Origin: Balneola sp.
Lineage (GTDB): Bacteria; Bacteroidota; Rhodothermia; Balneolales; Balneolaceae
Assembly (NCBI GenBank): GCA_002696035.1
Contig: NZQV01000010.1
Coordinates: 744,001 to 808,000 of the forward strand
DNA length: 64,000 bases
Direction of reading: 5' to 3'
Part shown: piece after piece, positions 1-64,000 of the stretch
Position numbering within the stretch: the stretch's first letter is position 1
How the letters are laid out: every line of letters begins with the position of its first letter
The notes under the pieces: generated by a model
Told to the model about the DNA's origin: nothing
The model's database searches: none
What the model saw: the letters and a program-made list of their open reading frames with translations, nothing else
Position numbers and translations under genes: made by a program

Positions 1-434
1 TCCATCAACAAAAAAGGAAGATCTATGGAAATATCGTATTGGCGTAATGTGTCTGAAAAGGCCTCCAGTATAGGATCATTTACCTTTCTCCCATTGTACA
101 CACTTATGAGCCTTTGTTTGAAGGAATATAGCTTCTCCTCCACTTCTTCAATGGTGATGGATTCATTCAGGATCAAGTCTTCGGCTTCATCAACCAGATC
201 GTCCAGATAGCGGCACAATCCATAGATAGCAAAGATCCCCCGCTGCTTTTTATTTGGTAGAAACCGGGTAGCCATATAAAAAGTCTTCGCATGCTCTTTG
301 GTGATGAAACGGCAATGCGAATAAGCTTGCCGCAGTTCACCATCCTGAAGGTCATCGATCACCGAACGGTGAAACGAAGTCTTCTCATAAAGAGGTCGAA
401 AAAGTTGATATGGTATGCTTAGTAGATTCGTCAT
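1..434 (-). CDS. crtB: Phytoene/squalene synthase family protein, N-terminal part (runs off left edge)
   Basis: The open frame starts at the ATG at 434..432 and runs without a stop to the left edge, giving about 144 residues. It carries the TFYMATRFLP stretch (about 51-60) and the first aspartate-rich motif DDLVD (78-82), which binds magnesium and the prenyl diphosphate in trans-isoprenyl diphosphate synthases of the squalene/phytoene family. The usual length is 280-320 residues, so roughly half is outside the window. The enzyme condenses two prenyl diphosphates head to head. Phytoene synthase for carotenoids is likely in a pigmented FCB bacterium, but squalene synthase cannot be excluded without the C-terminal half. 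It is divergent from the LacI-type regulator at 622. Confidence 0.85.
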   Translation of the reverse strand, partial: MTNLLSIPYQLFRPLYEKTSFHRSVIDDLQDGELRQAYSHCRFITKEHAKTFYMATRFLPNKKQRGIFAIYGLCRYLDDLVDEAEDLILNESITIEEVEEKLYSFKQRLISVYNGRKVNDPILEAFSDTLRQYDISIDLPFLLM

Positions 435-499
435 AATCTTGATGTCTGTTTTGATAAAGCTCAAAAAGAATCAAAAAAGTTCCCGCCAGTAATAATTAT

Positions 500-529
500 T
501 TGGTAATAACATTTTCAGGTGGATATGTT
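500..529 (+). promoter_or_regulatory. Possible promoter of the LacI-type regulator gene
   Basis: A TTGGTA hexamer (500..505) and a TATGTT hexamer (524..529) are separated by 18 bases, a plausible sigma70-type arrangement about 90 bases upstream of the ATG at 622. The region is very AT-rich, so such matches arise easily by chance. Confidence 0.25.
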
Positions 530-621
530 TATACTTGAATCTCGAAATGGTTATATTATTTACAATATATACCTTAACCTTATTAATCGATATACTAACT
601 TACGCTAAATAATTAAGCCAA

Positions 622-1641
622 ATGAATAAAAAAGTAACAATCTATGAAGTTGCTAAAAAGGCTGAGGTCGCAATTTCCACCGTTTCGCGGGTACTGAACG
701 GATCTGAGAACGTATCAGATAAGACAAAGGAAAAAGTTCAGGAAGCAATCAAGGAGCTGAGTTTTCGTCCACAGGTTAGTGCACGAAAGCTGGCAAGCAA
801 AGAACCGCAGATGCTGGCTATAGCCGTGCCTTCTTTTACGACTCCTTATTTTAATGAAGTTTTGAAAGGTGTTAAAGATGAGATCAAGAAAATGGACCTT
901 GATATTATTCTATATAATACTGGTTCCAAAGATCCTGAAGAAGGCGTTCAAAACTTTTTTGACCGTGGTACCGCCGATGCCGTGATCTTACTCTCCATCA
1001 ATGTGAGTGAGAAAGTACACGAACTCATACAAGCTACCCAGACGCCGGCTGTTCTGGTAAACTCATCGCACCCCTCCTACAACTATTTTATGCTGAATGA
1101 TTATCAGGGCGGATATTTAGCGGGTGAGCATTTAGTAAAGCAAGGCTTCGAGAAGCTCGGTATGATCACCAGTATCGTGGAGTCTCATACCTCAAAAGAG
1201 CGGATCCGTGGTTTTAAGGACGCTCTTAAGAATTACAAGATGGAGATCAACAAAGATTTCTTTATGAGTGGTGATACTACCAAGCACGGTGGCTTTACTG
1301 AAGAAGCAGGATTCGAGGCTATCTATAAATTCGATAAAAAAGGAACATTCCCTGAAGCCATTTTCTGCTCAAACGATACCCAGGCTGTGGGAGCAATTTA
1401 TGCGCTCTCAAAATTAGGAATTAAAGTTCCTGAGGATATCGCCATCATGGGTTATGACAACATCAAACTGAGTAAATATCTGGACCTTACTACCATCGAC
1501 CAGAAGATGTATACCATCGGAGTTCAGGCTACCAAAAGACTGGCTGAGATCATTGAAAAACCCGATGATGAACTTTATCAGACCACGATCAACCCCGTTA
1601 TGGTTGAGCGCGGTTCAACTAAAAACGTGAAAAAAGCATAG
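622..1641 (+). CDS. LacI-family transcriptional regulator
   Basis: The 339-residue length is typical of the LacI/GalR family. The N-terminus has the family helix-turn-helix, with the TVSRVLNG recognition and hinge-entry sequence at about residues 20-27, followed by a periplasmic-binding-protein-like effector domain to the C-terminus. Such proteins are dimeric DNA-binding repressors or activators that respond to a sugar or nucleotide. No sugar operon is adjacent: crtB lies divergently to the left and purC starts 7 bases after the stop. The purC spacing suggests co-transcription, and a purine-related effector as for PurR is possible but not shown. The arabinose operon in this window has its own regulator. 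Confidence 0.9.
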   Translation: MNKKVTIYEVAKKAEVAISTVSRVLNGSENVSDKTKEKVQEAIKELSFRPQVSARKLASKEPQMLAIAVPSFTTPYFNEVLKGVKDEIKKMDLDIILYNTGSKDPEEGVQNFFDRGTADAVILLSINVSEKVHELIQATQTPAVLVNSSHPSYNYFMLNDYQGGYLAGEHLVKQGFEKLGMITSIVESHTSKERIRGFKDALKNYKMEINKDFFMSGDTTKHGGFTEEAGFEAIYKFDKKGTFPEAIFCSNDTQAVGAIYALSKLGIKVPEDIAIMGYDNIKLSKYLDLTTIDQKMYTIGVQATKRLAEIIEKPDDELYQTTINPVMVERGSTKNVKKA

Positions 1642-1648
1642 ATTAGTA

Positions 1649-2608
1649 GTGAGCACCTCTTTTTCTGTTCAGGAAGCATTAGAACACTGCATCATTCAAA
1701 CGAACGTACCTGGTCTTCCGACTCCTTATAAAGGAAAAGTTCGTGAAGTATATGATCTGGGTCATGATAAAGTGGGAATTGTAGTTACAGATCGCATATC
1801 TGCTTTTGATTATATCATGAAGCAGGCTATTCCTTTCAAAGGACAAATTCTAAACCAGCTTGCGGCTTTTTCTTTTGAGAAGGTGAAGGATATAGTGGAT
1901 ACGCATATCATTGATGTGCCCCACCCTAACGTCACCATTGCCAAAAAATGTGATACAGTTCCTATAGAAGTCGTTGTCCGGGGATATCTGACAGGTCATG
2001 CCTGGAGAGTTTACAAATCCGGAGGACGCACTCTATGCGGAGTCTCTCTCCCGGATGGACTCAAAGAACATGATCGGTTTCCAGAACCTATACTTACTCC
2101 TGCCACCAAAGCGGAGGAAGGACATGATGAGGACATTTCAGAACAAGAGATCCTGTCTCGTGAAATTGTTGATGCATCATTGTGGAACGAGATCAAAGAA
2201 GTGGCTTTTAAACTGTTTGCCCGGGGAAGTGAAGTGGCTGATGAACAGGGACTTATACTCGTAGATACTAAATATGAATTTGGGATCCACAAAGGAGAAT
2301 TGACGCTTATTGATGAAGTTCACACCACTGATTCCTCCCGCTATTTTTATAAAGAGGGGTATGCAGAACGGCAAGCCAAAGGCGAGGGGCAGAAACAGCT
2401 TTCCAAAGAATTTCTGCGTGAATGGCTGATGGAGAACGATTTTCAGGGGTTGGAAGGGCAAACGCTTCCAGACCTTCCAGACGAATTCCGATTGAAAGTA
2501 TTTGAACGGTACGCAGAATTATTCGAAATGCTTACCGGGAATGAATTTCAGCCTGTCATTGAAAAGAATCTTGATGGAAAACTAACTACCATTTTTAAAA
2601 ATGCTTAA
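1649..2608 (+). CDS. purC: Phosphoribosylaminoimidazole-succinocarboxamide synthase (SAICAR synthase)
   Basis: The protein is 319 residues and catalyses the ATP-dependent joining of aspartate to CAIR in de novo purine synthesis. It has the N-terminal GKVREVYDLG ATP-binding strand, the VVRGYLTGHAWRVY segment and the LTPATKAEEGHDEDIS motif. It is the longer (about 300-residue) form rather than the 240-residue enterobacterial form. The start is GTG at 1649, seven bases after the LacI-family stop. The end overlaps the next gene by 8 bases, suggesting an operon with the regulator and the cupin protein. Confidence 0.96.
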   Translation: MSTSFSVQEALEHCIIQTNVPGLPTPYKGKVREVYDLGHDKVGIVVTDRISAFDYIMKQAIPFKGQILNQLAAFSFEKVKDIVDTHIIDVPHPNVTIAKKCDTVPIEVVVRGYLTGHAWRVYKSGGRTLCGVSLPDGLKEHDRFPEPILTPATKAEEGHDEDISEQEILSREIVDASLWNEIKEVAFKLFARGSEVADEQGLILVDTKYEFGIHKGELTLIDEVHTTDSSRYFYKEGYAERQAKGEGQKQLSKEFLREWLMENDFQGLEGQTLPDLPDEFRLKVFERYAELFEMLTGNEFQPVIEKNLDGKLTTIFKNA

Positions 2609-2969
2609 GGCTGATCTAATAGAGAAATTTGGACTCTTTGATGACTACTGGACCCCGAGAATCATCGCAGAGCTCAATGATCAATTTGTAAAAATCGCCA
2701 AGCTCAAAGGTGAATTTATCTGGCACAATCACGAAAACGAAGACGAATTATTTTATATCGTCAAAGGCTCTCTTCTTCTAAAATTCAGGGATAGAAATAA
2801 CGTGAAATTGAATGAGGGCGAAATGTATGTAGTTCCGGCCGGTGTCAATCATTTGCCCGTTGCTGATGAAGAATGTTGGGTTATGCTGATAGAGCCAAAA
2901 AGCACCGAACATACCGGCTCAACAATAACAGATCAGACGGTTAAAGTTGAAGATCAGAAATGGATTTAA
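2601..2969 (+). CDS. Small cupin-domain protein
   Basis: This 122-residue protein is a single cupin barrel. The first cupin motif is visible as HNHENEDE (about residues 43-50) and the second as the proline-glycine-rich strand ending VNHLPV (about 86-91), giving the usual metal ligands His, His, Glu and His. Such one-domain cupins can be mannose-6-phosphate-isomerase-like enzymes, dioxygenases or ligand sensors, and the sequence does not decide. The ATG overlaps purC by 8 bases, so it is translationally coupled to a purine gene. Confidence 0.85.
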   Translation: MLKADLIEKFGLFDDYWTPRIIAELNDQFVKIAKLKGEFIWHNHENEDELFYIVKGSLLLKFRDRNNVKLNEGEMYVVPAGVNHLPVADEECWVMLIEPKSTEHTGSTITDQTVKVEDQKWI

Positions 2970-2986
2970 GAGTGGGATGAATTAGT

Positions 2987-3784
2987 ATGTACAAATTTCA
3001 CAAGGACAAAGAACGATATTTTAACATGCAGTACAAAACCTCGAAAGAGTATGTTGTGCCGTTTGTTGAAGACTTCCTCCCCGACCGAAAACCTTTGCGA
3101 ATACTTGAGATCGGTTGTGCAGAAGCAGGCGTACTGAAAGCGTTTACGGAATCAGGGCATCAATGTGTAGGCATTGAGCTTTCATCTTCCCGAGTTAAAC
3201 TCGCACGGGAATTTATGCAGGAGGAAGTAGAATCCGGTCAGATCAGGTTCATTATTGAGGACATTTACAACATCAACCCGGAAAAAGAATTTGATGAGCT
3301 GTTTGATCTGGTGATCCTGAAGGATGTGATCGAGCATATACATGATCAGGAACGATTTATGAGCGAGCTGAAGAAGTTCATAAAACCGGACGGACATGTG
3401 TTCTTTGCCTTTCCTCCCTGGTACATGCCTTTTGGCGGACATCAACAATTGGCAAATAATAAAGTACTCAACAAACTTCCATACTATCACATTCTGCCGG
3501 ATGGCTTTTACCGTCTTATCCTAAAAGTTGGAAAAGAAGACGAGCAAAAAGTCGACAGTTTAATTGATATCAAGCACACCGGAATCACTATTGAACGATT
3601 TCAAAAAATTGCTAAAGTGAATGGCTGGCGAATCGACCAAAAGAAATATTGGCTCTTCAATCCCATTTATCAATGGAAGTTTGGGTTGAAACCAAAAGGC
3701 CTCTATAAACCATTTCAGCAAATTCCCTTTCTCCGAAATTTCTGGACAACGGCCGCTTATTTCCTGGTAAGCTTGAAGAAATAA
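2987..3784 (+). CDS. Class I SAM-dependent methyltransferase
   Basis: The 265-residue protein has SAM-binding motif I as ILEIGCAEAG (about residues 39-48), the acidic end of strand beta-2 at GIEL, and a motif at LVILKDVIEHI (about 105-115). This order is typical of the UbiE/small-molecule methyltransferase superfamily. The C-terminal third is basic and aromatic and may recognise the substrate, which is unknown. It begins 17 bases after the cupin gene, so it is probably the last gene of the lacI-purC run. It converges on metF. Confidence 0.88.
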   Translation: MYKFHKDKERYFNMQYKTSKEYVVPFVEDFLPDRKPLRILEIGCAEAGVLKAFTESGHQCVGIELSSSRVKLAREFMQEEVESGQIRFIIEDIYNINPEKEFDELFDLVILKDVIEHIHDQERFMSELKKFIKPDGHVFFAFPPWYMPFGGHQQLANNKVLNKLPYYHILPDGFYRLILKVGKEDEQKVDSLIDIKHTGITIERFQKIAKVNGWRIDQKKYWLFNPIYQWKFGLKPKGLYKPFQQIPFLRNFWTTAAYFLVSLKK

Positions 3785-3820
3785 ATAAGGCTACTCCGGT
3801 TTATTCGGCATGGCTTGACC

Positions 3821-3991
3821 GACCCAGTTCAAAGTCCGCTTGGACCGATATTCTATTCAACCTGACTGCCTTAATCCAAAACCGCACAAGCGGACGCTTG
3901 CGCTAGTGCTGAATTGGGCTCCACCGGTTTGCCCCTCACGATTTATTCCTCCCCCGACCTGGTTCAAGCGTCCGCTTGGAACAATATTTTT
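3821..3991. repeat. Intergenic repeat cluster between converging genes
   Basis: Two imperfect direct copies of about 34 bases (3821..3854 and 3956..3991) share the core TCCGCTTGGA followed by an AT-rich ATATT. The second copy contains CAAGCGTCCGCTTG (3965..3978). Its exact reverse complement CAAGCGGACGCTTG lies at 3887..3900, and each of these is itself a near-palindrome. The RNA could fold into alternative hairpins, but no long U-tract follows, so it is not an obvious terminator. The 222-base gap holds no gene. Confidence 0.6.
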
Positions 3992-4006
3992 TTAAAATTC
4001 CGCCTC

Positions 4007-4963
4007 CTAAAACAACTCTTTCGCCACTTCATACACTGAAGCTGATTTTCCCATTGAATAAAAGTGCAAGCTCGGCACACCAAATTCCATCAATTCTTTA
4101 GATTGCTGAATAGTCCATTCAATACCAACCTGCCGAACCTCATCCCGGTTATTACATTTCTCCACTTCCTTGGTTAGCTCCATTGGCAGATCCACATAAA
4201 AAAGCTGAGGCAATATGGTAAGCTGTTTGGGAGATGTGATCGGCTTCAACCCCGGAATAATGGGCAATGTAATGTCGTTATCCCGGCATTTCTTTACAAA
4301 ATCAAAATAATGCTGATTCTCAAAGAACATTTGCGTCACGACATAATCTGCCCCCAGATCCTGTTTTAATTTCAAATACTTAAGATCAGTTTGCATATTG
4401 GGTGCAGCAAAATGCTTTTCGGGATACCCCGCTACCCCAATACAAAAATCAGAGGGCTTGGCGTTTTCCAACTCCTCATCCAGATAAATTCCGTTATTCA
4501 GATCCACCACCTGTTCGAGCAGATCAGAAGCATGTGCGTGTCCATCGGGTTCAGGAACAAATTCACGCTCCGGCTTCCGCGTATCTCCCTGAATGAGCAA
4601 CACGTTGTCGATTCCTAAAAAATTCAGATCGATGAGGGCGTTTTCGGTGTCCTCACGAGAAAAACCTCCGCAAATAATATGAGGCACGGCATCCACCTTA
4701 TAGTGATTTTGAATAGCGGCACAAATCCCCACAGTTCCGGGACGTTTACGAACAGTCTTTCGCTCCAACAACCCATTCTCCCTCTTCTTATACACAAACT
4801 CTTCCCGGTGGTAAGTCACATCCACAAAAGGAGGATTGAACTCCATAAGCGGATCCATGTGATCGAATAAAGAGCGGATATTTTGTCCTTTTAATGGCGG
4901 AAGTACCTCAAATGAAAACAAGGTGTTGCCGTTCGCTTTTTTAATATGTTCGTTTACTTTCAT
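4007..4963 (-). CDS. metF: Methylenetetrahydrofolate reductase
   Basis: The 318-residue TIM-barrel flavoprotein reduces 5,10-methylene-THF to 5-methyl-THF, the methyl donor for methionine synthase. The start region has the family FSFEVLPP motif (about 16-23), with the FVDVTYH strand after it. Further on are [16 protein letters not shown] and the IPGLKPI loop, and the end is [19 protein letters not shown]. The start overlaps the stop of metH by 4 bases (ATGA), so the two are translationally coupled. It is the last gene of the riboswitch-controlled methionine operon. Confidence 0.95.
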
Positions 4964-7659
4964 GGTGAATTTGGGTCATAGTCTAAATTAGGAGAAAGCC
5001 ATTTTTCCACTTTCTCTTTTGCAGATGATTTTCTTTTCGCATAATCAGTGATCTGATCTTCCCCGAGGTTACCAACGCGAAAGTACCGGGATTGCGGATG
5101 TGAAAAATACATCCCACTCACCGATGAAGCCGGATACATAGCAAAGGATTCTGTGAGTTCAATATCCGCATTCTGTTCTACTTCCAGCAGGTCAAAAAGT
5201 GTGCGCTTTTCGGTATGATCGGGACAGGCGGGATAGCCTGGAGCGGGCCGAATGCCAGAGTACTTTTCAGCGATCAGTTCCTGGTTACTAAAGTTCTCTT
5301 CATCGGAATAGCCCCAGAATTCTTTTCGAACACGCTCATGCATGCGTTCAGCAAAAGCTTCTGCCAGTCGATCGGCCACAGCCTTAACCAAAATCACATT
5401 ATAATCATCGTGCTTATCCTGGTATTTCTTAAGTAATGGCTCAATGCCAATACCTGCTGTAACCGCAAAAAAGCCAATATAATCTGTAACACCGGTTTCT
5501 CTCGGAGCAATGTAATCTGACAAGCTGGAATTCGGCTGACCAGACCGCTTCTTAGTCTGCTGTCGCAAAAAGTGAAATTCTGTATTCTCTTTTGAAAGGT
5601 CTTCATCCTCAAAAAGCTGAACATCTTCGCCATCGGCCACTGCAGGGTAAAATCCGATCACCGCCTTGGCTTTCAGAAGGTCTCCTTCCACAATTTCATC
5701 CAGCAGCTTCTGGGCGTCATCAAAAAGGGACTGCGCCTGTTCTCCCACTTCCTCATCCTCCAGAATATCCGGATATTTTCCGGTCAGCATCCATGTGCGG
5801 AAAAATGGTGACCAGTCGATGTAATTTCGAAGTTCAGCAATCGGGTAATCCTCAAAAACTTTGTTTCCAAGGAAGGAAGGCTGTGGCGGCTCATACCCTT
5901 CCCAATCTATTTGTGTTCTATTGGCTTTGGCGTCATCAAAAGGTAAAAGTTCCTTTTTATTTTGCCGGTTTTCATGTTGTTCACGAAGCGTAGCATATTC
6001 TTTCTTGATCTCCAGCTTCACCGAATCTTTTCTCTTTGGACTAATAACATCACCGGCCATGGATACGGCGCGGGATGCGTCCAATACATGCACTACTGAG
6101 CTGTCGTACTCGGGATCGATCTTGACTGCTGTATGCAGTCGGGAAGTTGTAGCTCCACCGATCATTAACGGCAGATCCATGCCTCGCTTTTTCATCTCAC
6201 GAGCTACGTGGATCATTTCATCCAGTGAGGGTGTGATCAACCCACTCAAACCAATGGCATCTACTTCGTGTTTTTCGGCTTCGTCCAAAATCTTATCGGC
6301 CGGCACCATCACTCCAAGATCTACCACATTGTAGTTATTACAAGCCAATACCACGCTCACAATGTTTTTACCAATATCGTGAACATCGCCTTTTACCGTA
6401 GCTAAAAGCACTTTTGGTTGCTTGCTCGTATCCTTGTTGTCTCTTTTTTCCTGTTCTAAATATGGAGTAAGGTAAGCCACCGCTTGTTTCATCACCCGGG
6501 CACTTTTCACCACCTGAGGAAGAAACATTTTACCTGAACCAAACAGATCTCCCACCACATTCATCCCGTCCATCAGCGGACCTTCGATAACCTGCAGCGG
6601 ACTTCCGTATTTCACCCGTGCTTCTTCAGCATCGTCTTCAATGTGATCATTGATCCCTTTTACCAGCGAGTGACTTATACGGTCCTCAACCTCTTTTTTA
6701 CGCCATTCATCATCTTTCTTGGCTTTAATGGTAGAACCTTCGTTCTTGAATTCTTCGGCAATTTCCATCAGTCGTTCAGTGGCATCATCCCGGCGATCAA
6801 AAAGAACATCTTCTACCCTTTCAAGCAAGTCTTCAGGAATGTCATCATATACCTCAAGCTGGGTTGGATTCACGATCCCCATGTCCATTCCATGATCGAT
6901 TGCATGATAGAGAAATGCGGAGTGAATGGCTTCCCGAACACGATTATTTCCCCGGAAAGAAAATGAGACGTTACTTACTCCACCAATGACATGTGCGCCC
7001 GGCAGATTTTCACGGATCCATTTAGCGGATTTGAAAAAATCGAGCGCATTTTGCCGATGTTCTTCCATCCCGGTAGCAACGGGGAAAATGTTGGGATCGA
7101 GAATAATATCTGATGGATGAAAGCCCGCTTCTTTGGTAAGGATCTTATAAGCCCGACCACAGATCTCTTTTCGCCGGGGAAGCGTATCGGCCTGGCCTTC
7201 TTCATCAAATGCCATACAAATTACAGCAGCGCCAAAACGTCGAATGATCTTGGCTCGTCGCAGGAATTCCTCTTCTCCATCTTTCAGACTGATAGAATTA
7301 ACTACGCCTTTGCCCTGCATGCATTTTAGTCCGGCAAGTATTACTTCCCATTTCGAGGAATCCACCATAATCGGGATCTTGGCAATATCAGGATCGGAGG
7401 CGATAAGATTGAGGAAATTGGTCATTTCTTCGGCACTATCCAGCATGCCTTCATCCATGTTAACATCCAGGATCTGTGCCCCGCCCTGTACCTGATCGAG
7501 CGCAATTTTGAGCGCCTGATCGTAATTCTTTTCTTTAATGGTATTTAAAAATCGTCGTGAACCGGTAACATTGGTCCGTTCTCCCACATTCACAAAGTTC
7601 GAATCTTCGGTAATGATAAGAGGTTCAAGTCCGCTAAGCGTAAGAGGTAATGACTTCAT
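4960..7659 (-). CDS. metH: Methionine synthase, folate/cobalamin/activation modules (split MetH, C-terminal part)
   Basis: This 899-residue protein lacks the homocysteine-binding barrel of full-length MetH (about 1,220 residues) and starts directly in the methyl-THF domain, with [14 protein letters not shown] near residue 24. Next come the cobalamin cap and the B12-binding Rossmann domain, with DVHDIGKNI (about 425) containing the DxHxxG histidine that ligates cobalt. The C-terminal AdoMet reactivation domain has [15 protein letters not shown] near residue 795. The missing module is encoded just upstream at 7818..8828. The two proteins presumably associate to transfer methyl from methyl-THF through B12 to homocysteine. 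All catalytic landmarks are intact. Confidence 0.95.
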
Positions 7660-7691
7660 TTAGTTACAACAATATTTAAAATTCAAGGTCT

Positions 7692-7761
7692 TCGTCCGAC
7701 AACTCCCAGTTCGTCCGACGATTTGTATCCAACGTTGTTGCCTTTTTGATTCATCGGACGA
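7692..7761. repeat. TCGTCCGAC repeats between the two metH genes
   Basis: The nonamer TCGTCCGAC occurs at 7692..7700 and 7711..7719. An inverted, nearly exact copy lies at 7751..7761, so 7711..7721 can pair with 7751..7761 over 11 positions with one G-U. The stem-loop would sit in the 158-base intercistronic leader of the metH C-terminal gene. It could affect processing or relative expression of the two subunits, or be a neutral repeat. Confidence 0.5.
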
Positions 7762-7817
7762 CTCAGAGCTAAAGTTCAGATTCAGCCCTGTCAGGTCTTT
7801 GCTTGATGCGAAATTAT

Positions 7818-8828
7818 TCACACTAAAACTCCATCTGCTTTTTTTGCTTTTCGGGGCGGATATTTTTCAGCCAGTTCGGCCATTCTTGTAATATGCGCAG
7901 GAGTGGTACCACAGCACCCTCCAAGTATATTTACCAATCCATCTTCCAGGTATTCTTTCACCTGACTTCCCATTTCATCCGGACCTTCGTCATATTCCCC
8001 AAATTCATTCGGCAACCCCGCGTTGGGATATGCACTTATATAAAATGGAGATCTGTCGGAAAGATTTTGTAAGTATGGCTTCAGCTGCTTCGCGCCTAAT
8101 GCACAATTAAATCCTACGCTAAGGATGGGCGCATGAGAGACTGATATCAAAAAAGCTTCTGCGGTTTGACCGGAAAGCGTTCTGCCTGAGGCATCTGTAA
8201 TGGTTCCCGAGACCATGATCGGGAGCTCCTCTCCCCGTTCCTCAAAGAGTTCCTGAATGGCGAAAAGAGCAGCTTTGGCGTTCAGCGTATCGAAAATGGT
8301 TTCAACAAGAAGTACATCCGCTCCGCCATCCATTAGTCCGCGGGCTTGTTCCTTGTAAGCCTCAGCGAGTTCATCGAAGGTGACAGCCCGGTAGCCGGGA
8401 TCAGTAACTTCGGGTGAAATGGAAGCCGTTTTGTTCGTTGGCCCCATCGATCCGGCTACAAAACGTGGTTTATCAGGGGTTTTTTGGGTGAATTTATCCG
8501 TGGCTTTTTTAGCGATCTCAGCCGATTTCTTGTTCAATTCATACACAACAGATTCCAGGCTGTAATCTGCCTGGGCTATGGAAGTCCCGCTAAAAGTATT
8601 GGTCTCTACAATATCAGCTCCAGCTTCCAGATATTCCTCATGGATGGCTTGAATGATATCCGGACGAGTCAGGCTCAGCAGATCGTTATTTCCCTTCAGA
8701 TCGTCCGGGTGATCTTTAAATTGTTCTCCACGAAAATCCTCCTCTTCCAGCTTATAACGCTGAATCATAGTGCCCATAGCACCATCGAGGATCAAAATTC
8801 GGTCTTGTAAAACTTCTTTTATGTTCAC
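7818..8828 (-). CDS. metH: Homocysteine S-methyltransferase module of split methionine synthase (MetH N-terminal part)
   Basis: This 336-residue TIM barrel corresponds to the first domain of MetH. It starts with [15 protein letters not shown] (about 12-26). It contains the zinc-ligand cysteines in VGFNCALG and in [11 protein letters not shown] (about 305-315), which activate the homocysteine thiol. It ends just after this, where full-length MetH would continue into the folate domain. The remaining modules are the next gene downstream, separated by 158 bases. A stand-alone homocysteine methyltransferase is the alternative, but the LDGAMGT start and the neighbour favour the split MetH reading. 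It is the first gene after the SAM-I riboswitch. Confidence 0.94.
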
Positions 8829-8859
8829 TCTTTCTGTATTCGTTTAAAATGGAATCTTC

Positions 8860-8905
8860 AAAATCAAAAATTAGTAACCTCGCAGGTTCTACTAAATTGA
8901 TTTTT
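8860..8905 (-). terminator. Candidate expression-platform hairpin between the SAM riboswitch and metH
   Basis: Read on the minus strand, an A-rich 5' arm followed by AGTAGAACC faces GGTTACTA plus a T-rich 3' arm (ATTTTTGATTTTG), with a TGCGA loop. Two small internal mismatches interrupt the stem. The U-rich descending arm resembles an intrinsic terminator placed about 60 bases after the aptamer, which is where the expression platform should be. No anti-terminator pairing was worked out. Confidence 0.5.
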
Positions 8906-8964
8906 GGTAGCTCTTCTTTTCAAAGATTGGCTTATGCAGAAAGAGTTTGTGAGGGATCAGCTCG

Positions 8965-9073
8965 CTTATCTTTCCCAGCTGAATATAGCGCTGAGTGGGA
9001 TTTGGCACCTGCCCCTTTTAAGAAGTGGTTGCCAAGACGTCATCGGGCCCATCCCTCGGTCTTTCTTTATAAG
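8965..9073 (-). promoter_or_regulatory. SAM-I riboswitch (S-box leader)
   Basis: On the minus strand the element opens with CTTAT and closes with ATAAG, forming P1. Between them are the conserved GAGGGATGGGCCCGATGA, then TTGGCAACC, then AGGTGCCAAATCCC, and a last arm GGGAAAGATAAG. These are the near-invariant core residues of the SAM-I (S-box) aptamer, at normal spacing and a total of 109 bases. It lies about 135 bases upstream of the first metH gene and should reduce expression of metH, metH and metF when S-adenosylmethionine is abundant. Confidence 0.95.
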
Positions 9074-9095
9074 CATTCAATAAATTAACGACTTG

Positions 9096-9124
9096 AATAT
9101 AAAGTACTTTATGCCACTGAGCAA
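9096..9124 (-). promoter_or_regulatory. Probable promoter of the methionine operon
   Basis: On the minus strand, TTGCTC (9124..9119) and TATATT (9101..9096) are exactly 17 bases apart, a good sigma70 -35/-10 pair. The predicted start point lies about 15 bases before the P1 helix of the SAM-I aptamer, where a riboswitch promoter should be. The Bacteroidota-style TAnnTTTG element is not needed to explain it. Confidence 0.6.
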
Positions 9125-9154
9125 CTTGTTATAAAGACTGGAATGTAAAAAGGA

Positions 9155-9264
9155 GTCATTCTGAGCGAGAGCGAAGAACCTTCACTTGTTTGAGTTGATA
9201 CAAATGTATAATCAACTACTACTTTTGAAGATCCTTCATCCCGATAAATCGGGATCAGAATGAC
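9155..9264. mobile_element. MITE-like repeat with 10-bp terminal inverted repeats
   Basis: GTCATTCTGA at 9155..9164 is the exact inverse of TCAGAATGAC at 9255..9264. The element is 110 bases and non-coding, and it includes AGCGAGAGCGAAGAACC near the left end and a CCCGATAAATCGGG hairpin (9239..9252) near the right. Repeats opening GTCATTCTGAGCG and continuing GCGAAGAA are, as far as I know, scattered in many copies in various bacterial genomes. This one sits in the gap between the divergent methionine operon and the gene at 9490. No second copy occurs in this window. Confidence 0.65.
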
Positions 9265-9489
9265 TATGAAGCAGCCTTAGAAGAAAGAGCGTAAATAATT
9301 AGATGAAGTGTAATTCAATGTTCCGATTAGAACACGGATGAGGCTGATTGAGTGGAAGGTTGTTGAATTATACTTTAATTGCTTCTCTTATTGAAATGAC
9401 TCCCAAGAAGTACTCTTTGAAAAACGAAGTTGCTTAATCCAACTTATCGGTAGAAATTTGGCGCAAATCAAAAGGTATTTAAAACTTCC

Positions 9490-9999
9490 ATGGATGAACA
9501 TATAGAATTTAATCGCATTCGTCCCCGCATCTATGTAGAAACTCCCCTTTCTGCAGAGGAGGTCAACCAACGGATCAGAAAGGAACTGCGTTCTGAAAGC
9601 AGGCTCTGCGATGGACAATCAACCAAAGGATTCGCAACTATTTGTCCGCCAGAAAAAGATCAGCATTTTTGGTCACCACAACTTACCATCACCCTTGAGG
9701 AAACGGAAGAAAGATCGGTAGTAAGAGGCCTGTATGGTCCAAAACCATCTGTATGGACCATGTTTGTGTTCTTTTACGCTGCCATTGGTTTTGCCATTCT
9801 GATCATGTCTATGGTTGGACTTTCTTACTGGTCTTTAGGTAAATCTGCGGGATTTCTATGGCTGCTGCCGGTTTTGGTATTCCTCTTTTTTACACTTTAT
9901 GGAGTAGCCTATTTTGGGCAGAAACTGGGTCAGAAACAGATGACAAACCTGCATCGGTTTTTAGAGCGCTGTTTAAATGAAGAAATTGACGCTATTTGA
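9490..9999 (+). CDS. Small membrane protein of unknown function
   Basis: This 169-residue protein was not recognised. Residues 1-90 are soluble, with charged and beta-rich segments (PRIYVETPLSAEEVNQRI, then QLTITLEETEERSVVRGLYGP). Two strongly hydrophobic stretches follow, at about 93-113 and 120-142, consistent with a transmembrane hairpin, and the end is an amphipathic tail. The layout of a soluble N-terminus before two helices is seen in many small FCB membrane proteins. It stands alone between the repeat at 9155 and the converging Omp85 gene. The 9265..9489 stretch upstream shows nothing I can name. Confidence 0.75.
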   Translation: MDEHIEFNRIRPRIYVETPLSAEEVNQRIRKELRSESRLCDGQSTKGFATICPPEKDQHFWSPQLTITLEETEERSVVRGLYGPKPSVWTMFVFFYAAIGFAILIMSMVGLSYWSLGKSAGFLWLLPVLVFLFFTLYGVAYFGQKLGQKQMTNLHRFLERCLNEEIDAI

Positions 10000-10082
10000 T
10001 ACCTATACATATTTTTTTGAATTTAAAGCATAGCCTCATTAGAGTATTCCGAAGCGGAGCAGGCAGACAAGATTAAATAAAC

Positions 10083-11744
10083 TTATAAATCAGTTGTAAT
10101 TCCAAAATGCACTTTCCCATTTGCAATACTTTCCTCGGGAGAAATTGCATACGAAAACTTCAATCGCCCAATTCTTGTCTGGTAGCTCAGCCCAAACCCT
10201 GTTGAATACAGGTTATCGGTAATCTGGAAATTAGTATTCAATTCGGTGACCAACGGTGGACGGTGAAAAGCTCCTGCAGCTCCAAAGACAAATAAATAGG
10301 AGCTTCTGTCCAACAAAAAGCGGTATTCAAGATCTCCCCAAAACAAACGCCCGGCACGGTATTGATCTTCCCCATATCCCCTAAAAGAATTGGCTCCCCC
10401 AAACCGGATCAGATCATTAATGGTCACCTTGTCTGCCTCCAACAGGAATCCATGAACTGAAATTGCTAAAACACTTTGGTTAAATATTGGGATGTACTGA
10501 GCTGCTTCCATTTCCAGCGAATTTTGGATGAACGCCCCGGTCGAGTCCTCTTGCAAATCTTTGTTTGCTATTCCATAACTCACCGAAATTCGGTTGCCAG
10601 ATGTTGGTACCTGAAAATCATCCAGGTTTGAATATTCAAATCCAAGCCTGGCCGTTCTCTTGCGCCCATCTGGCTCCACAATTGCAGGAATGTTTGAGCC
10701 GGATGTTGAGGACTGAAATTCAAGCCCCCCGGTGAGTCTGAAATCACCTGTAACACGATACGCCCCTCCCACATCAAACTGACGAGACTGATAGGTGGTA
10801 TCATTTTGGTAAATTTGAAATCCTGCTGAAAGTCCAACAGGTATCTCCCCGATCCAGTCCTGTGAAATACCCACCTCCAGCTCGCTGGTTTCAGGTCGCA
10901 GCCGTTCATATTTAAAATTCAGTCCATTTCCCTGGTTCAGTACATTCCAAAGCGACAGCTCTACATCCCCAACAATTTGCCCTTTTCCGGTGGCATCAGG
11001 CACATAGCCGAGCAATCCTTCAAATTGATTCAATGACCGTTCCTGAACCTCAAATACAATGACCGGCTCGCCCTCACGTAAAAAGATCTGCCCCTCTCCC
11101 ACAGACCTGAATAACTCGCTGGCATTCAGGTTAACTCGTAAATAACGCAGGTAATTTGGAGTGATCATTTGACCTGCCCGAAAACGGGATATCTTCCGCA
11201 GATAATCTTCAGAATTGGTTTCATTTCCTGTAAAATAGATCTCAGATGCTTCCGATTTATTTCCTCTATTTACAATCACCTCCACAGAAACCGAGCAGTT
11301 ATTATGATCAGGATCGAAGGTGTTGATCTCTGCATTCGCAAACGGATATCCTTCTTCAGCCAATTCAAAAAGTCGCAATTCAATTTCGGTTCGTAAATTT
11401 TGCTGGGTGTATCGAATTTCAGGGTTTTCAGTAAAAACGGTGTCCTTTTGTCCACTGTAATTCCATCTCAATTCATTCAGTTGAAATACACAATTCCGGT
11501 TCAGGTAGATGTTGTTTTGAAAGACAGAGTCGATAGTAGCATTCAGATAACCATCCGCAGTGAGCCAGCTAAGTACAATCTCGCGGGCAGAGCTGAAATC
11601 CTGCTTTAGTTTGGTTTGAACCGAATCCGGGCTAGTAATCTCGGTTCCATTCTCATAGATATGGAAATTGGTATTCTGGGCGTGGAGAAGTCCCGTCATG
11701 AAAAGCATCACACCAAAAAGTAGTCCACAGATTTTGCTGCACAT
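10083..11744 (-). CDS. Omp85/BamA-TamA-like outer membrane protein
   Basis: The 553-residue protein starts with a clear signal peptide (hydrophobic FGVMLFMTGLL, then AQ cleavage near residue 22). A periplasmic part with one or two POTRA-like units follows to about residue 235. The C-terminal 300 residues alternate like beta-strands and form a 16-strand-type barrel, including NSFRGYGED, which matches the conserved (V)RGF/Y loop-6 motif of Omp85 proteins. At this length it resembles TamA or a stand-alone surface-antigen D15 protein rather than BamA (about 800 residues). Its substrate is unknown. It is monocistronic and divergent from the polyamine operon. Confidence 0.85.
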   Translation of the reverse strand: MCSKICGLLFGVMLFMTGLLHAQNTNFHIYENGTEITSPDSVQTKLKQDFSSAREIVLSWLTADGYLNATIDSVFQNNIYLNRNCVFQLNELRWNYSGQKDTVFTENPEIRYTQQNLRTEIELRLFELAEEGYPFANAEINTFDPDHNNCSVSVEVIVNRGNKSEASEIYFTGNETNSEDYLRKISRFRAGQMITPNYLRYLRVNLNASELFRSVGEGQIFLREGEPVIVFEVQERSLNQFEGLLGYVPDATGKGQIVGDVELSLWNVLNQGNGLNFKYERLRPETSELEVGISQDWIGEIPVGLSAGFQIYQNDTTYQSRQFDVGGAYRVTGDFRLTGGLEFQSSTSGSNIPAIVEPDGRKRTARLGFEYSNLDDFQVPTSGNRISVSYGIANKDLQEDSTGAFIQNSLEMEAAQYIPIFNQSVLAISVHGFLLEADKVTINDLIRFGGANSFRGYGEDQYRAGRLFWGDLEYRFLLDRSSYLFVFGAAGAFHRPPLVTELNTNFQITDNLYSTGFGLSYQTRIGRLKFSYAISPEESIANGKVHFGITTDL

Positions 11745-11780
11745 GTGGTAAATCTACATTGTTTTTCGTTCTTGTGCAGA

Positions 11781-11856
11781 GGTGAATGAATATTCAATTA
11801 AGAATTGACAACAGCCAACCTCCATTAAGTTAAACACGATTTCAAATTCATTCACC
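11781..11856. repeat. 11-bp inverted repeat in the Omp85 / polyamine operon promoter region
   Basis: GGTGAATGAAT at 11781..11791 is matched exactly by its inverse ATTCATTCACC at 11846..11856. The 54-base loop contains a TTGACA hexamer (11814..11819). The position between two divergent genes allows an operator, a looped regulatory site or a passive hairpin element. Confidence 0.5.
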
Positions 11857-11965
11857 CACAGAAAAAAATTCACACCTATAACAATCCGTTGCAATTAACT
11901 CGTATATTTATGTTCTTTTTTCACCCTGTTATCCATTTAATTACTCACGACCTCCACCCTGCTTA

Positions 11966-13372
11966 ATGAAGAATAACTATTTTGACCTCATCGACCAGAC
12001 CTATCATTTTCCCCAAAATGGTTTTGAATTAGTTGATGGCACCCTCCATTTCAATAATGTTGACCTGCATGGACTGATCCAGAAATATGGAACTCCCTTC
12101 AAGGTTTCCTATCTGCCCAAGATCCGGGAAAAGATCCGGTTATCCCGACAGTATTTTAACAAGGCCATCAGCGAGAACAACTACTCAGGTAAATACGAAT
12201 TTTGTTACTGCACCAAGTGCTGTCACTTTAATCACGTTGTGCGAACAGCCCTTAAAGAAAATGTATCCCTCGAAACATCTTCCTCTTTTGATATTGACCT
12301 GATCGAGAAGCTTCATCAAAAAGGTGTTTTCGATACCAGTAAAAAGATTGTTCACAACGGATATAAAACCGATGATTACATCAAAAAGATCGGTCGGTTG
12401 ATAAACAATGGATTTTCGAATTCCATAACCGTTTTAGATAACGTCCGCGAACTCGATAAACTGATGGAGCTTGAGACTGAAGAGCCCATCAAGATAGGAT
12501 TACGGATCTCCATTGAAGAAGATCCTCAGGCGGCCTATTACACTTCGAGGCTCGGCATAAACAAACGTGAAACTATTGATTTTGTGAAGGATAAGATCGT
12601 TAATAACGATCAAGTAGAGCTGGTAATGGTTCACTTTTTTGTGGACTCCGGTGTCAGCGACACTATGTATTACTGGAATGAATTTAAGAAGGCGCTTTCC
12701 CAGTTCACGAAGATCAAGAAAGTGGCTCCTTCAGTAAAAGCGATCAATATCGGCGGCGGATTTCCAATTCAAAACAGCCTTAATTTTGATTTTGATTACG
12801 AATACATCACCGGAGAGATCGTCCGGAACATTCAGGAAGCTTGCAAAGAAGATGGGGTCGAAGAACCAGATATCTACACAGAATTTGGAAAATATACCGT
12901 GGGTGAAAGTGGTGCTGTGATCTTTCAGGTGCTCGAACAAAAACAGCAGAATGATGCCGAACTATGGTACCTCATCGACAACAGCTTGATGAACACCATT
13001 CCGGATGCCTGGTCAATCAATGAAAAGTTCATTTTGCTTCCCCTAAATAAATGGCAAAACCAGTATAAGCGCGTGAATATCGGTGGTATTAGCTGCGATC
13101 ATTCTGATTATTACAACTCCGAAGAACTCAACCAACAAGTGCTTTTACCGGCTTATTCCAACGATGAAGATGAACCTTTATACATTGGCTTTTTCCACAC
13201 AGGAGCCTATCAGGATTCCATCAGCGGATATGGTGGAATCAAACATTGCCTCATTCCATCACCCAAGCATATTGTAGTTGATGAAGATGAAAATGGCGAT
13301 CAATTCGACTATGTATATCGCGAAGAACAAACTGTAAATAACATGCTTAACATACTGGGCTACAATGACTAA
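11966..13372 (+). CDS. speA: Arginine decarboxylase (fold-type III PLP enzyme)
   Basis: The 468-residue protein belongs to the group IV (alanine-racemase fold) decarboxylases. The YCYCTKCCH motif carries the PLP-binding lysine at about residue 84, and INIGGGFP near 265 binds the PLP phosphate. At this length and with this N-terminus it matches the short Bacteroidota-type arginine decarboxylase, not the 630-residue enterobacterial SpeA. It would make agmatine from arginine. The downstream agmatinase, overlapping by 8 bases, supports arginine rather than diaminopimelate or carboxynorspermidine as substrate. It is the first gene of a tight polyamine operon. Confidence 0.87.
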   Translation: MKNNYFDLIDQTYHFPQNGFELVDGTLHFNNVDLHGLIQKYGTPFKVSYLPKIREKIRLSRQYFNKAISENNYSGKYEFCYCTKCCHFNHVVRTALKENVSLETSSSFDIDLIEKLHQKGVFDTSKKIVHNGYKTDDYIKKIGRLINNGFSNSITVLDNVRELDKLMELETEEPIKIGLRISIEEDPQAAYYTSRLGINKRETIDFVKDKIVNNDQVELVMVHFFVDSGVSDTMYYWNEFKKALSQFTKIKKVAPSVKAINIGGGFPIQNSLNFDFDYEYITGEIVRNIQEACKEDGVEEPDIYTEFGKYTVGESGAVIFQVLEQKQQNDAELWYLIDNSLMNTIPDAWSINEKFILLPLNKWQNQYKRVNIGGISCDHSDYYNSEELNQQVLLPAYSNDEDEPLYIGFFHTGAYQDSISGYGGIKHCLIPSPKHIVVDEDENGDQFDYVYREEQTVNNMLNILGYND

Positions 13373-14225
13373 AAAGAATCAAATATTTGCCGGTATTGAA
13401 GGCGGGCATAATGAATTTGAAAACGCAAAAGTTCTGCTTCAGTCCATTCCATATGACGGAACAAGTACCTGGGGCAAAGGTGCAGATGAAGGATTTGGAG
13501 CGTTCCTCGATGCTGCTCAGAACATGGAGATCTACGACATCGAAACCAACAGCGAAGTCTACCAGGAAGGCGTTCACATCATCGATCCCATTCTGGAAGA
13601 TGCTTCTCCTGAAGCCGTTTTTGAAGCGGTATATCAAAACACACAGCAGCACTTAGACACAGATAAATTTCTCACTTTCTTCGGTGGTGAACACTCCATA
13701 AGCATTGGGATCATCAAAGCATTTTACGAGCGGCATCCCGATATCACCATCTTGCAGCTTGATGCCCATACCGATCTTCGTCCCCATTACCACGGTTCCC
13801 CTTATAACCATGCCTGTGCCGTTTATGATGCTTCTCAGAATGCAAATCTGATCCAGGTTGGAATCCGCAGTATGGACAGCAGTGAACTTGAATATCTGGA
13901 TCGCGACAAATGTTACTTTGCGGAAGATATGTACGGTCATACCGATTGGATGGAAGATTCTCTCAGTAAAATAACGGATAAAGTATATATAACCCTCGAC
14001 CTCGATGTATTCGATCCCTCCATTATGCCCGCAACCGGAACACCGGAACCGGGAGGTATGCAATGGAACCCCATGATACAATACCTTCGAAAAGTGTTTG
14101 AACAAAAGAATGTACTGGGGTTTGATATCGTGGAACTTGCACCGATAGAAGGATTAACGGCCCCGCAATTTCTTGCCGCCAAACTGTACTATAAAATGTT
14201 AAGCTATAAATTCGCCAGTTCATGA
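13365..14225 (+). CDS. speB: Agmatinase / ureohydrolase-family protein
   Basis: The 286-residue protein is of the arginase/agmatinase fold. Manganese-ligand motifs are in order: GGEH (about 107-110), LDAHTDLRPH (about 130-139) and LDLDVFDPSIMPATGTPEPGG near 210. Agmatinase, giving putrescine and urea from agmatine, fits the upstream arginine decarboxylase. Arginase or formiminoglutamase are alternatives the sequence alone does not exclude. It overlaps speA by 8 bases and the next gene by 4, so the three are translationally coupled. Confidence 0.9.
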   Translation: MTKKNQIFAGIEGGHNEFENAKVLLQSIPYDGTSTWGKGADEGFGAFLDAAQNMEIYDIETNSEVYQEGVHIIDPILEDASPEAVFEAVYQNTQQHLDTDKFLTFFGGEHSISIGIIKAFYERHPDITILQLDAHTDLRPHYHGSPYNHACAVYDASQNANLIQVGIRSMDSSELEYLDRDKCYFAEDMYGHTDWMEDSLSKITDKVYITLDLDVFDPSIMPATGTPEPGGMQWNPMIQYLRKVFEQKNVLGFDIVELAPIEGLTAPQFLAAKLYYKMLSYKFASS

Positions 14226-15196
14226 GTAACAAAGGACCTATTTCAGATTTCATTACCCACCACTACCGTCATTTTAATGCGGCCTCATTGGTTGACGCCG
14301 CTAAAGCATATGAGGATCAACTAAACAACAACGCCAAAATGATGATCACTCTGGCCGGGGCGATGAGTTCTGCAGAGCTTGGATTATCGCTTGCTGAGAT
14401 GATCCGTAAAGATAAAGTACAGATCATCACCTGCACCGGAGCGAATTTGGAGGAAGATGTCTTTAACCTAATTGCCCATGATTATTACAAGCGGATTCCG
14501 AATTATCGTGATCTGAGTCCTGAAGACGAACAGGAGCTCCTTGAGAATCACTACAACCGTGTTACCGACACTTGCATCCCCGAAGAAGAAGCGATGCGTC
14601 GTATTGAAGAACATCTGGTAAAGCGTTGGGTTAAAGCCACTGAAAATGGCGAGCGATATTTACCTCACGAATATTTCTACGATATGTTATTAAGTGGCGA
14701 CCTCGAAGACGACTATCAGATCGATCCCAAAAATTCGTGGTTACTGGCAGCGGCAGATAAAAACATCCCGATCATTGTTCCAGGATGGGAAGATTCAACA
14801 TGTGGAAACTTCTTTGCCTCTCATTGTATTGAAGGAAGAACTGAACCTTCCGCTGTAAAATCAGGCATCGAGTACATGATGTTTCTAGCGGACTGGTACA
14901 AGAATAATTCAGAAAACGGAGTCGGTTTTTTCCAGATCGGGGGCGGAATTGCCGGTGATTTCCCCATCTGCGTAGTTCCCATGATGGAACAAGACCTTGG
15001 TATGACAGACACCCCTTTATGGTCATACTTTTGTCAGATCAGTGATTCAACCACCAGTTATGGATCCTATTCCGGGGCCGTTCCAAACGAGAAGATCACA
15101 TGGGGTAAACTTGGAATTGACACCCCAAAATTTATCATCGAATCGGATGCCACTATTGTAGCTCCGCTAATTTTTGCTTATCTGTTGGATTGGTAA
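14222..15196 (+). CDS. Deoxyhypusine synthase-family protein, possibly a homospermidine synthase
   Basis: The 324-residue protein is a full-length deoxyhypusine synthase homologue. It has the LAGAMSSAELG and IITCTGANLEEDVF segments of the NAD-binding fold. The active-site motif WGK places the catalytic lysine at about residue 296, and the end is a DATIVAPLIFAYLL strand as in the eukaryotic enzyme. Eukaryotic DHS moves an aminobutyl group from spermidine to eIF5A, a protein bacteria lack. Plant homospermidine synthase arose from DHS and uses putrescine as acceptor. Because it is coupled to genes that make putrescine and no SAM decarboxylase is nearby, homospermidine or a related product is my inference. 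Confidence 0.88.
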   Translation: MSNKGPISDFITHHYRHFNAASLVDAAKAYEDQLNNNAKMMITLAGAMSSAELGLSLAEMIRKDKVQIITCTGANLEEDVFNLIAHDYYKRIPNYRDLSPEDEQELLENHYNRVTDTCIPEEEAMRRIEEHLVKRWVKATENGERYLPHEYFYDMLLSGDLEDDYQIDPKNSWLLAAADKNIPIIVPGWEDSTCGNFFASHCIEGRTEPSAVKSGIEYMMFLADWYKNNSENGVGFFQIGGGIAGDFPICVVPMMEQDLGMTDTPLWSYFCQISDSTTSYGSYSGAVPNEKITWGKLGIDTPKFIIESDATIVAPLIFAYLLDW

Positions 15197-15220
15197 CTTA
15201 TGAACTAACCGATAGACTGC

Positions 15221-17203
15221 GTGGCTATTACCGACAAAAAGATATCTGCAGAAACGGCACTTTATTTATATAAAAACCTGCTTTTACCCCGGCGTATAGA
15301 AGAACGAATGCTGATGCTCCTCAGGCAGAATAAGATCAGTAAATGGTTCTCGGGGATCGGGCAGGAAGCTGTGGGAGTTGGAGTGTCACTCTCTTCAGAA
15401 CCCGAAGATTATATTCTGCCGATGCACCGAAATCTTGGGGTTTTCACTTCACGCGATGTTCCCCTCTATCCTCTTTTCTGTCAGCTTTTCGGTAAAGCCG
15501 ATGGTTTTACACAAGGTCGCGATCGCTCTTTCCATTTTGGCATTCCGGAGCACAAGATCATCGGAATGATCTCTCACCTTGCAGCCATGATGCCTGTAGC
15601 CGACGGTCTGGCCTTGGCTATGAAATTGCGAAACGAAAAAGCTGTCGCTTTCTCATTTTGTGGGGACGGGGCAACCAGTGAAGGCGACTTTCACGAAGCC
15701 CTGAATCTTGCTGCCGTCTGGAATCTTCCGGTGGTTTTTATAATTGAGAATAATGGCTACGGCCTCTCTACTCCAACTTCCGAACAATACGCTTGTGAAC
15801 ATCTCTCCGACCGGGCTAAAGGCTATGGGATGCATGGATTTCATATAGACGGGAATAACATTTTTGAAGTGATAGAAACGGTCGGTAAGGCCCGTGAACT
15901 TGCATTAAAGGGAGAACCGGTTCTTATTGAAGCCAAAACTTTTCGCATGCGTGGACATGAAGAAGCGTCCGGGACGCATTATGTCCCTGATATTTTGTTT
16001 GAGAATTGGGCCGATAAAGACCCCATTCACCGTCTTGAAAAGTATATACAAGACGAAGAAATTGCGACTGAAAGTGAACTCGAAACCATTACGAGGGAAA
16101 TTGATCGATCCTTCAAACAGGATCTGGAAGATGCGTTGAATGCCGAAGACCCGGTATTTGATGAACATATCGAATATCAAAGAGTTTATGCCCCTCAACC
16201 CAAAGAGATCCCTTCTCACAAAGATGGCGTCACATACGAGCACCGATTTGTAGATGCCATTCAGGCTTCGCTACGACAGGCTTTTGAGGAAGATAATAAG
16301 TTTCTCATTATGGGACAGGATGTAGCCGAATATGGCGGTGTTTTCAAGATAACTGAAGGATTTTTAGAGCAGTTTGGCAAAGATCGGATTCGAAATACGC
16401 CCATCATTGAATCCGGGGTTTTGGGAGCGGCAATGGGTTTAGCTCTGGAGGGATTCAAACCTGTTGTAGAAATGCAGTTTGCTGATTTTATCTCCTGTGG
16501 ATTCAACCAAATTGTGAACAACATTGCCAAATCACAATATCGCTGGGCACCTCCCCTGAATATTACCATTCGTGCCCCTCATGGCGGAGGCGTTGGAGCC
16601 GGGCCTTTTCATTCTCAATCTGTTGAAGGCTGGTTTATGCAAATTCCCGGACTTAAAGTGGTTGTTCCCGGAACTGTTGAAGACGCCATGGATCTGTTAT
16701 ACAGTTCCCTTCATGATCCAAATCCCGTGCTCTTTTTTGAACACAAGAAACTTTACCGAAGCCTCAAAACACACATTCCCGATAAAGCCAATTATGAGCC
16801 ACTCGGAAAGGCAAAACTTCGCCGTGAAGGAACTGATGCTACTATTATCACATATGGTATGGGGGTTCAGTGGGCACTGCAAATTGCTGACGAATATGAG
16901 CAAAAAGACATTTCACTTGAAATCCTCGATCTGCGAACACTGCTTCCTTTAGATAAAGAAGCCATCCGTAAAACGGTTCAAAAAACAGGTAAAGTACTGT
17001 TGCTTCAGGAGCCTTCATTGACTTTAGGTCCGCTAAGTGAGATCTCTGCTATAATTTCTGAGGAATGTTTTGAATGGCTGGATGCTCCGGTCATGCGCTG
17101 CGCTTCCTTAGACACCCCGATTCCGCATGATAAAAATCTGGAACATGGATTTATGGCAGATTCAAATTTAGAGATGAAATTAAACGCCCTTCTTCGATAC
17201 TAA
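15221..17203 (+). CDS. 2-oxoacid dehydrogenase E1 component, alpha-beta fusion
   Basis: The 660-residue protein joins an E1-alpha domain (about 1-320) to an E1-beta transketolase-like domain (about 335-660) in one chain. The TPP-binding motif is CGDGATSEGDF (about 147-157) ending in IIENNGYG. The beta half has QDVAEYGGVFKIT and ends in the usual C-terminal domain. This fused form is common in Bacteroidota and is usually annotated as branched-chain 2-oxoacid (2-oxoisovalerate) dehydrogenase E1. Pyruvate specificity is not excluded. E2 and E3 are not in the window. The start is GTG at 15221, 24 bases after the DHS-family stop, so read-through from the polyamine operon is possible. Confidence 0.92.
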   Translation: MAITDKKISAETALYLYKNLLLPRRIEERMLMLLRQNKISKWFSGIGQEAVGVGVSLSSEPEDYILPMHRNLGVFTSRDVPLYPLFCQLFGKADGFTQGRDRSFHFGIPEHKIIGMISHLAAMMPVADGLALAMKLRNEKAVAFSFCGDGATSEGDFHEALNLAAVWNLPVVFIIENNGYGLSTPTSEQYACEHLSDRAKGYGMHGFHIDGNNIFEVIETVGKARELALKGEPVLIEAKTFRMRGHEEASGTHYVPDILFENWADKDPIHRLEKYIQDEEIATESELETITREIDRSFKQDLEDALNAEDPVFDEHIEYQRVYAPQPKEIPSHKDGVTYEHRFVDAIQASLRQAFEEDNKFLIMGQDVAEYGGVFKITEGFLEQFGKDRIRNTPIIESGVLGAAMGLALEGFKPVVEMQFADFISCGFNQIVNNIAKSQYRWAPPLNITIRAPHGGGVGAGPFHSQSVEGWFMQIPGLKVVVPGTVEDAMDLLYSSLHDPNPVLFFEHKKLYRSLKTHIPDKANYEPLGKAKLRREGTDATIITYGMGVQWALQIADEYEQKDISLEILDLRTLLPLDKEAIRKTVQKTGKVLLLQEPSLTLGPLSEISAIISEECFEWLDAPVMRCASLDTPIPHDKNLEHGFMADSNLEMKLNALLRY

Positions 17204-17292
17204 CTAAGGCTAGCGTAAAAATGCATCAATTATATATGCTGCATTTATATTGCATCATGTGCATAATATGGCATGAGCAAGTGGGACAATAG

Positions 17293-17481
17293 ATACTTTA
17301 TATTGATGGGAGATTATTAGGATATCTACAGGTCATTATTACCTTTGGCGCTTTGAAGATAGGAACCCGTTTCCAAAAGAATAATAAAGTATCCAACAAT
17401 TATTTCTTGATCGGGAATTTTATTTCCCTGCTTATGACCATTGTTTTTGTAGTGTTGGCAAAGTTACTCATCCTGAAATAG
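17293..17481 (+). pseudogene. Possible remnant of a small membrane protein gene
   Basis: A 62-codon open frame ending at TAG 17479..17481 reads as a plausible membrane protein tail: a polar KIGTRFQKNNKVSNNYFLIG stretch and then a hydrophobic segment of about 20 residues. It has no ATG, GTG or TTG near its start, and an in-frame TAG lies immediately upstream. It may be the tail of a decayed gene or a chance frame in AT-rich DNA. The rest of the 289-base gap shows nothing I can name. Confidence 0.3.
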
Positions 17482-17492
17482 CACTGAATCAT

Positions 17493-17738
17493 TCAGTCAT
17501 TAGACGAGATCGATTGTAATAACCGGTCTAAAAATCCTTCATTGGCTTTAATGTCTCGAAACTGCTCAAGTAATCTTTTACCCTCTTTCGCAGAAAATGC
17601 CAGCTCACGGAGATCATCATCATGAACCAGCACTTCCTCGAAAGTGGTTCTCTCAACCGAGCCCATATTTTCGTCTACATAATCGAGAACAAAATCTTCA
17701 ATAACCGGATGGTATTCTTTATCTAAAAAATTATTCAT
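17493..17738 (-). CDS. Small protein, candidate anti-sigma factor partner
   Basis: This 81-residue, strongly acidic and helical protein was not recognised from its sequence alone. It lies 47 bases downstream of an ECF sigma factor on the same strand, the usual place for an anti-sigma factor. Its layout (DFVLDYVDENMGSVERTTFEEVL, then a helix with LREL) resembles the N-terminal anti-sigma domain, in which a helix pair binds the sigma. It lacks the His-x3-Cys-x2-Cys zinc motif and has no membrane segment. If it acts on the sigma factor, it would be a soluble, zinc-free type. Confidence 0.6.
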   Translation of the reverse strand: MNNFLDKEYHPVIEDFVLDYVDENMGSVERTTFEEVLVHDDDLRELAFSAKEGKRLLEQFRDIKANEGFLDRLLQSISSND

Positions 17739-17785
17739 AAGAGGAGTTTGCTAAATTATCCTTCACTCCTCTCTTAGTTCAGATA

Positions 17786-18397
17786 TCAGGAATTTGTTCC
17801 CAGCTGCACGTAATCTTTTATGAGTGCCTGAATTTGAGCTCTTCCGCGGTTAATGCGTGATTTCACGGTTCCCATTGGAATGTCGGTGATCTCTGAAATT
17901 TCTTCGTAGGTCAATTGTTGCAGATCTCTGAGAATGATCACCTCGCGGAAGTCTTCCGGCAGTTCCATCAGAGCTTTTTCCAGTTTTTCCATGCTCAATT
18001 TTTGATGAAGAGCATCGTCCTGAAGGATATTGTGGTCCTCCAGGAGAAGCTCTCTATCATCGGGGTCAGACTCATCCTTATGGATAGAAACCTTGTACAT
18101 CCGTTGCTTTTTCTTATATAAACTCTTGGCAAGGTTTAGCGCAATGGTATACATCCAGGTCGAAAATTTGGCGATTCGTTCGTAGGAATGCTTGCTTTTG
18201 TGTACTCTCAAGAAGGTTTCCTGTACCAGATCTTCGCAATCCTGATGATTATGAGTGTAGCGATATAGAAAGTTATGAAGGCGGTCTTGAAAGCGATGAA
18301 CCAACTCAGTAAACGCTAATTCTTTGCCATTTTGGAAATATTCCATCAGGTCTTCATCGCTATAGTTCTTTACAGACGCAGCTTGAAACGCTTTCAT
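17786..18397 (-). CDS. ECF-type RNA polymerase sigma factor
   Basis: The 203-residue protein has region 2, with DCEDLVQETFLRVHKS and the promoter-melting KFSTWMYTIALNLAKS (about 57-95), and region 4, with LPEDFREVIILRDLQQLTYEEIS and the recognition helix MGTVKSRINRGR (about 135-185). It is the RpoE-like extracytoplasmic-function class, which directs polymerase to stress or envelope regulons. The acidic linker is longer than average. The following 81-residue gene may encode its regulator. No adjacent TonB receptor was seen, so it is not an obvious SusC/D-linked sigma. Confidence 0.93.
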   Translation of the reverse strand: MKAFQAASVKNYSDEDLMEYFQNGKELAFTELVHRFQDRLHNFLYRYTHNHQDCEDLVQETFLRVHKSKHSYERIAKFSTWMYTIALNLAKSLYKKKQRMYKVSIHKDESDPDDRELLLEDHNILQDDALHQKLSMEKLEKALMELPEDFREVIILRDLQQLTYEEISEITDIPMGTVKSRINRGRAQIQALIKDYVQLGTNS

Positions 18398-18445
18398 AAT
18401 TAAACTCCAATTTTTTGATTTCGATTCTAACAGGTGCGAATCGTC

Positions 18446-19513
18446 TTACCCGATGATTCGCTTGACCAGGAAGAATAAAATCGAAGTGGAGTCTAATGTG
18501 CTGAACCCTTTTATGGAGCGATCTGCATCCAGAAGGGCTTCAAATATCCGGGGCATTTCCGCATAGCGAAAGCTTGAGGCATCGTCCCAAAGTTTATTGA
18601 AGTACCAATTATTCTTGATACCCAACTCGCTCTGAACCTGATTTTTAGAGATCCCTTTTTCGGAGAGTCTCAAAATCTGCCAGACATTCACAAACACACT
18701 GTTAAAGAACCCCACGGTTCGAATCAATTCTCCCGTGTCTGATTTAGTGTGTTGCAACATCTGTTCCGAAATGTAGAGGGCTTGTTCCATATTTCGGGCC
18801 ATAATGGCGTCTTTAAGCTCTATGGCCCCAAATTCACGATATGAACCGATTATTTTTTTTACATCGGCCTCTGAAACTGTATCAGAAGTGTCCACAAAAG
18901 TGCACACTTTATCTATTTCTGTGGACAGTAGCTGTAAATTATTACCCACAAACTGTGCCAGCAACTGAGCTGCCGCTGGCTCTATATTTTTGGTATGATG
19001 GCTCCGAACCCAATCGATCACCCAATCCGGGATCATATAATCGGGCATACGTTCAAACTCGTAAAACCCAACGTTCTTATGCTTTTTAAAAGCTTTCCCT
19101 ACATTGGAATTACCGGGCGGCTTCTTCTCATCTAAACAAACCAGAAGTGTGGTTGGGTTGGGTTCCTCTATATAATTGATGAAATCGTTGATATGCCCAC
19201 GGGCTGAACCGGTCTCCTCTCCTCCTTTATTAAGATTCAAGAAATTCCGGATGATAAGAACACGCTTTTCTGCCATCATAGGATAACTGCGGGCAATAGA
19301 TAGAGCTTGAGCCGGCGTTACGTCCTGCCCGTACAACAGATCAAAGTTGAAGTCTTTCTGTTCCGGGGGAATCACTTTAGAAAACATATCCAGCAAACGG
19401 TCGAGGTAGAATTCCTCTTCCCCGAAAAGATAATAGATCGGTTTCAGGCTGCCGGAGTTGAGTTCCCCAACGACCTGCTGATAGATTTGATTGCTGTTCT
19501 GTTTTCGTGCCAT
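18446..19513 (-). CDS. holA: DNA polymerase III delta subunit
   Basis: The 355-residue protein is the clamp-loader wrench that opens the beta clamp. It has the N-terminal PIYYLFGEEEFYLDRLLD signature (about 25-42) in place of a Walker A, the KRVLIIRNF strand, and the C-terminal collar region ending FFLVKRIIG. I place the start at ATG 19513 (MARKQNS). An in-frame ATG three codons earlier (19522) is possible. It is divergent from the first bactofilin gene. Confidence 0.92.
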   Translation of the reverse strand: MARKQNSNQIYQQVVGELNSGSLKPIYYLFGEEEFYLDRLLDMFSKVIPPEQKDFNFDLLYGQDVTPAQALSIARSYPMMAEKRVLIIRNFLNLNKGGEETGSARGHINDFINYIEEPNPTTLLVCLDEKKPPGNSNVGKAFKKHKNVGFYEFERMPDYMIPDWVIDWVRSHHTKNIEPAAAQLLAQFVGNNLQLLSTEIDKVCTFVDTSDTVSEADVKKIIGSYREFGAIELKDAIMARNMEQALYISEQMLQHTKSDTGELIRTVGFFNSVFVNVWQILRLSEKGISKNQVQSELGIKNNWYFNKLWDDASSFRYAEMPRIFEALLDADRSIKGFSTLDSTSILFFLVKRIIG

Positions 19514-19626
19514 CGATGGCAAAGATAAGGAAAGTGAGGCTGAATGAAATGTTGATTTGCATGAATTACTTAAAAATTCCCATTTATTTTTTGGAACTTT
19601 TTGCTTTGGTTTTACTTCAAAAGAAT

Positions 19627-20037
19627 ATGTTGAACAGAAGAAAAAAATCCCGGGAAAAGAATTTGAGTAAAACCGAAAAAACGAACAGCGGACCAGCCAT
19701 TACCTATATCACAGAATCTACTACCATAACAGCTGATATGATCTGTGAGGATGATGTTCGTGTTGCCGGCACAATTGATGGCAAACTGGAATCAAAGAAA
19801 AAGGTGATCCTCACTGAATCAGGCATCGTGAATGGCGAAATTGTATCTCCTTCCGCAGATATTTCCGGAAAAGTGGAAGGTGACATTCGCGCTCAAAATA
19901 AACTCACCTTACGTTCTTCAGCCGTTATAGATGGAGACATAACCACAGACAAAATTAAAATTGAGCAGGGAGCTCAGGTCAAAGGAGTATTTCAGGTGGG
20001 GAAATCCGTCTCTTCCAGCGCAAAAATTTCTTCATAA
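19627..20037 (+). CDS. Bactofilin (polymer-forming cytoskeletal protein)
   Basis: With the ATG at 19627 the protein is 136 residues, close to the standard bactofilin length. It consists of a right-handed beta-helix of short repeats such as DDVRVAGTIDGKLESKKKV and GKVEGDIRAQNKL, flanked by a basic N-terminus and a short tail. A longer frame back to 19507 would overlap the divergent holA start and adds a poorly bactofilin-like segment, so I reject it. Bactofilins self-assemble without nucleotide into filaments, often at the inner membrane, and organise cell-wall enzymes or polarity. A second bactofilin follows 70 bases downstream. Confidence 0.9.
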   Translation: MLNRRKKSREKNLSKTEKTNSGPAITYITESTTITADMICEDDVRVAGTIDGKLESKKKVILTESGIVNGEIVSPSADISGKVEGDIRAQNKLTLRSSAVIDGDITTDKIKIEQGAQVKGVFQVGKSVSSSAKISS

Positions 20038-20107
20038 GTAGGTTATTAAATTCGTTTACATTGAATATTTTATGTCCTCGCTGAAGGACTAATCAAACTG
20101 TTATTTC

Positions 20108-21085
20108 GTGGACGAATTAAACAAGCCGGAATCGGTGACAAGAATTGCGAAAGGAACGCGTGTTAAAGCTGACATCCATACTGAATCGGATATTCATATT
20201 GCCGGTACCGTTGAAGGGGACATAGAAACTTCCAAAGACCTTGTTATATCTGAGGGTGGTAAAATGACAGGCGCTGTAATCGCCAATGGAGCTTCTATTT
20301 CAGGAAAGTTTACCGGAGAGCTGCGGGTTCTGAATCACATCAGTTTATCAAAAACAGCTTTAGTTGATGGGTTTATATTCTCGAAATCTATTTCAGTAGA
20401 TGAGGACGCCAAACTCATCGGAATCCTGAATGTGGGTGATGAAGTGGACGTTATGAACGCAAAGTTGAGGAAGGTTAAAAAAAGAGCAATTCAACCCAAG
20501 AAAGAAACTCCTGAGAAGAAGAAGCATTCCAAAGACTCGGAACAAAAGGAATTAGCTATAGAAGATCCCGAACCGCAAAAGCCTCATCAAAATCGATACC
20601 TGAAGAAAGTGCTGATCGGTATTCCCGGCTCTGTTGATTCAAATAAGGCGGAAGACATCAGAACAGCATGTGAGAAGTTTATGAACGCGCTGGGATTCAA
20701 GCTGGAAATTTTTGACGAGCCTGATGTTAATCCCTTTTATCAAAATTTGAGTTATACAAGAATGAGTCCTGAATCGACACAGGATATTCAAAAGAAATTT
20801 GAGAAATCGAAAGAGATCATAGAGTCGGCACTGCTGAATAATGAAAATACTGAAACTGAAGGTAGTGAGCTTCAAAAAGCTTCTAATGAAATTGTACGGG
20901 TGATCCGTGAGTTTGAAGAATTCACCCTTATTCTTGGGGAGGTCGTATTGTTACAATTTCTGGAAAATGACGTACAGACCATTGCCTGTGAAATTGTACC
21001 AGATACCCTTCAGGAAAAAATAAAGACAAGCCCGGATTTAATAGTAAACCCTTCTAAAGTCTACAAGTTCATCGACAATAATTGA
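20108..21085 (+). CDS. Bactofilin with a long extra C-terminal domain
   Basis: The 325-residue protein starts with GTG at 20108. Residues about 10-120 form a bactofilin beta-helix (repeats such as SDIHIAGTVEGDIETSKDL and GKFTGELRVL). A lysine/glutamate-rich linker follows (about 120-165). Residues about 168-325 form a predicted alpha/beta domain (KKVLIGIPGS, then long helices, then FEEFTLILGEVVLLQFLEN) that I do not recognise. Ordinary bactofilins end after the helix, so this protein is about twice the usual length. It lies in tandem with the 136-residue bactofilin, suggesting a co-polymer in which this subunit carries an effector or anchor domain. Confidence 0.85.
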   Translation: MDELNKPESVTRIAKGTRVKADIHTESDIHIAGTVEGDIETSKDLVISEGGKMTGAVIANGASISGKFTGELRVLNHISLSKTALVDGFIFSKSISVDEDAKLIGILNVGDEVDVMNAKLRKVKKRAIQPKKETPEKKKHSKDSEQKELAIEDPEPQKPHQNRYLKKVLIGIPGSVDSNKAEDIRTACEKFMNALGFKLEIFDEPDVNPFYQNLSYTRMSPESTQDIQKKFEKSKEIIESALLNNENTETEGSELQKASNEIVRVIREFEEFTLILGEVVLLQFLENDVQTIACEIVPDTLQEKIKTSPDLIVNPSKVYKFIDNN

Positions 21086-21116
21086 TCAAATTGGGAATCG
21101 GTTCCCGCGGCATATC

Positions 21117-21779
21117 TTAAGGATAGATTGTAAAGCCAACCGCACCCAATATGGTACTTGTGTTGGTATCTAAAGCAACAGATGAGTCAATTACGTATGT
21201 GAAGGTATTTTTGTCTCTGGTAAAACCAAGCGTAAAGTTAACTGTGGAAGTTTTATGGGCAAAGTAATGAGACCTCCATTTATTCTTCTCCTGAGCTTTG
21301 TAAATAGGCAAAAACGAATAGCTGAGCTGAGGTACTAATAAGCTGCGATCAGACATCCTCAACCTCTTTGATGCACTCACAGATACCCCCGCCTGATTCG
21401 TTTTCAATTCATAGTCTGGCTGAGATTCCTGCCTATATGTCCCGGCACTAAAAATAAAACCGGCTTCTACGCCTAATGGGTCTCCTTTTAATTCATTCGC
21501 AAACATCAGGGATAAATAGCCACCCCATCCCTTTCCATTAATTCGGTCTCGACTTTCAGCCGCTGCCAAATCTTTTTGATTTGTTCTGATCAAACCAAGA
21601 TTAATGCCGTTTTTGAAAGCCACATTTAGTCCGTATCCAAAAACCTGAGCATCTGAAGTTTTAGAAAACGAGGAAGAAATTGAAAATGAAGTGGCCAGCG
21701 AATCCTGATATACAGTTTGGCCAAATACCATAATACAGGGACTTAGCACCAGTAGAATGCAAAAAAATAAAACCCGCAT
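21117..21779 (-). CDS. Exported beta-barrel-like protein of unknown function
   Basis: This 220-residue protein begins with a signal peptide (FFCILLVLSPCIMVFGQ, cleavage near residue 20). The rest alternates polar and hydrophobic residues in beta-strand fashion (FGYGLNVAFKNGINLGLI, WGGYLSLMFAN, VEAGFIFSAGT) and ends with GAVGFTIYP. An aromatic-proline end and even-spaced strands fit a small outer membrane barrel of about eight strands. No family was recognised. It lies 30 bases downstream of asnS on the same strand and converges on the bactofilin gene. Confidence 0.7.
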   Translation of the reverse strand: MRVLFFCILLVLSPCIMVFGQTVYQDSLATSFSISSSFSKTSDAQVFGYGLNVAFKNGINLGLIRTNQKDLAAAESRDRINGKGWGGYLSLMFANELKGDPLGVEAGFIFSAGTYRQESQPDYELKTNQAGVSVSASKRLRMSDRSLLVPQLSYSFLPIYKAQEKNKWRSHYFAHKTSTVNFTLGFTRDKNTFTYVIDSSVALDTNTSTILGAVGFTIYP

Positions 21780-21809
21780 ATTGTAATTGATGCTAAATCC
21801 CTGTTGCTG

Positions 21810-23303
21810 TTATGGTGTTAAACGTCCCATCATTCTTGGAAACGGAATGGTTTCCCGAACATGGTTAAGCCCACAGATCCAGGAAACGGTTCGCTCAAGT
21901 CCCAATCCGTATCCGGAGTGAGGCACACTTCCAAAGCGTCGCAGATCGAGATACCATTCAAAGACTTCTTTGTCCAGGCCTTCCTCGGCTATACGTTCTT
22001 CCAATACTTCCAGGCTTTCTTCCCGCTGCGAACCGCCAACGATCTCTCCATACCCTTCCGGAGCAAGGATATCCATGCCAAGCGCTAATTTATCGGTCTC
22101 ATCACGTTTCATATAGAACGCTTTGATCTCAGCCGGCCAGTGGGTTACAATAAGCGGCACATCAAACTGCATCATCAGTACAGTTTCATCACTCCCGCCA
22201 AAATCATTACCCCACTCAAAGTTCTTTGCTGATTCTTTCCATTTCGGGATATTTCTAAGGTCTTCTTCGATCTGATCTACCCGGGCTGAGATCTCTTTTA
22301 TACGCTGATCGATCTGTGTTTTTCGCCATTTTTTGGCCTGACCATGTTCTTTCCTGATCTCCTCTTCCTCTTTTTCCAGATCAATTTTTTCCTGTCTGCG
22401 AGATTCAGCCATTTCATCCAGCATGTTGGCTGTATCTTCGCTCGTCAGAATATCGACTGCTTCAGAATAAGTCATTCGCTCAAATGGTTTCTCGGCAACT
22501 TTTTGAAGCGTTTCAACATCACGCTCAAGCGTCTCAAGCTCCATCTTACACTTTTCTAGCACCTGAGATACCACTGCTTTTAGCATATCCTCAGCCAGAT
22601 CCATATTCATTTCCAGATCGTAAAAAGCCATTTCCGGCTCAATCATCCAGAATTCAGTGAGATGACGACGGGTTTTGGACTTCTCTGCACGAAAAGTGGG
22701 TCCAAACGTATAGATCTGTCCGTGCGCCATGGCCATCGCTTCTCCATACAACTGACCGGTTTGAGCGAGATAGGCTTTATCTTCAAAGTAATCCGTTTCA
22801 AATAGTGTGGTACTTCCTTCAGCCGCATTTCCGGTAAAGATCGGGGAATCCATTTGCACAAATCCACGTCCCTGGAAAAAAGTATGGATGGCGAATATAA
22901 TTTCATTCCGAACCCGCATGGCCGCCCACTGTCGCTGACTTCTCAACCACAGGTGACGATTGTTCATCAAAAACTCAACGCCGTGCTCTTTTGGGGTGAT
23001 GGGATAATTTTCAGCAACCTGGATCACTTTAACATCCGAAACATGGATCTCATGTCCACCTATACTACGTTCATCTGCTTTTACGGTTCCGGTGATCTCG
23101 AGTGAGCTTTCTTGCTTTAGTGAATTTGCAGCTTCCCAGGCGTCTTCAGAGACATCGTCTTTGGCTACCACACATTGGGTAAGTCCGCTTCCATCTCTCA
23201 TTTCAATAAATACCAGGCTTCCGCTGCTTCGGAAATTATACACCCAGCCTTTTAGCGTTACTTGGTTATCTACGTGATCAGCAAGATCTTTTATGTAAGT
23301 CAT
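21810..23303 (-). CDS. asnS: Asparaginyl-tRNA synthetase
   Basis: The 497-residue class IIb synthetase charges tRNA-Asn. It has the N-terminal OB-fold anticodon domain (VTLKGWVYNFRSSGSLVFIEMRDG, about 15-38), motif 2 (FRAEKSKTRRHLTEFWMIEPE) and motif 3 (GYGLGLERTVSWICG) near the end. An inserted, very charged coiled-coil segment at about residues 285-345 (RQEKIDLEKEEEEIRKEHG and following) makes it longer than the 466-residue E. coli enzyme. The KRDE motif and the asparagine-type active site distinguish it from AspRS. Confidence 0.95.
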   Translation of the reverse strand: MTYIKDLADHVDNQVTLKGWVYNFRSSGSLVFIEMRDGSGLTQCVVAKDDVSEDAWEAANSLKQESSLEITGTVKADERSIGGHEIHVSDVKVIQVAENYPITPKEHGVEFLMNNRHLWLRSQRQWAAMRVRNEIIFAIHTFFQGRGFVQMDSPIFTGNAAEGSTTLFETDYFEDKAYLAQTGQLYGEAMAMAHGQIYTFGPTFRAEKSKTRRHLTEFWMIEPEMAFYDLEMNMDLAEDMLKAVVSQVLEKCKMELETLERDVETLQKVAEKPFERMTYSEAVDILTSEDTANMLDEMAESRRQEKIDLEKEEEEIRKEHGQAKKWRKTQIDQRIKEISARVDQIEEDLRNIPKWKESAKNFEWGNDFGGSDETVLMMQFDVPLIVTHWPAEIKAFYMKRDETDKLALGMDILAPEGYGEIVGGSQREESLEVLEERIAEEGLDKEVFEWYLDLRRFGSVPHSGYGLGLERTVSWICGLNHVRETIPFPRMMGRLTP

Positions 23304-23343
23304 TGGGAATGTGGAATTGATTATTTTTGATTGATAAATTTAA

Positions 23344-23429
23344 TAGGTGTTAGGTTTTAGGCGCTAGGCTTTAGAGAGGTTTCTTGCCCCTAATACCTAA
23401 CACCTAAACTCTAAAACCTTGAACCTAAC
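23344..23429. repeat. Intergenic TAGGTGTTAGG inverted repeat
   Basis: TAGGTGTTAGG (23344..23354) is exactly inverted as CCTAACACCTA (23396..23406), with further TTTTAGG-like units in between. The right side continues with CTAAAACCTTGAACCTAAC (23411..23429), which runs into the stop codon of the M16 protease gene. That 19-mer occurs again in the opposite orientation at 47739..47757, so this is a dispersed repeat. It fills most of the gap between asnS and the protease gene. Confidence 0.65.
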
Positions 23430-24675
23430 TTTCCGGTAGAAGGATGGCTTCCATGAAGTTTTCTTCGTTAAAGAAATCTTGCACAAAGGTCTGAATTTGT
23501 TCGGCAGTTACAGCATCTATGTTATCTACCAACTCATCCAAAGTTACGAAACGTCCGAAATATAATTCACTTTTTGCGAGTCGGGTCATGCGATTGCTGG
23601 TGCTTTCCTGGGAAAGTAGCAATTTCCCTTTTAGCTGCGCCTTCGCCTCATCCAGTTCTTTTTTTGGAACCGGATTTTCCTGCATTTGCCTCAACTCTTT
23701 TTTGATGAGCTCCCGCACATGGTCTACGTATTCTTTATCGGTTCCCACATAAATCCCCCACATTCCGGTATCGGTATACGATTGATTGAATGTTTGAATG
23801 GAATAGCAGTACCCGTACTTCTCTCGTACGTTCTGGTGAAGCCTGGAGCTCATACCTCCCCCTAAGACTATGTTAGCCATCAGCAATAAGTACTTGTCCT
23901 CATGATCGAAATTCAGGGCTCTTCGGCCATAGATATAATGGGTCTGCTCAATGGGTTTTGTAAGCGTGATATTCTCATTCTTGAATTCCGGAAGCGGCTG
24001 CTCTTCTTCTTTAGCTTCTTTGGCTTCCAGTTTTTCAAAATAGTCCTCAACGATCTCCACTACTTTATCATGCTCAACATTTCCAGCTACTGAAATAAGA
24101 AGGTTTCCGGGAAAATACCGCTCTTCCATGTAGTCGTACAGATCCTGACGTGTAAAGGCAGATACGCTTTCCTCATATCCTAAAACAGGGCGACCCAATT
24201 CATGTCCCTCAAAGATCTTTGAATTGAATTCCTCGAATAGATAATCATCCGGAGAATCCCTATACATTTTCATCTCCTCGATCACCACTTTCTTCTCCTT
24301 TTCGATCTCCTCTTCAGGAAATGAAGGATGCAGCACCATATCAGAAAGAACATCCAAAGCTCGATCGAGCTGGGTGTTCACACATCGGGCATAATAGCAG
24401 GTATACTCGGATGAGGTAAACGCATTCAGGTAGCCTCCCACTGACTCCATGCTCAGCGCAACATCGTATGATGTACGGGAATCAGTTCCTTTAAAAAGCA
24501 TATGCTCCAGAAAGTGGGTGATGCCTGCCTGTTTTTCAGTTTCATTTCTGCCACCTGTTTTTACCCAAATTCCAACCGACACACTCTTCACACTGTCGAT
24601 GTGTTCGGTAACAATTCGAAGCCCGTTTGACAGGGTACTTTTATTTACAAAATCAATTTCTTTGAATGAATCCAT
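23425..24675 (-). CDS. M16-family zinc metallopeptidase (processing-protease type)
   Basis: The 416-residue protein has the inverted zinc motif HFLEH (about 51-55) in GITHFLEHMLFKGT, and the downstream glutamate about 75 residues on. It also has the second-domain signature FNQSYTDTGMWGIYVGTD. The single-chain length of about 420 matches the bacterial homologues of mitochondrial processing peptidase (PqqL/YmxG type). YmxG-like genes are often found beside pnp, as here, where pnp lies immediately upstream. It may act as a dimer. The stop codon lies inside a dispersed repeat. Confidence 0.93.
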   Translation of the reverse strand: MDSFKEIDFVNKSTLSNGLRIVTEHIDSVKSVSVGIWVKTGGRNETEKQAGITHFLEHMLFKGTDSRTSYDVALSMESVGGYLNAFTSSEYTCYYARCVNTQLDRALDVLSDMVLHPSFPEEEIEKEKKVVIEEMKMYRDSPDDYLFEEFNSKIFEGHELGRPVLGYEESVSAFTRQDLYDYMEERYFPGNLLISVAGNVEHDKVVEIVEDYFEKLEAKEAKEEEQPLPEFKNENITLTKPIEQTHYIYGRRALNFDHEDKYLLLMANIVLGGGMSSRLHQNVREKYGYCYSIQTFNQSYTDTGMWGIYVGTDKEYVDHVRELIKKELRQMQENPVPKKELDEAKAQLKGKLLLSQESTSNRMTRLAKSELYFGRFVTLDELVDNIDAVTAEQIQTFVQDFFNEENFMEAILLPES

Positions 24676-24748
24676 ATCTCAATAATATTCTAAGGATGAT
24701 AGTGAGCTGTCCAACAAAAGGTGTTGCCCTACAGTTGATAACAGACCT

Positions 24749-24785
24749 CAAAAAAATGGCGCTCTTCCTACTGAGAAAGAGCGCC
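24749..24785 (-). terminator. Intrinsic terminator of pnp
   Basis: On the minus strand a perfect 9-bp stem (GGCGCTCTT facing AAGAGCGCC, 24785..24777 and 24766..24758) is followed by ATTTTTTT. It begins 28 bases after the pnp stop and is a textbook rho-independent terminator. It separates pnp from the M16 protease gene. Confidence 0.9.
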
Positions 24786-24813
24786 AAATATACTAAGCTT
24801 TCTACGTAAAGGC

Positions 24814-26928
24814 TTATTCTTCTTCGTCGTTATCCAGTAATGCTTTTCTGGAAAGTCGAAGTTTGTTGCCCGGCTCGATCTTAAGAAGCTTCACTTCGAT
24901 CTCATCGCCCACGCTCATGTAATCATTTACATCTTTCACGTGTTTGTTGTCAACCTCAGATATGTGAAGCAAGCCATCGCGACCTGGAGCGATCTCAACG
25001 AAAGCACCGAAGTCTTTAATGGTTTTCACAGTGCCTTTGTAAATGGCTCCTTCTTCCAGTTGTCCTGTGATCGCTTTGATGCGTTCCTGAGCTGCCTCGG
25101 CTTTATCCAGACTGTCAGCAGAAATAGTGATCTTACCTTTTCCGGTTTCATCATCTTCTTCGATCCAGATCTCTGTATCAGTTTCTTTCTGGAGGGTTTG
25201 AATAACTTTTCCACCAGGACCAATAACCGCACCGATCATATCACCATCAATCGTCATGTTGATAAACTGAGGTGCAAATTCTGAAAGATTTTCTCTTGGT
25301 GTTGAAATGGTTTCAGCCATTTTTCCAAGAATGTGCAGTCGCCCTGTATGAGCTTGTTTAAGAGCTTCTTCCATTACTTCAAAAGAAATACCCTGAACTT
25401 TCATATCCATTTGGCAAGCAGTGATACCGTCAGCGGTACCGGCTGTTTTGAAGTCCATATCTCCCATGAAATCTTCTTCACCACGGATATCAGAAAGTAC
25501 AACAGAGTTATTCTCTCCAACAATCATACCCATTGCAATACCTGCAACCGGCTTTTTAAGAGGAACACCAGCATCCATCATTGCCATGGAACCACCACAA
25601 ACGGAGGCCATAGATGAAGAACCATTTGATTCGGTGATATCAGAGATCACGCGAATCACATAACCGAAATCATCAAAAGAAGGCATCATTTTTTTCAATG
25701 AACGTTCTGCCAAGTGTCCGTGACCAATTTCACGTCGGCCAGGACCTCTTAAGAATCCTGCTTCTCCTACAGAATATGGAGGGAAGTTATAGTGCAGATA
25801 AAATTTCTTTTCTTCTTCGTCGAACAATGTATCGACAGCTTGAGCATCTTTCTTGGTACCAAGCGTTACCGATACAAGTGCCTGAGTTTCACCACGTGTA
25901 AATACCGCAGATCCGTGTGTACGCACCAAATATCCAACCTGTGTCCAGATATCACGAATATCTTCCGGGGAACGGCCATCGATACGACGCTTTTTCTCGA
26001 GGATCATATTGCGAAGTTCTTCCTTCTCGATATCGCCAAGGATATCTTTGATAGTGCCAACTTCTTCTTCGTATTCTTCCTCAAGTTCAGCTACTACGCT
26101 GTCTTTGGCTTCTTGTAGCTTCTCGCTGTACTCTTCTTTTCCAAGACCAATGTTTACAACATCTTTGATCTTGTCAGTAGCCAACTCGCGAACCTTATTC
26201 TCAATTTCTTCAGGATTTCCTTCAGCAACAAATTCACGCTTAGGTTTTCCAAATTCTTCGCGAAGTTCTTCCTGAAACTCACATAAAGTGATGATGGATG
26301 CGTGAGCAGCTTTTATTGCTCCGAGCATATCCTCTTCAGAAACTTCATCCATGTCTCCTTCCATCATCAATACTGAGTCGGCTGTTCCACCAACAATCAT
26401 GTCGATGTCACTTTCTTCCAGTTCAGAAAGTGTTGGGTTGATCACATACTCGCCATCAACACGACCAACGCGAACTTCAGCCATCGGGCCCTCAAAAGGC
26501 ACGTCAGAAATATGAAGTGCAGCTGATGATCCAAATCCACCTAAAACATCTCCGTCGTTTTCTCCATCTGAAGAAAGTACGCTTGAGATGATCTGTGTTT
26601 CACATAAATATCCTTTTGGGAAAAGAGGACGTAAACTACGGTCAATCAAACGACTTGAAAGTACTTCTTTCTCAGAAGGACGTCCCTCTCTTTTCATAAA
26701 TCCACCGGGAAAACGACCACCAGCTGAAAAGCTTTCTCTGTGATCAACAACCAGCGGGAAAAAATTCTGCCCCGGTTTTGCCTCTTTGGCACTCACAGCG
26801 GTACACAGTACCTGCGTATCCCCCATTCTTACTATAACAGCGCCATCGGCTTGCTTTGCAATCCGGCCTGTATCTACTGAAAGCACCTTTCCCGGTGCAA
26901 ATTCTACACTTCTTAATTCTTCTTTCAT
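24814..26928 (-). CDS. pnp: Polyribonucleotide nucleotidyltransferase (PNPase)
   Basis: The 704-residue protein phosphorolytically degrades RNA 3' to 5' in the degradosome or alone. Two RNase PH domains are visible (GGRFPGGFMKREGRPSEKE near 70-90, and RTHGSAVFTRGETQALVSV near 350). A KH domain follows (MIGAVIGPGGKVIQTLQKET, about 565-585) and then an S1 domain (EGAIYKGTVKTIKDFGAFVEI, about 630-650). Length and domain order are standard. It follows rpsO as in most bacteria, but a terminator separates the two. Confidence 0.97.
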   Translation of the reverse strand: MKEELRSVEFAPGKVLSVDTGRIAKQADGAVIVRMGDTQVLCTAVSAKEAKPGQNFFPLVVDHRESFSAGGRFPGGFMKREGRPSEKEVLSSRLIDRSLRPLFPKGYLCETQIISSVLSSDGENDGDVLGGFGSSAALHISDVPFEGPMAEVRVGRVDGEYVINPTLSELEESDIDMIVGGTADSVLMMEGDMDEVSEEDMLGAIKAAHASIITLCEFQEELREEFGKPKREFVAEGNPEEIENKVRELATDKIKDVVNIGLGKEEYSEKLQEAKDSVVAELEEEYEEEVGTIKDILGDIEKEELRNMILEKKRRIDGRSPEDIRDIWTQVGYLVRTHGSAVFTRGETQALVSVTLGTKKDAQAVDTLFDEEEKKFYLHYNFPPYSVGEAGFLRGPGRREIGHGHLAERSLKKMMPSFDDFGYVIRVISDITESNGSSSMASVCGGSMAMMDAGVPLKKPVAGIAMGMIVGENNSVVLSDIRGEEDFMGDMDFKTAGTADGITACQMDMKVQGISFEVMEEALKQAHTGRLHILGKMAETISTPRENLSEFAPQFINMTIDGDMIGAVIGPGGKVIQTLQKETDTEIWIEEDDETGKGKITISADSLDKAEAAQERIKAITGQLEEGAIYKGTVKTIKDFGAFVEIAPGRDGLLHISEVDNKHVKDVNDYMSVGDEIEVKLLKIEPGNKLRLSRKALLDNDEEE

Positions 26929-27002
26929 TGTCTTGCTTTTTCTTTATTGATTTGCGAACCCTGCCAACAACAGATAGGAATAGATAGCGACAGGATTAAT
27001 TG

Positions 27003-27024
27003 AAAAAGGCTCCACGGTGGAGCC
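27003..27024 (-). terminator. Intrinsic terminator of rpsO
   Basis: On the minus strand GGCTCC and GGAGCC (27024..27008) form a short GC-rich stem (the whole 17-mer is nearly palindromic) followed by TTTTT. It starts 18 bases after the rpsO stop. Leaky termination here would set the rpsO to pnp ratio. Confidence 0.85.
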
Positions 27025-27042
27025 TTTTGTACGAATATAAAC

Positions 27043-27312
27043 TTACTTACGGATACCGAGTTCTTTGATCAGTTCTCTGTATTTCTCGATATCATTCTTC
27101 ATAAGGTAATTCAACAACCTTCTTCTTTTACCTACCATTTTTAACAGTCCACGACGAGATGCGTGATCTTGTCCGTTTTCTTTCAGGTGGTCAGTTAGGT
27201 CATTAATTCTTTTGGTAAGAAGGGCAATTTGTCCTTCTGTAGAACCCGTATCGGTTTCACTTTTACCAAACTTTTTAAAGATTTCTTTTTTTTCTTCTGC
27301 GGTTATGCTCAT
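27043..27312 (-). CDS. rpsO: 30S ribosomal protein S15
   Basis: The 89-residue basic protein is the standard length. It has the S15 helices, including [20 protein letters not shown] (about 20-39), [16 protein letters not shown] (about 41-56) and [10 protein letters not shown]15 binds the three-way junction of 16S rRNA helices 20-22 early in 30S assembly and commonly represses its own translation. A perfect palindrome lies in its leader. Confidence 0.98.
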
Positions 27313-27335
27313 TGCAATGGTTTAATTAGTACTTG

Positions 27336-27351
27336 TATAAATCGATTTATA
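27336..27351. promoter_or_regulatory. Perfect 16-bp palindrome in the rpsO leader
   Basis: TATAAATCGATTTATA reads the same on both strands. It lies 24 bases upstream of the rpsO ATG. It could contain the -10 element, act as a protein operator, or mark a self-pairing RNA. The AT-rich composition makes chance possible, though 16 exact bases is long. Confidence 0.4.
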
Positions 27352-27499
27352 GTTTTGAAAGATAGGGGTTTTTAGTGAAACGGACAATAACTGATCAATG
27401 ATTTGTTTTGCCATATCCCCATTTTATAACTACTTTTTTTTCAGTACCCGATATAAAAAAATGAAAGCATTTTAAAAATCTATTATCAGTATTAATAAT

Positions 27500-27982
27500 A
27501 TGCGCCGATCAGTTCAAATAGATATCCCGGAAAATACTCACTCTCTATCCTGGACGAAAGATGCTTTCAGCCTCAATTACAGTATTTTCGGAAATGGTCA
27601 AATTGTTGGAAAGATTTCCGACAAAAGTATAGATCGTTCTGCTAAAGCTTCTTTGTATGGGGAAAAGTTTATATTTGAGACTGAGGGGTTTATCAAAACT
27701 TATATCAACATATTCCATATTAATAGTAAGACAGAAATAGGCCGCATTGAATTTGAGCTAATTCGATCAAGAGCCAAAATTAATCTGAACGGAGAGTATT
27801 ATTTCTGGAAGTTCAGCAATTTGCTAAACACCAAGTGGATACTGCACAACAAAAATCAAAAAACTCTTATTTCGGGAGAAAAGCGCAAAGAAGGGAGCTT
27901 CAGAAATCAGCCTGAAGCAAATCCTATCCTTCTATTATGTGCTCTTATTATCCGGAACTGGTATATTAAGCATGGCAATTAG
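27500..27982 (+). CDS. Hypothetical protein, possibly tubby C2-like (LURP-one-related) fold
   Basis: This 160-residue protein was not recognised by strong motifs. Successive short beta-strands are evident (FSLNYSIFGNGQIVGKI, ASLYGEKFIFETEG, GRIEFELI, AKINLNGEYYFWKF, KWILHNK). They are followed by a hydrophobic C-terminal helix (PILLLCALIIRNWYI) after a GSFR turn. A 12-strand barrel around a central C-terminal helix is the tubby/LURP-one layout, so I suggest that fold with low confidence. It is divergent from rpsO and apparently monocistronic. Confidence 0.7.
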   Translation: MRRSVQIDIPENTHSLSWTKDAFSLNYSIFGNGQIVGKISDKSIDRSAKASLYGEKFIFETEGFIKTYINIFHINSKTEIGRIEFELIRSRAKINLNGEYYFWKFSNLLNTKWILHNKNQKTLISGEKRKEGSFRNQPEANPILLLCALIIRNWYIKHGN

Positions 27983-28100
27983 AATAACTGATACTGAGGA
28001 GTCGTAATACTATTCATTCTTAAGTAAATGACTGTCTCCCTTTATGATGAGTATTGTGCTCTAAGGCTTTATGTATCCACCCTCTTCTGCTTACTACAAA

Positions 28101-28250
28101 TTAACCCCTTTGAACTATCTCAGGTAGTTTTGAAGCATCCATTTCTTAGATACTGTTGATAGCAAAATCATAACTCTCGCTCACAATCCGAACCACTTCC
28201 TCTTTAGTATGATAGGCTTGCCTTGGTTCCAGTGCTCCGCTCCGGACACA
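28101..28250 (-). pseudogene. Degenerate gene fragment, possibly DinB-like
   Basis: On the minus strand a frame reads EEVVRIVSESYDFAINSI, then a TAA, and continues in frame as EMDASKLPEIVQRG before a final stop. The pattern of an early TKEE-like helix and a SESYDFAINSI helix recalls the first helices of DinB/YfiT metal-dependent hydrolases. No start codon or conserved histidines are present, so any gene is dead. The remaining 27983..28306 sequence shows nothing else I can identify. Confidence 0.3.
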
Positions 28251-28306
28251 TTATTAAAGCTCTGCCTAATTTTATTGCATTGCAGAGCAACCTATACTAA
28301 AACAGG

Positions 28307-28566
28307 TTAAAGCCCCAGTAACCTTTTACTCTTTATTTTATCCGAATCTAACTGAGCTTTTAATTCCTCTACCCCACCAAATTTTTTCTCATCCCGTATA
28401 CGATCTACAAATCATACCTGAATGGTATCTCCATAGATCTCTTCGACAAAATCAAAGATGTTTACTTCAATAGTCCGGGCTGGATCATCAAAAGTCGGGC
28501 GAACCCCAATGTTCATCATCCCGCCATACCATTCACTTTCAACGCGAACTTTAACAGCATTGTCGC
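28307..28566 (-). pseudogene. Truncated, disabled copy of the 3' end of ribF
   Basis: This stretch aligns with the C-terminal riboflavin-kinase end of the intact ribF (28934 on), both on the minus strand. The part encoding VKVRVE-EWYGGMMNIGVRP and on to EEIYGDTIQV is nearly identical. The last 30 codons (IRDEKKFGGVEELKAQLDSDK and then a tail) are clearly diverged. An arginine codon has become TGA at 28414..28412. The 5' end is cut just before the AVKVRV segment. It is separated from ribF by a small plus-strand gene. Confidence 0.85.
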
Positions 28567-28675
28567 TACCTGACTTGCTTTGATAGTGCTCCCGTTTTCT
28601 TCGTATATAAATTCTTATTATCAACGAATCAAAGATCATGGTAATGGAAAGCCAAAACCAAGTCCCAAATATGTT

Positions 28676-28915
28676 ATGAGTTGTTCAACCGGAAAAAAAG
28701 AATATCCAACCAGGATTCTAGCAGAAAATGCGCTGATCGAAATACACATTGACCGGAATTTCCCACCGGATCAGGGACCTCAAAATGTGTATAAATGTGA
28801 ATTTTGCGGGAATTGGCATCTTACCAGTAAGTCGCCAAGCCGAAACGAGCGTTTACAAAAGATGATAGATTCCGGAGAAATGAAATTAAAACAACAAGCG
28901 CGGCGGTGGGAGTAA
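28676..28915 (+). CDS. Small CxxC-WH protein of unknown function
   Basis: From the ATG at 28676 the protein is 79 residues. An upstream frame to 28580 exists but runs into the ribF-like fragment. It contains VYKCEFCGNWHLTSK, a CxxC-x2-WH arrangement suggestive of a small metal-binding knuckle, and a basic helical C-terminus (NERLQKMIDSGEMKLKQQARRW). The cysteine pair plus WHLT is, as far as I recall, seen in small uncharacterised FCB proteins. It lies on the plus strand between the intact ribF and its broken copy, interrupting the otherwise minus-strand cluster. Confidence 0.65.
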   Translation: MSCSTGKKEYPTRILAENALIEIHIDRNFPPDQGPQNVYKCEFCGNWHLTSKSPSRNERLQKMIDSGEMKLKQQARRWE

Positions 28916-28933
28916 ATAACTGACTGATATATG

Positions 28934-29863
28934 CTAGCTCAGCAATTCCAGGCTTTTTTGTTTATCGGACTCTAATTGATCTTTTAGCTGATCTATCCCT
29001 TTAAATTTCATTTCATCCCGTATACGATCTACAAATCGTACCTGAATGGTATCTCCATAGATCTCCTCGTCAAAATCAAAGATATTTACTTCAATAGTTC
29101 GGGCTGGATCATCAAAAGTCGGGCGAACCCCAATGTTCATCATCCCGCCATACCATTCATTTTCAACCCGAACTTTTACAGCATAGACCCCATTTTTGGG
29201 GATCACTTTATTCTCACGCTCGGGCTTAAGATTGGCCGTTGGATAACCAATTGTACGTCCACGTTCATCCCCATGCATTACAATGCCGTTGAGCAGGTAT
29301 TCCCGGCCAAGATATTCAGCCGCTTGTCTAACATTTCCTTCCTCAGCCAGCGTTTTTCGAATAACGGTGCTGCTTATGGTCACATCTCCCATTTCCTGCT
29401 TGGAGACTACATAGGAATCAAAACCAAGTTCCTTGCCTAATTTTTCTATGGTATCTATAGTCCCTTCCCGGTCCCGCCCAAAATGATGATCATAACCGAT
29501 CACAAATTCACTTACACCAATTTTTTTATGGATGATATCCCGAATGAATTCTTCGGAACTGAGCAAGGAAAAATCTCGGTCGAACGGGATCACCAAAAGA
29601 ATATCGATTCCCAGATCTTCTAAGATCTCACAGCGTTCATTCAAGGTGGTAAGCAGCTTAATTCCATCTTTTCCCGGGTTGATGATCTCACGGGGATGAG
29701 GATCAAAGGTAACGACCACGCTGCGAGCATTTCTTTTCTTGGCCTTTTTCACTACCGTTTCCATTAGTTTACGGTGGCCATGATGCACCCCATCAAAGGT
29801 TCCAACGGTAACTACGGTGTTAGATTCTCGGGTAATATGTTTGAGTTCAATTAACTTTCCCAT
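28934..29863 (-). CDS. ribF: Bifunctional riboflavin kinase / FAD synthetase
   Basis: The 309-residue protein makes FMN and FAD from riboflavin. The N-terminal nucleotidyltransferase domain has VGTFDGVHHGHRKLM (about 21-35) and the VIGYDHHFG segment. The C-terminal kinase domain has GRTIGYPTANLKP (about 205-217) and GVYAVKVRV. The length is standard. Its start overlaps truB by 13 bases, so it belongs to the rimP-nusA-infB-rbfA-truB run. A truncated copy of its 3' end lies 370 bases downstream. Confidence 0.96.
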   Translation of the reverse strand: MGKLIELKHITRESNTVVTVGTFDGVHHGHRKLMETVVKKAKKRNARSVVVTFDPHPREIINPGKDGIKLLTTLNERCEILEDLGIDILLVIPFDRDFSLLSSEEFIRDIIHKKIGVSEFVIGYDHHFGRDREGTIDTIEKLGKELGFDSYVVSKQEMGDVTISSTVIRKTLAEEGNVRQAAEYLGREYLLNGIVMHGDERGRTIGYPTANLKPERENKVIPKNGVYAVKVRVENEWYGGMMNIGVRPTFDDPARTIEVNIFDFDEEIYGDTIQVRFVDRIRDEMKFKGIDQLKDQLESDKQKSLELLS

Positions 29864-30594
29864 AATTCCTTTAAATGATCTGCAAGGTCGTGTGGATGTA
29901 AAGCTTCATCCACTGAAAAATGTCCAATTGCGGTTCGTTCCAGTCCACTCAAAAACGCTTTGGAAGCGAGTGCTTCGCCAAGATCGCGGGCTAACGATCG
30001 GATATAAGTGCCTTTACTGCAATCTGTCCTCAACGTTAGCTTTGGTGGATCGAAGTCGAGAATTTCATGTTCATAGAACGTTATTTGCCGGGGCGGGCGT
30101 TCAACTTCAATGCCTTTTCGGGCAAGCTCATACAGCTTTTTTCCACCATATTTAAGAGCCGAGTACATGGGTGGGATCTGATTTACGGTCCCCATAAAAT
30201 CTTGCTCCAAAACTTCTTCAATTTTTTCCTGAGTGATGTGCTCCCATTCCCCTTCTTCATTCACATCGCCTTCGGCATCATAGGTCGTGGTCGCTTTACC
30301 AAAAGTTATTTCCGCGATATAGGTTTTGGGAAGTTCCTGGATCATAGAAATGGACTTTGTTGCTTTTCCGCAACAAAGGATAAGCATACCTGTTGCCAAT
30401 GGATCGAGGGTTCCCGCATGGCCCGTTTTCTTTACGCGAATGCGCTTTCGCAGAAACTTTACAACGTCAAAGCTAGACCATTCCAACGGCTTGTTGATGA
30501 GAAAAATAGCTCCGGCTAAAAAATCAGCTTCTTTGGTGGGAAGGTTATTCTTTCCAAACACCGGTATTTCATCCAATGGAAGGGCTCTTGCCAT
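29851..30594 (-). CDS. truB: tRNA pseudouridine-55 synthase
   Basis: The 247-residue protein isomerises U55 in the T-loop of tRNAs. The catalytic aspartate is in GHAGTLDPLATGML (about 59-72). Other motifs are PKTYIAEITFGKATTTYDAEG and YIRSLARDLGEAL. It is shorter than E. coli TruB (314) because the C-terminal PUA domain is absent, as in many bacteria. It overlaps ribF by 13 bases and starts 4 bases after the rbfA stop. Confidence 0.95.
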   Translation of the reverse strand: MARALPLDEIPVFGKNNLPTKEADFLAGAIFLINKPLEWSSFDVVKFLRKRIRVKKTGHAGTLDPLATGMLILCCGKATKSISMIQELPKTYIAEITFGKATTTYDAEGDVNEEGEWEHITQEKIEEVLEQDFMGTVNQIPPMYSALKYGGKKLYELARKGIEVERPPRQITFYEHEILDFDPPKLTLRTDCSKGTYIRSLARDLGEALASKAFLSGLERTAIGHFSVDEALHPHDLADHLKELWES

Positions 30595-30598
30595 GAAT

Positions 30599-30973
30599 TT
30601 AGCTCTCGCCTTGCGTATCTGAATCTTCCTCAGGAATATCTACTTGCTTGAAGAGCTGTTCGATCTTATTCACATACTCGGCAGTATCATCCTGATAGAA
30701 ATGCAGTTCAGGAATTTTACGGACCTGATTTTTGATCTTGGATGCGAGTTCATAACGTATTTCATCAATTTGTTCATCAATGAATTCGTACACTGGCTTT
30801 TCATCCCTTCCCGGTGAAAATACACTCAGATACACTTTGGCTATAGAAAGGTCATCAGTCATTCTAACAGTGGTAACTGTCACAAAAGTACCTTCGGGCT
30901 GATATGATTTTTGGATGATATGCCCAAGATCTTTTTTGATTACTGCTGCTAATCTCTCTGGTCTGAAACCCAT
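30599..30973 (-). CDS. rbfA: 30S ribosome-binding factor A
   Basis: The 124-residue KH-like protein matures the 17S rRNA 5' end in the late 30S subunit. It has the family start RPERLAAVIKKDLGHIIQ (about 4-21), VRMTDDLSIAKVYLSV and the kinked helix region VRKIPELHFYQDDTAEYVNKIEQL. The C-terminal tail is acidic. It lies in the standard place between infB and truB. Confidence 0.94.
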   Translation of the reverse strand: MGFRPERLAAVIKKDLGHIIQKSYQPEGTFVTVTTVRMTDDLSIAKVYLSVFSPGRDEKPVYEFIDEQIDEIRYELASKIKNQVRKIPELHFYQDDTAEYVNKIEQLFKQVDIPEEDSDTQGES

Positions 30974-31006
30974 GGTGTGTTAGTCTGATACGTTCGAATT
31001 GAAAAG

Positions 31007-31040
31007 CCTGACAGGTCATATTATCGATGAAACTGTCAGG
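31007..31040 (-). other. Intercistronic stem-loop between infB and rbfA
   Basis: CCTGACAG and CTGTCAGG form a perfect 8-bp stem around an 18-base loop, followed on the minus strand by CTTTTC. The weak U-tract makes efficient termination doubtful. A processing site or a partial attenuator that lowers rbfA relative to infB is equally possible. Confidence 0.5.
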
Positions 31041-31059
31041 TTTGGATGATGGTGCGTTA

Positions 31060-33912
31060 TTATCCGGCAGAATCCTCGAGGGTACGTTTCTCCTCAACGA
31101 TCTTGTAACTCTCGATCTGGTCGCCCACTTTAATATCATTATAACCCTGAATACTTATACCGCATTCATAGCCTGTGGTCACTTCCTTCACATCGTCTTT
31201 GAAACGCTTGAGGGCATCAATTTCCCCATCATAGATCACAACACCGTCGCGAACAAGTCGAATCGGATTATTGCGCTCGATCTTACCTTCTGTTACATAG
31301 CAACCGGCAATGGTTCCAACTTTGGATACTTTGAAGATCTCACGGACTTCAACAACACCCAGCATTTGTTCTCTGAGTTCAGGTGAAAGCAAGCCTTCAA
31401 GCGCATCCCGAACTTCATCAACGGCATCATAAATAACGCTGAACAGTCGGATGTCAATTTCTTCTTCCTCGGCAAGTTTACGAGCCTGAGCCGTTGGCCG
31501 TACCTGGAAACCAATGATGATTGCGTCAGAAGCAGAGGCTAACAGTACATCCGATTCAGAAATAGCTCCCGCTCCGGTATGTATGATGTTCACTGCAACT
31601 TCATCGGTACTTAGTTTCTGGAGTGAACCGGAAAGCGCTTCAATAGAACCATCTACATCGGCTTTTACGATCACATTCAGTTCAGAAACTTCACCAAGCG
31701 CAAGTCGTCGTGAAATATCATCAAGTGTCATATGCTTATTCTTGCGCATGGCTTGCTCGCGGCGAATCTGCATACGCTCGCTGGCAACTTCTTTAGCTGT
31801 CTTCTCATCTTCAGCTACAAGCAGTTTATCACCAGCTTGTGGCATATCATCAAAACCCATTAACTGAACGGGAGTAGATGGTCCGGCTTTTTGAACTCGT
31901 TGCCCAAGGTCATTCTCCATAGCTCGAACACGACCAAAACAAGGCCCTGCTACAAATGGATCTCCAACCTTCAATGTACCACCCTGAACCAGGATGTTGG
32001 CTACAATACCTTTCCCTTTATCCAGGCGGGCTTCAAGTACAACACCGTCTGCCCGTCGGTCAGGATTTGCCTTCAATTCAAGCAATTCTGCTTCTATCAA
32101 TAATTTTTCGAGAAGATCTTCGATTCCTTGTCCCGTATGAGCTGAAACTTCAGAATACTGCACTTGACCACCGTATTCCTCAACGATCACATCGTGTTCC
32201 GCCAACTCAGATTTAATTCGATCAGGTTTAACGCCTTCCTTATCCATCTTATTGATGGCTACTACGATAGGTACACCAGCTGCTTTGGCGTGATTGATGG
32301 CCTCAATAGTTTGGGGCATCACAGAATCATCACCGGCAACAACCAGAATTACAATATCAGTAGCCTGAGCTCCACGCGAACGCATAGCTGTAAAAGCCTC
32401 GTGACCCGGTGTATCAAGGAATGTAATTTCATTGTTGTTATGGACCACCTGGTAGGCACCAACGTGCTGGGTAATACCACCAGCCTCGCCTGCTGCTACT
32501 TTTTCTTCACGAATGTAATCCAGTAAAGATGTTTTACCATGATCAACGTGACCCATCACGGTAATGATAGGTGCACGAGGTTCAAGATCTTCTTCGTCAT
32601 CTTCTGGAATAGTGAGTTCTTCATCAATTTCTTCAGCGTCGATGAACTCAACTTCTTTTCCGAATTCTTCTGCTACCAATTCAATGGTACCGGCATCCAA
32701 TCGCTGGTTGATGGTGATCATCAAGCCAATGGACATACATACCGAAATAATATCGTTTACTCCTACATCAAGCAACTCAGCAAGTTCGTTGGCAGTGATG
32801 AACTCAGTCGTCTCAATTACATCAGACTCGAGCTCCTCCATTTCCTGCTGCTTTTGCATTTCCTCCTCGCGTTCCTCTTTTCTTTCCCGACGGCGTTTCT
32901 GACGCTTACTTCCAACTGTTTTGGAAGATTTCATTTTCTTCAGCGTCTCTTTCATCATCTTATCGACATCGGTCTCGTCGATTTCAGTCTTACGCTTTCT
33001 CTTCTTACCGCCCTTCTTAGATTTGCTTGATTTCTTGCTGGAATCCGAATCGTCGTCTTTACGATCTTTGCGGCGTTTACGCTTTTTGCGAGGTTTCCTG
33101 TCGGCAATATCACTGGTGAAGGAAGCTTTACCTAATACTTTGGTGCCTTTTAATTTCCCTGCAGAACCACGAATGATCTCCTCTTCTTCTTCGTCACTAT
33201 CATCTTTATCATCCTCAGATTTTTCTTCGGAGGCTTCCTGCTCGGATTCCTCAGATTCAGTTTCTTTGGATTCGGAGTCTTCGTCTTCTTCTTTGTCTTC
33301 TTTTTCTTCCTTCTGCTTTGCTTCGGCTTCCTCTTTCTTCTTCTCTTCTTCTGCTGCTGCCTTTTTCTTAGCCTCAGCTTCTTCTTTTTCTTTCTTGGCT
33401 TTTTCTTCAGCCTTTCGCTTCTCTTCTTCCTCTTTGGCTTTTTTGGCAGCCTCTTCTTCTTTTTTCTTCTCTTCCTCAGCTTTTTTCTTGGCTTCGGCTT
33501 CTTCTTTTGCCTTAGCTTCTTCCTCTTCTGAGACTTCCTGAGGTTCTAAAGAACTTTCAATGTCATCAACAGGCTCAAGATCCGGCTTATCGTCTTCAGG
33601 CTCCAGTTCAACCGATTCTTCGTCTTCAAGCGGCTCCAATACATTTTCGATAGTTACTCTATCATTGCGCTGATTCATCATTTGGCTGCGACGGTTTTCA
33701 TATTCATCGCGTGCCTTTTCATGGTCAGCACTTTTTGCCTTGTCCTCACCATAAACTTCTTCCAACGCCTCATACATATCAGGCTGAATTTTGAAGTTGG
33801 GGCGGTTTGATACATCAAAACCTTTCTCAGTCAATGCATCCACGATAGATTGTGTGGCTACATTAAATTCTGATGCAACTTTAAATAATGGTTTGGGTCT
33901 TTTAGACGACAT
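31060..33912 (-). CDS. infB: Translation initiation factor IF-2
   Basis: The 950-residue GTPase places initiator tRNA on the 30S subunit. A short N-terminal IF2_N domain ([20 protein letters not shown], about 10-29) is followed by about 350 residues of Glu/Lys/Ala low-complexity coiled-coil. The basic region [15 protein letters not shown] and a second IF2_N domain come next. The G domain then has [22 protein letters not shown] and NKMD, and domains II-IV follow. The linker explains the length above the E. coli 890. It stands between nusA and rbfA. Confidence 0.97.
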
Positions 33913-33975
33913 ATATATGATTTAAATGTGAGCTACTTAAACTAAGAATTTTTGAATGGAATTGCCGACTAAGAC

Positions 33976-35232
33976 TTAATCTTCGTCTTCGAATTCGTAG
34001 GCGATCACACTCATGATCTTCTCAGCTAGCTCGGGATCTATTTCTTCGTTCGTTCTGCTTACTAGTTCTTCTGCATTAAGCTCTAATACAGCACGTGCGG
34101 TATCACAGCCAATATCGTGAAGCATTTGAATAACTTCAGGACCGAAATCAATTTCGAATTCATCGATATCGATATCATCTTCGGCTTCCACTTCACGATA
34201 CACATCAATTTCTACACCGGCCAGCTTGGATGCAAGGCGAATATTCACCCCTCCTTTACCAATTGCTTTTGAAACTTCATCGGCCGGCACCAATACGTTG
34301 GCGTGCTTGTTCTCCTCATCCAGTTCTACTTTTAAAACTTCTGCTGGCTGCAGGGCTCGTTTGATGAATTCAAACTTATCATCGGTAAAGTTTATCACAT
34401 CGATGTTCTCATTTTGAAGCTCGCGTACAATGGCATGAATGCGAATCCCTTTCATACCAACACAAGCGCCAACAGGATCTACGCGCTCATCGTGTGAGCG
34501 AACTGCCACTTTAGAGCGATCTCCGGGAGAACGTGCAATGCGTACCAGATCAATAATTCCATCAAAAACTTCAGGTATCTCATTCTCAAACAAGCGTTCT
34601 AGGAACAGCTCCGATGTTCTTGAGATGATCACCGTTGGATTTCCATTTCGCATGCGAACTTCAGATACTACCGCACGGATGGTATCCCCTTTTCGGTAAC
34701 GGTCTTTATAGATCTGCTCGTTTTTAGGAAGCAGTAGTTCTACACCGTTATGATTCACCAAAATATCTTTGTTTTGGCGTACCTGATATACATCACCAAG
34801 GATGATCTCGCCTACACGATCGGTATAATCTTCGTAAATATTATCTTTCTCGATCTCACGGATGCGCTGAGCAAGCTGCTGTCGGGCCATAGTTACGGCA
34901 CGGCGACCAAAATCAGTGATCTGAATTTCCTGAGCCAACTCGTCATACAGTTCAATATCCGGGTCAACTTTTTGGGCGTCTTCAAGTGTAATTTCTGCTA
35001 CAGCATCGGTGAGCTCATCTTCCGGAACTACTTCCTGAACATGAAGGATCTGAATTTCCCCGCGGTCTGCATTTAAGATCACCTCGAATGCATCATCCGA
35101 CTCATATTTTTTGCGGATCATGGTTCGAAATACGTCTTCCAAAATAGAAAGAAGCATATCTCGATCTATGCCTTTCTCGTGTGCAATTTCAGCAAACGAG
35201 GAGATAATCTGTTTTGATAATTCGTTCTGCAT
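33976..35232 (-). CDS. nusA: Transcription termination/antitermination factor NusA
   Basis: The 418-residue protein binds RNA polymerase and nascent RNA. In order it has the N-terminal polymerase-binding domain, an S1 domain (VGEIILGDVYQVRQNKDILV, about 140-160), KH1 (DPVGACVGMKGIRIHAIVREL, about 250-270) and KH2 (DEVSKAIGKGGVNIRLASKL). A short helical C-terminus follows (ARAVLELNAEELVSRT). It lacks the two E. coli C-terminal acidic repeats, hence the shorter length. It follows rimP by 13 bases. Confidence 0.96.
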   Translation of the reverse strand: MQNELSKQIISSFAEIAHEKGIDRDMLLSILEDVFRTMIRKKYESDDAFEVILNADRGEIQILHVQEVVPEDELTDAVAEITLEDAQKVDPDIELYDELAQEIQITDFGRRAVTMARQQLAQRIREIEKDNIYEDYTDRVGEIILGDVYQVRQNKDILVNHNGVELLLPKNEQIYKDRYRKGDTIRAVVSEVRMRNGNPTVIISRTSELFLERLFENEIPEVFDGIIDLVRIARSPGDRSKVAVRSHDERVDPVGACVGMKGIRIHAIVRELQNENIDVINFTDDKFEFIKRALQPAEVLKVELDEENKHANVLVPADEVSKAIGKGGVNIRLASKLAGVEIDVYREVEAEDDIDIDEFEIDFGPEVIQMLHDIGCDTARAVLELNAEELVSRTNEEIDPELAEKIMSVIAYEFEDED

Positions 35233-35245
35233 TTGTGTATTAGAC

Positions 35246-35716
35246 TTAAATTACGGGGATTATTTTCGTTTTCACAATGGCTTCAAACGGAATCTCTGTT
35301 TCAACTTCTTCCTCATCCGTAATAGCCACAATGTCTTCTTTCACTCCGGTTATAACACCTTCTATTTTACTGTACTCTCCATCACTTTTTTTGAATTTAA
35401 TGGTAGCCACGCGACCCTCGTTCTTTCTATACTGACGCTTGTCACTCAATGGCCGGCTTAATCCTGGAGATGAAACATTCAATCGATAATTGGTATCAAA
35501 TAACTCATGAGCTTCGATCAAAAAACCGAGCTCTTTACTGATTTTTGAACACAGATCGATGTTCACTCCACCATGTTCGTTCTCCAAAAGCACCCAAACT
35601 TCTGTTTGGCCACTTCCGGTTTTTAGTTCCACATCTACAACAAACAGATCATGCTCTTCTGCAAGTGGTGCGGCTAACTCCTTAATATTTTCTAAGATAT
35701 CGATATTCATTTTCAT
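35246..35716 (-). CDS. rimP: Ribosome maturation factor RimP
   Basis: With the ATG at 35716 the protein is 156 residues, typical for RimP, which assists 30S assembly. Motifs are HDLFVVDVELKTGSGQTEVWV near the N-terminus, SKELGFLIE and the family YRLNVSSPGLSRPL segment (about 85-99). A TTG 15 bases further upstream is open but sits inside the U-tract of a hairpin (35730..35760), so I reject it as the start. A second ATG at 35710 is also possible. It is the first gene of rimP-nusA-infB-rbfA-truB-ribF. Confidence 0.94.
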   Translation of the reverse strand: MKMNIDILENIKELAAPLAEEHDLFVVDVELKTGSGQTEVWVLLENEHGGVNIDLCSKISKELGFLIEAHELFDTNYRLNVSSPGLSRPLSDKRQYRKNEGRVATIKFKKSDGEYSKIEGVITGVKEDIVAITDEEEVETEIPFEAIVKTKIIPVI

Positions 35717-35729
35717 CAAATTCTGAGAC

Positions 35730-35760
35730 AAAAAAAAGTGAGTGCCTTTCGGCGCTCACT
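35730..35760 (-). terminator. Terminator-like hairpin in the rimP leader (candidate attenuator)
   Basis: On the minus strand AGTGAGCGCC, a GAAA loop and GGCACTCACT pair through a stem of about 10 bp with one G-U. An uninterrupted run of Ts follows. It has the form of an intrinsic terminator but lies 14 bases before the rimP ATG, and the upstream gene (35910) is on the other strand, so it ends no upstream gene. It therefore probably attenuates transcription into rimP-nusA-infB. Confidence 0.75.
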
Positions 35761-35909
35761 GCTTTCTAAAGGTAGTTCTATTTCGCCTAAATTTCAATGT
35801 TAACAAAGTTATTGAACCATATTCATTTTTGCTTTCATACAATTTGCTCTTAATTTGGCTATTCAGATTTTGAAATCAATCACTCCAACAAAAATATCCT
35901 CTCTCTGTT

Positions 35910-36401
35910 ATGGCTTATAAAACTATCCTGACTATCCTCCTTTCTTTATCGCTATTATTTGTGGTGAATTGTGGAGATCAAAAAAAGGAATCTTCAGCCA
36001 GCGATAAAACCTCGCAAGGCCGAAGCCTCAATTTTACAGATGAAGTTACGTTCCTGAATACCTCCGGTGAGCAGATCTCAACAGTACGGGTTGCCCTTGC
36101 AGATGATAACCAAAAAAGAAATCAGGGCTTAATGGATGTGAATGAACTGCCCGCTGATGCCGGCATGTTGTTTATTTTCCCCGATGAAGAACCCCGTAGT
36201 TTTTACATGGCCAATACGCCTCTGCCTCTCGATATTATGTATGTGAACTCCGACAGTGTCATTGTCCGTATTCACCACAACACAACGCCGTTTAGCAGTA
36301 ATCAGCTTCTTTCGGAAGAACCTGCTCAGTTTGTTGTAGAGACAAACGGCGGATATGCCGTATCGCACGATATTAAGGAAGGAATGAAAATACGGTTTTG
36401 A
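35910..36401 (+). CDS. DUF192-family lipoprotein
   Basis: The 163-residue protein has a lipoprotein signal with hydrophobic LTILLSLSLLFVVNC, where Cys21 would be lipidated. Residues about 45-160 form a DUF192 domain, recognised by RNQGLMDVNELPADAGMLFIF and FYMANTPLPLDIMYV. DUF192 proteins are small periplasmic or archaeal barrel proteins of uncertain function. It is divergent from rimP and converges on araA, so it is transcribed alone. Confidence 0.88.
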   Translation: MAYKTILTILLSLSLLFVVNCGDQKKESSASDKTSQGRSLNFTDEVTFLNTSGEQISTVRVALADDNQKRNQGLMDVNELPADAGMLFIFPDEEPRSFYMANTPLPLDIMYVNSDSVIVRIHHNTTPFSSNQLLSEEPAQFVVETNGGYAVSHDIKEGMKIRF

Positions 36402-36445
36402 CCTCTGCTACTTCTGCTTTCCCATTAAGTAAGAAGCCTGCTTTT

Positions 36446-36473
36446 CTGCCGGGAGCTCTATATTGCCCGGCAG
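36446..36473. terminator. Stem-loop between converging DUF192 and araA genes
   Basis: CTGCCGGG (36446..36453) and CCCGGCAG (36466..36473) form a perfect 8-bp GC-rich stem with a 12-base loop, located between two convergent stop codons. There is no clear U-tract on either side, so it may need a factor or only protect 3' ends. Confidence 0.55.
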
Positions 36474-36495
36474 ATGTTTCCAAGCTTCCACAAAT

Positions 36496-37986
36496 TTAAC
36501 GGCTGAAGTACAGGCTATTCGTACGAACTTCCTGTTTAAAATCCCTGATATCCGTTTTCTCGTCGATCACTAAACATTCAATGCCCAGCATCTCCGCCAG
36601 ATCAACAGCATGTTGCACCGTCAACGCTTGCGAATATGAGGTGTGATGCGCTCCGCCGGCAAGGATCCAGGATTGGGCTGCTATTTTCAGGTTCGGTTTG
36701 GGATCCCACAAAACACGGGCAACAGGAAGTTTAGGCAGATCCGGTGTTTCAGTTGCCTCCACCTTATTTACGATCATTCGGTATCGGTTTCCCAGATCCA
36801 TCATTGCAATATTAACAGCGTCGCCGGGTTCTCCGGTGAACACCAATCGCGCCGGATCTGCTTTTCCGCCAATTCCCAGCGGATGTACTTCCAGCGAAGC
36901 TTTGCTGTTTGTGATAGACGGGCAAATTTCCAGCATATGTGCGCCCAATACCTGCGGTTTGTCCGGGTTGAAATGGTAGGTATAATCTTCCATGAACGAA
37001 GTTCCACCTTTTAATCCCTCTGCCATTTTTTTGGTAATACGAACCAAAGCTGCCGTCTTCCAGTCGCCTTCAGCAGCAAATCCATAGCCTTGCTGCATCA
37101 GTCGCTGAGCAGAGATTCCCGGCAATTGCTCTAATCCATGCAGATCTTCAAAGGTAGTTGTGAAAGCGCCAAATCCACCTTCATCCAGAAATGCTTTGAT
37201 CCCCAATTCGATGCGAGCTGCTTCTTTGATAGAATGGCCGAATGCCTCACTCGCTCCATCTTCTTTCGAGATCTTATATTCCTCATTATATGCTCTCAAC
37301 AGATCTTTCAGATCGGAATCAGAAACAGCTTTCACATATTCCACCAGGTCCCCAACTCCAAAACCGCGGACATCCAGCCCAAACTGTAGCTGTGCAGAAA
37401 CTTTATCGCCTTCAGTTACGGCCACATTCCGCATATTATCTCCAAACCGGGCTACTTTCAGGTTCTCCAGCTCATGTTTTCCGATTGCGGCCCGAATCCA
37501 GGTATCCAATTCGCTAATAACTTCCGAATCTTGCCAGTGCCCTGCTATCACTTTACGATCAATACCCATCGCCGCATTTATAAACCCGAACTCACGGCCA
37601 CCATGTGCCGATTGATTCAAATTCATAAAATCCATATCGATCTCATTCCAGGGTATATCACGATTAAATTGTGTGTGAAGATGTACAAATGGTTTGTTGA
37701 GAGCTTTCAACCCAGCGATCCACATTTTGGAAGGAGAAAAGGTATGCATCCAGGTGATCAATCCGATGCATTTAGGATCGGAGTTAGCCTCCAGCATCAG
37801 GGTTTTAATGGCTTCAGAGGTTGTCAAAACGGTTTTGAAGACAATATCAGCCGGTGTGTTGGATCTCTCATTAAGTCCAGCTGCTACTTTTTGGGAGTGA
37901 ACCTCTACTTGTTTCAGCGTTTCTTCGCCGTAGAGATGCTGACTTCCTGTTACAAACCAAATTTCTTGTTGTTGTGAATTATTCAT
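36496..37986 (-). CDS. araA: L-arabinose isomerase
   Basis: The 496-residue protein interconverts L-arabinose and L-ribulose. It starts with [20 protein letters not shown]. It has the metal and substrate region [21 protein letters not shown] (as [17 protein letters not shown] here) and [19 protein letters not shown]. The [19 protein letters not shown] segment is near the C-terminus. The length matches E. coli AraA (500). It is the last gene of the arabinose operon and ends toward the DUF192 gene. Confidence 0.97.
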   Translation of the reverse strand: [496 protein letters not shown]

Positions 37987-38043
37987 GTGAGCTGTTATTC
38001 TATAAGTAATTTAAATCAGGTTCTATTTCTCGCAGATCTATAA

Positions 38044-38745
38044 TTATTCTTGTCCGTAGTAGGAATCTTTACCGTGCTTGCGTTCCCAGTGCTTGTTGAT
38101 GAGACTGTCTTTAAGTCGTGGTGCTTCGGGATTTATTTGAAGCGACAGATAGGCCATCTTCGCAACCTCCTCCAGAACCGCACTGTTATACACGGCTTTA
38201 TCAATTGATCTGCCCCAGGTAAAAGGCGCATGATTACCGAGAAGCACCATTTCCACTTCCTCGTAAGAGATTCCGCGTTTCTCAAATTCCTGCAAGATCT
38301 GTAAACCAGTCTGGTGTTCGTAATTTCCTTCTATCATGGAATCTTCCATGGGAGGAGCACATGGAATATCGGTAGTAAGATGATCGGCATGTGTGGTTCC
38401 CATGATAGGGATATCACGCTGGCTTTGCGCCCAGGCTGTGCCGTAAGTAGAATGCGTATGAACGATTCCGCCAATGTTTCCCCAGTTCTTATACAGAACC
38501 GCATGTGTTTTGGTATCCGAAGAAGGGCGCATATCGCCTTCTACAATATTATTTTCAAAATCTACGATCACAATATCTTCAGGACGAAGATCTTCATAAG
38601 GAACACCGCTTGGTTTGATTCCAAAAACATTATTAGCCCGATCTACTGCGCTGGCATTTCCAAACGTGAAAAGCACCAATCCTAATTCGGGCAGCCGCAT
38701 GTTTGCCGCATACACTTTTTGTTTTAACTCTTTGAAATCACTCAT
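38044..38745 (-). CDS. araD: L-ribulose-5-phosphate 4-epimerase
   Basis: The 233-residue class II aldolase-family enzyme converts L-ribulose 5-phosphate to D-xylulose 5-phosphate. Zinc-site histidines are in IVHTHSTYGTAWAQ (about 94-107), and the fold motif GNASAVDRANNVFGIKPSGVPYEDL is near 25-50. The start lies 2 bases after the araB stop, so the two are coupled. Confidence 0.96.
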   Translation of the reverse strand: MSDFKELKQKVYAANMRLPELGLVLFTFGNASAVDRANNVFGIKPSGVPYEDLRPEDIVIVDFENNIVEGDMRPSSDTKTHAVLYKNWGNIGGIVHTHSTYGTAWAQSQRDIPIMGTTHADHLTTDIPCAPPMEDSMIEGNYEHQTGLQILQEFEKRGISYEEVEMVLLGNHAPFTWGRSIDKAVYNSAVLEEVAKMAYLSLQINPEAPRLKDSLINKHWERKHGKDSYYGQE

Positions 38746-38747
38746 AT

Positions 38748-40427
38748 TTAACCTTCCTTCTGATCCATAATTCGTTCTTCCATCTGTTCAGCAAAGGATG
38801 AATATCGCGCATACATTTTCTGGTACGCTTCTACTTTATCTTCTTCCGGTTCGTACACTTTTTCAAATCCGGTGGCGATGTTTTCCTTGGCTTCTTCAAC
38901 CGATCCGTACAAGCCTGCGGCTGTGGCAGCAAACACCGAAGCTCCCAAGGCGCACGTCTGTTCAGAATCGGAGATCTGGATGGGCATATTGAGTACGTTT
39001 GCCAGGGTCTGCATTACAAATGGAGATTTCTTGGCTACGCCTCCCATTCCAATCACACCGTCAATTCGAACACCTTCATCTACAAACCGATCTACGATCT
39101 TCTTAGCACCAAAACACGTAGCTTCAACCAATGCCTTGAATACTTTGGGTGCATCGCTGCTCAGATCTAGTCCTTCAATAGCGCCTTTCAGCCACTGATT
39201 GGCATCAGGAGTGCGACGTCCATTAAGCCAGTCTAAAGCAATGATCCCTGTGTCTACATCTTCGATCTTAGCTGCTTTATCAGAGAGATTCCTGATCAGG
39301 TTTTCATGGGCTCCTTTTATCAAAGCTTCTTTCTGGAAATCATTTAGAATTTCACTTTCCTGAATAAGCTGTTCATACGGTTCCAGAAGCAGGTCGCGGA
39401 ACCAGGCATATACATCTCCAAAAGCAGATTGGCCGGCTTCAAGGCCTATCATACCAGGAATAACCGATCCATCAACCTGACCGCATATTCCCCGCACCAG
39501 ATTATCGCCCACATCTTCATTAGGTGCTACCAGCATATCGCAAGTAGAGGTTCCCATCACTCGTACCAACTGATAGGGTTCAACTTTCCCTCCTACAGCG
39601 CCCATATGCGCATCAAATGCTCCAACAGCAACTACAACCTCTTCAGACAACCCAAGTTTTTCAGCCCATTTTGATGAGAGATTTCCGGCGGGCACATCCG
39701 AAGTGTACGTATCTTCATAAAGCCGATCGCGTATACCATCGAATAATGGATCTAATTTTGTGAGAAACTCCTGGCTTGGGAGGCCATCAAACTCTTCGTG
39801 CCACATGGCTTTATGGCCAGCCGCACACCGACTTCTTTTCATAGCGTGAATGTCCTTCTCGCCTGTAAGCTCGTAGGGAACCCAGTCACATAACTCGGCC
39901 CAGGAATAGGCTTCTTTTCGCACCGCTTCATCTTCCCGAAGTACATGCAGCATCTTGGCCCAAAACCATTCTGAGGAATAGATCCCACCCACATATTTGG
40001 TGTAATCCGGTCCGCCCCAGTTGTGTGCCAGCTCGTTAATTTCTTCCGCTTCTTTAATAGCCGTATGATCTTTCCAAAGCACAAACATAGCATTTGGATT
40101 CTCCTCAAAGCCCGACTTCAATGCCAGCGGAGTGCCTTCTTCATCTACCGCAACGGGGGTTGAACCGGTACTATCCACGGCTATACCTTTGATGTTCTTT
40201 CGTTCATCACTATCCAGAGCATCCACCACTTTTTTGAGTGTTTCCTCTAAACCTTCCAGATAATCTTTGGGATGATGCCGAAATTTATTCGCAGCGGGTT
40301 CACAAAACTTCCCTTCCTTCCAGCGCGAATAGTAATGCACCGCCTGCGCAACTTCCTCTCCCTTTTCACTTACCAATACAGAGCGAACCGAGTCGGTTCC
40401 ATAATCAACGCCAATAACGTAATTCAT
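38748..40427 (-). CDS. araB: Ribulokinase
   Basis: The 559-residue FGGY-family kinase phosphorylates L-ribulose at O-5. It begins YVIGVDYGTDSVRSVLVSEKG (about 3-23). It has the family VRVMGTSTCDMLVAP and LDWLNGRRTPDANQWL segments and the C-terminal IGMGGVAKKSPFVMQ ATP-site motif. The length matches AraB (566). It overlaps or nearly abuts araD and follows the Nudix-type regulator. Confidence 0.96.
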   Translation of the reverse strand: MNYVIGVDYGTDSVRSVLVSEKGEEVAQAVHYYSRWKEGKFCEPAANKFRHHPKDYLEGLEETLKKVVDALDSDERKNIKGIAVDSTGSTPVAVDEEGTPLALKSGFEENPNAMFVLWKDHTAIKEAEEINELAHNWGGPDYTKYVGGIYSSEWFWAKMLHVLREDEAVRKEAYSWAELCDWVPYELTGEKDIHAMKRSRCAAGHKAMWHEEFDGLPSQEFLTKLDPLFDGIRDRLYEDTYTSDVPAGNLSSKWAEKLGLSEEVVVAVGAFDAHMGAVGGKVEPYQLVRVMGTSTCDMLVAPNEDVGDNLVRGICGQVDGSVIPGMIGLEAGQSAFGDVYAWFRDLLLEPYEQLIQESEILNDFQKEALIKGAHENLIRNLSDKAAKIEDVDTGIIALDWLNGRRTPDANQWLKGAIEGLDLSSDAPKVFKALVEATCFGAKKIVDRFVDEGVRIDGVIGMGGVAKKSPFVMQTLANVLNMPIQISDSEQTCALGASVFAATAAGLYGSVEEAKENIATGFEKVYEPEEDKVEAYQKMYARYSSFAEQMEERIMDQKEG

Positions 40428-40451
40428 ATCAATGTTTTTGAGCTATTAATC

Positions 40452-41156
40452 TTAATTCAAAGGCTTGAATACGAGGTTATCTCCCTGCTCCATTTTCTCG
40501 AAATATTTTTCGGAATCAAATTCGTACAACCAAGCCCCTTTCTTTGAGAATTTCTTCTGCTTTTGGTTGGTCTTTCGGAGCACATCGGTCCCCAGCATCC
40601 GCCGCCTGAAATTTCTTTTATCGATCTGAGTATCATAGATAGCTTCATAGAGCTTTTGTAACTCAGGAAGGGTGAATTTTTCCGGGAGAAGTTCAAAACC
40701 CACCGGATGTGTGGAGGCTTTATGCCGCAATCGCTTCAGAGCTGCATCAACCATTTGCCTGTGATCAAAGATGAGTTCTGGTAACTCATGGATCGAAAAC
40801 CAGGAAGCGCTGTAATCCTCGGCAATTTCTTCACTGTGTGATAAAATATCTATAAGCGCATAATAGGCCACTGATATCGTCCGCTCAACGGGATCACGAT
40901 CTACTTCACCAAACGCCTGAAGCTGTTCGAGATATATATTTTCCAATCCCGTCAGCTTATGCAATATACGTTCTGCAGATTCATCAAGACTTTCATGCTG
41001 GGTTAAAAATCCCCCCATTAAAGACCATTTCCCCTTTTCTGGTTCGAAATCCCTTTTGATCAACAGTAGCTTCAGTTCGCTGCGGTCAAATCCAAAAATG
41101 ATACAGTCCAAAGCCACCAGCAGGTGATCCTGATCCTTATACTGACTTCCAATCAT
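40452..41156 (-). CDS. araR: AraR-type transcriptional regulator with degenerate Nudix domain
   Basis: The 234-residue protein has an N-terminal Nudix fold (about 1-140) whose box reads GGFLTQHESLDESAERILHK. The catalytic REUXEE is lost, so hydrolase activity is unlikely. The C-terminal part (about 150-234) looks like a winged helix (LPEKFTLPELQKLYEAIY, then RNFRRRMLG). This is the organisation of NrtR-related AraR known to repress arabinose genes in Bacteroides and respond to L-arabinose. It lies within the arabinose operon between the arabinofuranosidase gene and araB. The ligand is inferred from the family and the context. Confidence 0.9.
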   Translation of the reverse strand: MIGSQYKDQDHLLVALDCIIFGFDRSELKLLLIKRDFEPEKGKWSLMGGFLTQHESLDESAERILHKLTGLENIYLEQLQAFGEVDRDPVERTISVAYYALIDILSHSEEIAEDYSASWFSIHELPELIFDHRQMVDAALKRLRHKASTHPVGFELLPEKFTLPELQKLYEAIYDTQIDKRNFRRRMLGTDVLRKTNQKQKKFSKKGAWLYEFDSEKYFEKMEQGDNLVFKPLN

Positions 41157-41210
41157 GTTGTTTACCTTATTTTAATTTCTCTTCCAAGAGAATTTCTCAT
41201 AAATCAATGA

Positions 41211-41290
41211 GGCCACGAAGGCACGAAGTCACAAGATTCACAGTAAATAACCACCCTTTGTAAACCTTGCTCACATGTGCCTTAGAGGCC
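41211..41290. repeat. Inverted repeat between arabinofuranosidase and araR genes
   Basis: GGCCACGAAGGCAC (41211..41224) faces GTGCCTTAGAGGCC (41277..41290), a match at 12 of 14 positions, around a 52-base loop that contains CACGAAG-like subrepeats. It fills most of the 151-base gap. It may be a passive dispersed repeat or an mRNA processing hairpin between two operon genes. No promoter is clear. Confidence 0.5.
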
Positions 41291-41307
41291 CTTAAAAACC
41301 AACTATA

Positions 41308-42900
41308 TTATCTAACGCTAACTACAATAACCGAGTGTTTCGGTAAACTCATAGTCAGCTTCCCATCTTCCAATTCAACATTTTCAAATTTTTTGGGTTG
41401 AACCGAATTGGGGTCATCAAATGTATTTATGGCGTCCACGCTATCGCCCGTTAGTATTCTCGCAGATCCTGATACAATCTCATCTACTTGTGCACCGCGG
41501 ATATCAAAAACGACTTCCTGTGTTGCGTTCGGATGCAGGTTCGTAACCGTAAAATGCATCACCCCATTCTCATCTTTGGAAACCGTAGAACTGACGGTTG
41601 GAATTCCGGGCTCCTCAAAACTCAGGTCAAAGCGACTTTCTACCGGTTCATCCCATTCTTCTTTCACATATCGGTTTACATCGGCGTGAACCGGAACCAG
41701 CATGGAATTTTGGTGCACCCGATACATATGGAATACATGATAGGTTGGAGTAAGTAACATCTTCTCGCCATCTGTCAGCACCATAGCCTGCAATACGTTT
41801 ACCGTTTGGGCAATGTTAGCCAGTGTAACTCTGTCTGCATGTGAGTTCAGGATGTCTAAGCTGGTAGAAGCAATAAGTGCATCCCGAAGCGAATTTTGCT
41901 GCTCCAGAAATCCGGGATTACTTCCCTCCCTTGGGTTGGTCCATACGCCCCACTCATCCACAGCCAGATCTATATTCTTTTCAGGATCGTATTTGTCCAT
42001 AATGGTTTTGTGCCTAATGATGAATTCATCGAGCAGTAAACCGGCTTTTAAGCCCCAATAATACATTTCTTCACCAAAATTTTGAGATGGCCCTTTGTCA
42101 TCCCAGCCTTCTCCCGGAAGCGTATAGTAATGAAGTGAAATTGCATCCATAAATTCTCCGGCCTCACGAATTACCGTTTCGGTCCAGTCGTAACGGGTGT
42201 CGTACATTCCGCTGGCAATTTTATAGAGCTCATTACCACTGTAATTGTTGGCGTAAGTTTGAAATTGACGATACAGGTCAGCATAAAAATCAGCCTGCAT
42301 GTTGCCACCACAGCCCCAGCTTTCATTTCCTATTCCAAAGAATTTGATCTTCCAGGGCTCATCCTTTCCATTTTCTCTGCGCAGGTTTGCAAGATCGCTG
42401 TCACCACCAAATGTCATGTACTCGATCCAGTCACGCATTTCAGCAGGACTTCCACTTCCTACATTAGCAGAGATATAAGGCTCAGCATCAATCAGCTCAG
42501 TGAATCGGAGGAATTCGTGAGTTCCAAAGCTGTTGTCGTCTACCACTCCGCCCCAATGAGTGTTCAAGCGTTTTGGGCGTTCATTACGGGGACCAATACC
42601 ATCCCGCCAGTGATAGTTATCCGCAAAACACCCGCCCGGCCAGCGAATGTTGGGGATCTGAAGTTCCTGAAGAGCATTAAGAACATCGGTTCGATACCCT
42701 TCTTTGTTGGGGATATCTGAGTTCTCGCCCACCCAGATACCTTCATAAATGCCGCGTCCCAAATGTTCAGAAAACTGCCCATAAACATGCTCATTGATCT
42801 GAATTTCAGCCTGATCAGCATTTACAATAACGGTGTTCTGTTGAGCCTGAACTTGTACAAAGAAGACTGCGAAGAACGAAAATAACGTAAGAAATTTCAT
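41308..42900 (-). CDS. abfA: Secreted alpha-L-arabinofuranosidase (GH51)
   Basis: The 530-residue protein starts with a signal peptide (LTLFSFFAVFFVQVQAQ, cleavage near residue 20). The GH51 core is shown by GRGIYEGIWVGENS, NIRWPGGCFADNYHW and KFFGIGNESWGCGG, which carries the acid/base glutamate (about 191-204). A nucleophile-region VDEWGVW is near 315, and a C-terminal beta-sandwich follows. It releases arabinose from arabinan or arabinoxylan side chains in the periplasm or outside. It is 21 bases from galM. Confidence 0.95.
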   Translation of the reverse strand: MKFLTLFSFFAVFFVQVQAQQNTVIVNADQAEIQINEHVYGQFSEHLGRGIYEGIWVGENSDIPNKEGYRTDVLNALQELQIPNIRWPGGCFADNYHWRDGIGPRNERPKRLNTHWGGVVDDNSFGTHEFLRFTELIDAEPYISANVGSGSPAEMRDWIEYMTFGGDSDLANLRRENGKDEPWKIKFFGIGNESWGCGGNMQADFYADLYRQFQTYANNYSGNELYKIASGMYDTRYDWTETVIREAGEFMDAISLHYYTLPGEGWDDKGPSQNFGEEMYYWGLKAGLLLDEFIIRHKTIMDKYDPEKNIDLAVDEWGVWTNPREGSNPGFLEQQNSLRDALIASTSLDILNSHADRVTLANIAQTVNVLQAMVLTDGEKMLLTPTYHVFHMYRVHQNSMLVPVHADVNRYVKEEWDEPVESRFDLSFEEPGIPTVSSTVSKDENGVMHFTVTNLHPNATQEVVFDIRGAQVDEIVSGSARILTGDSVDAINTFDDPNSVQPKKFENVELEDGKLTMSLPKHSVIVVSVR

Positions 42901-42921
42901 AGTAAAAGCTCCCTGGATATC

Positions 42922-44052
42922 TTAATTCTGTGTTGCAAATTTATATACGGTAGTAGTCTGATACGTATCACCCGGTTCTAAAATAGTGGATGGAAAATCC
43001 GACTGATTAGGTGAATCGGGAAAATGCTGTGTTTCTAAACAAAGGGCACTGTGCTTGATGAATTTTTCGCCATTGGGACCTTCCAGCGACCCATCCAAAA
43101 AATTACCGGAATAAAACTGTATGCCGGGCTCGGTAGTCAAAACCTCAAGGGTTCTTCCGGTCTGCGGATCAACCAATAACCCAATTGATTCCAGAGCATC
43201 ATTCGTCTGACGATCCAGTACAAAATTATGGTCATAACCGCCCTCAACCTGATCTATCTCTGCTCCAATTTCCTTGAGTTCCGTGAAATCAAATGGGGTA
43301 CCTTCAACTTCTGCAATTTCTCCGGTTGGAATGAGGGTTTCGTCAACTGGGGTATAATGACTGGCCTGTAACCTTAACTTATGATCCAGGATCTGACTTT
43401 CTGGATCTCCTGAGAGATTGAAGTAAGCGTGATTCGTCAGATTAACAGGCGTTGCTTTATCGGTTTTAGCCGTATAGTCGATTCGCAGTTCATTATTTTC
43501 TGTGAGCGTGTAAAGCACCTTAACCTGCAAATTACCGGGATAGCCCTGATCACCATCTTCACTTAAATAGCTCAATTCAACGGTACTGTCAGAATGGGAC
43601 TCTACAGTCCATAGTACCTGCCAGAATCCACCGGTGCCGCCATGCAGGTGATGCTGGCCATCATTAATTGTCAACTCATATTCTTCGCCGTTCAGCGTAA
43701 ACTTTCCATTTGCGATCCTGTTTCCAAAACGCCCTATCAATGCTCCAAAAAACGGATGATCCGCTTCATACTTGGCAAGATTCTCATAACCCAAAACCAC
43801 ATTGTCGAAATTTCCCTGAGTATCAGGAGCTAAGACCGAAGTGATGATGCCACCATAATTGGTGATCTTGACTTCCATCCCATTGCTATTCTTGAGCGTA
43901 TAAATGTGAGCAGTACGTCCGTCTTCCATTTCTCCAAAAACCTTTTCATTTGATTGAGTTTTATTTGTACAACTGGCTGATAGTAGTCCAACAACCAATA
44001 ATAAAAGCGTACACCCCATTAAGCTGGGATGGTTAAAAGTAAATATTCGCAT
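42922..44052 (-). CDS. galM: Aldose 1-epimerase (mutarotase), lipoprotein
   Basis: The 376-residue protein begins with a lipoprotein signal (TLLLLVVGLLSASC, Cys about 28). The GalM barrel then shows NYGGIITSVLAPD, the GRFGNRIANGKF arginine motif, and the catalytic histidines in HHLHGGTGGFWQVLW and NLTNHAYFNLSG. The catalytic glutamate would be near TTEPGIQFYSGNF. Exported mutarotase feeding a sugar operon is common in Bacteroidota. It is the first gene of the arabinose operon. Confidence 0.94.
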   Translation of the reverse strand: MRIFTFNHPSLMGCTLLLLVVGLLSASCTNKTQSNEKVFGEMEDGRTAHIYTLKNSNGMEVKITNYGGIITSVLAPDTQGNFDNVVLGYENLAKYEADHPFFGALIGRFGNRIANGKFTLNGEEYELTINDGQHHLHGGTGGFWQVLWTVESHSDSTVELSYLSEDGDQGYPGNLQVKVLYTLTENNELRIDYTAKTDKATPVNLTNHAYFNLSGDPESQILDHKLRLQASHYTPVDETLIPTGEIAEVEGTPFDFTELKEIGAEIDQVEGGYDHNFVLDRQTNDALESIGLLVDPQTGRTLEVLTTEPGIQFYSGNFLDGSLEGPNGEKFIKHSALCLETQHFPDSPNQSDFPSTILEPGDTYQTTTVYKFATQN

Positions 44053-44071
44053 CTTGATCCGGGTTGGTTAG

Positions 44072-44086
44072 GTGTAACAATTACAC
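44072..44086. promoter_or_regulatory. Candidate operator palindrome upstream of the arabinose operon
   Basis: GTGTAACAATTACAC is a perfect 6+3+6 palindrome starting 20 bases upstream of the galM start codon. Its position at the head of the operon and its symmetry fit a dimeric regulator such as the AraR encoded within the operon. No second copy was found in the operon, so the assignment is inference. Confidence 0.45.
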
Positions 44087-44152
44087 TTATTATTTTCCGC
44101 AAATTAATCCGAAGATGCAAGGTATTTTTTTGAATGCTTTTGTACAGATGAA

Positions 44153-45178
44153 CTAAACGTTTACAGTGGAGTACTCATTCAGAAAATCCATCACTTTCTG
44201 TACATTTTTCTTTGAACCGATGTAAATAGGAGTTTGCTGATGAATAGCTTCCGGTTCAAGCTCCATAATGCGTTTATGTCCATCGGTTGCCATTCCACCA
44301 GCCTGTTCAATAATAAAGCTAAGCGGATTGCACTCGTACATGAGTCTTAACTTCCCGCTGGGATATTTCTTGCTGTGTGGGTAGATGAAAATTCCCCCTT
44401 TGATAAGCGTTCGGTGAATATCAGCCACCATTGAGCCAATATACCTGGCTGAGTAGGGCCTGTTGGTATCAGGATCTTCCTCTTGGCAGTATTTGATATA
44501 TTTCTTCAACCCCATATCCCAGGAATTATAGCTGCCTTCGTTAATACTGTAAATGGGACCGTGATCGGGAATCTTAATTTTTCGATCGCTGAGAATAAAT
44601 TCGCCAATACTGGGATCCAGCGTAAATACCGACACGCCCAATCCTGTTGTGTAAGCCAAAATTGTACTTGATCCATATAACACATATCCAGCGGCCACCT
44701 GACGTACTCCGGGTTGAAGGGCATCCTGCTCCCGAACAGTAGCATCATAACGTGCCTCACGCATGTACACCGAAAAAATACTACCTATAGAGACGTTCAC
44801 ATCAATATTGGAAGAGCCATCAAGGGGATCCAGGTACACAATATACTTCCCTCCTTTACTACTCAGCTTCACGATGCCGTCATTTTCTTCGGAAATCACC
44901 ATGCAGGTAATAAGCGACCGGTTTAAGGCAGAGATCAGCTGCTGATCTGCAAAGAGATCCAGTTTTTTTACGGATTCGCCGTGTATGTTAGTGGAGCCAT
45001 CAAATCCAAGTATGTTGGTGATTCCGGCTTTATTTACTTCCCGGGAGATGATCTTGGAAGCAAGTCCAATATCTCGTAATAATTGTGATAGTTCACCTGT
45101 TGCCCCTGGAAATCTGTTTTGGTTTTGAATGATATACTCTTCTAGAGTTTCCATTCTGGAATTATCCTTACTCGTCAT
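44153..45178 (-). CDS. fbp: Fructose-1,6-bisphosphatase, class I
   Basis: The 341-residue class I enzyme hydrolyses fructose 1,6-bisphosphate in gluconeogenesis. The metal site is YLDPLDGSSNIDVNVSIGSIF (split: DPLDGSSN at about 118-125), with MVISEENDG before it. The substrate region PSGKLRLMYECNPLSFIIEQAGG is near 275-297. The length is standard. It lies 81 bases downstream of coaE and 100 bases upstream of galM on the same strand. Confidence 0.96.
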   Translation of the reverse strand: MTSKDNSRMETLEEYIIQNQNRFPGATGELSQLLRDIGLASKIISREVNKAGITNILGFDGSTNIHGESVKKLDLFADQQLISALNRSLITCMVISEENDGIVKLSSKGGKYIVYLDPLDGSSNIDVNVSIGSIFSVYMREARYDATVREQDALQPGVRQVAAGYVLYGSSTILAYTTGLGVSVFTLDPSIGEFILSDRKIKIPDHGPIYSINEGSYNSWDMGLKKYIKYCQEEDPDTNRPYSARYIGSMVADIHRTLIKGGIFIYPHSKKYPSGKLRLMYECNPLSFIIEQAGGMATDGHKRIMELEPEAIHQQTPIYIGSKKNVQKVMDFLNEYSTVNV

Positions 45179-45258
45179 AAATCAATTTATTTTTTGGAAG
45201 CGCTTTTCCGAAAGATAATGATGTTTTTTAGAAAATATCTTCCCGAATTTGCTGATAA

Positions 45259-45861
45259 TTATTTGCCCGAAATATCCTGAATAGTTCTCAGAGATTTCTC
45301 TGCTTTTTCCTGAAGTTCTTGTAGGGTTCCGCTGTTCTCGATCACGAAATCAGCCAACGATAACAGCTCTTCGAAATCAGGCTGTTTGTCTATTCTATCC
45401 TGAATTTTTCCTATTGAAGCCCGGTCTCGCTCAGCTGTGCGTTTGAGTCTCTGTTCTTCCTCGGCAGTTACAATTATTACAAAATCCAACCACCCAGGCC
45501 TACCTTCGTTCAGCAAAATTGCTGCCTCGTATGCAAGAACATCAACTCCTTCCTGTTCCTTTTGGTGCGCATATTCTTTCAGTCGTTCCTTTAGCACAGG
45601 ATGAACCAGTGCATTCAACTCTTCTACCCTATCTTTAGCAAAAGCTTCTTCAGCGAGATAAGCCCGGTTTAAATTTCCTTCCGAATCATACGAAGCTTTC
45701 CCAAATACTTTGGTGATCTTTTCCCGAAGTTCTTCATTTTCATTCATCAGTTGCTTGGCAAAATCATCGGCATATACTACATGTACTCCCAACTTTTCCC
45801 ATTCTTTGCAAAATGTTGTTTTGCCTGAACCAATGCCGCCTGTGATGCCTATTTTGATCAT
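45259..45861 (-). CDS. coaE: Dephospho-CoA kinase
   Basis: The 200-residue P-loop kinase catalyses the last step of coenzyme A synthesis. The Walker A is GITGGIGSGKTTFCKEW (about 5-21). Then come VVYADDFAKQLM, the CoA-binding helix LNALVHPVL and the lid RDRASIGKIQDRI. Its start abuts the stop of the toxin gene (45862), so the three genes 45259-46643 may share a transcript. Confidence 0.95.
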   Translation of the reverse strand: MIKIGITGGIGSGKTTFCKEWEKLGVHVVYADDFAKQLMNENEELREKITKVFGKASYDSEGNLNRAYLAEEAFAKDRVEELNALVHPVLKERLKEYAHQKEQEGVDVLAYEAAILLNEGRPGWLDFVIIVTAEEEQRLKRTAERDRASIGKIQDRIDKQPDFEELLSLADFVIENSGTLQELQEKAEKSLRTIQDISGK

Positions 45862-46158
45862 TTAAAATTCCGGTGATTTTATTTGGTTATCAATTATCAG
45901 ATGGATTTTCACTTCTTGTTCAATAATTTCATAATAAATAGATACTTCCTTTATAACTACTGCACGGCGAATGTCTTCCTCTTTATCATATATTGGAAAT
46001 AGATGTGGGTTCTCTGCAATCAAGCCAAATAAATCGCGAACTCTCTCTGCAAAATGATCTCGAACCTTTTGCCCAAATTCTTCCAATAGATACTCTTTCA
46101 TATCCAGATACTCCCGCTGAGCCTCTTCGGATATATTAAGTTTGAAATTCATCTTCAA
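45862..46158 (-). CDS. RelE/ParE-family toxin
   Basis: The 98-residue protein has the ParE/RelE layout of two N-terminal helices (ISEEAQREYLDMKEYLLEEFGQ) and a curved beta-sheet with IAENPHLFPIYDKEEDIRRAVV and VSIYYEIIEQEVKIHLIIDN. ParE toxins poison gyrase and RelE toxins cleave ribosome-bound mRNA. The subfamily with an IYYEI strand is closer to ParE. The ATG overlaps the stop of the upstream gene by 4 bases, the usual antitoxin-toxin coupling. Confidence 0.85.
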   Translation of the reverse strand: MKMNFKLNISEEAQREYLDMKEYLLEEFGQKVRDHFAERVRDLFGLIAENPHLFPIYDKEEDIRRAVVIKEVSIYYEIIEQEVKIHLIIDNQIKSPEF

Positions 46159-46643
46159 CTGTGCGAATCCAGGAATTCAAAAGCATCCATAAAGCGACCT
46201 TCTTCAAATTCTTTTCTACTTCTTTGTATCGCCTTTAGTTCTTCTTCTGAAAGCTTACTATTGGAATGCGCTGCATGGTGGCTTTCCAAAAACATATCCA
46301 GTAAAATCAAGTGTTCCCGGCTTATATATTCGAGCATACCGATACACTCATCCCGATCTTTTTTCTCTCTTTTATTCTGATATTCCTCTCCACGTTCAAA
46401 AACGATATCATATTTCTCTTCGAACTCTGCTTTCATCTCTTCCCAACTTAACGTTTCAACCTCTCCCTTTTCCACTTCTTCAATTCTTTTTTGAAGCTCT
46501 TTTATTTGTTCTTTAGTGAGCGGTGGTGGTGTCCATGGCCCTTCAGTCCAGTTATAAATAAACATGGAAATAAGGGACAGTAATTCTCCTTCACTTTTTA
46601 AAATTTTCTCTTTTAGATGTGCTTTAAGTCTCGAAGTTTCCAT
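46155..46643 (-). CDS. Oversized putative antitoxin
   Basis: The 162-residue protein is coupled to the RelE/ParE-like toxin by a 4-base overlap. Residues about 40-75 (LTKEQIKELQKRIEEVEKGE, then SWEEMKAEF) resemble the addiction-module antitoxin family, which is normally about 70 residues. Residues about 130-160 (LSEEELKAIQRSRKEFEEGR, then DAFEFL) look like a second similar module. The N-terminal 35 residues are helical and unassigned. A tandem antitoxin or an antitoxin fused to a regulatory helical part are both possible. Confidence 0.7.
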   Translation of the reverse strand: METSRLKAHLKEKILKSEGELLSLISMFIYNWTEGPWTPPPLTKEQIKELQKRIEEVEKGEVETLSWEEMKAEFEEKYDIVFERGEEYQNKREKKDRDECIGMLEYISREHLILLDMFLESHHAAHSNSKLSEEELKAIQRSRKEFEEGRFMDAFEFLDSHS

Positions 46644-46736
46644 GTGGGAATATGAGTTATTGGAATATTTGATGCAACAAAATGTAGAATACTATGTCTC
46701 ATCAATGGTCGGACAAGCTGTCCAACCTACGTTGTT

Positions 46737-47729
46737 TTATCCGTGAGCTGATTCCCAAGCTTCGATAATCCGATCCATCGTTTTATTCGTCTCCGAGTTA
46801 ACATCCATGCGCTTTGGATCAGCTTCAAACCAATCCAGCGTTCTTCGTATCCCTTCTCTGAACGGAATTTCAGCCTGAAATCCGGGCACCAGTTTCTTGA
46901 TCTTCGAATTGTCGAATACAGCGCAGTGGGCTTTATCTCCCAACAAGCCCGGTTTTTCTTCCGGTGCGATCTTTCCAATAAACTCTGAGGAAATATGAAC
47001 TGCATTCAACTCCGCTCCCGCTGCATCGGCAACAGTTTGATAGATATGATTCCAGGTTATGGCTTCATCTGAAGTGATGGTGATTGCTTCTCCCATTGCG
47101 CCTGGATGTCCCATCAGCCCAACAAACGCTTTGGCAAAATCTTCGGAATGAGTGAGTGTCCATAGAGATGTTCCATCGCCATGAATGATCACTTTCTTGC
47201 CCTTTTTCATCCGGTCGATGATGGTGTATTCGTCCCAGCCACCGAGTGCCACAGGAATTCGTTTGTCATAAGTATGCGAAGGGCGAACGATCGTCACCGG
47301 AAACCCCTGCTGGCGATAAGCATCCATCAGTTCATTTTCACAATCAATTTTATCGCGGGAATATTGCCAATAGGGATTGTGTAGCGGCGTGGATTCGGTG
47401 ATCATAAACGAATTCCCCGGCTTTTGATATGCCGAAGCCGAGCTGATAAAAATGTACTGCTTCGTCTTCTGCGCAAAAAGCTCAATATCGTTTTGGACAT
47501 GTTGCGGGGTGAAGGCGATCCAGTTTACGACTACATCCCAGGAATGATCTTTCAGGGCTTTTTTTGTTTGTTCAACATCATAAATATCGCCCTGTATGGT
47601 GGTGACTCCGGGGATTTCTACGTCTATTTTTCCGCGGTTCAGTAAATACAGATCGATACCTTGTGCAATCGCTAAATTACTTACAGATGTACTGATATTT
47701 CCGGTTCCGCCGATGAAAAGTACTTTCAT
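46737..47729 (-). CDS. NAD-dependent epimerase/dehydratase (extended SDR)
   Basis: The 330-residue protein has the Rossmann start MKVLFIGGTGNISTSVSNLA, NADP/NAD-binding GGTGNIS at about 7-13. The active site appears as SSASAY plus the TyrxxxLys-like QYSRDKIDCE. It matches extended SDRs acting on nucleotide sugars or related metabolites, though the substrate is unknown. Genes of this type are sometimes called isoflavone-reductase or plastid-RNA-binding-like. It lies 93 bases upstream of the antitoxin gene. Confidence 0.85.
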   Translation of the reverse strand: MKVLFIGGTGNISTSVSNLAIAQGIDLYLLNRGKIDVEIPGVTTIQGDIYDVEQTKKALKDHSWDVVVNWIAFTPQHVQNDIELFAQKTKQYIFISSASAYQKPGNSFMITESTPLHNPYWQYSRDKIDCENELMDAYRQQGFPVTIVRPSHTYDKRIPVALGGWDEYTIIDRMKKGKKVIIHGDGTSLWTLTHSEDFAKAFVGLMGHPGAMGEAITITSDEAITWNHIYQTVADAAGAELNAVHISSEFIGKIAPEEKPGLLGDKAHCAVFDNSKIKKLVPGFQAEIPFREGIRRTLDWFEADPKRMDVNSETNKTMDRIIEAWESAHG

Positions 47730-47738
47730 AAATGAGTA

Positions 47739-47757
47739 GTTAGGTTCAAGGTTTTAG
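47739..47757. repeat. Second copy of a dispersed 19-base repeat
   Basis: GTTAGGTTCAAGGTTTTAG is the exact inverse of 23411..23429. It lies just upstream of the SDR gene. The rest of the 47730..48023 gap (294 bases) contains a GACAAGTGTC-type short hairpin and nothing else I can name. Confidence 0.6.
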
Positions 47758-48023
47758 GTGCAAGGGACAAGTGTCTCACTTGAAGTCCTTGGATTCTGTG
47801 ATTGTTGGTCGTGGAAAGAATGGTACGAAAAGCTGGTGTTTATCTCATTGATTCTTTAGCCTCGTTAAAAACCTCCATCTTCCAGTCTCTATGATATGGC
47901 AATTCTGTATTCTGTTTGGTCTCTTTACAAGGTCGAATTTTTCAGTGGGTCCGGTAAATCCCGGCAGACATTCCCAACGAGTCCCAGGGAACGAGTTCAA
48001 TTAAGTATCCAATCAACCCTTTA

Positions 48024-49613
48024 CTACCCAACAATCGTAGAAACCAACTCATCCGAAGTCTCCGGATAATCAGTGGTGTAATGTAATCCCCGGCTTTCTT
48101 TTCGTTGCAGTGCCGATCGTACGATCAAGTATCCCACGCATATCAGATTTCGAAGCTCACATAAAGGCACGTTTACTTTGGTTCGGTGATAAAAATCTTC
48201 CACTTCTTCATTCAGCAATTCAACACGGCGCATGGCTCGTTCCAGTCGTAAATTACTGCGTACAATACCTACATAATTCCACATCACCTGTCGCAGTTCC
48301 TGCAGGTTATGAGATACTAAAACCCACTCTTCGGTATTTACCGTACCACTTTCATCCCATTCCGGAATGTCTTCTCTATAATTTAGCTCTTCAAGTTTTT
48401 CGACAGAATGAAGGTACGCCTGATCCGCGAACACCAGTGATTCCAGTAAACTATTGGAAGCCAATCTATTGGCACCATGCAATCCTGTACTCGCTACTTC
48501 TCCGCAAGCGTATAAATTTTTGATGGAAGTCCGCCCATGCAGATCCGTTTTCACTCCCCCGCAGGTATAATGTGTGGCGGGAACCACCGGAATCTGATCT
48601 TTGGTGATATCGATCCCATATTTCAAACAGGTTTCATAAATAGTGGGAAATTCCTCTTTGATCTCACCTGCATCCAAATGAGTGACATCAAGGTAAACGT
48701 GGTCTTCGCCTCTTTTCTTCAGCTGATCGTCGATAGCGCGGGCTACGATATCCCGGGGTGCGAGTTCTTTGCGTTCATCATAATCTTTCATGAAGGCTTC
48801 TCCGGCACTGTTTCTCAAAATGCCTCCAAATCCGCGAACCGCTTCTGAGATCAAAAATGAACCGGCTTCGGGAATAGCCAGACTGGTGGGATGAAATTGA
48901 ACGAATTCCATATTCTCGATCTTGGCTTTCGCCCGGTATGCCATTGCAATTCCATCACCGGTAGCCACAGATGGATTAGTAGTGTGCTGATAGACCATGC
49001 CTGCTCCACCGGCCGACAGAACTGTGACTTTGGCTAACATCCTGAACACCTGATTGGCAGACTCATTCAGTACATAAGCCCCAAAACATTGAATATCATC
49101 CACAGAACTTACATCCATTCCAAGATGATGCTCAGTTAGAAATTCCATTGCAAAATGATGCTCAAAAATCTCAATATTGGGATGATTTCTCACCTTCTCC
49201 ACCATCACAGAGATGATCTCATAACCGGTAGCATCGGCGGCATGAATGATGCGGTTTTCTGAATGGCCGCCTTCCCGTCCAAGATCCAGCTCTCCATTTT
49301 TTTTTGTGAATTGAACGCCGTAGTCGATGAGTTCCTGTATCAGTCTTGGGCCTTCTTTAACCACAAGGTCTACAGCATCTCGATCACATAATCCGGCTCC
49401 GGCTTCCAGCGTATCATCTATGTGCTTTTGGAAAGAATCGTGCTTGGTGAATACGCCAGCAATACCGCCCTGTGCATAGGCCGTATTGGCTTCCATCATC
49501 TCTTTTTTGGTGACGATGGCTACGCTTCCGTGTTCGGCCGCCTTCAGCGCAAATGTCAAACCTGCGATGCCGCTGCCGATCACCAGAAAATCGTAACTAT
49601 GCTTCTTCAACAT
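48024..49613 (-). CDS. nadB: L-aspartate oxidase
   Basis: With the ATG at 49613 the protein is 529 residues. The FAD-binding start is DFLVIGSGIAGLTFALKAAE (about 8-27). Then come NTAYAQGGIAGVF, VQFHPTSLAIPEAG and TCGGVKTDLHGRTSIKNLYA, all of NadB/fumarate-reductase flavoproteins. It makes iminoaspartate for quinolinate and NAD synthesis. An in-frame ATG at 49643 would overlap prfB by 47 bases and adds an unrelated leader, so I use the downstream start, which overlaps prfB by 17. No nadA or nadC is nearby. Confidence 0.95.
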   Translation of the reverse strand: MLKKHSYDFLVIGSGIAGLTFALKAAEHGSVAIVTKKEMMEANTAYAQGGIAGVFTKHDSFQKHIDDTLEAGAGLCDRDAVDLVVKEGPRLIQELIDYGVQFTKKNGELDLGREGGHSENRIIHAADATGYEIISVMVEKVRNHPNIEIFEHHFAMEFLTEHHLGMDVSSVDDIQCFGAYVLNESANQVFRMLAKVTVLSAGGAGMVYQHTTNPSVATGDGIAMAYRAKAKIENMEFVQFHPTSLAIPEAGSFLISEAVRGFGGILRNSAGEAFMKDYDERKELAPRDIVARAIDDQLKKRGEDHVYLDVTHLDAGEIKEEFPTIYETCLKYGIDITKDQIPVVPATHYTCGGVKTDLHGRTSIKNLYACGEVASTGLHGANRLASNSLLESLVFADQAYLHSVEKLEELNYREDIPEWDESGTVNTEEWVLVSHNLQELRQVMWNYVGIVRSNLRLERAMRRVELLNEEVEDFYHRTKVNVPLCELRNLICVGYLIVRSALQRKESRGLHYTTDYPETSDELVSTIVG

Positions 49614-50710
49614 CCTGTAAAAGATAAGCTTTGATGAATTCATCGAGATCGCCGTCCATCACTCCGCCAACGTCACTGGTTTCGTAGTTAGTGCGATGAT
49701 CTTTTACGCGCTGATCGTCAAAAACATAGCTTCGAATTTGAGATCCCCACTCGTTTTTACTCTTGGAGCCTTCCAGTTTGGCTTTCTCAGCTTCGCGTAT
49801 TTCCTTTTCAAGCTCGTAAATACGCGACTTCAACAACACCATCGCCTTTTCACGATTCTGAAGCTGGGAGCGCTCCTGTTGACATTCAGCCACCACACGC
49901 TCTGTGCTTCCATCGGAAAGTTCACCTTCCCAGATCAAGCGAACACCAGTTTCTACTTTATTTACATTCTGTCCACCGGCCCCACTGGAGTGAAAACGCT
50001 GCAACTCCACCTCACTTTCGTTGATATCCACTTCGATAGTATCATCAATAAGCGGAGCCACAAATACGGAACAGAACGAGGTGTGCCGACGGGCGTTGCT
50101 GTCAAAAGGCGAAACTCGGACGAGTCGATGAACTCCACTTTCGGCCTTTAAAAAACCGTAGGCGTTATCACCCGAAACTTCGATGGTTGCACTTTTTAGT
50201 CCGGCTACATCCCCGTCCTGATAGTCCACCACAGAAACTTTAAATCCAGATTTTTCAGCCCAGCGCGTATACATTCGGTACAGCATCTCAGCCCAATCCT
50301 GACTTTCGGTTCCACCCGCTCCCGGGTTGAAGTTCACGATAGCATCCCGATGATCGTCTTCTCCACTGAGCATATTTCGGAGCTCCATTTCATCCAGGGC
50401 TTTTTCGAGCTTTTTATACTCGGCCTGAAGATCATCTTCCACGTCCTCACCCATTTCCTGGAATTCCAGGTACACGTTGATGCTTTCTCGGAGCGAGTCC
50501 AGATTATCCCAACCTTCCACCAGACTTTTCTCCTTGTCCAGCTCTTTCATAATGGATTGAGCTTTGTCGGGATCATTCCAAAAGTTGGGATCCTGTGTTT
50601 GTTCGGTAAGTTCTATGATTCGGACTTTGCGTTTTTCGTAGTCAAAGATACCCCCTGAGCGCGTCAATTCGCTCATAGAGTTCGTTAAGGCGATCTGTAT
50701 TTATTGCCAT
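49597..50710 (-). CDS. prfB: Peptide chain release factor 2, with programmed +1 frameshift
   Basis: Translation starts at ATG 50710 and gives 22 codons to CTT (50647..50645), followed by TGA. A +1 shift there continues as GAC TAC GAA, and the whole protein is about 370 residues. The body has the SPF peptide anticodon in RVSPFDSNARRH and the catalytic GGQ in SSGAGGQNVNKVE. RF2 reads UAA and UGA, and the UGA in its own leader makes its level self-limiting. An AUG inside the second frame (50676) is not the start. It precedes nadB, which overlaps its end. Confidence 0.96.
50641..50656 (-). promoter_or_regulatory. prfB recoding site
   Basis: On the minus strand AGGGGG, TAT, CTT, TGA and C occur in order. 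This is the classical layout of the prfB frameshift: a Shine-Dalgarno-like stimulator three bases before the slippery CTT, then TGA with a following C. Confidence 0.95.
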
Positions 50711-50731
50711 GTAAGTCTGTAGATTCTGAAT

Positions 50732-50995
50732 TTATTTACGGGTTAGCAGCGCGCCTACAACCAGTCCGGCAACAAAAGCCAAACCTAAACCCTGTTCGGG
50801 ATGTGCGCGCACATAACGCCGTGCATTTCTATATTCGTGTCGGAATTCCCGCTCTAGTCCATCTCGCTCATATCTGAGACGGTCGAGAAGTGCATCGTAG
50901 GTGTCTTCTGCTTTTTCCTGAAGAACTTCGGACGTATCGTAGATCGTTTCTTCGATATCTTTTTTCTTGTTTGAAGATTTTTTTGAAGTAGCCAT
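50732..50995 (-). CDS. YqjD/ElaB-like membrane-anchored protein
   Basis: The 87-residue protein has a basic N-terminus (MATSKKSSNKKK), an amphipathic helical middle and one C-terminal membrane segment (GLGLAFVAGLVVGALLTRK). A PEQGLG turn lies just before it, as in YqjD/ElaB/DUF883 proteins. In E. coli relatives such proteins anchor to the inner membrane and bind ribosomes in stationary phase. That function is a family-level expectation here. It precedes prfB by about 20 bases. Confidence 0.78.
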   Translation of the reverse strand: MATSKKSSNKKKDIEETIYDTSEVLQEKAEDTYDALLDRLRYERDGLEREFRHEYRNARRYVRAHPEQGLGLAFVAGLVVGALLTRK

Positions 50996-51211
50996 AATGC
51001 CTCCGGTTTAGATTTACCTGAAAATACAAATTCGTGTGTTAAGTATTAACAAAATACATCACTTTAACATTGAGTTATCCCGGATATGTTCCGCAAGTTT
51101 TAATCTCTTCGAAATTATACCCACTTATCGATTTTAAAGGATATGACTCGGAACGCTCATGATCTATAGTTTGATTGTTTATACAACTATTCAATCATAA
51201 AACTATTTATC

Positions 51212-52135
51212 ATGAGATTACATAAAACTATGCCAAAACTAACTTATTTAAGCATATTCTTGCTAATTGTAGCCATCTCATTTTCGTCCTGTTCGGATGA
51301 TGATGGCGTTAATTCTGATCCGGCTTTAAATATTTTCGAAACTGCCGAAGCAACAACTGAATTTCGCACACTGGCTCAGGCTCTTGAAGATACTGAGTTG
51401 GATGATGTGCTTAGGACACAGGAAAACCTGACCGTATTTGCTCCCACCAATCAAGCCTTTGAAGCACTCCCAAATGGGTACCTGGAAGGACTTAATGATA
51501 ATCAGCTTTCTCAGATCCTTCAGTATCACGTGATATCAGGGCAAATTGCTTCATCAGATCTAACTGCTGAGCAAGCCGTTGAATCCCTGTTGGATGACGC
51601 AATCTACGTAACGCTAGAAGATGGTGAAGTTACTGTAAACAATGCAGCCTCTGTTATTAATGCGGATATAGAAGCTACCAATGGTATTATTCATGCTATT
51701 GATGGCGTGTTACTCCCTAACAGTTTCCAAAATGTTGTAGAGCTTGCCAGCAAGAATTACAATCTTTCCACACTTGTTTCTCTCGTCGCTGACGCTGATT
51801 TGGTTTCTACCCTCGAAGGGGACGGACCATTTACGGTATTCGCTCCTACAAATGAAGCATTTGAAGAGGTTTCCGGTACACTTGCCGCGCTCTCAGCTGA
51901 ACAGGTACGTGAAGTACTCACTTATCACGTAGTTCCAGCCGAGGCACTATCAAGCTCCCTTGAAGACGGGGCGACCGTAACAACCGTACAAGGAGAAGAT
52001 ATTTCAGTATCCGTAGGTGGAGGCGTCACGCTCAATAACAATGCCAATGTTACTACTGCAGATATTCAGGGTATGAATGGTGTTGTGCATGTAATTGACG
52101 CTGTTTTATTGCCGCCAAGCTATTCTCAAAACTAA
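51212..52135 (+). CDS. Lipoprotein with two fasciclin (FAS1) domains
   Basis: The 307-residue protein has a lipoprotein signal (LTYLSIFLLIVAISFSSC, Cys about 27) and two FAS1 domains (about 40-165 and 175-305). Each has the H1-like LTVFAPTNQAFEALP or FTVFAPTNEAFEEVS and the H2-like ILQYHVI or VLTYHVV motif. FAS1 domains mediate cell-surface adhesion, and two-domain lipoproteins are common in Bacteroidota. It is monocistronic with a strong terminator after it. Confidence 0.93.
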   Translation: MRLHKTMPKLTYLSIFLLIVAISFSSCSDDDGVNSDPALNIFETAEATTEFRTLAQALEDTELDDVLRTQENLTVFAPTNQAFEALPNGYLEGLNDNQLSQILQYHVISGQIASSDLTAEQAVESLLDDAIYVTLEDGEVTVNNAASVINADIEATNGIIHAIDGVLLPNSFQNVVELASKNYNLSTLVSLVADADLVSTLEGDGPFTVFAPTNEAFEEVSGTLAALSAEQVREVLTYHVVPAEALSSSLEDGATVTTVQGEDISVSVGGGVTLNNNANVTTADIQGMNGVVHVIDAVLLPPSYSQN

Positions 52136-52175
52136 GAAGAGCTATCTAACCAAGGAATCTATCTTATTCCTGGTA

Positions 52176-52215
52176 AAGAAAAAGCCCGTCATTCTAAAGA
52201 GTGACGGGCTTTTTT
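52176..52215. terminator. Bidirectional intrinsic terminator
   Basis: AGCCCGTCA (52183..52191) and TGACGGGCT (52202..52210) form a perfect 9-bp stem with a 10-base loop. A T-run follows on the plus strand (52211..52215), and an A-run precedes it (52176..52183). It ends both the FAS1 gene and the converging M42 peptidase gene. Confidence 0.92.
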
Positions 52216-52242
52216 CATGCTCTAAACAGGTTCAATGCTTAT

Positions 52243-53325
52243 CTATTCTTCGAATACGCCGAAGGTCTGATCCGGTCGCATTGCCATTACGGTTTCCACC
52301 ATCATGTCGATCAGATCATTTACATCTTTCAGCGATACCACTTCCACCGGCGAGTGCATGTAGCGAAGCGGTGTAGAAAGCAGCGCACTTGGAATTCCGG
52401 TTTGTTGATAGAAAATGCTGTCCGTGTCGGTTCCTGTTCGAACGCTGGTGGCTTCGTGCTGAATCTCTATCTTGTTCTTCTCACATACCTCTTCAATAAA
52501 TTCCACTACTTTGGGGTGATTGGCTCCGCCATGCTGCACGGTTGGACCTTTGCCTAATTCTACCGTTCCGTGTTCTTTTTGATCGATGCCCGGGGTGTCG
52601 GTGGCATGGGTTACGTCGGTGACCAAAGCAACATCCGGCATGAACCGATAGGCCATCATGCGAGCTCCAAATCCGCCTACTTCTTCCTGCACAGAGTTAA
52701 GGGCGATCACATTTACTTTCAGATCTTTTTTACGCTCGCTGATCTTACGCATGGCTTCTGCGATCACATACCCGCCAATTCGGTTGTCAATGGCACGTGC
52801 AGATAACAGATCATCATTCAGGAATTCCGTATCGGTTGCATAGGTGATCGGATCGCCAACCTTAACCAGTTCCAGCGCTTCTTCTTTAGAGGACACTCCG
52901 ATATCTACATAAATATCTTTCCAGGCCGGCTCTTTTCCGCCTCCGTTTTTCTTGTCTTGAAGATGGATAGCCGTATTTCCAGTCACCCCAACTACCCGTC
53001 CTCTTTTGTTGTGAATGAATACTTTTTTGGCGCGGGCAATGGTAGAATCACTTCCCCCCAACTTATTGATATACACAAATCCCTGTTCGGTGATGTGCTG
53101 TACCACCATCCCGATCTCATCGCAGTGGGCTTCCAACATTACCGTGGCCACATCACCGCTCATGTTGATCTTGGCCGCGGCCGAGCCGTACGCATCACTA
53201 ACCACTTCATCAGCAAACTGATCTACATACTTTTTCCAGACTTTAACGCCCTCTTTTTCATATCCGGTGGGACTTGGAGTGATGAGTAGTTCTTCTAAAA
53301 AATCGCGCTCGTTTTGCTTGGCCAT
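52243..53325 (-). CDS. M42-family aminopeptidase
   Basis: The 360-residue protein has the M42 dinuclear metal site in order: EAHCDEIG (about 65-72), SARAIDNRIGG (about 180-190), the catalytic and ligand glutamates in NSVQEEVGG (about 210-218), DVTHATDTP and the last histidine in RYMHSPVE. Glutamyl aminopeptidase and endoglucanase-like (CelM) names are used for this family. It digests peptides in the cytoplasm as a large tetrahedral complex. It is monocistronic. Confidence 0.93.
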   Translation of the reverse strand: MAKQNERDFLEELLITPSPTGYEKEGVKVWKKYVDQFADEVVSDAYGSAAAKINMSGDVATVMLEAHCDEIGMVVQHITEQGFVYINKLGGSDSTIARAKKVFIHNKRGRVVGVTGNTAIHLQDKKNGGGKEPAWKDIYVDIGVSSKEEALELVKVGDPITYATDTEFLNDDLLSARAIDNRIGGYVIAEAMRKISERKKDLKVNVIALNSVQEEVGGFGARMMAYRFMPDVALVTDVTHATDTPGIDQKEHGTVELGKGPTVQHGGANHPKVVEFIEEVCEKNKIEIQHEATSVRTGTDTDSIFYQQTGIPSALLSTPLRYMHSPVEVVSLKDVNDLIDMMVETVMAMRPDQTFGVFEE

Positions 53326-53439
53326 TAGTGTTTAATTTGGTTTGAATTTGATCGGTTGGAATATATGAAAAAAGGTCTGCCCTTTGCGAAAAGAAGAAGG
53401 CTTTTACGGATCAATTCTATTCATCCCAATTTACTTGGG

Positions 53440-54753
53440 TTATTCTCTCTTGCCGATAGTTATATAAGCTTGTCGGCCATCGTATCCAACAGCGGCTGCA
53501 AAATCATTTTTTAGATCTATATCATACAGGTTCCCGTCAATTCCCTGGTAAAAAGATCTCCATTCCGCTCCATTGAAATGCAATAACTCCCCAAAAGCAC
53601 CGGCTGTTACTATATTATTTAGACTAGCACCGTCTATAGTTTGCAGGTAATAATTAGTAATGCCTTCATGAAACGGCTGCCAGGCTCTGGAGGAAAACAT
53701 ATCCGGCTTGCGGTACATACCGCTGCCGACAATATATGTCACCCCGGATTCGTCAAACCAAATACCGCTTATTGGATAAGGAATTCCCTCCACCGCCAGC
53801 GATTGTACTTTACCTGATGAACCTATGTTATAAATAGCTTTGTCAAGACTGTCAAAAATCTTAGACGCCACCGCCACCACTCCCTGCTTCCCGTTCCCGT
53901 GGATATCATAAAAATTCAGCTCCGTTCCCGTTTCGATCTTTTTCCAATCTTGGCCGTTGTAATGGGCCATTGAACCCAAGGCACCACCAAAAAACATATT
54001 CTCACTACTTTTACCCCAAATGCTTTCTATGCCACCACCTGTATCATCCAAAATATTCATATCAAAAAGGTGATACTGAGTCCAATTGGTTCCATCACCA
54101 TGGATAGGAACCCCTGAAGACAACCAGATATCAGAAGAAGAAAATGTAAATATTTCATTGAGTTTGGGAGTGATTAATCTGTCTCTGAATTGAACGGATA
54201 TTCTTTTTAGCTCCCAATTCTCCCCATCCCAATGCGCCGCATTATAAATGTCGGAATCGGCCTGCCCTGTCGAGTCATTCATATAAATTTCGCCTACGGC
54301 CCAAATGTTATTTTCATCAATAATGGAGACGCCATAGAGTACACTGGAGGAATGCTCGCCAAAGGAAAAGGTTTGCCAGGTGAAGTTGCTGGAAGTGGTG
54401 TCTAAAGTAGTGGCTTGTCGCCGGGCGGTTAGTGCCTGTGAGCCAATAACCTGTTGGTTGGTCAGGCTCCAGGTGTAAGTGGTGGCGGGTTGGAGGCCGG
54501 CCTCGTAAATTACTGTATCGGGCTGGTTTAACCTAAAGCTGTAACGTTCTTCTCCTTCACGGGAGATAGCAATCTGATCGCCGGGGTTGCCGGATATTTC
54601 TAACGCTACCTCTACCGCCGAGATGGGTTTCACTTTAAAAAACCCACCAGCCTCATCACTCCCTAAAATTCCGCAGGCAGTCACACTGGTTAGCAAGAAG
54701 ATATAAAAATATACTGTTAGTCTATTATGATCCGACATTCTAAGGTTCTTCAA
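53440..54753 (-). CDS. Putative secreted propeller lipoprotein
   Basis: The 437-residue protein has a lipoprotein signal; from the Met at residue 6 it reads SDHNR and then LTVYFYIFLLTSVTAC. A fibronectin-III-like domain (about 40-105) is followed by tandem repeats such as DENNIWAVGEIYMND, SSDIWLSSGVPIHGDG and SSENMFFGGALGSMAHYNGQ. These W/Y-rich strands match glucosyl-transferase-type beta-propellers of unknown role. It begins 7 bases after the SMP-30 gene, so the two are co-transcribed. Confidence 0.75.
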   Translation of the reverse strand: MKNLRMSDHNRLTVYFYIFLLTSVTACGILGSDEAGGFFKVKPISAVEVALEISGNPGDQIAISREGEERYSFRLNQPDTVIYEAGLQPATTYTWSLTNQQVIGSQALTARRQATTLDTTSSNFTWQTFSFGEHSSSVLYGVSIIDENNIWAVGEIYMNDSTGQADSDIYNAAHWDGENWELKRISVQFRDRLITPKLNEIFTFSSSDIWLSSGVPIHGDGTNWTQYHLFDMNILDDTGGGIESIWGKSSENMFFGGALGSMAHYNGQDWKKIETGTELNFYDIHGNGKQGVVAVASKIFDSLDKAIYNIGSSGKVQSLAVEGIPYPISGIWFDESGVTYIVGSGMYRKPDMFSSRAWQPFHEGITNYYLQTIDGASLNNIVTAGAFGELLHFNGAEWRSFYQGIDGNLYDIDLKNDFAAAVGYDGRQAYITIGKRE

Positions 54754-54760
54754 ATATTCA

Positions 54761-56239
54761 TCACTTGATCAAAAAAAGCGTTTTTGATTGCATGAACTCC
54801 CCTGCCTTCAAGCGATATACATACATGCCCGAAGACAGATCTCCGGCATCAAAATTATGCTGATACGTTCCCGCTGCTTTCCGTTCTCCGTCAATAAGTT
54901 CTGCAACCTCACGTCCGGCCATATCAAAAACCTGTAGCTGAACTTCACTGCTCACCGGCAGCGTATATCCGATTACTGTAGATGGATTAAAGGGATTGGG
55001 ATAGTTTTGGTTCAACTCAAATCCCTCAAATAAAGAACCGCTTTCCTCCAGACTCGTAGATACATTTCCTGCTTCATTTGAGAATGCCGATTCAAATCCC
55101 ATCACATCCGTGACGGTGACTTTGTAGCTGTAAGAGCTTTCCGCAGGAAGATCGGTGTCTGTAAAAGATTCCGAATACGGTCCTGCATAAACTTTCTCAA
55201 ATGCCTCTTCATTCAAACTTCGATAAACCGATATATATTTCACGCTTTCTGGTGAGCTTTCCCAGGTCAAAGAGACTTCATTTTCAGATTCAGTTGCTTC
55301 AAGGTTTTGAGGCGCTTCCAATCTTTCCAAGGGACCTAAATTCAACCGGTGCAATCCCGAAAAATTGGTAATAAACAGCATCAGGCTATCGGTTCCGCCC
55401 CAGTTCAAGTTGGTTGTAGATTCCGGCACGTTGATGATATCCAGCACATTCCCTTCCGGATCAAAGATCACCACACCTTCTGAACCGGTAGCCCAAACAT
55501 TGCCGGCGTTGTCCACTTTGATTCCATCTGAGCTATTCTGATCGGCATTTCCATGTTCATTTGCGATAGCGAAAACTTTGCCGTTGGCCAGTGTAGAATC
55601 ATCCACCACATCGTACACATGAATAAAACTGTTCTGAGTTTCTGAGACGTAGAGTTTACTTTCATCCGGCGAAAAGGCGATCCCATTGGGATAAGATAAT
55701 GAATCCACTAACAGCTGAACCTCCCCGCTGCTCGGTGAAATTCTATATACCCCATGAAAATCAATTTCAGAAGGATTTCCTCCCCACGGCGGATCCGTGA
55801 AGAATACGGCTCCATCTGACTTTACAGTCAAGTCATTGGGACTGTGTAGCTGATCTCCGTTGAATTCCGTAGCCAAAGGCGTTATGCTACCATCCGATTC
55901 TATTCTCCCCACCTGTCGGGCATCGTGCTGAGCAATAAGAATATTTCCATACAGATCTGCAGTTATTCCATTGGTTTCTCCGGAGGGTTCCAGGAACGTC
56001 TCGAGTCCGTCTTCTTCCGACCATTTGTAGATCTTGTTTCCTGATACATCGCTAAATAAAAGATAACCATCGGAATGCCAGAATGGTCCTTCACTGAGTT
56101 GGAATCCATTTTCTAAGCGTTCTACTTCTGCATCCTCAGGAACCGGTGACTGAGCCAATGCTGCATTCCACACCATGGCTGTGAAGAGAAAAACGAGAAG
56201 TATTTTAGGTACAAATCGAGAGTGAGTTCGATCGTTCAT
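54761..56239 (-). CDS. Secreted SMP-30/gluconolactonase-like protein with type IX-type sorting domain
   Basis: The 492-residue protein has a signal peptide (ILLVFLFTAMVWNAALAQ). A six-bladed propeller of the SMP-30/gluconolactonase/LRE type (about 35-300) follows, with ETNGITADLYGNILIAQHDA, LHSPNDLTVKSDGAVFFTD and SYPNGIAFSPDESKLYVS. An FN3-like domain follows at about 305-390. The C-terminal 85 residues, beginning with ELNQNYPNPFNPSTVIGYTL, are a type A secretion sorting domain (YPNPFNP, then GMYVYRL) that directs export through a type IX system. Confidence 0.9.
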   Translation of the reverse strand: MNDRTHSRFVPKILLVFLFTAMVWNAALAQSPVPEDAEVERLENGFQLSEGPFWHSDGYLLFSDVSGNKIYKWSEEDGLETFLEPSGETNGITADLYGNILIAQHDARQVGRIESDGSITPLATEFNGDQLHSPNDLTVKSDGAVFFTDPPWGGNPSEIDFHGVYRISPSSGEVQLLVDSLSYPNGIAFSPDESKLYVSETQNSFIHVYDVVDDSTLANGKVFAIANEHGNADQNSSDGIKVDNAGNVWATGSEGVVIFDPEGNVLDIINVPESTTNLNWGGTDSLMLFITNFSGLHRLNLGPLERLEAPQNLEATESENEVSLTWESSPESVKYISVYRSLNEEAFEKVYAGPYSESFTDTDLPAESSYSYKVTVTDVMGFESAFSNEAGNVSTSLEESGSLFEGFELNQNYPNPFNPSTVIGYTLPVSSEVQLQVFDMAGREVAELIDGERKAAGTYQHNFDAGDLSSGMYVYRLKAGEFMQSKTLFLIK

Positions 56240-56402
56240 GTAATTACCTTTTCTATGTTCTGTAATTTATAAAAGCCGATTATCAGCTTTAGTGCATTAA
56301 TTTGGCCGGATAATATAGCTAAAAGATAGCAGCACTCTCAGAATTCACTTTTATTTGTCATTTGGCGAATACTCCCGCATCTTTGAGCAAAAATTCATCA
56401 TT

Positions 56403-56834
56403 ATGTTCAGACCTGATTACGACGCCGATCTTTTTTATCACTGGACCGAAATCCCTGTTCGCTTTCGGGATCTCGATCCCCTCAATCATGTAAATAATGC
56501 GCTTTTCAACACGTACCTGGAGGAGGCTCGCATTCAGTTCTTGGGAGAAGTCGGCCAGATGCAAAGTGAGTTCTCGGATGGCAAAACCTTTGTGTTGGTA
56601 AAATGTACAATCGAGTACCTCAAACAGATCAAATTTCCCGCTACCGTTTTGGTGGGAACCGGGGTGAAAGAAACGGGCAATACCAGCATCACGGCCATAC
56701 AGGGCATCTTCAATAAAGAAACGAAAGAGTTAGTCTGTGTGGGGGAAACCAAAGGCGTATGGTTCGATATCAAAAATCAACGCCCCACCCGGCTTCCTGA
56801 AATCGCCGACCTTGATGATATGATGGTTGGGTGA
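56403..56834 (+). CDS. Acyl-CoA thioesterase (4HBT hotdog fold)
   Basis: From the ATG at 56403 the protein is 143 residues, the normal 4HBT size. The signature is PVRFRDLDPLNHVNNALFNT (about 16-35), with the active-site aspartate in DLDPLNHVNN. An upstream ATG at 56355 would add 16 residues without hotdog similarity. The family hydrolyses 4-hydroxybenzoyl-CoA-like or fatty acyl-CoA thioesters. The substrate is unknown. It is plus-strand and precedes the HD gene by 182 bases containing an inverted repeat. Confidence 0.88.
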   Translation: MFRPDYDADLFYHWTEIPVRFRDLDPLNHVNNALFNTYLEEARIQFLGEVGQMQSEFSDGKTFVLVKCTIEYLKQIKFPATVLVGTGVKETGNTSITAIQGIFNKETKELVCVGETKGVWFDIKNQRPTRLPEIADLDDMMVG

Positions 56835-56837
56835 TAC

Positions 56838-56959
56838 GGTGATATAGTGATTTGGTGGATCAGAACTTCTAAATCCGTCGATACTTCCCAATTGTTTTTA
56901 ATAGCCTTATGATTTAGAAAACCAATTCGAACACTATATCACCAAATCACTATATCACC
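56838..56959. repeat. 20-bp perfect inverted repeat between thioesterase and HD genes
   Basis: GGTGATATAGTGATTTGGTG (56838..56857) is exactly inverted at 56940..56959, around an 82-base AT-rich loop. CTATATCACC also occurs twice near the right arm. It forms a large hairpin or a short non-coding mobile-type repeat between two same-strand genes. A weak resemblance to the left-end style of other intergenic repeats in this window is not enough to call one family. Confidence 0.8.
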
Positions 56960-57016
56960 CAATACATCCATTTTTTTAATATCTTCGGGGCGCTTCTAAT
57001 CAGACCTTAATCAAGC

Positions 57017-58267
57017 ATGGATAAAAGTACGCGCTATAAAATTTTTAATGATCCGATACACGGATTCATTACTGTTCCGAAGGGAAATATTCTTCGGCTG
57101 ATCGATCATCCTTATGTACAGCGCTTACGGCGTATTCGCCAGTTAGGTTTGGGATACCTGGTTTTTCCGGCTGCCGAGCATTCCCGATTCTCGCATGCAT
57201 TGGGAGCGCTGGAGCTGGGTCAGCGAGTTCTGAGTAACCTTCGGGAAAAAGATACCACCATCAGTCAGCCTGAATACGATGGGACACTCATGGCCATTTT
57301 GCTGCATGATGTTGGGCACGGTCCGCTTTCCCATACCCTGGAACATTCTCTCATCAAAGATTTCAACCACGAGATGATGAGTCTGGCTATTATGAAGGAG
57401 CTGAACAGGGAATTTGACGGTGAGCTTGAAACCACAATTGAGATCTTCACCAATCAGTATAAAAAGAAGTTCCTGCATCAGCTTATTTCCTCCCAGCTAG
57501 ATCTGGATCGATTGGATTATTTGCGTCGCGACAGTTTCTTTACCGGTGTTTCAGAAGGTACCGTAGGCATCAATCGTATTCTCAAAACGATGCGGGTGTT
57601 CAAGGGCAATATTGTGATCGAAAAAAAAGGTATTTATGCGATCGAAAACTACATTATTGCCCGCCGGTTGATGTACATGCAGGTCTATCAGCACAAAACA
57701 GTTTTAAGCGCCGACTTCCTCCTCAGAAGCATTTTCAATCGGGTACGCGCTATGCTCGATTCGGGAGCTGAATTACAGTTTGCCTCTCCTGCCCTGGAAT
57801 ATTTTCTAACGGTTCAGCCCTCTGCCAAAAAATCGATTTCCAAGGAAATGCTCACCCATTATACCGATCTGGATGATCACGATGTATTTTTGAATATTAA
57901 GTTGTGGACCAAATCGAAGGATCAAATTCTAGCTGAACTTTGTCATCGATTTCTAAACCGTGGATTATTCCGTACAACCTTTCTTGATAAAAAACCTACG
58001 GAAGCCCGGAAAAATGAAATCCGAAAAAAAACTCAAAAAGCCCTGAAAAAACTAAAGCTTCCATATGATGAGAAAAGCATAGATTATTTTCTCAGCTTTG
58101 AGCGGAGCTATTCCGAGGCTTATAAATACAAGAATGAGAGCATCTGGATCCTGGAAAACGAAAAGGCTATTGAGTTTTCTAAAGCGGCCGAAACCAAGAA
58201 TATAATTGCCTTAACCGAACCGGTTGTGAAGCACTACTGCGTTCATTTGAAAGATATTTCTATCTAA
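57017..58267 (+). CDS. HD-domain phosphohydrolase
   Basis: The 416-residue protein is a long HD protein of the YdhJ/dGTPase-like class. It begins with IFNDPIHGFITVP (about 9-21), then shows HSRFSHALGALELG (about 56-69) and the metal-binding HD doublet in ILLHDVGHGPLSHTLEH (about 94-110), plus LDLDRLDYLRRDSFFTG. Most likely it hydrolyses dNTPs or nucleotide signals. The C-terminal 100 residues are basic and helical (KKTQKALKKLKLPYDEK). It converges, stop to stop, on the histidine kinase gene. Confidence 0.9.
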   Translation: MDKSTRYKIFNDPIHGFITVPKGNILRLIDHPYVQRLRRIRQLGLGYLVFPAAEHSRFSHALGALELGQRVLSNLREKDTTISQPEYDGTLMAILLHDVGHGPLSHTLEHSLIKDFNHEMMSLAIMKELNREFDGELETTIEIFTNQYKKKFLHQLISSQLDLDRLDYLRRDSFFTGVSEGTVGINRILKTMRVFKGNIVIEKKGIYAIENYIIARRLMYMQVYQHKTVLSADFLLRSIFNRVRAMLDSGAELQFASPALEYFLTVQPSAKKSISKEMLTHYTDLDDHDVFLNIKLWTKSKDQILAELCHRFLNRGLFRTTFLDKKPTEARKNEIRKKTQKALKKLKLPYDEKSIDYFLSFERSYSEAYKYKNESIWILENEKAIEFSKAAETKNIIALTEPVVKHYCVHLKDISI

Positions 58268-59458
58268 CTAAGACGCGGTGCTTTCCAAAGAAGTGACCGG
58301 TGAGTTTTTCATCGCTTGGTATGCAGGTAAGAACATAGATAGTTTTTCAAAGAGTTCTTTTTCCTTGAATGGTTTTTGAATGTATTCCGAAAATCCCTTT
58401 TCTAGGAGCTCGCTGCGTGTCCCCCCATGTCCGCCAGCTGTAATTGCGATAATGGGAATCTCTTTTCCTGAATTGTTCAGCATTCGGATCTTCTCCATGG
58501 CTTCTACACCATTCATTACCGGCATAGAAATATCCATCAGCACCACATCGGGGTTCTGAGAGTTATAATGCTCAAGTGCTTCTTCCCCGTTCTCAGCTTC
58601 TATGGTTTTAAAGTTTTTCATTTCAAGCATGATTCGAGCCAGAGTTCTGTTTACCGGCAGATCATCAACGATAAGTGCCGTTAAAGAAGGATCGGTTTTC
58701 ACATTTGAGGGTGAAATGGATCTGATAGATATCCTTGATTGCATCGGGGTTGACTTTACAGGGACTTCTATTTCTACAGAAGTTCCTTCACCATAGCTGC
58801 TTTGTACTTTGATATTGCCTCCAAAGATCTCGATCAATTTCTTACAAGTTGTCAAACCTAAGCCGGTTCCTGATCTTTCTGCAGCATCGGATTGCCAAAA
58901 AGGGCTAAAAATATGTGGCATATCCTCTTCCCTGATGCCCATTCCATTGTCAGTTACATTGGCTTTCAACACCGGTTGTGATGAGCTTTCCTCCATAAAG
59001 AAGCCCACACTGATACTGCCTTTCTTGGAAAACTTGATCGCGTTACTTAGCAACGCAAATAGAATAGACTGCAATTTCCTTGCATCAACAACAAAGGAGT
59101 CAGGCACGGATGCATCTTTTTGTATAACAAGTTCAACTTCTTTATAACGTAATTGAACTTTGAATTTGTCCCTTAGTTCTTTGATTATATCGTCTACATA
59201 AACCACATCTGCATCAACCTGGGTTCTTCCGGATTCTATGTTCGAGATCTCTATAATATCATTGATAACCTCAAGCAGCTGACTTCCACTCGTAGATATA
59301 TTTTTCAGATGATCTTTTTCCTTTTTATCCAGATTGGAACTCTTCTCAAGTAATTCGGAGTAACCCAAAATTGCGCTTAGAGGGGTCCGTAACTCGTGGG
59401 AAAGCTTATCTACGAGTTCAGAAAGTTTAAATTCATGTAAGTTCTTCTTGTCACTCAC
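58268..59458 (-). CDS. Soluble hybrid histidine kinase with receiver domain
   Basis: The 396-residue protein lacks a signal peptide, membrane segment or N-terminal sensor. A HisKA domain opens it with the phospho-accepting H21 in KLSHELRTPLSAILGY. An HATPase follows with VTDNGMGIREEDMPHIF and GTGLGLTTCKKL. From about residue 265 a receiver domain has the phospho-aspartate in VVLMDISMPVMNG and the lysine in YIQKPFKEKE. It must receive its signal from a partner. Its stop abuts that of the HD gene. The 261-base gap upstream shows nothing I can name. Confidence 0.92.
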   Translation of the reverse strand: MSDKKNLHEFKLSELVDKLSHELRTPLSAILGYSELLEKSSNLDKKEKDHLKNISTSGSQLLEVINDIIEISNIESGRTQVDADVVYVDDIIKELRDKFKVQLRYKEVELVIQKDASVPDSFVVDARKLQSILFALLSNAIKFSKKGSISVGFFMEESSSQPVLKANVTDNGMGIREEDMPHIFSPFWQSDAAERSGTGLGLTTCKKLIEIFGGNIKVQSSYGEGTSVEIEVPVKSTPMQSRISIRSISPSNVKTDPSLTALIVDDLPVNRTLARIMLEMKNFKTIEAENGEEALEHYNSQNPDVVLMDISMPVMNGVEAMEKIRMLNNSGKEIPIIAITAGGHGGTRSELLEKGFSEYIQKPFKEKELFEKLSMFLPAYQAMKNSPVTSLESTAS

Positions 59459-59719
59459 TGTTTCTCTCTCTAATTACAAATAAAGTTGTATCGCTATAAA
59501 ACACAGGCTTTGTAAGCCTTAGAAATCTTACGGAATTGGAAACGCGGAATTCTTCATAGCGCCACTGAGACCAGAGGGCTGTGTAAGTAATTTCAAATAA
59601 CCTGATAATATAGTTTTCCAACGCTACCAACTTTAATTAATGCTGTTGTTCGCTTTTACTTAAATTATCAAATTAAGCGTGTGAACTCAGGTTAATCTTT
59701 CCTAATTAATAGTTGTAAA

Positions 59720-60190
59720 CTATTTGATGCGTTTGTAAATAATAAAGGAAAGTTCTCCTTGATCCTCTTTTTCAACTTCTTCCCAGATCTCTCCAATATC
59801 GTCTTTATAATCTGGAAAATAGGTATCACCATCATATTCTTTGTGAATTTCAGTGATGATCATCTTATCGGCTATTTTTATAGCATCCCGATATAAAACT
59901 CCCCCACCTATTATAAACACCTCTTTTTCATTAACGGTTTTTAATGCCTCGTTCAGCGATTCGAAGGTGTCAACGTTATCGTAATTCTTTGTAGTTGAAA
60001 GAACGATATTCTTTCTTCCGGGAAGTGGAATCTCATTTAGCTCCTCAAACACACCGCGCCCCATGATAATGGTTCCCCCGAGTGTAGTTTCTTTGAAGTG
60101 CTTCAGGTCTTCAGGATAGCGCCATGGTAAACCGCAGTTTTTACCAATAACCAGATTTGGATCATGTGCAGCGACAAGCGTTATGATCAT
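59720..60190 (-). CDS. folA: Dihydrofolate reductase
   Basis: The 156-residue protein reduces dihydrofolate to tetrahydrofolate with NADPH. It begins IITLVAAHDPNLVIGKNCGLPW (shown here in part), with the catalytic acidic residue in the DLKHF segment. It has TIIMGRGVFEEL and the VFIIGGGVLYRDAI NADPH motif. Length is standard. The start overlaps the thyA stop by 4 bases; together they complete the thymidylate cycle. Confidence 0.96.
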   Translation of the reverse strand: MIITLVAAHDPNLVIGKNCGLPWRYPEDLKHFKETTLGGTIIMGRGVFEELNEIPLPGRKNIVLSTTKNYDNVDTFESLNEALKTVNEKEVFIIGGGVLYRDAIKIADKMIITEIHKEYDGDTYFPDYKDDIGEIWEEVEKEDQGELSFIIYKRIK

Positions 60191-61035
60191 ACCGCAACCT
60201 CAAACTTGATCACCGGATCGGGATTGTAATTCTCTAAGGTAAAGTCCTCGAAAGTCAGTTCATCTACCGGCTTCTTATTGATCTTGAGTGTTGGGAGTGG
60301 CTTTGGTTTTCGTGTAAGCTGCTCTTTAAGTCCTTCTACGTGATTTTCGTAAATATGAGCATCGACTATGGTATGTGCAAAAGTCCCTGGTTCCAGACCC
60401 ACCTCTTGGGCAATGGCCATGGTTAATGCAGAGTAACAGGCCATATTAAAAGGAATTCCAAGGGCTATATCTCCTGAACGTTGCGTTAAGTGGCAATTAA
60501 GTTTTCCATCCTGAACGTTGAAAATATACATGATATGGCATGGCGGGAGAGCCATCTCATCCAATAAGCCGGGGTGCCAGGCACTTACTACAATTCGTCT
60601 GCTATTCGGGTTGTTCTTGAGCATATCAATGGCTCGCTGAACCTGATCAAATTCTTGTCGCACCCAGCATTCTTTGTTGATTGCAGATCCATTGCCTTCA
60701 AACCGAACCTCTTCTTTTTCAAAATATGGAAACCTTCTCCACAGCACCGGATAAATAGGTCCAACGTGACCTTCAGCATCAGCCCAGGCATCCCAAATAT
60801 GGCAATCATTTTCATCCCGCAGCCACCGGATGTGGTCCTCTCCTCTCAGGTACCAAAGCATTTCCAATATTACTGAACGAAAGAATACTTTTTTGGTCGT
60901 CAGCAGAGGAAATCCCTCTGAAAGATCCACTTTATAGAATTCTGAAAAATTGGAAATAGTGTCGGTTCCGGTTCTGTTTTCTTTTCTGACACCGTTTTCA
61001 AGGACGCTTTTTACGAGATCGTGATATTGTTTCAT
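60187..61035 (-). CDS. thyA: Thymidylate synthase
   Basis: The 282-residue ThyA-type enzyme methylates dUMP with methylene-THF. The catalytic cysteine is in MALPPCHIMYIF (about 172-183), with RRIVVSAWHPG before it and CHLTQRSGDIALGIPFNMA after it. It carries a short extra segment around 110-130 compared with E. coli ThyA (264). It is followed by folA with a 4-base overlap, which recycles the dihydrofolate it produces. Confidence 0.97.
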   Translation of the reverse strand: MKQYHDLVKSVLENGVRKENRTGTDTISNFSEFYKVDLSEGFPLLTTKKVFFRSVILEMLWYLRGEDHIRWLRDENDCHIWDAWADAEGHVGPIYPVLWRRFPYFEKEEVRFEGNGSAINKECWVRQEFDQVQRAIDMLKNNPNSRRIVVSAWHPGLLDEMALPPCHIMYIFNVQDGKLNCHLTQRSGDIALGIPFNMACYSALTMAIAQEVGLEPGTFAHTIVDAHIYENHVEGLKEQLTRKPKPLPTLKINKKPVDELTFEDFTLENYNPDPVIKFEVAV

Positions 61036-61050
61036 AAGTTTTGAAAGATC

Positions 61051-62445
61051 TTAAAGTAGAGTTCCGCTTAACAGTAATATGGCGATTGAAAAATAAATAA
61101 TGATTCCGCTTACATCCACAATTGTTGCCACAAAAGGAGCCGATGAAACCGCCGGGTCTAATTCCAGTTTTTGCAGTACAAATGGCAGCATGGCTCCGGT
61201 AAAATTCCCAAACAATACAATACTAAACAAGCTTAAACCAACCACACCGGCAGTCAAAAACACGGTTGCACTAAGTGCTTGTCCGGCAAGAAGATCCCAT
61301 CCAACTAAGGTAACAAATCCTAAGAGCCCGATCAGTCCTCCGAGCATTAGTCCGGATGAAAATTCCCGGGTAAAAACTTTTTTCCAATCCTCTGGTTTAA
61401 GGTCATCAGTAGCGAGGGCGCGTATCACCAGTGTAGCGGCTTGTGAGCCTGAATTACCCCCGCTGGAAATGATCAGGGGTACAAAAAATGAGAGTGCCAC
61501 TACTTTTTGAAGTATTTCTTCATAACCACCCATTGCAATGGCTGTGAGAATCTGCCCTACAAAAAGAACGATAAGCCACCACAACCTTTTCTTTACCAGG
61601 TCAAAGATTGAGGATTGAGAATAATAATCATCCAGAGCATCCATACCGGCCATTTTCTGCATATCCTCGGTAGTTTCTTCCTCTGCTACGTCAATGACAT
61701 CATCAGCAGTTACGATCCCAACAAGAACTCCGTCAGAATCTACAACGGGGAGCGCAACACGGTCATATTTAGCCAGCATCTTCACCGCCTCCTCCTGGTC
61801 ATCATACACAGAAAGTGCCTCAAATGAGCGATCCATCAGACTGTTGATCTGGTCTTCGGGATCTGCAAGGATGAGATGGGTTATCCTGAGGTCATCGATC
61901 AAATGTTCGGTATCGTCTACCACATAGATCACATTGATGGTTTCAGCAGTTTCCCCATATTTCCGGATGTGTTCCATACTTTTGGAGACCGTCCAGTTCG
62001 ATTTGACCTTTACGTAACGGGTGGTCATCAAACGACCTGAACTCTCCTCGGGATATCCCAACAGTTTTCTAAGCTGTTTTTGGTCTTCCCGGTTGATGGA
62101 GTTCATGACCCGCTGGGTAAGGTGACCAGGTAGCTCTTCCAGGATGGCTACCTGCTCATCCGGTTCCAGATTACTCATCACATCGCTGAGCTGCTGCTTA
62201 CTAAACAACTCGAGTAGTTCTACTCCCTTGGTGGATGGGAGTTCTGCAAAAACATCTGCTGCAATTGGCTTTTTCAGCAAACGAAAAACCACAACGGAAA
62301 TATCTCCTTCAAGCTCCAACAGAAGATCAGCGATATCTGCGGCCGGCACATCATTCAGTACCTCTTTGAGCGCTACCCAATCTTTATTGGCGATCAGCTC
62401 GTCGAATTCCGGTTTTATAAGTTGTACAAACATGGGTTTTTGCAT
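61051..62445 (-). CDS. mgtE: Magnesium transporter MgtE
   Basis: The 464-residue protein has the N-terminal superhelical domain (about 10-130) and two CBS domains (about 140-270, with VALPVVDSDGVLVGIVTADD). Five membrane helices follow (about 285-460), including LIVLFVGQILTAIAMGG and the pore-lining PLIISSGGNSGSQAATLVIRAL. MgtE admits Mg2+ and is closed when cytosolic Mg2+ occupies the CBS/N domain. It is 15 bases from thyA but functionally unrelated. Confidence 0.95.
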   Translation of the reverse strand: MQKPMFVQLIKPEFDELIANKDWVALKEVLNDVPAADIADLLLELEGDISVVVFRLLKKPIAADVFAELPSTKGVELLELFSKQQLSDVMSNLEPDEQVAILEELPGHLTQRVMNSINREDQKQLRKLLGYPEESSGRLMTTRYVKVKSNWTVSKSMEHIRKYGETAETINVIYVVDDTEHLIDDLRITHLILADPEDQINSLMDRSFEALSVYDDQEEAVKMLAKYDRVALPVVDSDGVLVGIVTADDVIDVAEEETTEDMQKMAGMDALDDYYSQSSIFDLVKKRLWWLIVLFVGQILTAIAMGGYEEILQKVVALSFFVPLIISSGGNSGSQAATLVIRALATDDLKPEDWKKVFTREFSSGLMLGGLIGLLGFVTLVGWDLLAGQALSATVFLTAGVVGLSLFSIVLFGNFTGAMLPFVLQKLELDPAVSSAPFVATIVDVSGIIIYFSIAILLLSGTLL

Positions 62446-62533
62446 TGGAACAGCCTAAAGTGGTCGGGCTAAGAATCGGGCTTAATCGTGCAAAAAACAA
62501 GTAGTGGAAGGCGGTAAAATCAGAAAATCAGTT

Positions 62534-63280
62534 TCAGTTAACCTTCAACATTTTTAAGGCTTCTTTAGCAGCTTTTTGTTCGGCTTTCTTCTTACTTTTT
62601 CCCTTACCTGTCCCCATTTGCTTCTCGCCTATAAGCACTTGCACCTCAAAGGTTCTATTATGACCGGGACCACTTTCAGTGATAAGCTCGTATTTTGGAA
62701 TTTCCATTTTTTCAGCTTGTGCGTATTCAAGAAGTGCGCTTTTATAATTATCGAGCGTATTGATGAGTTCTTCGATCTCAATATTTTGATCGATCACCCG
62801 GTCTACAAACTGATATGCGTCTTTATACCCATGGGTGATATAAATTGCTGCAATAATAGATTCAAAAGCATCTGCTAAAATACTCTTGGAGACTTTTCCT
62901 CCCCCATTTTCTGCCAGCTCCATAAGATCCTCGAGACCCAGCTCTTTTGAAAAAATGGTTAGAGTATCCCCTCGGACTAGCTTGGCACGCACTTTTGTTA
63001 AAAATCCCTCGTCTTTTTCAGGATATTTATTGAAGAGGATCTCAGCGGCAATGAGGTCAAGAACGGCATCCCCTAAAAACTCGAGTCGTTCGTAAGAATC
63101 ATACGTTTCGTATTTTTCCTGCGAAAGAGTAGAACGGTGACGAAGGGCTTTTAAAAAAAGAGAAGGATCGTCGATCTGAAAACCAACGATCCTCTCCAAT
63201 TTCTCAATTCTACTTGAAAGCTCAGGGCTAAGTTCTGATTTTTTCTTTTTACTAAAAAGTGAACTGAACCAACCCGGCAT
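62534..63280 (-). CDS. rnc: Ribonuclease III
   Basis: The 248-residue protein has the RNase III signature ERLEFLGDAVLDLIAAE (about 64-80) with its metal-ligand glutamate and aspartate. The second site ADAFESIIAAIYI (about 135-147) and a C-terminal double-stranded RNA-binding domain ending KGKSKKKAEQKAAKEALK follow. A lysine-rich N-terminal tail (KKKKSELSPE) is slightly longer than in E. coli. It processes rRNA precursors and double-stranded RNA. It follows fabF by 5 bases, a common FCB pairing. Confidence 0.96.
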   Translation of the reverse strand: MPGWFSSLFSKKKKSELSPELSSRIEKLERIVGFQIDDPSLFLKALRHRSTLSQEKYETYDSYERLEFLGDAVLDLIAAEILFNKYPEKDEGFLTKVRAKLVRGDTLTIFSKELGLEDLMELAENGGGKVSKSILADAFESIIAAIYITHGYKDAYQFVDRVIDQNIEIEELINTLDNYKSALLEYAQAEKMEIPKYELITESGPGHNRTFEVQVLIGEKQMGTGKGKSKKKAEQKAAKEALKMLKVN

Positions 63281-63285
63281 TTAGT

Positions 63286-64000
63286 CTAATCCTGATATTT
63301 TTGAAATACTAAGGTGGAATTATGCCCACCAAAGCCAAATGCATTGTTCAATGCGATGTTAACATCACGAACTTCTGCTTCGTTGGCCGTGTAATTCAGG
63401 TCACATTCAGGATCCTGATTTTCGATGTTAATAGTTGGCGGCACCATTCCGTGATAGATCGAGAGTAAGGCCGCTATAGATTCGATGGCACCGGCTGCAC
63501 CTAAAGTATGGCCATGCATACTTTTTGTAGAGTTTAGGCTGATCTTTTTGGCATGGTCTCCAAATACCTTCTTGATGGTATTCGATTCAGCTACATCACC
63601 AAGCGGCGTAGATGTTCCATGCATATTGATATGATCAACATCTTCAGGCTTTATACCTGCTGCTTTCAAAGCATTGGTCATGGCCAGAATTACTCCGTTT
63701 CCTTCAGGATCGGGAGCCGTAATGTGGTATGCATCAGCAGAAAATCCGTACCCTTTGATCTCTCCGTAAATACGGGCTCCACGATCAAGGGCTGATTGTA
63801 GTTCTTCAAGGATAAAGATCCCCGCCCCTTCACCAAGAACAAATCCATCACGATCTTTATCGAATGGACGAGATGCTGTTTCAGGGGAGTCGTTTCGGGT
63901 GCTCATCGCTTTCAGACTGTTAAAACCAGAAATTCCAATCTTGGTAACAGGTGCTTCTGTACCACCGGCTACGGCATAATCTGCCTGACCATATCTGATG
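63286..64000 (-). CDS. fabF: 3-oxoacyl-ACP synthase II, C-terminal part (runs off right edge)
   Basis: The frame runs from the right edge (start outside) to the stop at 63286, about 237 residues of roughly 415. It has AVAGGTEAPVTKIGISGFNS, the first catalytic histidine in NMHGTSTPLGD, the second in SMHGHTLGAAGAIES and the ending NNAFGFGGHNSTLVFQ. The catalytic cysteine is beyond the edge. It extends acyl-ACP chains with malonyl-ACP and precedes rnc in an operon that probably also carries acpP upstream. Confidence 0.95.
   Translation of the reverse strand, partial: IRYGQADYAVAGGTEAPVTKIGISGFNSLKAMSTRNDSPETASRPFDKDRDGFVLGEGAGIFILEELQSALDRGARIYGEIKGYGFSADAYHITAPDPEGNGVILAMTNALKAAGIKPEDVDHINMHGTSTPLGDVAESNTIKKVFGDHAKKISLNSTKSMHGHTLGAAGAIESIAALLSIYHGMVPPTINIENQDPECDLNYTANEAEVRDVNIALNNAFGFGGHNSTLVFQKYQD

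Follow-up and report, generated by a model that had tools for sequence, protein, structure and literature searches.

Why a hairpin resembling an intrinsic terminator stands immediately before the rimP-nusA-infB operon of Balneola sp. is the question that this locus raises. The first-pass annotation had remarked on a stem with a GAAA loop and an eight-T run at this site, argued that it could not terminate the upstream gene, and proposed a leader attenuator that senses NusA or the state of translation. In the window analyzed here (the whole stretch of DNA, 64,000 nt), the operon lies on the minus strand and comprises rimP (35246-35710; Pfam RimP_N and DUF150_C), nusA (33976-35232; Pfam NusA_N, KH_5, and S1), and infB, which specifies IF-2 (31060-33912; Pfam IF-2, GTP_EFTU, and IF2_N). 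Two in-frame ATGs of rimP occur on this strand, at 35716 and 35710; since four sister genomes carry ATA at 35716, the ATG at 35710 was chosen as the conserved start. The neighboring gene, assigned by Pfam to the DUF192 family (35910-36401), lies on the plus strand, opposite to rimP, and the longest ORF upstream of rimP is likewise divergent in 28 of 30 relatives. Therefore, no upstream transcript ends at the hairpin, in line with the earlier argument. Whereas the metY gene precedes rimP in E. coli (PMC6511841), a tRNA search of the Balneola window found none.

The hairpin and the predicted promoter

The hairpin, AGTGAG-C-GCC-GAAA-GGC-A-CTCACT (AGTGAGCGCCGAAAGGCACTCACT), occupies positions 35737-35760 of the minus strand; its six outer and three inner pairs are separated by one C.A mismatch and capped by the GAAA loop. 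The hairpin runs into eight Ts (35730-35737, minus strand), the first of which doubles as the pairing partner of the stem's first A; from the end of this run, 13 nt lead to the ATG at 35716 and 19 nt to the conserved ATG at 35710. Folding of a 47-nt segment yielded -17.8 kcal/mol versus -7.3 on average for shuffled sequences (z = -4.5; none of 200 shuffles was as good), which bears out the stem described by the first-pass annotation, and the hairpin is the predicted fold of the leader RNA at all tested lengths of at least 28 nt. The hallmarks of intrinsic terminators, i.e., a G-C-containing hairpin with a U run directly after it, are present on the sense strand only. A simple consensus terminator scan of the window did not list this hairpin, presumably because of the mismatch in its stem. 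Mean hairpin energy is -11.5 kcal/mol, versus about -21 for the two strongest gene-end terminators of the window; the rimP stem looks weak for a terminator and appears to be tuned towards imperfection.

Directly upstream, the minus strand carries a putative promoter made up of a -33 element TTG (35795-35797) and a -7 box, TACCTTTA (35767-35774), that follows the Bacteroidota sigma-A consensus TAnnTTTG. In the region 6-25 nt upstream of the stem, TAnnTT was found in 79/79 Balneolales versus 44/390 control windows, at actual distances of 8-19 nt. The TTG and the -7 box are separated by exactly 20 nt in 77 of the 79 genomes and by 19 and 22 nt in the remaining two (control rate for TTG at 18-23 nt before the box, 443/3847). 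In Flavobacterium psychrophilum, the TAnnTTTG box of sigma-A promoters spans -12 to -5 (PMC9723704); because the rimP motif matches this promoter type, a transcription start is predicted at 35762 (+/-2 nt). Transcription should thus begin about 2 nt before the stem, and an RNA stopped in the T run is predicted to be about 33 nt long. Between the TTG and the end of the T run, sequences of the genus show high identity, which drops farther upstream except for one block at -70 to -61. The block AAAAATGAAT..TTCAAT, located 51-70 nt before the stem (about 35811-35830, minus strand; loci L001-L009), is conserved in the genus and could be an activator site or an UP element.

Conservation within and beyond Balneolales

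The first-pass annotation had also suggested looking for the hairpin upstream of rimP in relatives. Anchoring on RimP in 57 genomes (the own genome plus relatives) matched 54, and a class-wide draw added 25 Balneolaceae; the element precedes rimP in 54/54 and 25/25 of these genomes, respectively, i.e., in 79/79 Balneolales. Across this set, the outer stem AGTGAG/CTCACT is nearly invariant and the inner stem variable, the arms are spaced by 10-15 nt, and the T run of 7-9 nt is never broken. The position after GTGAG is mismatched in all 58 Balneolaceae (C.A in 33, C.U in 15, C.C in 9, and U.U in 1). Among the 44 distinct sequences from the first 54 genomes, pairing is retained in 92.3% of cells, and the outer-stem cells are always paired, with wobble plus a few two-sided changes. 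The covariation score of these 44 sequences is higher than that of any of 500 shuffles or of the slid controls; pair changes are mostly wobble, with two-sided change in four pairs only, and therefore the conservation of sequence and position, rather than covariation, constitutes the main evidence. Sequence conservation of the outer stem exceeds the demands of pairing, and a generic terminator does not account for it.

The element is also specific to this site. A covariance model scored 52.7 bits at rimP in the own genome and 32 bits at the next match, which marks the element as single-copy; seven further matches inspected in this genome are unrelated stems, mostly at gene ends. Matches were obtained in 90/97 genomes of the order (76/77 when only nearly complete genomes are counted); where the position of rimP was known, a by-eye comparison of coordinates placed the best match immediately upstream of it. 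Since many of the same sequences had gone into the model, these positions test uniqueness and not discovery. The pattern AAGTGAG-N6-20-CTCACTTTTTTTGTA was additionally searched over 84,980 species, and the first 80 of 115 loci were examined. Of these, 13 belong to Balneolales, with rimP-nusA directly downstream in 12 and a stretch that ends early in the 13th. In the stretches surrounding the other 67, tblastn found neither rimP nor nusA; the AAGTGAG pattern outside the order is therefore not a rimP element.

With an energy threshold applied, a strong hairpin with a T run was found on the sense strand before rimP in 77/79 Balneolales (antisense, 5; shuffles, 0-5) and, with a different stem at the same position, in 51/57 other Rhodothermia (antisense, 7; shuffles, 2-12) and 33/41 other Bacteroidota (antisense, 4; shuffles, 1-4), all these tallies being non-independent counts from genomes related by descent. 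The hairpin before rimP is thus real and directional, and it is not a product of chance. Two genomes of one further family carry an AGTGGG/CCCACT stem before rimP, most other Rhodothermia display a C-rich-first stem (e.g., GCGCCCG..CGGGCG), often preceded by a second, upstream GGGGGG..CCGCCC hairpin, and the stems of other Bacteroidota are lineage specific (e.g., TCGCCC/GGGCGA or AAAGTGGGG/CCCCACTTT). Tandem terminator-like hairpins, G-rich and then C-rich, occur before rimP in many other Rhodothermia (loci L208-L247 and others), an order that is the reverse of that of the Gammaproteobacteria tandem (PMC2965389).

Searches with the Rfam rimP family (RF01770; cut-off, 47 bits) gave no match in the window or elsewhere in this genome and none above the cut-off in 19 genomes; among the controls, the model does match E. 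coli. At a lax threshold, Rfam returned chance matches only. One sub-threshold rimP match of 37.3 bits (L309; G034:C45:33598-33682, minus strand) resides on a contig other than that of its genome's rimP and is probably an ordinary terminator.

A putative attenuator of the rimP operon

With a probability of roughly two in three (0.66), we read the hairpin as a promoter-proximal attenuator of rimP-nusA-infB, with NusA as its most likely sensor. RNA polymerase would begin about 2 nt ahead of the stem, and once about 33 nt have been made, the hairpin and the U run would halt a fraction of the polymerases. Plentiful NusA, itself a product of the operon, would increase termination and thereby decrease NusA synthesis. 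As terminators go, the stem is weak, and the released fraction would therefore depend on termination factors. With the predicted start about 2 nt away from the stem, there is no space for an aptamer, a leader peptide, or an antiterminator, and control must therefore come from outside the leader. As a NusA-autoregulated attenuator requires, the operon encodes NusA (by Pfam) downstream of the terminator. Termination so near the promoter may be inefficient, which counts against an attenuator, as does the conservation of the outer stem beyond what pairing requires.

The two sensing modes put forward by the first-pass annotation thus fare differently. The leader attenuator as such is favored by conservation in all 79 Balneolales, and the argument for NusA as the factor sensed is the precedent of B. 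subtilis and E. coli; sensing of the translation state is not supported, because a start this close to the stem leaves neither a leader peptide nor a competing structure. We likewise rejected a leader-peptide or riboswitch attenuator, since the promoter motif abuts the stem and an Rfam aptamer search of the window found none at the rimP leader.

In B. subtilis, NusA is autoregulated through NusA-stimulated termination in the leader (PMC12288461). The operon is the same and its leader also contains an intrinsic terminator; by analogy, we propose for Balneola the NusA control that operates there. The B. subtilis nusA leader is, however, about 180 nt long (PMC2965389), whereas that of Balneola would have a length of about 46-52 nt, its 5' end being taken up by the hairpin. 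Terminators also precede rimP in E. coli, where the operon transcripts become more abundant upon a reduction of NusA termination (PMC6511841). A further precedent comes from a different phylum: RNA-seq of the same operon in S. agalactiae (gbs0413-gbs0418) demonstrated a stop 31 nt after the start site (PMC4448216), compared with the approximately 33 nt predicted for Balneola.

The Balneola element shares with the rimP-leader of Naville and Gautheret (2010; PMC2965389) a short terminator just before rimP, a conserved stem sequence, and the lack of a visible antiterminator, and its distance of 19 nt to the conserved ATG falls within the 4-130 nt before the start that define that family. It differs in that the GGGc(...)gCCC signature is absent from Balneolales, whose stem is AGTGAG/CTCACT. 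This absence and the unmatched RF01770 model therefore identify the Balneola element as a lineage-specific variant of known regulation. In Flavobacteriaceae, i.e., within the same phylum and before the same gene, PMC9723704 reports a structured, transcript-supported rimP 5' element without Rfam match, which we liken to that of Balneola by description and not base by base.

Among other explanations, a constitutive promoter-proximal terminator would stop a fixed share of polymerases and set the operon level while sensing nothing. The leader without space for a sensor domain and a mismatched stem that could tune efficiency fit this idea, but a weaker promoter would achieve the same effect more cheaply and the operon is autoregulated in both E. 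coli and B. subtilis; we thus consider it unlikely. Somewhat less probable still is an attenuator governed by another trans-acting factor, be it NusG, RimP, or an RNA-binding protein specific for the AGUGAG stem. The near-invariant outer stem of Balneolales would suit such a reader, and RimP was weighed as an alternative to NusA by Naville and Gautheret (PMC2965389); outside the order, however, the stem is replaced and its position and U run are kept, which rather fits a factor recognizing a hairpin and U run generally. In a bolder version, for which we see a small chance, operon-encoded NusA or RimP would recognize the nascent AGUGAG/CUCACU stem by its sequence and bind it before the RNA exceeds 35 nt, perhaps with sigma still in place. 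If so, a sequence-read stem would let autoregulation act as initiation gives way to elongation, and each Bacteroidota lineage would use a stem code of its own.

The remaining explanations dispense with attenuation. Stems at 5' ends protect mRNA in other bacteria, and the hairpin lies at the predicted 5' end, where it might stabilize the message or shape translation with no termination involved; a stabilizer would not need the unbroken 7-9 Ts kept after the stem in every one of the 79 Balneolales, which makes this role very unlikely. The arms also form a near-invariant inverted repeat that a repressor might bind as a DNA operator just downstream of the start, but the distance between the arms ranges from 10 to 15 nt, the inner stem changes through wobble and occasional compensatory pairs, and Ts always follow the repeat on one side only, so that we give this idea hardly any weight. 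That the hairpin terminates the upstream gene or an unannotated small RNA gene can practically be dismissed: the upstream gene is divergent in 28 of 30 relatives, the stem immediately follows a promoter motif, and neither a tRNA in the window nor any other supporting evidence was found.

An attenuator with NusA as sensor would extend across the class, and probably the phylum, a type of control of this transcription-translation operon that has so far been described mainly in Firmicutes and Gammaproteobacteria. Termination is little studied in Bacteroidota. The Balneolales element is near minimal, consisting of promoter, hairpin, and U run; its 33-nt target would offer a clean test of whether NusA suffices for autoregulation, and the element could become an Rfam family of its own.

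Other elements of the window

A SAM riboswitch (Rfam RF00162, 82.2 bits) was found at 8963-9075 on the minus strand, before ORFs 7818-8828 and 4960-7659, which together look like a split methionine synthase. Two further hairpins of the leader-terminator type could be accounted for: that at 8862-8902 lies near the SAM riboswitch, on the other strand, and that at 27006-27026 (minus strand) stands at the end of a short ORF that precedes the gene at 24814-26928. Judging from sequence, this short ORF looks like rpsO and the following gene like pnp.
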